From a virus: a stretch of 21,879 bases of DNA. Shown here in pieces: positions 1 to 21,879 of the stretch (positions within the stretch are counted from its first letter, which is position 1; each line of letters opens with the position of its first letter). The notes beneath the pieces are model-generated. The model worked only from the letters and a program-made list of their open reading frames with translations, made no database searches and had not been told where the DNA came from. The stretch is from the IMG/VR virus record IMGVR_UViG_3300034956_000309, positions 1 to 21,879 of that record; one strand, 5' to 3'. The position numbers and the translations under genes are program-made.

Positions 1-296
1 ATACGGGGTCTGCACCTGTCCCAATACACTCCTTTAGCACTAATGTAAAGAGAAGCTTCGTCAACACGAGAAGTTGTAATGGTTTCTAGCTTGGCTATGG
101 CACTAGTATTGCCTCGGTCATCAAACTCACAATCAATACCCGACTCAATCAACACTGAAAGGTCAATGACTTTCTTTGCTGTCTTATGCCACTCTGCATA
201 CCAGTGGGCCAAGTCTGGCTGGATATTTGATAACACTGCTTTGGCTACATAATCCGCATAGTTTTGCATATCCTGTTCTGTGAATTTCTTAATCAT
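1..296 (-). CDS. Hypothetical protein, partial (C-terminus off the window)
   Basis: This open frame runs leftward off the left edge; 98 residues are visible, beginning MIKKFTEQDMQNYADYVAKA. No family is recognised. The visible part is soluble-looking, with a basic start, a Trp/His-rich stretch (AHWYAEWHK) near residues 30-38 and no membrane segment. The start ATG shares four bases (ATGA) with the stop of the upstream gene at 293-478, so the two are probably translationally coupled. It belongs to the leftward early/middle-type operon. The reading frame is well supported by length and overlap geometry; the function is unknown. Confidence 0.75.
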   Translation of the reverse strand, partial: MIKKFTEQDMQNYADYVAKAVLSNIQPDLAHWYAEWHKTAKKVIDLSVLIESGIDCEFDDRGNTSAIAKLETITTSRVDEASLYISAKGVYWDRCRPR

Positions 297-478
297 TGCT
301 CAGCCTTCTTAAATTCTTTATACATTGCTACAGTGAACCTACCCCATGCAGGTACTAATCCTGCAAAATATTCAACCTTACTACTAAATGATTTTGTAAC
401 TATATAACCCCAAGATGTGACGATAAACCATCTTGTCATCCCTATAGCTTTTAGTGACGCTGTAAATGTTTTAGTCAT
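293..478 (-). CDS. Small basic hypothetical protein (61 aa)
   Basis: A 61-residue protein rich in aromatic and basic residues (WFIVTSWGYIV near residues 17-27, ending EFKKAEQ). A strong ribosome binding site AAAGGAG lies about 9 bases before the ATG. Its stop overlaps the next gene's ATG as ATGA. The hydrophobic stretch is short and interrupted, so it may be membrane-associated rather than truly transmembrane. No family is recognised. It sits 12 bases downstream of a small membrane protein gene, in the same leftward operon. It is called real because of the ribosome binding site and the coupling. Confidence 0.7.
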   Translation of the reverse strand: MTKTFTASLKAIGMTRWFIVTSWGYIVTKSFSSKVEYFAGLVPAWGRFTVAMYKEFKKAEQ

Positions 479-490
479 TGTCTTACTCCT

Positions 491-667
491 TTAAGTCCAA
501 ATATAGTTTATTAGCTGTACTGCCGCTACGAGAGATACAATCATTGTAACCCAGCCACAGGTTCCAAACACCCAAGCCTTGTGCCCTCCCGCTTCGTTAT
601 ATATAAGTGTCATAAATATTACCATGCCTGTAAATACATAATACGTCATACATATTTGATCAATCAT
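491..667 (-). CDS. Small membrane protein with two predicted transmembrane helices
   Basis: I place the start at the internal ATG (MIDQICMTYY, 58 residues) because GGAG lies 7 bases upstream; the frame is open 10 codons further to 697 but without a comparable site. Two hydrophobic segments are visible: roughly residues 7-24 (MTYYVFTGMVIFMTLIY) and 33-56 (VFGTCGWVTMIVSLVAAVQ and onward). A short polar loop with GGHK separates them. No family is recognised. Small phage inner-membrane proteins of this type include holins, superinfection-exclusion factors and envelope-stress proteins; the sequence does not decide among these. There is no lysis gene next to it, which argues weakly against a holin. 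Confidence 0.7.
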   Translation of the reverse strand: MIDQICMTYYVFTGMVIFMTLIYNEAGGHKAWVFGTCGWVTMIVSLVAAVQLINYIWT

Positions 668-825
668 TGTCTTGCTCCAGTGTTTTATCATGTACAAAAT
701 ACTTTACAATTCGTACACGTTAGGTTGTTATGTACCGTATATGGTACAAGAGGGTGTGTTTAGATATCTTTTGTAGCTTGTAGGATAAGTAGTGAGCCGG
801 TTAGTTACCTATATTCGGCTCATAC
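668..825. other. Intergenic region with inverted repeats and four GTAC sites
   Basis: No credible gene is seen. A perfect 7-bp inverted repeat (TGAGCCG at 793-799 and CGGCTCA at 816-822) lies just downstream of the stop at 826 in the leftward direction; no T-run follows, so it is not a classic terminator. A second hairpin, TGTACC(731-736)/GGTACA(743-748), has a 6-nt loop. GTAC occurs at 692, 713, 732 and 744. Together these could be a transcript processing or regulatory segment between two leftward genes. Confidence 0.4.
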
Positions 826-1086
826 CTAAGCTATAATACTGGCTTCATCTGCACCAACAAGAGCTTTAAACTCTTCTATTGCCATTGCATCAGCCTCTTC
901 AATGTTGGCTGCTTGCACAGCAACAAACCTTTTTACGTTACCTTCCACCTCTATAATGAAAGAGATTAGGTCTTTAGGTTTGGTGCAGTCCCATTCCTCT
1001 ATTGCAGTAGATGAGCTAATACCTTGCTTAATTCTATCCTTGGGCCTGGTGTCTTCCCCTATTGGGAACTCTGGAATAATATCCAT
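826..1086 (-). CDS. Acidic hypothetical protein (86 aa)
   Basis: A small acidic protein, beginning MDIIPEFPIGEDTRPKDRIK. The C-terminal half (EVEGNVKRFVAVQAANIEEADAMAIEEFKALVGADE) has the strand-then-helix look of a small alpha/beta domain. The ribosome binding site AAGGAG lies about 9 bases upstream of the ATG. No family is recognised. It lies 12 bases after the gene at 1099-1470 in the leftward operon, followed by the hairpin at 793-822. Phage proteins of this size and charge are often inhibitors of host enzymes, but nothing here shows that. Confidence 0.75.
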   Translation of the reverse strand: MDIIPEFPIGEDTRPKDRIKQGISSSTAIEEWDCTKPKDLISFIIEVEGNVKRFVAVQAANIEEADAMAIEEFKALVGADEASIIA

Positions 1087-1098
1087 GTTTATAACTCC

Positions 1099-1470
1099 TT
1101 ACTTGTAAGTTTTACCAGTAAATGACTCATCCTTACGGATAACGTAACCACCACCAATTTTTATAATCACTAAACGTTTAAGTATTGGACAATGTAGTGC
1201 AACATGTCGAGTGTGAAGTGAATGGTAGACATGACACATAATCAATGTGCTGTCAGGGTAGGCATCAGAAAGTCTCATAGCACCGATAGCAACTAACTTG
1301 TCTTCGTCATACTTTAGAATTGTTAGATGTTCACTAAACTTGTACTTCCACTTGATAATGCTGCCAACCTTATCTGAGTACATCTCATCTCTCGGTATTG
1401 CATTACCAAAATATGCACCACCAATTATCATGTAACCACTACCGTCTGTTGTTGCATTAGCAGTAGTCAT
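1099..1470 (-). CDS. Hypothetical protein (123 aa)
   Basis: A 123-residue protein with alternating hydrophobic residues suggesting a mainly beta fold: GYMIIGGAYFGN near residues 12-23, KLVAIGAMRLSD near 57-68, and RLVIIKIGGGYVI near 99-111. Histidines and a cysteine cluster in the middle (MCHVYHSLHTRHVALHC, about 79-95), which could bind a metal, but this is only suggestive. The start ATG overlaps the stop of the upstream gene (ATGA), with AGGTGG upstream. No family is recognised. Confidence 0.75.
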   Translation of the reverse strand: MTTANATTDGSGYMIIGGAYFGNAIPRDEMYSDKVGSIIKWKYKFSEHLTILKYDEDKLVAIGAMRLSDAYPDSTLIMCHVYHSLHTRHVALHCPILKRLVIIKIGGGYVIRKDESFTGKTYK

Positions 1471-1661
1471 AACACACCACCTACTAATCCCTCAATACTG
1501 AAGCCAAGTTCTTTGGCAGAAATACGGTCTTCTATGTTACGTCTAAGTAGTATCTTAGCTTCAACTTCAGCACGGTCGTTAATTTCTTTAAAGTCAAAAC
1601 ACGCTTTTTCGTGTACAAGGCGGTCGGTAAGGTTTGCATCTAATTTCTGTGTAGTTGTCAT
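1467..1661 (-). CDS. Small charged hypothetical protein (64 aa)
   Basis: A 64-residue, highly charged and probably helical protein (for example KEINDRAEVEAKILLRRNIE, about residues 25-44). The ribosome binding site AGAGGTG lies 7 bases before the ATG. It ends with an ATGA overlap into the next leftward gene, so the two are coupled. A gap of about 77 bases separates it from the gene at 1739-2008; that gap holds a 5-bp stem (AAGCC/GGCTT) but no clear promoter. No family is recognised. Confidence 0.7.
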   Translation of the reverse strand: MTTTQKLDANLTDRLVHEKACFDFKEINDRAEVEAKILLRRNIEDRISAKELGFSIEGLVGGVL

Positions 1662-1738
1662 TTTGACACCTCTTAGTTATAAGCCACAATAAGGCTTGTT
1701 ACGTTACTTAGTAGCTTATTACTGAGAGATCCAAATAG

Positions 1739-2008
1739 CTACGATTTATGTAGTTCTTCACAAGCTTCTTTCACACCTTTCAGTGCAGCTTTAGCTGATA
1801 TACGTTTGTACTTTTCTACATACGCCATCTTAGCTTGCTCATCACCAGGATGCAGCAGACTAGCAATAGTTTCAAATGTTGATACAAGCACAGACATTTT
1901 GTAACTGATTAATTCTTTAGTTAGCTCTGAAACGTCAGTGAGTACTTTAAGTTCAAAGTCGATCTCATCCATGTCGTAAATCATTTCCTGCTTTTCATCA
2001 TCAGTCAT
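1739..2008 (-). CDS. Helical hypothetical protein (89 aa)
   Basis: The start is placed at MTDDEKQEMIYDMDEID because GTGGAG sits 7 bases upstream; a longer open frame reaches 2083 but lies inside the upstream gene. The chosen ATG overlaps the upstream gene's end by 8 bases (ATGACTGA). The protein appears almost entirely alpha-helical, with an acidic N-terminus and a basic Ala/Lys-rich C-terminus (RISAKAALKGVKEACEELHK). No family is recognised. It shares the 8-base overlap style with the next gene upstream, which suggests a tightly coupled trio at 1739-2571. Confidence 0.75.
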   Translation of the reverse strand: MTDDEKQEMIYDMDEIDFELKVLTDVSELTKELISYKMSVLVSTFETIASLLHPGDEQAKMAYVEKYKRISAKAALKGVKEACEELHKS

Positions 2009-2297
2009 AGGTATTCTCCACTGGAGCAGAAAGCGCTCGCAACTCATTAAGCTTTTCATTGTTTCTTTTAACGTCTTCTTCATGCTTTAGCTCAGCCTTT
2101 TCCATCTGATTAATAACTTCCTGGATCATAGCTTCTTGCACTACAGATTGGTCAAGGTTAGTGAAGTGAACGTTATACGGTTCTGAAAGCACTACAGTAT
2201 TCTTTAGGTTCTCAACTTCATCAATATTGTGTATTGAAGTGAAGTCATACAAAGTATTACGGGTTAACACCAATGTTAACTTTGTTAAATCACTCAT
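2001..2297 (-). CDS. Hypothetical protein (98 aa) with a charged coiled-coil-like C-terminus
   Basis: The first half appears beta-rich (MSDLTKLTLVLTRNTLYDF). The second half (about residues 50-90, EAMIQEVINQMEKAELKHEE and onward to LNELRAL) is a charged helix that could form a coiled coil. AAGGAAGG precedes the ATG. The start overlaps the upstream gene's stop by 8 bases (ATGAGTGA), and its own end overlaps the next start by 8 bases. No family is recognised. Confidence 0.75.
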   Translation of the reverse strand: MSDLTKLTLVLTRNTLYDFTSIHNIDEVENLKNTVVLSEPYNVHFTNLDQSVVQEAMIQEVINQMEKAELKHEEDVKRNNEKLNELRALSAPVENTYD

Positions 2298-2571
2298 AAT
2301 TACCTTCCTTTGCGCCCTTAGTAGGGCTTAGTTCTGCGGAGATGTTTCGTTGTTGTGCGTAAACTTCTGAGTTATGTACCATAAGTACTTCATCAATGTT
2401 GCTGACACACATAACACTAGCTGCATCATCATTACCTATCAGTGTCTCTAAAGCTTCACCGGATGACATGCCATAAAAATCAGTAAGCTCATCCCATATA
2501 GTTTCCGATACGTCATAAGTAGTCGTTCTATCAACTAGTGCCGTAACACGGTCTGTCTTAGTTACTTTCAT
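2290..2571 (-). CDS. Hypothetical protein (93 aa)
   Basis: The start is placed at MKVTKTDRVTALVDR (ATG ending at 2571) because CGGAG lies about 9 bases upstream; the longer frame to 2640 would run into the preceding gene. The protein is acidic with mixed secondary structure and has the phrase DVSETIWDELTDFYGMSSGE near residues 19-38. No family is recognised. It follows the 178-residue gene by 13 bases and is coupled to the next gene by an 8-base overlap. Confidence 0.75.
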   Translation of the reverse strand: MKVTKTDRVTALVDRTTTYDVSETIWDELTDFYGMSSGEALETLIGNDDAASVMCVSNIDEVLMVHNSEVYAQQRNISAELSPTKGAKEGNYE

Positions 2572-2584
2572 AGCATCAGCTCCG

Positions 2585-3121
2585 TTAAATTGTCCCAATA
2601 AGGGAAATAAATGAGTTCCGTACACCGTGTCTACGACCAAACGCTATAGTCATACCGTGGTCTTTAAGGATACCGTCTAGCTTATCAGCAGCAAATGCTG
2701 GGATAGTAAAACCGTAGTGACGGTCAGCATCCGGTAAAGGAGCAGCTTTAGGGCTAATCATATACACAGGCATTTTGTAGTACTTGTCCATAAATGTGTA
2801 AGGGTCAACAGGACTGTGCTCTGCCTGGATAGCCATAACGTAGCGTGTCCACCCTAGATGAGCTAAGCACTGAAGTTGGCTATCTCTTGACCAGTTAAAT
2901 TTGCCCATGCACTGATAAGCATAAATAAGACCATGCACTTCAGATGCAGTGTTGGTTAGTTCAGCATTCAGCATAGCTGCGAAAGAACCATGTTCGGTTT
3001 CAGACCAGTCTAAGTGACTTGCGTTATATAGTACCCTAGCAAAATAATACTTCTGAGAATCAGTACCTTTACTTAGAACTCTGATACTACCTACTAGTTC
3101 TTGAATTTCTTGTGTGTTCAT
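2585..3121 (-). CDS. Hypothetical protein (178 aa)
   Basis: The largest unrecognised protein in the leftward block. The N-terminal part is helical and rich in Tyr/Trp/His (SQKYYFARVLYNASHLDWSE near residues 23-42; MGKFNWSRDSQLQCLAHLGW near 72-91). The C-terminal part (after about residue 115) looks more beta-like and ends GRRHGVRNSFISLIGTI. There is no signal peptide or membrane segment. CGGAG lies about 9 bases before the ATG. It lies 12 bases after the lipoprotein gene, in the same direction, so the two are probably co-transcribed. Confidence 0.8.
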   Translation of the reverse strand: MNTQEIQELVGSIRVLSKGTDSQKYYFARVLYNASHLDWSETEHGSFAAMLNAELTNTASEVHGLIYAYQCMGKFNWSRDSQLQCLAHLGWTRYVMAIQAEHSPVDPYTFMDKYYKMPVYMISPKAAPLPDADRHYGFTIPAFAADKLDGILKDHGMTIAFGRRHGVRNSFISLIGTI

Positions 3122-3133
3122 AATAGTACTCCG

Positions 3134-3544
3134 TTAGTTCATAGTTTCAACAAAGTCACTAGCTGAAGCGTTTATGTCAATGTTTGGAATGATTGACTGA
3201 GGCTTCCAGATAATTCGGTTGTGGTACACACTGACGTTTACGTTTTCAAGCTGTTCAGCAAAATACGTTACGTTGTGAGATAGGCCTAGAAAATGCTTCT
3301 TAAACTGTCCAGGACCAGTCTTGCAGGTTACCTCTAACTGAGTTTTTTGGTCAGTGATAGAGCACTTGCCTTCCATCTGAAGCATGTAATCACCTGTGAT
3401 GCCATTGTAAAACACAATGTTACGCTGGATTTCAAACATATCAGCAGCTTTAGACAAGTTGTGTGATGCAGTTGTGGCATCAGACTGACAGCCTGTTATG
3501 GCGATGGATGCTACTAATGGTACTAACAGTAGTAATTTGTTCAT
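3134..3544 (-). CDS. Phage beta-sandwich-type lipoprotein
   Basis: A 136-residue protein with a lipoprotein signal: basic MNK, hydrophobic LLLLVPLVASIA, then lipobox ITGC with the modified cysteine at residue 19. Residue +2 is Gln, so outer-membrane sorting is expected. The mature part (NLSKAADMFEIQRNIVFYNG at about 29-48, HFLGLSHNVTYF at 84-95, WKPQSIIP at 113-120) matches, from memory, a conserved phage family annotated as beta-sandwich lipoprotein, whose role is not settled. Cysteines 61 and 74 could form a disulphide. AAAGGT precedes the ATG. A role in changing the infected cell surface, such as superinfection exclusion, is inference from location signals only. Confidence 0.85.
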   Translation of the reverse strand: MNKLLLLVPLVASIAITGCQSDATTASHNLSKAADMFEIQRNIVFYNGITGDYMLQMEGKCSITDQKTQLEVTCKTGPGQFKKHFLGLSHNVTYFAEQLENVNVSVYHNRIIWKPQSIIPNIDINASASDFVETMN

Positions 3545-3582
3545 TTTGGTACCTTTATAAGTTGTGGTAGGAAAACCCTGGC

Positions 3583-3906
3583 TTAGTCAGCCAAGGAAGA
3601 TAGCAATTCGTTATCCGATGCAGTATCTGCAAATGACTGAGAACGGCCCCACTGATAACGCTCTTCAGCAGACATTGCTGAGAATGCGAACATATCGTTG
3701 ACATACCACTCTTGACCAGCTGCTAATGAGCTGACAGGTTTACCGGTAAGGATTGATTTGGCTTCGGCTAACTCGATAATCTTGGCATCAAGTTGGTCTT
3801 GGGTCATATCTGCAGTGATATTGTGCAGTGTGACTTGATTTTTACGTTGGATAGCCTCTTTATAGGCTGCAGAGCGCATCTCTGGTGTGTCTGACATAAT
3901 ACTCAT
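3583..3906 (-). CDS. Hypothetical protein (107 aa)
   Basis: A soluble, acidic, helical protein beginning MSIMSDTPEMRSAAYKEAIQ. AAGGAAGAG lies just before the first ATG; a second ATG four codons in (MSDTPEM) is a possible alternative start. Mid-protein it has TADMTQDQLDAKIIELAEAK (about residues 31-50), which looks like a helix-loop-helix, and it ends in Ser/Asp-rich residues. No family is recognised. It is the first gene after the structured spacer that follows the RNA polymerase gene. Confidence 0.75.
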   Translation of the reverse strand: MSIMSDTPEMRSAAYKEAIQRKNQVTLHNITADMTQDQLDAKIIELAEAKSILTGKPVSSLAAGQEWYVNDMFAFSAMSAEERYQWGRSQSFADTASDNELLSSLAD

Positions 3907-4119
3907 AACTCTTCCTTACTAAATGAAAAGAGCTGAATTGCCCTTTTTTCACAAAAGCGAGGAATCGAGCAGTAAAAAATGTCGGATCGTCCCTATCAAA
4001 ATAGGGTTGTAGGAACCGCCTAAGAAGACGGGTAAAACAAATGCTGCTAATTAGTGTGCACTAGTAGTTTGGCAAACATAACGGGTATGTTTACCTGACT
4101 GTGCACATAACAGCAGGTA
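3907..4119. other. Structured spacer downstream of the RNA polymerase gene
   Basis: No gene is seen in these 213 bases. Three stem-loops can be drawn. AAACATA(4074-4080)/TATGTTT(4086-4092) has a 5-nt loop and is flanked by GTGCAC at 4056-4061 and 4101-4106. CCCTAT(3991-3996)/ATAGGG(4001-4006) has a 4-nt loop. The third lies at 3926-3947. In the leftward RNA a T6 run lies 11 bases past the second hairpin. The spacer may set transcript ends or mRNA stability between RNAP and the operon downstream. Confidence 0.45.
3926..3947 (-). terminator. Possible weak terminator or attenuator hairpin
   Basis: In the leftward RNA, AAAAGGGC pairs with GCUCUUUU around a 6-nt loop (one G-U pair), with the U-run forming the descending arm. 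On the opposite strand the same pairing has an A-C mismatch, so the structure favours leftward transcripts. It lies only 20 bases before the start codon of the gene at 3583-3906, so attenuation or RNA processing is as likely as termination. Confidence 0.3.
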
Positions 4120-6126
4120 CTACGGAAGCAAGAACAGATTGCTTTCTTCAATACGATCTTCAGCTTCACCGTAAACGATCTCAGGTGCCACAGCAGGTAC
4201 ATGAGAATGTACTGCAATCTCATTGAGTATGTCACTCAACAGATCACTAGCTAACAGCTCCTTGAACACTTCCTTAGCAGTAGCCATAAGTAATGGATAG
4301 CTAGACGGGTGAATGTAGAAGTTGTCGTGCTTGACCAAGATAGGCATGCCGGTAGCACGAATAGCTTGTACCATCCTACGTAGTACATAGGCATCTACGC
4401 TGTGAAGTATGTCAGCAAATAGTCCTCTAAGATGAGTTTTCACCTTATGAGTAGTCTTGCCTATAAGCATTTCCTTAGCGTACAAAGGCTTGCCAGTACG
4501 AGTAGTCTCGTAAGGCAGGTCAGTCAACTCAATAGTATGAGCATAACCAGACTTGTGACTAGCACTAGCTACGTAGTTCTCAACAGCTACACCACTTTGG
4601 TAAGCCTTATGAGAAGCAATCATGCCATCAGGCATAGTCCAGCGCATAGTAGAATACTCACTATGAGCAATAGTAGCTCCCCACTGTGCGATAGCATCAA
4701 TGTTGACTACGGACTCACCATATACACGTACAAGACTGCTATGAACCTCATCTTCAGTCATATCATAACCATGCTCAGTTATAGTATTAACCAAGCCAGA
4801 TATATGACCACCGTGCATCACAGGTTGCTGCATAGATTTAACAGTGTCCCTGTCTAGCTGAATACCGAATAGCTCACCGAACCTAGCGTGTGCATCAGTA
4901 ATGACATCACTGCCGTACAGGTTACCAGACTGTAGAAACTCAGGACTCTTAAACAACAGTCCAGCCATAATGCCTCCACTGAATGTGAAGTCCCAGCCAA
5001 ACAAGTTGCCACAGTCCTCACCAGCCTGTAGATGCTCAATAGACTCAAGAGCCTTCTTAACTACCCAAAGATTAGCCATTTCCTTCTGACTGGTAGATGC
5101 AAGCACTACGTCCTCAGTAACAGGGGTAAAGTGGTGGTTCTTGATAACTGCAGAAGCCTCAACAAGACCAACTCTGTGCTCCCTAGCAGAATAAAGCTGC
5201 TGTACGAGAACACTTAGACTGCCTTCACCTAAGTTGTGCTTATCAGCAGAACAATGCTGGATAGTCTCAAAGGTTTTACCATGAGCATTGATACCCTCCA
5301 GCCTATTGCCTTCAGGACCAACACGTAAACGATGGTCATACTTAAACGCTAAGTAGTAGATGCAGTCTTGCAACTCCATTACTTCAACAGCCATATCTTT
5401 ATAGTGCTTACGCTTAAACGCGCCCACCCACTTAATCTTGTTACCATTCTTATCGTGTGACTTGTCCCAGTCATCTTTAAGAGTATAGAACTTATTAAGC
5501 ACTGCACTACTTAATTCAGAATGCACCATAAATGGTTGATCTGACAATAACTTCAAGAAGTCTTTCTGAGCCTTGACTGGTTTTAGACCACCAATACTCT
5601 TTTGAAGTACAACACCTGGTTCAGGCATTACACCATGCAACTTGTCCTTAAAGTTGACCTTAGTAAACGTTACATAGTGGTACTCTCTGGTACCATTAGG
5701 TGTAACAACCTTCTCCTTAGTTACAACAAGCAGACCTTCGTCAATTAAGACGTTAGTTACGATAGCCGAAGCAAGTATTGCTACACGCCTCTTCTGACCA
5801 TCAGTCTGTGTTACTTTTAGCTTACATACAGGTAGCTTATAACTAAGCATGCCCCTAAAAGTGGATACTAATACACGATCACAACTATCTGCAGTAGCAG
5901 TAATTGCGGTAACAACAGCAGCAGTACGTAGAGGTAAAAGAACCTCAAATACATGCCTGTGAACCATAGAAGTCCACTCATCCATCTGATTACGTTCTTC
6001 AAGAGCTAACCAAGCATCTCTAGTACGCAAATCACCCAAAAAGGTCAGTCCTAAGACCATCTTTAAGGTGTTATCACTGTGGTCAAGAACACTGGTTTCT
6101 TGAACTGCTGGATGTACGTTATTCAT
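4120..6126 (-). CDS. Single-subunit (T7/N4 RNAPII-type) DNA-directed RNA polymerase
   Basis: A 668-residue polymerase expected to transcribe phage genes. Motifs, with T7 equivalents in brackets: DHRLR at 264-268 followed by GNRLEG (DxxGR motif); motif A GWDFTFSGG with catalytic D379 (D537); motif B R426-xxx-K430 (R627, K631); the LHSVDAYVLR segment with H575 (H784); motif C HDNF at 600-603 with D601 (D812). At the motif B position of T7 Tyr639 there is His438, then G439. N4 encodes its RNAPII as two subunits of about 269 and 404 residues (from memory); this single chain has nearly the summed length, so it looks like a one-piece version. It is far shorter than T7 RNAP (883), lacking much of the promoter-binding N-terminus. 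AGGAG lies 7 bases before the ATG. Confidence 0.93.
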   Translation of the reverse strand: MNNVHPAVQETSVLDHSDNTLKMVLGLTFLGDLRTRDAWLALEERNQMDEWTSMVHRHVFEVLLPLRTAAVVTAITATADSCDRVLVSTFRGMLSYKLPVCKLKVTQTDGQKRRVAILASAIVTNVLIDEGLLVVTKEKVVTPNGTREYHYVTFTKVNFKDKLHGVMPEPGVVLQKSIGGLKPVKAQKDFLKLLSDQPFMVHSELSSAVLNKFYTLKDDWDKSHDKNGNKIKWVGAFKRKHYKDMAVEVMELQDCIYYLAFKYDHRLRVGPEGNRLEGINAHGKTFETIQHCSADKHNLGEGSLSVLVQQLYSAREHRVGLVEASAVIKNHHFTPVTEDVVLASTSQKEMANLWVVKKALESIEHLQAGEDCGNLFGWDFTFSGGIMAGLLFKSPEFLQSGNLYGSDVITDAHARFGELFGIQLDRDTVKSMQQPVMHGGHISGLVNTITEHGYDMTEDEVHSSLVRVYGESVVNIDAIAQWGATIAHSEYSTMRWTMPDGMIASHKAYQSGVAVENYVASASHKSGYAHTIELTDLPYETTRTGKPLYAKEMLIGKTTHKVKTHLRGLFADILHSVDAYVLRRMVQAIRATGMPILVKHDNFYIHPSSYPLLMATAKEVFKELLASDLLSDILNEIAVHSHVPAVAPEIVYGEAEDRIEESNLFLLP

Positions 6127-6253
6127 ATACTACTCCTAATTGATAAAATGCACAGAATTGTGCTAGCCGTACCGATTGACAGTACAGTTACATACCGAAC
6201 ATAAAGCAACAATTTGCTAGCATGTCCGTACAACTAATGCCTACTGAGGCACC
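6127..6253. other. Leader region of the RNA polymerase gene with imperfect direct repeat
   Basis: No gene is seen. On the minus strand two related blocks occur, GTACGG-ACATG-CTAGCA (within 6211-6231) and GTACGG-CTAGCA (within 6157-6174), about 55 bases apart. The shared palindrome GCTAGC also makes a 7-bp inverted repeat (TGCTAGC/GCTAGCA). This could be an operator pair or an RNA leader structure controlling RNAP expression. No convincing sigma70 promoter was found. Confidence 0.35.
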
Positions 6254-6472
6254 TTACTTATACTCAGTTATGATGGCGCAAGTACCACCAGCTCTGACTA
6301 TGTTACGTCGCTCTATACCTTGGCTTACCCAATGTGAAATGCAAGCGTTCTCACTGTCATACCTAGCTTTCGTTAGGTCGTAGTTAATAATTAAACTACC
6401 CCATAACAGTAGCAGTGACGTTACGGTACTCACTACGATAGTCACCACACATGCCATTTTGATAGCATTCAT
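6254..6472 (-). CDS. Small single-pass membrane protein (72 aa)
   Basis: The N-terminus carries one long hydrophobic segment, about residues 7-30 (ACVVTIVVSTVTSLLLLWGS and onward), after a short MNAIKM start. The remaining 40 residues are polar with two cysteines (C44, C66) and a basic patch (QGIERRNIVR). This suggests an inner-membrane protein with a periplasmic or cytoplasmic tail, or an uncleaved signal anchor. AAGGAG lies about 8 bases before the ATG. It lies directly upstream of the RNAP leader. No family is recognised. Confidence 0.75.
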   Translation of the reverse strand: MNAIKMACVVTIVVSTVTSLLLLWGSLIINYDLTKARYDSENACISHWVSQGIERRNIVRAGGTCAIITEYK

Positions 6473-6594
6473 ATACTGCTCCTTGGTCGGTTAAAGCATT
6501 AGCGCTTTATGAAAGGGTCTATATGACCCCTTGGGAAAGAACTATATAGGTCAGTTTATAGTCTTGACGAGGACTGCTTGTGTACTTAACGTAC
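6473..6594. other. Intergenic hairpin region
   Basis: No gene is seen. GGGTC/GACCC with loop TATAT (around 6516-6530) forms a 5-bp stem, extendable with one bulge. In the leftward RNA it is followed by TTTC, so it could be a weak terminator after the gene at 6595-6936. AAAGC/GCTTT with a 6-nt loop lies just past it (about 6495-6513). Confidence 0.3.
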
Positions 6595-6936
6595 TTATGC
6601 AGCGTCTTCTTTCATCAACTGTGCTACTAGTCGAGATGATTCGATTACAGACTGTTTAACTGCCTCTGACGCACTATTAGGCATACGTGCTAGCAGCTCT
6701 CGTTCGGCCTTAGAGTAAGCCACACCGGTGTCTTCAGCGATGTAGGCTGCTGTAGCTGTCACTGGTGACATGGCTAACTCACGCACTACTTGTGGTGTAG
6801 CGATGATGGCTTGGTTGAGTCCTGCTGAAGCGTTCACTAACTCACCACTGATGGTGGTGCTTAGAGTTCCTGCTACGTTCAACAAGTTGCCTGTTACGTT
6901 GTATAGATCTTTAACTACTGATTTGATTACGTTCAT
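6595..6936 (-). CDS. Hypothetical Ala-rich helical protein; first gene of the leftward operon (113 aa)
   Basis: A 113-residue protein rich in Ala, Ser, Thr and Val, probably made of amphipathic helices (LYNVTGNLLNVAGTLSTTIS at about 11-30; TATAAYIAEDTGVAYSKAER at about 60-79). There is no signal peptide or clear transmembrane helix. AAGGAAGT lies about 9 bases before the ATG. As the promoter-proximal gene of the leftward strand it is likely among the earliest expressed. No family is recognised. Confidence 0.75.
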   Translation of the reverse strand: MNVIKSVVKDLYNVTGNLLNVAGTLSTTISGELVNASAGLNQAIIATPQVVRELAMSPVTATAAYIAEDTGVAYSKAERELLARMPNSASEAVKQSVIESSRLVAQLMKEDAA

Positions 6937-6998
6937 GGTATTTACTTCCTTTTTTAATGGGTCCCATCCCAGGTATTGGGGGGGTATCCCGGTTGAGC

Positions 6999-7013
6999 TA
7001 GTCCACAGGACTA
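6999..7013. promoter_or_regulatory. Perfect 6-bp stem / 3-nt loop hairpin (candidate N4-type early promoter element)
   Basis: TAGTCC (6999-7004), loop ACA, GGACTA (7008-7013). N4 virion RNA polymerase promoters are known to be hairpins with 5-7 bp stems and 3-nt loops near the start of the early genes; this one lies 63 bp upstream of the first leftward gene. In N4 the template-strand loop has a central purine. Here the loop has central C on the plus strand and G on the minus strand, so the match is imperfect for leftward transcription. Confidence 0.4.
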
Positions 7014-7066
7014 TCTACTACCTCAGAACTTATAAAATATTTCCCACCAGATTTTGCTAAAATTAT

Positions 7067-7076
7067 ATTATAGTAA
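7067..7076 (-). promoter_or_regulatory. TTACTATAAT motif facing left
   Basis: On the minus strand this reads TTACTATAAT and includes a perfect TATAAT, but no sigma70 -35 box is present at 16-18 bp (the region reads AGCAAA or AAGCAA). The same core occurs on the plus strand at 7203-7212 and 7300-7309. It may be a promoter of the phage-encoded RNA polymerase, or an extended host -10 element. Confidence 0.35.
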
Positions 7077-7184
7077 TCGCCCTATGGAATTTGCTTTACG
7101 ATAAGCGTTCTGGAGCAGGGATCGGGTCACCGTTACGTTGCCCAACAGATATATAAAGGCAAAAATGCTAAGTCGTTGATAACG

Positions 7185-7212
7185 TTGGATACCGTAATTT
7201 GTTTACTATAAT
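7185..7212 (+). promoter_or_regulatory. Sigma70-like promoter TTGGAT-16-TATAAT
   Basis: The -35-like TTGGAT (7185-7190), a 16-bp spacer and a perfect -10 TATAAT (7207-7212) face the rightward genes. The -10 is embedded in the TTACTATAAT motif, so it could alternatively be a phage RNAP site. Confidence 0.5.
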
Positions 7213-7296
7213 TTACAATAGTTGTTACTAAAATAAATTTAAGCGTTTGGGTATATAAGTGGCATTAGATTTTAGTAAACACTATAAAAAGTAGCA

Positions 7297-7325
7297 TTGT
7301 TACTATAAAAGTGCTAAAGTAGGAT
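7297..7325 (+). promoter_or_regulatory. Sigma70-like promoter TTGTTA-17-TAGGAT
   Basis: TTGTTA (7297-7302), a 17-bp spacer and TAGGAT (7320-7325) end 28 bp before the ATG at 7354. The site overlaps the second copy of a tandem ACTATAAAA motif (7282 and 7303, 21 bp apart). Confidence 0.4.
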
Positions 7326-7353
7326 TTATATAAACGGTAAAGGATATTTAAGT

Positions 7354-7635
7354 ATGGCATTATCAACAGACCCAAGAGATATAACGATTACTATAAATAC
7401 TCAAGAGCTAAACACACTAAGGAAGTTTTGGAAGGATAACCACAACAGGAATGGTAATGAGCTAGTTCCGGAGGCTGAAAAAAGAGTCAATAAGAAAGCA
7501 GCAATAGAGGCTATAGACAAATTAGTTGCAGAGGCGCATAAATTTGCCAATATGAACGCAAGTGACAAATGTAAAGAATTTGCTGATGCGTCATTAGCTA
7601 TTGCTCAAGCAGTCCTGACTATGGAAAAGGTGTAG
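7354..7635 (+). CDS. Hypothetical protein (93 aa), first rightward gene
   Basis: A 93-residue, charged, mainly helical protein (RKFWKDNHNRNGNELVPEAE at about 23-42, then KKAAIEAIDKLVAEAHKFAN at about 47-66). AAAGGA lies about 9 bases before the ATG. It ends two bases before the GTG start of the RepL-like gene, so the two form a small operon. No family is recognised. Its position right at the divergent promoter region suggests early or regulatory expression. Confidence 0.8.
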   Translation: MALSTDPRDITITINTQELNTLRKFWKDNHNRNGNELVPEAEKRVNKKAAIEAIDKLVAEAHKFANMNASDKCKEFADASLAIAQAVLTMEKV

Positions 7636-7637
7636 TT

Positions 7638-8030
7638 GTGGAAGACACGTACAGCATTATCAATGACCGCACTGGGGAGATCATCCCGGTGGACATGTTT
7701 GTAGAACGCATACCGAAAATGTACTGGGAAAGATCCTATGCCAGAGTATTAGCTGAGTATATTGGTGTTGCAGGTACCGCTACAAACAAGGTGCTGGCGT
7801 GGCTGATTAAGAACAAGGACAGTAACAATCGTATTATTGGTACGTTTGCTGTTATCGCTAAAGAGTGTGGTACGACAGTGCCAACAGTTTCTACTTTGTT
7901 TCAGAAGCTGTATAAAAGTGAGCTGTTGAAGAAGGTTCATAATGGTGTTTATATGCTGTCACCTAGTTTACTTAGGCATGGTGGACAAAATAAAGGTGCA
8001 GTCTTGTTCAAAAAGTGGGATGATTGTTAA
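7638..8030 (+). CDS. RepL-like winged-helix DNA-binding protein
   Basis: A 130-residue protein with a winged helix-turn-helix of the plasmid RepL type: WLIKNKDSNNRIIGTFAVIA (about 55-74), the recognition-helix region TTVPTVSTLFQKLYKSELLK (about 79-98), and the wing HNGVYMLSPSLL followed by a short basic end. RepL-family proteins start replication of small plasmids, but phage and gammaproteobacterial relatives are often only annotated as regulators. The start is a GTG with AGGTG 5 bases upstream and a two-base gap from the previous gene. A role in initiating phage replication or in controlling the nearby divergent promoters is inference. Confidence 0.8.
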   Translation: MEDTYSIINDRTGEIIPVDMFVERIPKMYWERSYARVLAEYIGVAGTATNKVLAWLIKNKDSNNRIIGTFAVIAKECGTTVPTVSTLFQKLYKSELLKKVHNGVYMLSPSLLRHGGQNKGAVLFKKWDDC

Positions 8031-8072
8031 TAGGAACTTACCCGACAGTAGTTCAAGTAGTAAAATTTTTAT

Positions 8073-8148
8073 CTTGGTATAGCTGAGTTTGGTTTAGCAC
8101 TGCGTTTGGGGCGCAGAGACAGGGGTTCAAATCCTCTTACCGAGACCA
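8073..8148 (+). tRNA. tRNA-Pro (UGG)
   Basis: Cloverleaf drawn by hand: acceptor CTTGGTA/TACCGAG, anticodon stem CTGCG/CGCAG with loop TTTGGGG (anticodon TGG), T arm AGGGG-TTCAAAT-CCTCT, and encoded CCA. G37 fits a proline tRNA. Confidence 0.92.
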
Positions 8149-8155
8149 CTATTTC

Positions 8156-8240
8156 GCCTGTATGATGGAACTGGTATACATGACGGTCTTAGAAACCGTT
8201 GCCGCAAGGCGTGTAGGTTCGACTCCTACTGCAGGCACCA
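8156..8240 (+). tRNA. tRNA-Leu (UAG)
   Basis: Acceptor GCCTGTA/TGCAGGC, anticodon stem ACGGT/ACCGT with loop CTTAGAA (anticodon TAG, reads CUA), long variable arm (GCCGCAAGGC), T loop TTCGACT, and encoded CCA. The long variable arm is as expected for leucine. Confidence 0.92.
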
Positions 8241-8246
8241 TATTTA

Positions 8247-8332
8247 GGAAGGCTCGCATAATTAGTATTGCACCTCCTTGCTAAGGAGACATCAGAAAGG
8301 GTATGCAGGTTCGAGTCCTGCGCTTTCCGCCA
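8247..8332 (+). tRNA. tRNA-Ser (GCU)
   Basis: Acceptor GGAAGGC/GCTTTCC with one G-U pair, anticodon stem CTCC/GGAG with loop TTGCTAA (anticodon GCT, reads AGC/AGU), long variable region, T arm GCAGG-TTCGAGT-CCTGC, discriminator G and encoded CCA, all typical of serine. Confidence 0.92.
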
Positions 8333-8346
8333 TTTTTACAAGTACC

Positions 8347-8423
8347 GGGCCTTTAGCTTAGTTGGTTAAAGCAGCTGACTCATAATCGGAAGACCGTTGG
8401 TTCAAGTCCAGCAAGGCCCACCA
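8347..8423 (+). tRNA. tRNA-Met or tRNA-Ile2 (CAU)
   Basis: Acceptor GGGCCTT/AAGGCCC, anticodon loop CTCATAA (anticodon CAT), T loop TTCAAGT, and encoded CCA. The anticodon alone cannot separate elongator Met from lysidine-modified Ile(AUA). The first acceptor pair is G-C, so it is not a typical bacterial initiator. Confidence 0.9.
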
Positions 8424-8429
8424 TACATA

Positions 8430-8511
8430 GGGAAGTATGCTACAAGGTGTGGCAGCGGGTTGTAAACCCGTGGCGTAAGCACGAATGGTTCGATTCCATT
8501 ACTTCCCACCA
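8430..8511 (+). tRNA. tRNA-Tyr (GUA)
   Basis: Acceptor GGGAAGT/ACTTCCC, anticodon stem CGGG/CCCG with loop TTGTAAA (anticodon GTA), extended variable arm as in bacterial tRNA-Tyr, T arm AATGG-TTCGATT-CCATT, and encoded CCA. Confidence 0.92.
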
Positions 8512-8692
8512 TTTTAATACGCCCACCAAGCCTATCGTAGAAGCTCAAATTGCGTGGGCTATCCCAAAACCCCTCCTTCCCCTTACTTTACACTTAGCTC
8601 TACGGACATGCTTGCGTAATTGTTGCGTTATTGACTACGAAAAGTACATAGTGTACTATCAATTTTTTGAATAACCTTAACAGGAATCAAGT
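8512..8692. other. Non-coding segment after the tRNA cluster
   Basis: No gene is seen. It starts with GCCCACCA at 8521, which looks like a stray tRNA 3' end, and GCCCAC/GTGGGC form a distant 6-bp inverted repeat (8521-8526 and 8544-8549 region). The right half carries a sigma70-like promoter for the Tad2-like gene. Confidence 0.45.
8631..8660 (+). promoter_or_regulatory. Sigma70-like promoter TTGACT-18-TACTAT
   Basis: TTGACT (8631-8636) matches the -35 consensus at five of six bases. After an 18-bp spacer, TACTAT (8655-8660) matches the -10 at five of six. It ends 32 bp before the ATG at 8693, and AGGAATC provides a ribosome binding site. It likely drives the Tad2-like gene and perhaps the packaging genes with host RNA polymerase. 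Confidence 0.6.
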
Positions 8693-9199
8693 ATGCAACA
8701 ATTTATAGGTACTAAAATAGTAAACGCTAAGCCAATGGATCGTTATGACTACGTTACTTTACGTGGTTGGGGGTTGCCGGCAGATGAAGACGGTACAGAT
8801 GAAGGGTACTTAGTTGAGTACTTAGATGGTGGTAAATCTAACGTTGAAGGTTTTTCAGGTTATGTAAGCTGGTCACCTAAAGAAGTATTCATTAACGCAT
8901 ATAGCACTTCAGGTAGTTTAACATTTGGTGATGCTCTTATAGTTCTGAAAGCAGGTGGTAAGGTTGCCCGGGCAGGTTGGAATGGTAAAGGCATGTGGCT
9001 TGTTCTAGTTCCAGGTACTCCTAATATCGTACCACGTAAGGGTAGCCCGTATAGTGATGCAGGTGTAACTGAAGAAGTTGAGATCCTTAGCCACATTGAC
9101 ATGTACACAGTTAACTCTGCTGGGCGTAGAGCAATGCTACCGGGTTGGCTAGCTAGTCAGACAGACATGCTGTCCTCCGATTGGTGTATCGTAGACTAA
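8693..9199 (+). CDS. Tad2/DUF2829-domain protein (candidate Thoeris anti-defence)
   Basis: A 168-residue, two-domain protein. Residues 1-73 form a domain often fused to this family (NAKPMDRYDYVTLRGW at 11-26, EGYLVEYLDGGKSNVEGFSG at 37-56, SWSPKEVF at 59-66). Residues 75-168 form a DUF2829/Tad2 domain: LTFGDAL at 76-82, KVARAGWNGKGMWL at 90-103, HIDMYT at 134-139, and PGWLASQTDMLSSDW at 150-164. Tad2 proteins are known to sequester the signalling molecule of the Thoeris defence system; that this one does so is inference from the domain. It has its own upstream promoter. Many phages carry the family, so the call is firm for the domain and moderate for the function. Confidence 0.9.
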   Translation: MQQFIGTKIVNAKPMDRYDYVTLRGWGLPADEDGTDEGYLVEYLDGGKSNVEGFSGYVSWSPKEVFINAYSTSGSLTFGDALIVLKAGGKVARAGWNGKGMWLVLVPGTPNIVPRKGSPYSDAGVTEEVEILSHIDMYTVNSAGRRAMLPGWLASQTDMLSSDWCIVD

Positions 9200-9202
9200 C
9201 CT

Positions 9203-9673
9203 ATGTTCGCTACAAGGCGTAAATCAGACGTGTCCAGTAAAGATGGACTTGGGCGCGTCTACATACTTGAGATCAGACTTAACAATAACGAAGTCATCCA
9301 TAAAATTGGTATGTGTAAAGCACCAAGGTCTACGGACAGGATGATGGAGATACTTAGATCTTGGTTCCAGGCCTATCGTTATGTGCCTAATACCAGGTGC
9401 CGGCTAGACTTTGAAACTGGTGTGCCACTACTTCTTGAAAAGCATCTACACCAAGTTCTTAGTGAGTGGAAGTGGGTGCCGGACAAGAAAGTAGACGGTG
9501 GCCAAGAGATGTTCAAAGACATAGACGTAGAGGAAGTCATTAGCTACGTTAAAGACTTTGATTATAATTTATTATTGAAAGGCGTTAATGCCATAAGCAC
9601 TGACGACCTTGACTACATTAGATCTAAGATTCCAGCTGAAGAGTTTGACTTAGACGAAGACATAGCGTTTTAG
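9203..9673 (+). CDS. T5orf172/MUG113-type (GIY-YIG-like) protein
   Basis: A 156-residue protein. GRVYILEI at 17-24 and HKIGMCK at 33-39 replace the GIY and YIG strands. R46 and the helix bearing E79 and H81 (LLEKHLHQVL) follow, then GGQEMF at 99-104. This order fits the T5orf172/MUG113 group within the GIY-YIG nuclease superfamily, whose members include DNA-binding proteins and nucleases. The GIY motif is degenerate (VYI), so catalytic activity is uncertain. The ATG lies 3 bases after the Tad2-like stop and has no good ribosome binding site, suggesting coupled translation. Its place just before the terminase genes hints at a role in packaging or DNA processing, but this is inference. Confidence 0.7.
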   Translation: MFATRRKSDVSSKDGLGRVYILEIRLNNNEVIHKIGMCKAPRSTDRMMEILRSWFQAYRYVPNTRCRLDFETGVPLLLEKHLHQVLSEWKWVPDKKVDGGQEMFKDIDVEEVISYVKDFDYNLLLKGVNAISTDDLDYIRSKIPAEEFDLDEDIAF

Positions 9674-9682
9674 GACAATACA

Positions 9683-10486
9683 ATGGCATTACCAGCAACA
9701 GCAGAACGTGCAATAGACGCAAGATTAGACATAAAAGTGCTACAGGCACAATTGTCTGCCAAACAAAAGAACATGATTACCGATGACACGGTAGCTGAGC
9801 TGACCAAGTTAGCTAACGATCCTGACTACGGTGAGGAGTTCCTTGACGTTTACCGGGATCACCTGAATATCCTGGGTTCTAACAGCAAATATACGACAAA
9901 TGGCTACATGTCTGCAGTGAAATTCTTCTCACTGACAGAAGCCGGCAACAACATTACTGATTCGTACATCATTGTGTTTCCTGAACGACTTAAGTCACGT
10001 ACAGATCGTGGACAATCTAAGGCAGACATTCGTGGTGAAGCTTCACGGTACAATAGTACTGCATTAGTTAACGAGATCCGTAAAGTTGCAAGCATTCCTA
10101 TTCAGCTTATCCACCGGCACTTACTGCATGAGGCCATATTAGAACAAGCAGACTTAATGCGTAATGCTCGTTCTGAGATGGTACGTCAGAAAGCTGGTGA
10201 GGTTCTGATAAAAGAACTTAAGCCTACAGAAGATAACGTATTAAGTATCAGAGTTGAAGATGGTGCCAAGTCTGCTATTGCCTCTCTACAGGAAGCAACT
10301 GAGAAACTTATTATTAAGGAACAGCAGAGCATTCAAGCCGGTGTTTCTATCACAAGTATTATCGAAGCTAAGATTGTACAACCAGAACAGGATGCTGATG
10401 AAACTGCTTATGATGCAGAATTTGAAGAGATTGTTGACGTGGTACCTGAAGAAGAACCTAAGTCTGACGCAAAGTGGGAGTTTTAA
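9683..10486 (+). CDS. Probable terminase small subunit
   Basis: A 267-residue protein directly upstream of the large terminase, its stop TAA sharing a base with the terminase ATG (TAATG). The N-terminal third is helical and could bind DNA. Residues about 123-180 (YNSTALVNEIRKVASIPIQL, then HRHLLHEAILEQADLMRNAR and AGEVLIKELK) resemble the helical core of small terminase-like proteins of podoviruses. The C-terminus is very acidic (from about 234: EQDADETAYDAEFEEIVDVV), which small terminases often use to contact the large subunit. In N4 the equivalent position is held by gp69, whose role I cannot confirm from memory. The call rests mainly on context. Confidence 0.6.
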   Translation: MALPATAERAIDARLDIKVLQAQLSAKQKNMITDDTVAELTKLANDPDYGEEFLDVYRDHLNILGSNSKYTTNGYMSAVKFFSLTEAGNNITDSYIIVFPERLKSRTDRGQSKADIRGEASRYNSTALVNEIRKVASIPIQLIHRHLLHEAILEQADLMRNARSEMVRQKAGEVLIKELKPTEDNVLSIRVEDGAKSAIASLQEATEKLIIKEQQSIQAGVSITSIIEAKIVQPEQDADETAYDAEFEEIVDVVPEEEPKSDAKWEF

Positions 10487-12108
10487 TGGCAACTGCAGAA
10501 GCTGTAGAAGAACTTGAACAAGCCACTGTTGACTTTGAGAAGCTGCTGAACCTAATTGATTACACCCGGTTTGACTCTGGTTATGTGCCTAGTAGATTCG
10601 CCTTAAAGTTCATAGCGTTTATCAAACTAGTTAACGGATCTATGGGTGAAGAGAACACCTCTCCTCTGTTCCACTATGACATGTTAGATACGCTCACAGA
10701 ATCAAGGCAGAACCTGTTTGTTTGCTTCCGTGGAGGCGCTAAGACTTCCGTGATACACGAATACATGTTTCTGTATATCGCCGTATACGGGCAGGTAGAC
10801 GGGTTTGGTGAGGTTGATGTTGCCATGTACGTAGCTGACACAATAGACAACGGTATCAAGTCTATGAGGCAGAACTTACAGTACAGGTGGGATCACTCAC
10901 CATTTATGCAAAAGTATGTCCCTTATACTAAATTTATTGATTCTGAGTGGGAGTTCCAAAACGCTGACGGTAAGATGTTCTTCGTCAAAGGGTTTGGTGC
11001 TAATACCGGTGTACGTGGATTTAAAAAGTATGGTCAACGTCCCACTTGGTTGGGCTTAGATGACCTTATGTCGGACAAGAACGCTGAGTCTGCAACGATT
11101 GTAGAGGACATAAAGAAAGTTCTGTACCGTGCAGCACGTCAGTGTCTACATCCTAAAAAGCGTATGATTAACTGGACAGGTACACCGTTTAATAAACAAG
11201 ACCCTCTGTATGAAGCAGCAGAATCAAAGTCCTGGAACACCAAGATCTACCCTCTGTGTGAGAAGTTCCCATGTACCGAGGAAGAATTTAAAGGTGCTTG
11301 GGAAAACCGGTTCCCTTATACGTTCGTTAAACATGAGTACGAAAGTTTGAAAGAGAGTGGTGAGTTAGCTGCATTTGACCAGGAGTTAATGCTACGTATA
11401 ACGAGTGATGAAGATCGCTTAGTTAATGATGACGACTTGGTGTGGTACAGCCGTAAAGACGTTCTGAAGAACAAAGGCAGCTACAACTGGTATATCACTA
11501 CTGACTTCGCAACTACAGACGGTGCTAAGTCTGACTACAGCGTAATATCTGTATGGGCATACAACAACAATGGAGACTGGTTATTGGTAGACGGTATGAT
11601 AGGCCAACAGCTTATGGACAAGACATTGGCAGACTTATTCAAGTATGTGTCCATGTACAAGCCGTTAGAAGTTGGTGTAGAAGCTAGTGGGCAACAAGGT
11701 GGATTCATAGCTTGGATTAAAGCTGAGATGATAAAGAAGAACGTATTCTTTAACCTGGCTAAAGGACACGACAGTAAAAAAGAAGGTATCGTACCCAAGT
11801 CAAAGAAAATTGCACGATTCATGCAGTTCATGCCTATAATATCTGCTAAGAAGCTACTACTTCCTGAAGAGATGAAAAGCTCTAAGTATATGGTAGAATT
11901 GCTGGAAGAGCTTAGGTTTGTTACTAAGAAAGGATTCAAGTCAAAGCATGATGACGTAGCTGATACTCTATCTATGTTGACTGAACTTAGCCCGTTTGCT
12001 CCTAGTGAAGAAACAACAACAGAATATGTGCAGAACGAAGAAGGAACTTTTGCAACATTTCCTGATGATGACGAGCTGGATAGCGGGTATAATAGTACAG
12101 TATTTTAG
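10486..12108 (+). CDS. terL: Terminase large subunit (N4 gp68-like)
   Basis: A 540-residue packaging motor ATPase and nuclease. The start is placed at the ATG at 10486 (MATAEAVEELEQ), with GTGGGAG upstream, rather than a GTG four codons earlier. ATPase domain: Walker A-like FRGGAKTS at 81-88, Walker B WLGLDDL at 188-194, coupling motif WTGTP at 230-234. Nuclease domain of RNase H fold: D340 in ITTDFATT, E399 in GVEASG and D490 in HDDVAD as the acidic triad. Blocks such as GANTGVRGFKKYGQRP (171-186), ESATIVEDIKKVLYRA and FPCTEEEF match my memory of N4-like terminases better than T7 gp19. It would cut and fill concatemeric DNA together with the upstream small subunit. Confidence 0.93.
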   Translation: MATAEAVEELEQATVDFEKLLNLIDYTRFDSGYVPSRFALKFIAFIKLVNGSMGEENTSPLFHYDMLDTLTESRQNLFVCFRGGAKTSVIHEYMFLYIAVYGQVDGFGEVDVAMYVADTIDNGIKSMRQNLQYRWDHSPFMQKYVPYTKFIDSEWEFQNADGKMFFVKGFGANTGVRGFKKYGQRPTWLGLDDLMSDKNAESATIVEDIKKVLYRAARQCLHPKKRMINWTGTPFNKQDPLYEAAESKSWNTKIYPLCEKFPCTEEEFKGAWENRFPYTFVKHEYESLKESGELAAFDQELMLRITSDEDRLVNDDDLVWYSRKDVLKNKGSYNWYITTDFATTDGAKSDYSVISVWAYNNNGDWLLVDGMIGQQLMDKTLADLFKYVSMYKPLEVGVEASGQQGGFIAWIKAEMIKKNVFFNLAKGHDSKKEGIVPKSKKIARFMQFMPIISAKKLLLPEEMKSSKYMVELLEELRFVTKKGFKSKHDDVADTLSMLTELSPFAPSEETTTEYVQNEEGTFATFPDDDELDSGYNSTVF

Positions 12109-12129
12109 AGTACAGTATGGTAGTATAAT
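12087..12129 (+). promoter_or_regulatory. Nested repeats / possible promoter before the adaptor gene
   Basis: GTATAAT occurs at 12087-12093 and 12123-12129, and between them TACAGTAT occurs twice (12096-12103 and 12111-12118). The second GTATAAT could be a -10, ending 20 bp before the ATG at 12150, but no good -35 is present. This is a candidate late promoter for a non-sigma70 or activated system. Confidence 0.35.
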
Positions 12130-12149
12130 TAAAATTTAAAGGTTACACG

Positions 12150-12767
12150 ATGCTAGTAAGCGAAATTATAAACTTAGCGAGTAGCTCAGAGCTTAGGCAG
12201 TTATCTGTCAGGACTGATACAAATGCAGTTATCGGGTTTATAAACCTCGGTATGCTAGAACTCCATAAGCGTTTTACCTTAAAAGCTGAAGAAGCTATTA
12301 TTACCTTACAAGACGGTAAGACTCTTTACACTTTAGATGGTACTGATACAGACGTGAGTATCACAAATCCAGATAACTTCCTTATCGCTATAGAGTGTTA
12401 CGATGAGTCTGGTAAGCTAGTTCCTGTTAACGACGAAAGAAATCTATTAGGTATAATGACCCCTAGTTATAATACAATTGAAGTCATTAACGTCACAGAT
12501 GGTGCAAAGCTTAGCGTTATATACAGATCGTCAGTGCCATTTTCTACAGCAGTAACAGACAACGTAGCGTTACCACCACAACTTTTGGAATCTCTACTAC
12601 ACTACATAGGTTATAGGGGTAACACCACTGTATCTGCTGATATTAAGGCAGAAAACAACACACACTACATGAGGTTTGACCAAAGTTGTCAACGAGTAAT
12701 AGACCAAGGTTTAGTGCTTTCTGACGATATGGAATCTTACAAATTTGACCAAAGAGGTTTTGTCTGA
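12150..12767 (+). CDS. Head-tail adaptor/connector-like protein
   Basis: A 205-residue protein beginning MLVSEIINLASSSELRQLSV, followed by DTNAVIGFINLGMLELHKRF (about 23-42) and EEAIITLQDGKTLYTL (about 47-62). This pattern of a helix start, an asparagine-rich helix with many small repeats, then a beta strand ending in LYTL is typical of gp6-like or DUF6682-type adaptor proteins that bridge portal and tail in short-tailed phages. The position just after the large terminase fits N4 gp67. AAAGG lies about 9 bases before the ATG. The stop overlaps the next start (TGATG). The assignment is from pattern memory and context; a tail-tube role remains possible. Confidence 0.6.
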   Translation: MLVSEIINLASSSELRQLSVRTDTNAVIGFINLGMLELHKRFTLKAEEAIITLQDGKTLYTLDGTDTDVSITNPDNFLIAIECYDESGKLVPVNDERNLLGIMTPSYNTIEVINVTDGAKLSVIYRSSVPFSTAVTDNVALPPQLLESLLHYIGYRGNTTVSADIKAENNTHYMRFDQSCQRVIDQGLVLSDDMESYKFDQRGFV

Positions 12768-13654
12768 TGGTTAGAAAAGCCAGTTCGCTAGTATCAAATA
12801 CGTTAGCTGTAGACAGAGAGCTAAGTACAGTTAGTTACGATACTGTAAAAATTGTAGCTGATAAAATTACACAGATTACTAACTTAGAATCTCAGTTAAG
12901 TACAGTAGCTTCACAACTTGCAACAATAAATTCAAACCTGGCTCAAATGAACCAGGATACTATAGATACTGCAGCTGATGTAGTACTTACCCATGCTGAC
13001 GTGGTTCTTGCAGAGGCAGATAAAGTACAGACAGCATTAGATCGTATCGCAGTAGCTGCTGATCTAGTGTTAACAAATGCTGATGTAGTATCAGCAGAAG
13101 CTGACAAGGTACAAACTGGATTAGACAGGGTAGCAACCAATGCAGACGTAGTTCTTACACACGCTGACGTTGTACTGGCTGAAGAAGATAAGGTTCAAAC
13201 TGGACTTGACAGAGCTGCCACTAACGCTGACGTTGTACTCACCCATGCGGATGTAGTACTTGCCGAAGCCGATAAAGTTCAAACGGGCTTAGACCGAATT
13301 GCGACCGCAGCAGACGTAGTTCTAACTCATGCCGATGTAGTCCTTGCAGAAGCAGACAAAGTTCAGACAGGTCTGGATCGAATCGCTACAGCAGCCGATG
13401 TCGTGTCTTCCGCAAGTAACGCCTCCACAGCCACCACAAAAGCATCGGAAGCATCCACCTCTGCCAGTAACGCTGCTTCTACTCTGGCCAGTGCGTTAGT
13501 CAAAACCAACAACCTATCTGACCTAACTAACGCAGCAACGGCTCGGACAAACTTAGGTGTAGACGCAGCAGGCACAGTTGGTACCCACAATCATAATACT
13601 TTATACGACCCCATTGGCGCATCTGTCGCTATGGCAATCGCTCTTGGAGGTTAA
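12767..13654 (+). CDS. Tail-fibre protein with five 28-residue coiled repeats
   Basis: A 295-residue fibre-like protein. Residues 1-69 are helical and probably attach to the virion (NLESQLSTVASQLATINSNL). Residues 70-209 are five tandem 28-residue units of the form ADVVLTHADVVLAEADKVQT followed by GLDRIATA; the hydrophobic spacing suggests a long trimeric coiled coil or beta-helical stalk. The C-terminal part (about 215-295) is Ala/Ser/Thr-rich and carries the tail-fibre phrases LVKTNNLSDLTNAATARTNL and GTVGTHNHNTLYDP, common in phage fibres. Translation is coupled to the adaptor gene by TGATG. The shadow frames on the minus strand of the repeats are not genes. Confidence 0.88.
   Translation: MVRKASSLVSNTLAVDRELSTVSYDTVKIVADKITQITNLESQLSTVASQLATINSNLAQMNQDTIDTAADVVLTHADVVLAEADKVQTALDRIAVAADLVLTNADVVSAEADKVQTGLDRVATNADVVLTHADVVLAEEDKVQTGLDRAATNADVVLTHADVVLAEADKVQTGLDRIATAADVVLTHADVVLAEADKVQTGLDRIATAADVVSSASNASTATTKASEASTSASNAASTLASALVKTNNLSDLTNAATARTNLGVDAAGTVGTHNHNTLYDPIGASVAMAIALGG
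12974..13393 (+). repeat. Five 84-bp tandem units encoding 28-residue repeats
   Basis: The units start at 12974, 13058, 13142, 13226 and 13310. The protein copies are nearly identical in the last three units, while the codons differ at many synonymous positions (for example ACCCATGC, ACACACGC and ACTCATGC for the same THA residues). Confidence 0.9.
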
Positions 13655-13657
13655 GAA

Positions 13658-13978
13658 ATGAACACTTTTAAAAATGCAGGTGTCGCAATCGGTACCTCAC
13701 GTACCACTTTGTACACTTGCCCAGCAGCTACTCAAACTATCTTCCATGCACTGTACATCTCAAACATAGATGGTACTAATGACGCTACAGTGACTATTGA
13801 GATTACAGTAGATGGTGGCACTACATACCGTCATATTGCTAAGACTGTTTCAGTCCCAGCAGATGCCACGTTAGTACTAGATAAGCCTATCAACTTAGAA
13901 GCTGGTGATATTATTGGATTGACCGCATCTGTTGCTGGTGACCTAGAGGTCTTTGCGAGTATTTTGGAGATCACCTAA
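13658..13978 (+). CDS. Small virion-associated beta protein (fibre/appendage)
   Basis: A 106-residue, all-beta-looking protein: GTSRTTLYTCPAATQTIFHA at about 12-31, then ATVTIEITVDGGTTY, VPADATLVLDKPINLEAGDI at about 66-85, and AGDLEVFASILEIT at the end. The VLDKPINLEAGD phrase recurs in small structural proteins of marine podoviruses and cyanophages, usually near fibre genes. Ribosome binding site GGAGG. Its stop overlaps the next ATG (TAATG). The exact place in the virion is unknown. Confidence 0.75.
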   Translation: MNTFKNAGVAIGTSRTTLYTCPAATQTIFHALYISNIDGTNDATVTIEITVDGGTTYRHIAKTVSVPADATLVLDKPINLEAGDIIGLTASVAGDLEVFASILEIT

Positions 13979-14484
13979 TGTCATATATCGGTGATGTCGG
14001 AAGGTTAGACACAACAATTAACTCAGACGTATCTAAGTATACCTATGAGTACATTGCTACAGCAGGTCAGACCGTATTCACCGGTGCAGATATTAATTCT
14101 GCTACCCTTGGATACACAGCAGGTAACATCATTGTTACTTACGGCGGTTCTGACTTAGCTTACTCAGATTACATAGCTACTGATGGTACAAGTGTTGTAT
14201 TAGCTGATGGTGCTGTTGCAGGTAAGATTGTTCGTATTGTATCCCTACAAGCTTTTGAAGTAGCTGATACTTATACTAAGGCTGTAGCTGATGCTCGCTA
14301 TAAGTCTATCACTGCATCTGAAGGTGGCCCTAGCTTGGGTACTGATTCAGTTATCCGAACTAACATAGACACCATCAGTGAGAACATCACAATCCCAGTC
14401 AACACTAATGGTATGTCGGCAGGGCCAATCACGATTGCTGATGGGTTTACTGTCACAGTCAATGGCACTTGGAGCATCGTATGA
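13978..14484 (+). CDS. Tail-fibre module, MSYIG type (168 aa)
   Basis: It begins MSYIGDVGRL and contains the fibre module EYIATAGQTVFTGADINSAT (about 24-43) through VSLQAFEVADTYTKA (about 88-102). The second half (after about residue 114) reads GGPSLGTDSVIRTNIDTISE and then beta strands (TIPVNTNGMSAGPITIADGF), a pattern of phage fibre tips and T4-type connector segments. It is homologous to the gene at 17685-18092. The stop overlaps the next gene's ATG (ATGA). It is probably part of a multi-chain fibre rather than a free protein. Confidence 0.8.
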   Translation: MSYIGDVGRLDTTINSDVSKYTYEYIATAGQTVFTGADINSATLGYTAGNIIVTYGGSDLAYSDYIATDGTSVVLADGAVAGKIVRIVSLQAFEVADTYTKAVADARYKSITASEGGPSLGTDSVIRTNIDTISENITIPVNTNGMSAGPITIADGFTVTVNGTWSIV

Positions 14485-15017
14485 GTACATTAGAAGTTAA
14501 AGAATTATCCCATCCAGCAGGTGAGGTGATTAAGATTGCAGCAGGGAAGACCTTAGACTTGAATAGTCAGGGCACTCTTGTGTTGCCCACTATCCCTTAT
14601 GCAAAAATGCCTACGGGTAGTGTATTGCAAGTTGTTAGCAGTGGCACTGGGTCGCTGACCGCTTTTTCAGGTACTTCGGGATTAGTCATTGGAGCAACAA
14701 TTACACCAAAGCAGACTAGCGGTACATTTTTAATAACAGTGGTTATGTCATCCATAACTATTGATGTACATTCTGGTTATGGTCGGTTTGAACTTAAACA
14801 GAACGGCACAACGATTGAGATTTTTGGTTATCCGTTTGGATGGAGTTCTACTGATAATGATAAGGGTGATAGAACCCTCAATAAGATGGTTACATTCTCT
14901 ACAGGCAGTAGTTTTACCTTTGACGCACATTATATTGGAAACGGCTCTCAAGCTGTGCAAGTAAATCGAGATAGTCGGGGATGGTCTTCAGTCACAATAA
15001 TGGAGATTGCACAATGA
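14481..15017 (+). CDS. Fibre beta module, paralogue 1 of 3 (178 aa)
   Basis: The start is placed at the ATG of the ATGA overlap (MSTLEVKELSHPAGEVIKIA). The N-terminus has AAGKTLDLNSQGTLVLP (about 20-36), a common fibre lead-in, then MPTGSVLQVVSSGTGSLTAF (about 43-62). The remainder forms a beta module that ends SSVTIMEIAQ. The same GSVLQVV ... ITP ... TLMEI frame recurs in the next gene and at 15850-16317. It is likely a receptor-facing or structural knob of a tail fibre. Confidence 0.8.
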   Translation: MSTLEVKELSHPAGEVIKIAAGKTLDLNSQGTLVLPTIPYAKMPTGSVLQVVSSGTGSLTAFSGTSGLVIGATITPKQTSGTFLITVVMSSITIDVHSGYGRFELKQNGTTIEIFGYPFGWSSTDNDKGDRTLNKMVTFSTGSSFTFDAHYIGNGSQAVQVNRDSRGWSSVTIMEIAQ

Positions 15018-15544
15018 CATCTAAACTAAAAACAGACGTTCTTGAAACAGTCTCAGGTAGTGGCACGATTGCTCTGACGAATCAGTTGAGTGGTATGACG
15101 CATGAGAGTATGCCTGCTGGTAGTGTGATTCAGGTTGTAAGTAATCGGATTAATGTTGGCCACAATAGCACTACAAGTACAACCTACACACAAGTAGGAG
15201 GGGTTGGTCTTGCAATCACCCCTACATCAACCTCTAGTAAGATATTAGTTATCATGCATGCAGGCATGGGCATTAGTTATAGACACGCTGGGCTACAGAC
15301 AGCAATAGCGCGAGGGGCTACTTTAATAGATGGAACAACATACAATAACTATCATGGTAGTGGTGGAGCATCAAACGATATAAATATATATCACAACTAT
15401 ACACTAATGCAAACTGACAGCCCAAATACAACTAGTTTAACAACATATAACCTCTATTTTGCTTCTACTGTATCAGGTCAGATCGTATATGGTACGCATA
15501 CTGGTTCAGCAGTAGACATAACCCTAATGGAAATTAAAGGATAA
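15014..15544 (+). CDS. Fibre beta module, paralogue 2 of 3 (176 aa)
   Basis: The start is at the ATGA overlap (MTSKLKTDVLETVSGSGTIA). The N-terminus resembles short fibre lead-ins, followed by MPAGSVIQVVSNRINVGHNS (about 34-53), LAITPTSTSSKILVIMHAG and the end VDITLMEIKG. It is homologous to paralogues 1 and 3, with a divergent, Tyr/His/Asn-rich middle (TTYNNYHGSGGASNDINIYH), as expected if the middle faces the host receptor. Confidence 0.8.
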   Translation: MTSKLKTDVLETVSGSGTIALTNQLSGMTHESMPAGSVIQVVSNRINVGHNSTTSTTYTQVGGVGLAITPTSTSSKILVIMHAGMGISYRHAGLQTAIARGATLIDGTTYNNYHGSGGASNDINIYHNYTLMQTDSPNTTSLTTYNLYFASTVSGQIVYGTHTGSAVDITLMEIKG

Positions 15545-15549
15545 CTCAC

Positions 15550-15843
15550 ATGACCAATAAAGTAGCAGCATTACAAGCACTCACTCCAGCAGCCCAGTGG
15601 GTTCTCCGTGGAGATGAATTAGAATGGTTAGACACTGTTCAAACACAACCAACTGACTCAGCCATTGCAGCTAAGATCGTTGAACTACAAGCAGCCCATG
15701 ACGCAGCAGCGTATGCCCGTGATCGTGCAGCAGCCTACCCATCAATCGAAGAGTGTATCCATGCCTTGTTAGATGGTGGTGATACCTTGACTGACTTACA
15801 AGCATTACGTACAGCCGTGAAGTCAGCTAATCCAAAGGGGTAG
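15550..15843 (+). CDS. Probable tail-fibre assembly chaperone (XkdW-like, 97 aa)
   Basis: A 97-residue protein with LTPAAQWVLRGDELEWLDTV (about 11-30), PTDSAIAAKIVELQAAHDAA, then YARDRAAAYPSIEECIHALL (about 55-74). The W-L-x-GD-x-LEW and RAAxYPSIEE phrases are typical of small proteins found beside phage fibre genes, often annotated as XkdW-domain or tail fibre assembly proteins. AGGAT lies upstream. It directly follows fibre paralogue 2, which fits a role as its folding or attachment helper. Confidence 0.72.
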   Translation: MTNKVAALQALTPAAQWVLRGDELEWLDTVQTQPTDSAIAAKIVELQAAHDAAAYARDRAAAYPSIEECIHALLDGGDTLTDLQALRTAVKSANPKG

Positions 15844-15849
15844 TAGATT

Positions 15850-16317
15850 ATGACTACAACTATAACGGGTGCTACAGGCATTGATAACATCAAGGCAGCT
15901 ACGGGTGCGGTGTTGCAGGTTGTTACAGGGACTTATGCAACTATAACCAACATAGCTACAGCAACCTACACAGACTTAGGTTTAAGCGCCACTATTACCC
16001 CTACGTCCACATCAAGTAAAATATTAGTTATGTGGACTATTCAAAGTAAGTTAAGTAATGCCACTGAGCTAGGATGGGGTTGTAAGTTACTGCGAAACAC
16101 TACCGCAGTTTATACAGATACTACGAATTATAGGACTTATGGAGATGTAAACACAGGAGACATAAGATCAACAACACCTATATCGCATTTAGACTCACCA
16201 TCAACAACCTCTGCCATTGCGTATAAAATTCAGGTATCCACATACGATGGTAACAGTCTTACGTTTAATGATGCCAATAACAAAACTCAAATAACCCTAA
16301 TGGAGATCGCAGGATGA
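15850..16317 (+). CDS. Fibre beta module, paralogue 3 of 3 (155 aa)
   Basis: It begins MTTTITGATGIDNIKAATGA and lacks the longer lead-in of paralogues 1 and 2, starting almost directly at GAVLQVVTGTY (about 19-29). LSATITPTSTSSKILVMWTI (about 46-65) and the end KTQITLMEIAG align with the other two. The middle differs strongly (TELGWGCKLL, YRTYGDVNTGD). Its stop overlaps the ATG of the 19-codon ORF (ATGA). Confidence 0.8.
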   Translation: MTTTITGATGIDNIKAATGAVLQVVTGTYATITNIATATYTDLGLSATITPTSTSSKILVMWTIQSKLSNATELGWGCKLLRNTTAVYTDTTNYRTYGDVNTGDIRSTTPISHLDSPSTTSAIAYKIQVSTYDGNSLTFNDANNKTQITLMEIAG

Positions 16318-16373
16318 GCTACTTAGGCAGAAGCGCAAAGCTAAGTTTAAAAGCGCAGGAGTGTAGACGATGA
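16314..16373 (+). pseudogene. 19-codon micro-ORF, remnant of an MSYIG fibre N-terminus
   Basis: It reads MSYLGRSAKLSLKAQECRR and stop. The first 12 residues match MSYIGRSGKLSQ of the gene at 17685 and resemble MSYIGDVGRL at 13978. It is joined by ATGA overlaps to both neighbours (16314-16317 and 16370-16373), and AGGAG lies inside it 7 bases before the next ATG. It is probably what remains of a deleted or recombined fibre module. It may still serve as a translation bridge to the next gene. Confidence 0.65.
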
Positions 16374-17350
16374 CTAAGAGTGCAACAAGGGTAGCGGCTG
16401 ATAAGGCTACGTTTACTCAAGCAGAAGTCACGGCAAAGGACACCGCAGCTAGGGCTGGTCGTAAGAACTGGATAATTAATGGTGGGATGCAGGTTAGTCA
16501 GAGGGGTGATTATACAAGTGCTACCAGTGCGCCAGACGGTTACTACTTAGACCGCTGGAGAGTAGATGTAAATGCTGTAACAGCTAACATACAGCAGTTA
16601 ACCACTACAGTAGATGGTGGTACTGTGAAAACAATGAAAATCATTGCAACGTCCAGTGCTACAGGAGCGTTGCAAGCATATCAACTTGTAGAAGATTTTG
16701 CGGCTCTAGCTGGCAGGACATTAACATTCTCTGCGAGAGTTAAATCGAACCACAGTAGCACTCGTTTACAGATATATGATGGCGTTTCTTTTATAGATAA
16801 TGCGGGGAGTCGCCATACAGGTGGAGGAGATTGGGAGAATCTAAGCTTAACTTTCACTCCTTCTAACTCAGCAACTACGCTTGGCGCAAGAATAACAGGG
16901 TATGACGGGCTTATCTCATTAGCTACTGGCGATTACATTGAGTTCACCAACGTACAACTAGAACTAGGCTCAGTAGCCACAGACTTCGAGCATCGGAGCT
17001 ACGGGGAAATTCTAGCGGATTGCCAACGCTATTTTGAAAGAATTAACACGGAAGACTCGTATGGGTTTTTCGCGTCTGGTACAGCTTATGATAGTAACAC
17101 AGGCACTGTTGGGCTTGTTTATACAACAAAAAGAGCAAAGCCAACATTAACATTCTCTTCGGTTAGTCATTTTAAAATACAACATGGGACAACTGGCATG
17201 GTCGTTACCAATTTTGCCAGTATTCAATATGGCTTAGACAGGGCTTTAGTTGATGGTAATGGCGTATCAGGTTTGACTCAAAATTCAGGTGTAATACTCA
17301 TTTCAAATAATGCTGCGTCAGCTTATATTGAAATAGATGCGGAGCTATAA
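16370..17350 (+). CDS. Tail-fibre protein with carbohydrate-binding-like domain (326 aa)
   Basis: After a short helical start (TQAEVTAKDTAARAGRKNW), residues about 31-205 match a jelly-roll-like module common in phage fibres: NWIINGGMQVSQRG, GYYLDRWRV, and the closing IEFTNVQLELGSVATDFEHR. The phrase YGEILADCQRYFERI (about 212-226) is the usual link. The C-terminal 100 residues are a smaller beta domain (GTVGLVYTTKRAKPTLTFSS). Such fibres bind surface sugars of the host. It is coupled to the micro-ORF by ATGA. It is followed at once by a chaperone-like gene. Confidence 0.85.
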   Translation: MTKSATRVAADKATFTQAEVTAKDTAARAGRKNWIINGGMQVSQRGDYTSATSAPDGYYLDRWRVDVNAVTANIQQLTTTVDGGTVKTMKIIATSSATGALQAYQLVEDFAALAGRTLTFSARVKSNHSSTRLQIYDGVSFIDNAGSRHTGGGDWENLSLTFTPSNSATTLGARITGYDGLISLATGDYIEFTNVQLELGSVATDFEHRSYGEILADCQRYFERINTEDSYGFFASGTAYDSNTGTVGLVYTTKRAKPTLTFSSVSHFKIQHGTTGMVVTNFASIQYGLDRALVDGNGVSGLTQNSGVILISNNAASAYIEIDAEL

Positions 17351-17351
17351 C

Positions 17352-17681
17352 ATGGAAAACAACACAGCATGGATCACCTCCTGCAAACTACAAGCCTCTG
17401 GCTGGCAAGTCAACGGCAATATGTCAGTACCCAATGACCCTGCTAACCGTCACTGTCAAGATGTACTCGCATGGATAGCAGAGGGTAACACTCCTACTCC
17501 TGAGTTCACTGATGCAGAGATTGCAGCTAATGCTCAAGCAGAAGTCAATGCAACAAGTAAGGCCTACTTAGCATCAACAGACTGGTACATCACTCGTCAG
17601 GCTGAGTCAGGTGTAGCAGTACCATTAGACGTAACAACAGCTAGGGCAGAAGCCAGAGCAGCGATAGTACAAGGAGTATAA
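17352..17681 (+). CDS. Probable tail-fibre assembly chaperone (109 aa)
   Basis: The start is placed at the ATG at 17352 (MENNTAWITSCKLQASGWQV), with GGAG 7 bases upstream. The C-terminal half (AYLASTDWYITRQAESGVAV at about 71-90, then ARAEARAAIV) is a motif often seen in fibre assembly or DUF4376-like proteins. The N-terminal half (SVPNDPANRHCQDVLAWIAE at about 26-45) is a small alpha/beta unit typical of proteins encoded right after fibres. It sits one base after the carbohydrate-binding-like fibre and probably serves it. Confidence 0.72.
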   Translation: MENNTAWITSCKLQASGWQVNGNMSVPNDPANRHCQDVLAWIAEGNTPTPEFTDAEIAANAQAEVNATSKAYLASTDWYITRQAESGVAVPLDVTTARAEARAAIVQGV

Positions 17682-17684
17682 CAA

Positions 17685-18092
17685 ATGAGCTACATAGGAC
17701 GGTCAGGTAAGCTATCTCAACGTGCTTACACCAAGGTTGATTTCCTTGCCACAGCAGGCCAAACAATCAAGACAGGTCTGAGCTATGTAGCTGGATTTGT
17801 TGAAGTGCATGTTAACGGTTTACTGATGACCAACTCAGTGGACTACACAGCAACTAACGGCAACAGCGTAACCTTCGTTGTACCGCTTAGTGTTGATGAT
17901 GAAGTAACGATTGTGTCTTTGACAACCTTCGCTGTTCCTGATACATATACTAAAGCTGAAGCTTCTTCTATATTTAATACATCGTTCCCGTTCTATAAAG
18001 CTAACGGAGACTCTGGTATCATCTCTCTACTTAATGGTTACCTTCCCTTTTATAAAGCAGATGGTACGCAAGACAACATAGGAGTTAGCTAA
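17685..18092 (+). CDS. Tail-fibre module, MSYIG type (135 aa)
   Basis: It begins MSYIGRSGKLSQRAYTKVDF, then FLATAGQTIKTGLSYVAGFV (about 20-39), a stretch ending VNGLLMTNSVDYTATNG, and VSLTTFAVPDTYTKAEAS (about 77-94). This is the same module as the gene at 13978. A short internal repeat follows at the C-terminus (PFYKANGD ... PFYKADGT). AAGGAG lies upstream. It is probably a fibre shaft or connector domain that docks with the following chain. Confidence 0.8.
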   Translation: MSYIGRSGKLSQRAYTKVDFLATAGQTIKTGLSYVAGFVEVHVNGLLMTNSVDYTATNGNSVTFVVPLSVDDEVTIVSLTTFAVPDTYTKAEASSIFNTSFPFYKANGDSGIISLLNGYLPFYKADGTQDNIGVS

Positions 18093-18094
18093 AC

Positions 18095-18499
18095 ATGGCT
18101 ACATTAATAAAATCAATATATACAGGTAGTGATGTAACTGCTTTAGGTGAGATGACTTCCACAGATACTATAGATCATGGAGTGGCGGGGAAGATAACAG
18201 CCTTAACCGATAGCGCAACTATCACCCTAGATCTCAGTGATAGTAACAACTTCTCTGTGTCTCTAGGCGGTAATCGTACATTAGCTAACCCCACCAATAT
18301 TGTAGCTGGTCAATCTGGTTCTATCTTCATTACGCAAGACGCTACAGGCTTCCGTACATTAGCCTATGGCAGTTACTTTAAGTTCGTTGGTGGCACGGCC
18401 CCTGTACTATCTACGGTTCTCGGTTCAATTGATCGCCTAGATTATGTAGTGAGTTCAGCAACCTCTATTCATGCGGTAATTTCATTGGATGTAAAATAA
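18095..18499 (+). CDS. Tail-fibre beta-module protein (134 aa)
   Basis: It contains SNNFSVSLGGNRTLANPTNI (about 49-68), AGQSGSIFITQDATGFRTLA (about 70-89) and LDYVVSSATSIHAVISLDVK at the end. This block is widespread in fibres of marine phages, usually as a domain of a larger fibre; here it is a separate gene starting two bases after its neighbour. AGGAG lies upstream. The likely role is a beta-structured segment of the fibre. Confidence 0.8.
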   Translation: MATLIKSIYTGSDVTALGEMTSTDTIDHGVAGKITALTDSATITLDLSDSNNFSVSLGGNRTLANPTNIVAGQSGSIFITQDATGFRTLAYGSYFKFVGGTAPVLSTVLGSIDRLDYVVSSATSIHAVISLDVK

Positions 18500-18500
18500 T

Positions 18501-20873
18501 ATGGGCGTACTAAACGATACTATGATGATGGGAGCCAGTGCTGCTGGTGGGTACGAGATTGAGCAGAGTTTAAGGTTTAATGACGTTAGTGCTGCTTATT
18601 TAAGTAGAACGCTGACAGTCTCAGGTAGTAGAACCACAATGACTGTGTCTATGTGGGCTAAACGTGGGGATCTTGGCCTTGACACAATGTGGTTGTTTGG
18701 TACAAGTGGAAACTGGGAAGGGGCTAGATTTTGGTCGGATGATACCCTGTACATATCTGGGCCAAATGGCTCCCAGTGGATAACAAATGCAAAGTTCAGC
18801 GATACCTCTGCTTGGTATCATTTTGTATTTGTATTTGATACTACTAACTCCACAGAATCCGATAGGCTTAGATTTTATGTAAATGGTGAGCGCCAGACTT
18901 TTAGCTCGGAAGGAGCGTTAGCTTTAAATCAAACCACTACTGGATGGAATGTATCAGGCGCAACAAACACTATTGCTAACCAAGGTACAAGTAACAGACA
19001 CTTTGACGGCTACCTAGCAGAAGTAAACTTTATCGACGGCCTAGCACTAACACCAGACTCCTTCGGTGAGTACGGTGACTACGGTGAGTGGAAGCCTTTG
19101 AGGTACACAGGTGCTTACGGTACTAATGGCTTCTACTTGGACTTCGCGGACAGTGGTAACTTAGGTAAGGACTTGTCAATCAATGCTAACAACTGGACAC
19201 CTACGAACCTAGCTGCAACAGATCAGATGTTGGATAGTCCTACGAATAACTTTGCTACTTTGAATGCTGTTGATGCAGGTTCTTCTGTCGTACTTAGTGA
19301 GGGCAATCTTAATGTTGCGCTAGGAACAAGTAACGGAAGGACAGCCAATGGTACTATTGGCACTACCACAGGCAGTCATTACTTTGAGGTGTTAGTTAAA
19401 TCAATACCTGACCCATATATAGCTATTGGTATAGTTGATTCAAAATATTCAGCTAGGAGTAATACAACATCTTATAATTCTGGTAAAGGGGCTATATACA
19501 ACAACTGGGATGGTAATGTTTATCTAGACGGGGCATCTACAGCTTACGGTGCTACATATGTACAGGGAGATATTATAGGTGTTAGTTATGACTTAGATAC
19601 AAGAGTTGTTATATTTTACAAAAACAACGTGTCTCAAGGCAGTTTAGCCCTGCCTTCCAGCTTAGGAACTTTAGTCGCAACAGTTGCATCAGGGACAAGC
19701 GTTAGTAATAACCAAGTAGTAGCCAACTTCGGACAAGACTCTTCCTTCGCTGGCAACAAGACAGCACAAGGCAACTCAGACGCTAACGGCATTGGTGACT
19801 TCTATTACGCACCTCCTGCTGGCTTCATAGCGTTGTGTACGCAGAACTTGCCTGATCCTACTGTTATTCCTAGTGAGCATTTTAATACAGTGCTTTATAG
19901 CGGCAACGACTCGGATAGAAATATTGATGTAGGTTTTAAAAGCGATTTTGTTTGGGTAAAGCACAGAAATGGTGCTAGCTCACATCGGCAATATGATTCA
20001 ATTAGAGGTGATGGGCAAACATTATTTAGCAATGCAACAAACGCTGAATATGATGGCACTGGTGACGGAATATATTTCACATACGCAGATGGGTTTAATA
20101 TAGATTCTGGAGCAAATGATTATAACTACAATGAAAGCGGCCAAACATACGCATCTTGGAACTGGAAAGCCAACGGCGCAGGAGTATCCAACACAGACGG
20201 TACGATAACCAGCACAGTGTCAGCTAACGTAAAGGCTGGGTTTAGTATCATTAGTTATACGGGTAACAGTACGGCTGGTGCTACAGTTGGGCATGGTTTA
20301 AGCATTGCTCCTGAGATGATTATTGTTAAAACAAGAGACGTAGTAGGTAATTGGTATTTATATAATAAGGAACTACCAACGGCATCTTACACTCTAAAGC
20401 TAAACACTACTGACGCTCAAAATAGCACAAACCTTACAACTTGGAACGGTACTGACCCATCTAGCACTTTAATAACTCTAGGTTCATCAACTAGGGCAAA
20501 CGCTAGTAGTGCAATGATAGCCTACGCATTCCACTCAGTAGACGGCTACTCTAAGGTCGGCAGCTACACAGGTAATGGCTCGACTGATGGTACGTTTGTA
20601 CACTGTGGGTTTAGGCCAGCTTATGTGATGATTAAGCGTACTGATGGTGTTTCAAATTGGGCGATTTATGATGCGGCGCGAGATACTTATAATGCTGCTG
20701 ATACTTTCCTATATGCAGATGGTACTACTGGCGATCAGACTTATGGCGCTATTGACTTTGCATCTAATGGGTTTAAACATCGTAGTTTAGTGACTGCCTT
20801 AAACGCCAGTGGCGGTACTTACATCTTCATAGCATTCGCAGAATCCCCATTCAAACACAGTAACGCTCGCTAA
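18501..20873 (+). CDS. Large tail-spike/receptor-binding protein (LamG, SPRY-like, triplicated C-terminal module)
   Basis: At 790 residues this is the largest protein in the window. Residues about 20-180 form a LamG/concanavalin-like domain (MTVSMWAKRGDLG, AWYHFVFVFD, RLRFYVNGE, DGYLAEVNFIDG). Residues about 265-412 look SPRY-like (GSHYFEVLVK, AIGIVDSK, GDIIGVSYDLDTRVVIFYKN). Residues about 462-785 hold three copies of one module: starts LYSGNDSDRNIDVGF, SYTGNSTAGATVGHG and SYTGNGSTDGTFVHC, each followed by a hydrophobic K-motif (FVWVKHRN, MIIVKTRD, VMIKRTDG) and W/Y-rich phrases. This resembles the DUF7483 module of phage spikes. It starts one base after the previous stop. Likely function: glycan recognition during adsorption. 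Confidence 0.88.
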   Translation: MGVLNDTMMMGASAAGGYEIEQSLRFNDVSAAYLSRTLTVSGSRTTMTVSMWAKRGDLGLDTMWLFGTSGNWEGARFWSDDTLYISGPNGSQWITNAKFSDTSAWYHFVFVFDTTNSTESDRLRFYVNGERQTFSSEGALALNQTTTGWNVSGATNTIANQGTSNRHFDGYLAEVNFIDGLALTPDSFGEYGDYGEWKPLRYTGAYGTNGFYLDFADSGNLGKDLSINANNWTPTNLAATDQMLDSPTNNFATLNAVDAGSSVVLSEGNLNVALGTSNGRTANGTIGTTTGSHYFEVLVKSIPDPYIAIGIVDSKYSARSNTTSYNSGKGAIYNNWDGNVYLDGASTAYGATYVQGDIIGVSYDLDTRVVIFYKNNVSQGSLALPSSLGTLVATVASGTSVSNNQVVANFGQDSSFAGNKTAQGNSDANGIGDFYYAPPAGFIALCTQNLPDPTVIPSEHFNTVLYSGNDSDRNIDVGFKSDFVWVKHRNGASSHRQYDSIRGDGQTLFSNATNAEYDGTGDGIYFTYADGFNIDSGANDYNYNESGQTYASWNWKANGAGVSNTDGTITSTVSANVKAGFSIISYTGNSTAGATVGHGLSIAPEMIIVKTRDVVGNWYLYNKELPTASYTLKLNTTDAQNSTNLTTWNGTDPSSTLITLGSSTRANASSAMIAYAFHSVDGYSKVGSYTGNGSTDGTFVHCGFRPAYVMIKRTDGVSNWAIYDAARDTYNAADTFLYADGTTGDQTYGAIDFASNGFKHRSLVTALNASGGTYIFIAFAESPFKHSNAR

Positions 20874-20902
20874 CAGGGCAATCACAATTTAGGAGAACAA
20901 CT

Positions 20903-21535
20903 ATGTGGTTCGTTGGTAATACAGAAGTAGGATTTACAGTAAACAAGGCTAGAGGTTTAACGATTGGGGATGTGCAATACCCACGCAATATCTTTGTACT
21001 CTGGTCAAAAGAAGAATTAGCTGCCATAGGCATTAAGCCTTACAGCGAGGTTCATCCAGACCAGCGTTACTATACGTCAGGCGCATTAACGCGCACTGAG
21101 ACTAATGGTGACATGGTGGGTACATACGAAGCAGTTTCTAAAGATGTGGATCATCTTAAAAGCAATATGCTAAGTACAGTAAAATCAATTGCTGGCTCTT
21201 TGCAATCACATGTAGATTGGTACTGGTCACGGGCAGCTAAAGGCGGTAAGGCAGTGCCAACAGCTGTAAAGACGTATGCTACTAGCTTGTACACGACTAT
21301 GGACGCTAAAGAAGCTGAGGTAGCTGCTCTAGTCACATTAGCCGATGTTAAGTTGTACCAGAATACTCCTATGATTGAGACTCGTAAGATCAAGCATACC
21401 TCAGATGAAGGTGTAGAGACTTACGGCCCTGAGACTGAGACACATGACCGTGAGGTTAACTTAGTGATGTTTGGTTGGGGTGATTCACCTGATGATGAGG
21501 TTGATCTAGCCTTTGTAAGTATAGTAGGAGCATAA
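20903..21535 (+). CDS. Fibre-associated protein, possible assembly chaperone (210 aa)
   Basis: It begins MWFVGNTEVGFTVNKARGLT, followed by YPRNIFVLWSKEELAAIGIK (about 26-45), a phrase common in small proteins next to phage fibre genes. Helical middle (DVDHLKSNMLSTVKSIAGSL at about 81-100, then HVDWYWSRAAKGG and EAEVAALVTLADVKLYQN). The C-terminus (ETETHDREVNLVMFGWGDS) is beta-like. AGGAG lies about 9 bases upstream. It follows the large spike and may help it fold or attach; a structural role is also possible. Confidence 0.65.
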   Translation: MWFVGNTEVGFTVNKARGLTIGDVQYPRNIFVLWSKEELAAIGIKPYSEVHPDQRYYTSGALTRTETNGDMVGTYEAVSKDVDHLKSNMLSTVKSIAGSLQSHVDWYWSRAAKGGKAVPTAVKTYATSLYTTMDAKEAEVAALVTLADVKLYQNTPMIETRKIKHTSDEGVETYGPETETHDREVNLVMFGWGDSPDDEVDLAFVSIVGA

Positions 21536-21538
21536 CCT

Positions 21539-21879
21539 ATGAGCAAAGTAAGAGATTCAGTAGAAGACTTACGGATTATAGATGATAAGGCTCCTATTGA
21601 TAATCCTAGTTTTACAGGGCCAGTGACTGCTACTGGTGATACTACTATTGGTGCAGCCACCGCAGCAACTAATGTCCAGCTGATATTAAATGGAGTAGCT
21701 AGTAAAGCTCAAAGGATTAAGTTTGCTGAAAGCGGTGTTGATAAGTGGTTTATCGGTCAAGGCGCAGCAAGTGAGACTGACGCATTTGAAATTTACAATT
21801 CCAACGGGCAAATGTCTTTAAGTATTGCTAAAGCCACAAGCAACGCTAGCTTTTCAGGGAGCTTAATAGCATCAGGCGG
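21539..21879 (+). CDS. Tail-fibre protein, partial (C-terminus off the window)
   Basis: It starts MSKVRDSVEDLRIIDDKAPI and continues IDNPSFTGPVTATGDTTIG, the usual fibre phrase before a beta-structured domain. Then come LILNGVASKAQRIKFAESGV, KWFIGQGAASETDAFEIYNS and GQMSLSIAKATSNASFSGSL up to the right edge (113 residues seen). Proteins of this form often end in an intramolecular chaperone, which cannot be checked here. AGGAG lies about 8 bases before the ATG. Confidence 0.85.
   Translation, partial: MSKVRDSVEDLRIIDDKAPIDNPSFTGPVTATGDTTIGAATAATNVQLILNGVASKAQRIKFAESGVDKWFIGQGAASETDAFEIYNSNGQMSLSIAKATSNASFSGSLIASG

Follow-up and report, generated by a model that had tools for sequence, protein, structure and literature searches.

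The question raised by this locus is whether the RNA polymerase II (RNAPII) of N4-like phages, which in N4 consists of gp15 and gp16, can also be made as one chain, and what a His at the site of T7 Tyr639 may mean for such an enzyme. According to a 2015 review, phages with a virion RNA polymerase (vRNAP) also carry a heterodimeric RNAPII, with two exceptions in which the gp16-like gene is split in two, and it was called unclear how the two-chain enzyme arose and what advantage it brings (PMC4496689). The window analysed here comes from IMG/VR and is a virus fragment 21,879 bases long. On its minus strand, positions 4120–6126 encode a 668-residue protein that is assigned as a putative single-chain N4 RNAPII-like DNA-dependent RNA polymerase from its open reading frame, its matches to PHROG 2051 and 414, its place in a phylogenetic tree and its homologues. 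These homologues are found in the Alteromonas phages vB_AmeP_PT11-V19 (V19) and R22Y and in two other uncultured IMG/VR lineages, G001 (3300022841_000015) and G003 (3300028844_003317, a 28-kb fragment). Our sequence comparisons make it very probable that this is the gene for the middle-phase RNA polymerase, the RNAPII equivalent, of an N4-like phage, with one chain covering gp15 and gp16 and a T7-type active site in which His replaces Tyr. This reading best explains the homology and collinearity with gp15 and gp16, the five members with His, the absence of gp15, the vRNAP in relatives, the N4-type genes, the synteny, the purifying selection and the retention of the catalytic residues.

The polymerase open reading frame is taken as a real gene because its dN/dS is approximately 0.14 against G001 and 0.24 against G003, which indicates purifying selection. 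Its start, an ATG at 6126, follows TTAGGAGTAGTAT, a ribosome-binding site of the AGGAG type. The best family for the protein is PHROG 2051 (N4 RNAP2, the N4 gp16 family; E=1.5e-11), PHROG 414 was matched at E=1.4e-8, and the Pfam RNA_pol match (E=8e-4) is below the family cutoff. No T7-type relative turned up when the PDB was searched by sequence, and AlphaFold2 with alignments of only two and three sequences gave pLDDT values of 32 and 36, too low for the cupped right-hand fold of T7-type RNAPs to be read from the models. In comparisons of whole-length profiles, the single-chain proteins matched the split gp15+gp16 enzymes at 2.1e-34 and T7-like enzymes at 6.9e-14; identity between single-chain and split RNAPII in the profile alignment is approximately 14%, a distant similarity. 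Judged from the sequences, family membership has moderate support from the single protein and strong support at the profile level. Downstream of the polymerase lies a small conserved gene (3583–3906, minus strand; 77%, 61% and 34% identity by blastp) that occupies the same place in G001, G003 and V19. The minus-strand gene at 3134–3544 encodes 136 residues that match Pfam Phage_VG64 at 3.4e-51 and PHROG 478, 'recombination directionality factor', at 3.2e-50; despite these matches, the protein has a lipoprotein-like start (lipobox ITGC) and occurs in an N4-like phage.

The single-chain profile was compared by hhalign with the split gp15+gp16 profiles and with T7-like profiles, re-aligned independently of the joint alignment. 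The N-terminal half (approximately aa 1–295; 5242–6126, minus strand), which would be the equivalent of N4 gp15, matched the gp15 profile at E=1.5e-6 compared with 0.022 for the T7 N-terminal profile. The C-terminal half (approximately aa 296–668; 4123–5241, minus strand), the likely equivalent of N4 gp16 with palm, fingers and motifs A, B and C, matched the gp16 profile at E=1.2e-19 compared with 3.8e-9 for T7. Crosswise comparisons of each half with the other profile were negative (0.68 and 0.29). No separate gene of the gp15 family was found in the five single-chain records, and the family was detected in four of four split controls. V19, R22Y and G001 each have one non-virion RNAP of this type, with no second gp16-like gene found. 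The proposal of a single-chain N4 RNAPII-like polymerase, made in a first-pass annotation of the sequence, is therefore upheld by the match of the two halves, the absence of the gp15 family and the lack of a second gp16 in near-complete relatives. That annotation gave approximately 269 and 404 residues for the N4 chains, in agreement with the N4 record (gp15, 269 aa; gp16, 404 aa). Its caveat, that most N4-like phages might already have a single chain, did not hold, as all ten other N4-like genomes examined (N4, A5, PA26, D519, D270, V12, Nahantvirus, CB4, EcP1 and ImVa-1) have two separate RNAPII genes, the gp15-like gene of Nahantvirus, annotated as hypothetical, being assigned here from its place and alignment. 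Because there is one open reading frame and no gp15 family in the five records, the protein is classed as a one-chain relative, akin in sequence to gp15 and gp16, and not as a strict, heterodimeric N4 RNAPII. By analogy, this relative probably works like N4 RNAPII.

It is unlikely that the gene is an ordinary T7-type single-subunit RNAP from an autographivirus-like phage, with no special kinship to N4 RNAPII. The one-chain form is T7-like, and so is the absence of the long insertion that N4 gp16 carries before motif C, but the RNAPII of A5 is likewise without this insertion. The order of single-chain, split and T7-like enzymes is not resolved once vRNAPs are added to the tree; however, the split N4-type profiles fit better in both halves as well as overall, and PHROG 2051, the N4 gp16 family, ranks first for the window protein. 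T7 RNA polymerase resembles the window protein in being a single chain with equivalents of R627, K631, D537, D812, H784 and G542, and differs in its length (883 aa), larger N-terminal region, Tyr639, Gln544, Ile810 and much weaker profile match. N4 RNAPII has collinear halves, the same catalytic motifs and the same proposed role beside a virion RNAP (PMC4496689), and differs in its two chains, the Tyr at the Y639 site and the insertion. N4 RNAPII transcribes the middle genes together with gp2, an ssDNA-binding cofactor. The gp2 family was not found in the lineage, but it was equally missed in the split controls A5, PA26 and D519 and is thus uninformative.

Motifs A, B and C and the HSxD segment had been placed in one 668-residue chain, which the open reading frame and the profile alignment confirm, on the minus strand. 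Motif A is F376GWDFTFSG384 (4975–5001), in which D379 corresponds to T7 D537 and G384 to T7 G542. Motif B, the O-helix, is R426DTVKSMQQPVMHGG440 (4807–4851), the HSxD segment is H575SVD578 (4393–4404), with H575 equivalent to T7 H784, and motif C is K599HDNF603 (4318–4332), with D601 equivalent to T7 D812 and K599 in place of Ile or Val. By hhalign, R426, K430 and H438 pair with T7 R627, K631 and Y639 with zero gaps inside motif B, so the first-pass residue calls were right, and no Tyr that could replace H438 was found in or beside the O-helix in sequence and profile alignments. The protein thus contains the features of a T7-type RNAP, namely the three motifs, the two catalytic Asp residues (D379 and D601) and the O-helix Arg and Lys (R426 and K430), together with the Gly (G384) and His (H575) of the RNAP type and not the Glu of DNA polymerases. 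The element described earlier as DxxGR-like, D264HRLR268 (5323–5337), is correctly located, D264 pairing with T7 D421 of DWRGR, but it reads DxxLR in the window, G001 and G003, and the two isolates, V19 and R22Y, have SxxGR there. This motif is loose, since D519 (DTRIR) and KP34 (DWRYR) are also without the Gly.

His occupies the Y639 site in five of five known single-chain proteins (the window, G001, G003/L042, V19 and R22Y), and the motif B alignment among the closest homologues, as well as sequence and profile alignment, supports the first-pass call at this site. Tyr was found in nine of nine split N4-type RNAPIIs, six of six autographivirus RNAPs, the RNAP of Vibrio phage CHOED and three of three vRNAPs; this conservation rests on 19 aligned proteins and one review statement, not on a census. 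Two of these three vRNAPs come from V19 and G001, which belong to the single-chain lineage. Highly conserved as the Tyr is, it was not used to decide membership of the T7-type RNAPs. G003 is not independent support for the conservation of His, because the motif-B DNA pattern scan of IMG/VR by which it was found demanded the His codon; the other four members were found without that demand. Scans of IMG/VR with single-sequence or V19-only patterns gave no match, and 37 matches of the motif-B DNA pattern in prokaryote genomes were discarded, none being a relative by profile search. The one-chain RNA polymerase of CHOED (L013:3657–6849) has Tyr at motif B; its annotation links two pieces that a predicted intron separates.

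The change from Tyr to His at the end of the O-helix goes together with other changes across the clade: T7 G538 is replaced by the bulky Phe (Leu in G003), Q544 of motif A by Ile, S641 by Gly and Ile/Val810 of motif C by Lys. The equivalents of T7 G542 and of H784, the His that senses the 2'-OH, are kept across the clade. A review names Y639, H784 and G542 as the ribose-selecting residues of T7 RNAP, and Tyr639 has been engineered so that the enzyme accepts modified sugars (PMC11617373). Judging from T7 structures, H438 would pack next to the insertion site, where the O-helix ends. There it may stack and form hydrogen bonds in place of Tyr, and the retained Gly and His would carry the selection of ribonucleotides. 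Loss of rNTP selection is unlikely because these two other ribose-selecting residues are kept. The best reading is that the protein is a functional single-chain RNAPII with a remodelled nucleotide pocket that would still be ribonucleotide-selective. The first-pass annotation suggested unusual nucleotide selectivity; the replacement may affect dNTP discrimination, and altered fidelity or translocation of the polymerase is possible. That the protein is instead degenerate or repurposed, with a structural, primase-like or regulatory role and no active transcription, is very unlikely. Its strong divergence and weak Pfam score would fit decay, as would the alteration of otherwise conserved active-site positions (Y639H, Q544I, bulky G538, I810K), but the catalytic residues are all kept in five lineages, the gene is under purifying selection and no other RNAPII was found in V19, R22Y and G001. 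The active-site changes look like adaptation rather than decay, because they are common to the whole clade.

The terminase large subunit of the window (10474–12108, plus strand) is of the N4 type (PHROG 38, E=8.9e-79) and ties the contig to N4-like phages (Schitoviridae). It matched 467 phage records at a coverage of at least 80%, with approximately 60% identity to V19 and 44–54% to mainstream N4-like phages. The window, G001, G003 and V19 have the genes near the polymerase and the terminase in the same order. The capsid and portal of V19 and G001 belong to the same PHROGs as those of N4, and G001 also has a DNA polymerase PHROG match. G001 and G003 are close to the window in polymerase identity (62% and 58%), with the same His and gene order. 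The RNA polymerase of V19 (WAK44711) and its R22Y homologue resemble that of the window in their one chain of approximately 670 aa, the His, a KHD motif C and the place of the gene, and differ in identity (approximately 32%) and in the SxxGR element; the two phages have a vRNAP of approximately 2,083 aa. Beyond position 131,739 of a 198,785-base contig, IMGVR_UViG_3300022843_000001 (G002/L008), the sequence is almost exactly that of G001, and a repeat of approximately 630 bases joins this part to DNA of higher GC. The contig contains an identical polymerase, which was left out of the member count because of the collinearity with G001 and the probable chimeric nature of the assembly.

One vRNAP gene each is present in V19 (L003:32493–38741), R22Y and G001 (40953–47264), and a search of G003, a 28-kb fragment, and the list of window reading frames yielded none. 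Since the window contig ends before any such gene, the second polymerase of this virus is attributed to it from its relatives. The vRNAPs of the lineage have approximately 2,083–2,105 aa and are far shorter than that of N4 (3,500 aa) and those of reference N4-like phages (2,842–3,820 aa; PMC10654107). In the alignment, the ExDGxxxG motif is missing from the vRNAPs of V19 and G001. A published survey used this motif and dropped vRNAP candidates below 2,500 aa, so a lineage with a short vRNAP could have been missed (PMC10654107). The lineage is best read as a short-vRNAP branch of the N4-like phages. By analogy with N4 (PMC4496689), the injected virion RNA polymerase would transcribe the early genes, including that of the single-chain polymerase, and the latter would in turn serve the middle genes. 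In the window, G001 and V19, hairpins with a 6-bp stem and a 3-nt loop, as in promoters of the N4 vRNAP, were no more frequent than expected by chance, and no promoter-like repeat family was found among direct repeats.

Whether the single chain is ancestral or secondary was considered from the trees. When the tree is rooted on T7-like RNAPs, the single-chain clade (100/100) falls outside all split RNAPIIs (split side 99/96 to 100/98), and it does not branch from within the T7-like RNAPs sampled. Nesting with A5 (p=0.02) or with A5+ImVa1 (p=0.04) is weakly rejected by the AU test. An unsplit ancestor is favoured on parsimony, because with the T7-like outgroup one split suffices. The tree is compatible with an ancestral unsplit origin, as far as a root placed with three groups, one outgroup and a long branch can be trusted. 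A secondary origin, in which the lineage descends from phages with a split RNAPII through gene re-fusion or replacement by a one-chain polymerase from elsewhere, is quite plausible, if short of probable. In the terminase tree rooted at its midpoint, the closest partner of the lineage is Vibrio phage D270, a split phage (100/99); rooted with distant T7-like terminases, the order of D270, the lineage and the rest is not resolved, and the single-chain RNAP branch is very long (2.2 changes per site). A secondary origin is opposed by the RNAP trees, which put every split enzyme on one side of a branch and do not nest the single-chain clade among T7-like RNAPs, by the AU tests and by the parsimony of one split. 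We propose only tentatively, and with some doubt, that N4 RNAPII may descend from an unsplit enzyme that survives as the single-chain His polymerase in a deep short-vRNAP branch, and that the coordinated changes of this polymerase (H438, I386, bulky 380 and K599) may be a second way, evolved in nature, for T7-type RNAPs to achieve nucleotide selection and translocation. In D270 (OZ195861, locus L100), the terminase is part of an open frame of 874 aa that gives two separate matches, and this place is annotated 'DarB-like antirestriction' in related Vibrio phage records.

The single-chain His polymerase is not new to sequence databases, as the V19 and R22Y records contain it. Our literature search, which covered sources other than subscription journals, found no published remark on a one-chain RNAPII or on the His. 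A lineage that would combine a virion polymerase with a one-chain RNAPII breaks the link described in the review and supplies a comparison for what the split does. A natural enzyme with His for Tyr639 and matching changes would be a direct test of the role of this residue, and a polymerase of this type is a possible starting enzyme for the synthesis of modified RNA.

Several other features were observed on the plus strand of the window. Five tRNA genes (Pro, Leu, Ser, Met and Tyr) are clustered at 8073–8511. The 168-aa protein encoded at 8693–9199 has a Pfam Tad2-like domain (anti-Thoeris defence; E=7.7e-21) and is kept in G001 and G003. A tail-fibre-like protein (12767–13654) contains repeated ADVVLTHADVVLAEADKVQTGLDRIAT units, and the corresponding DNA repeats are in a 21-nt register.
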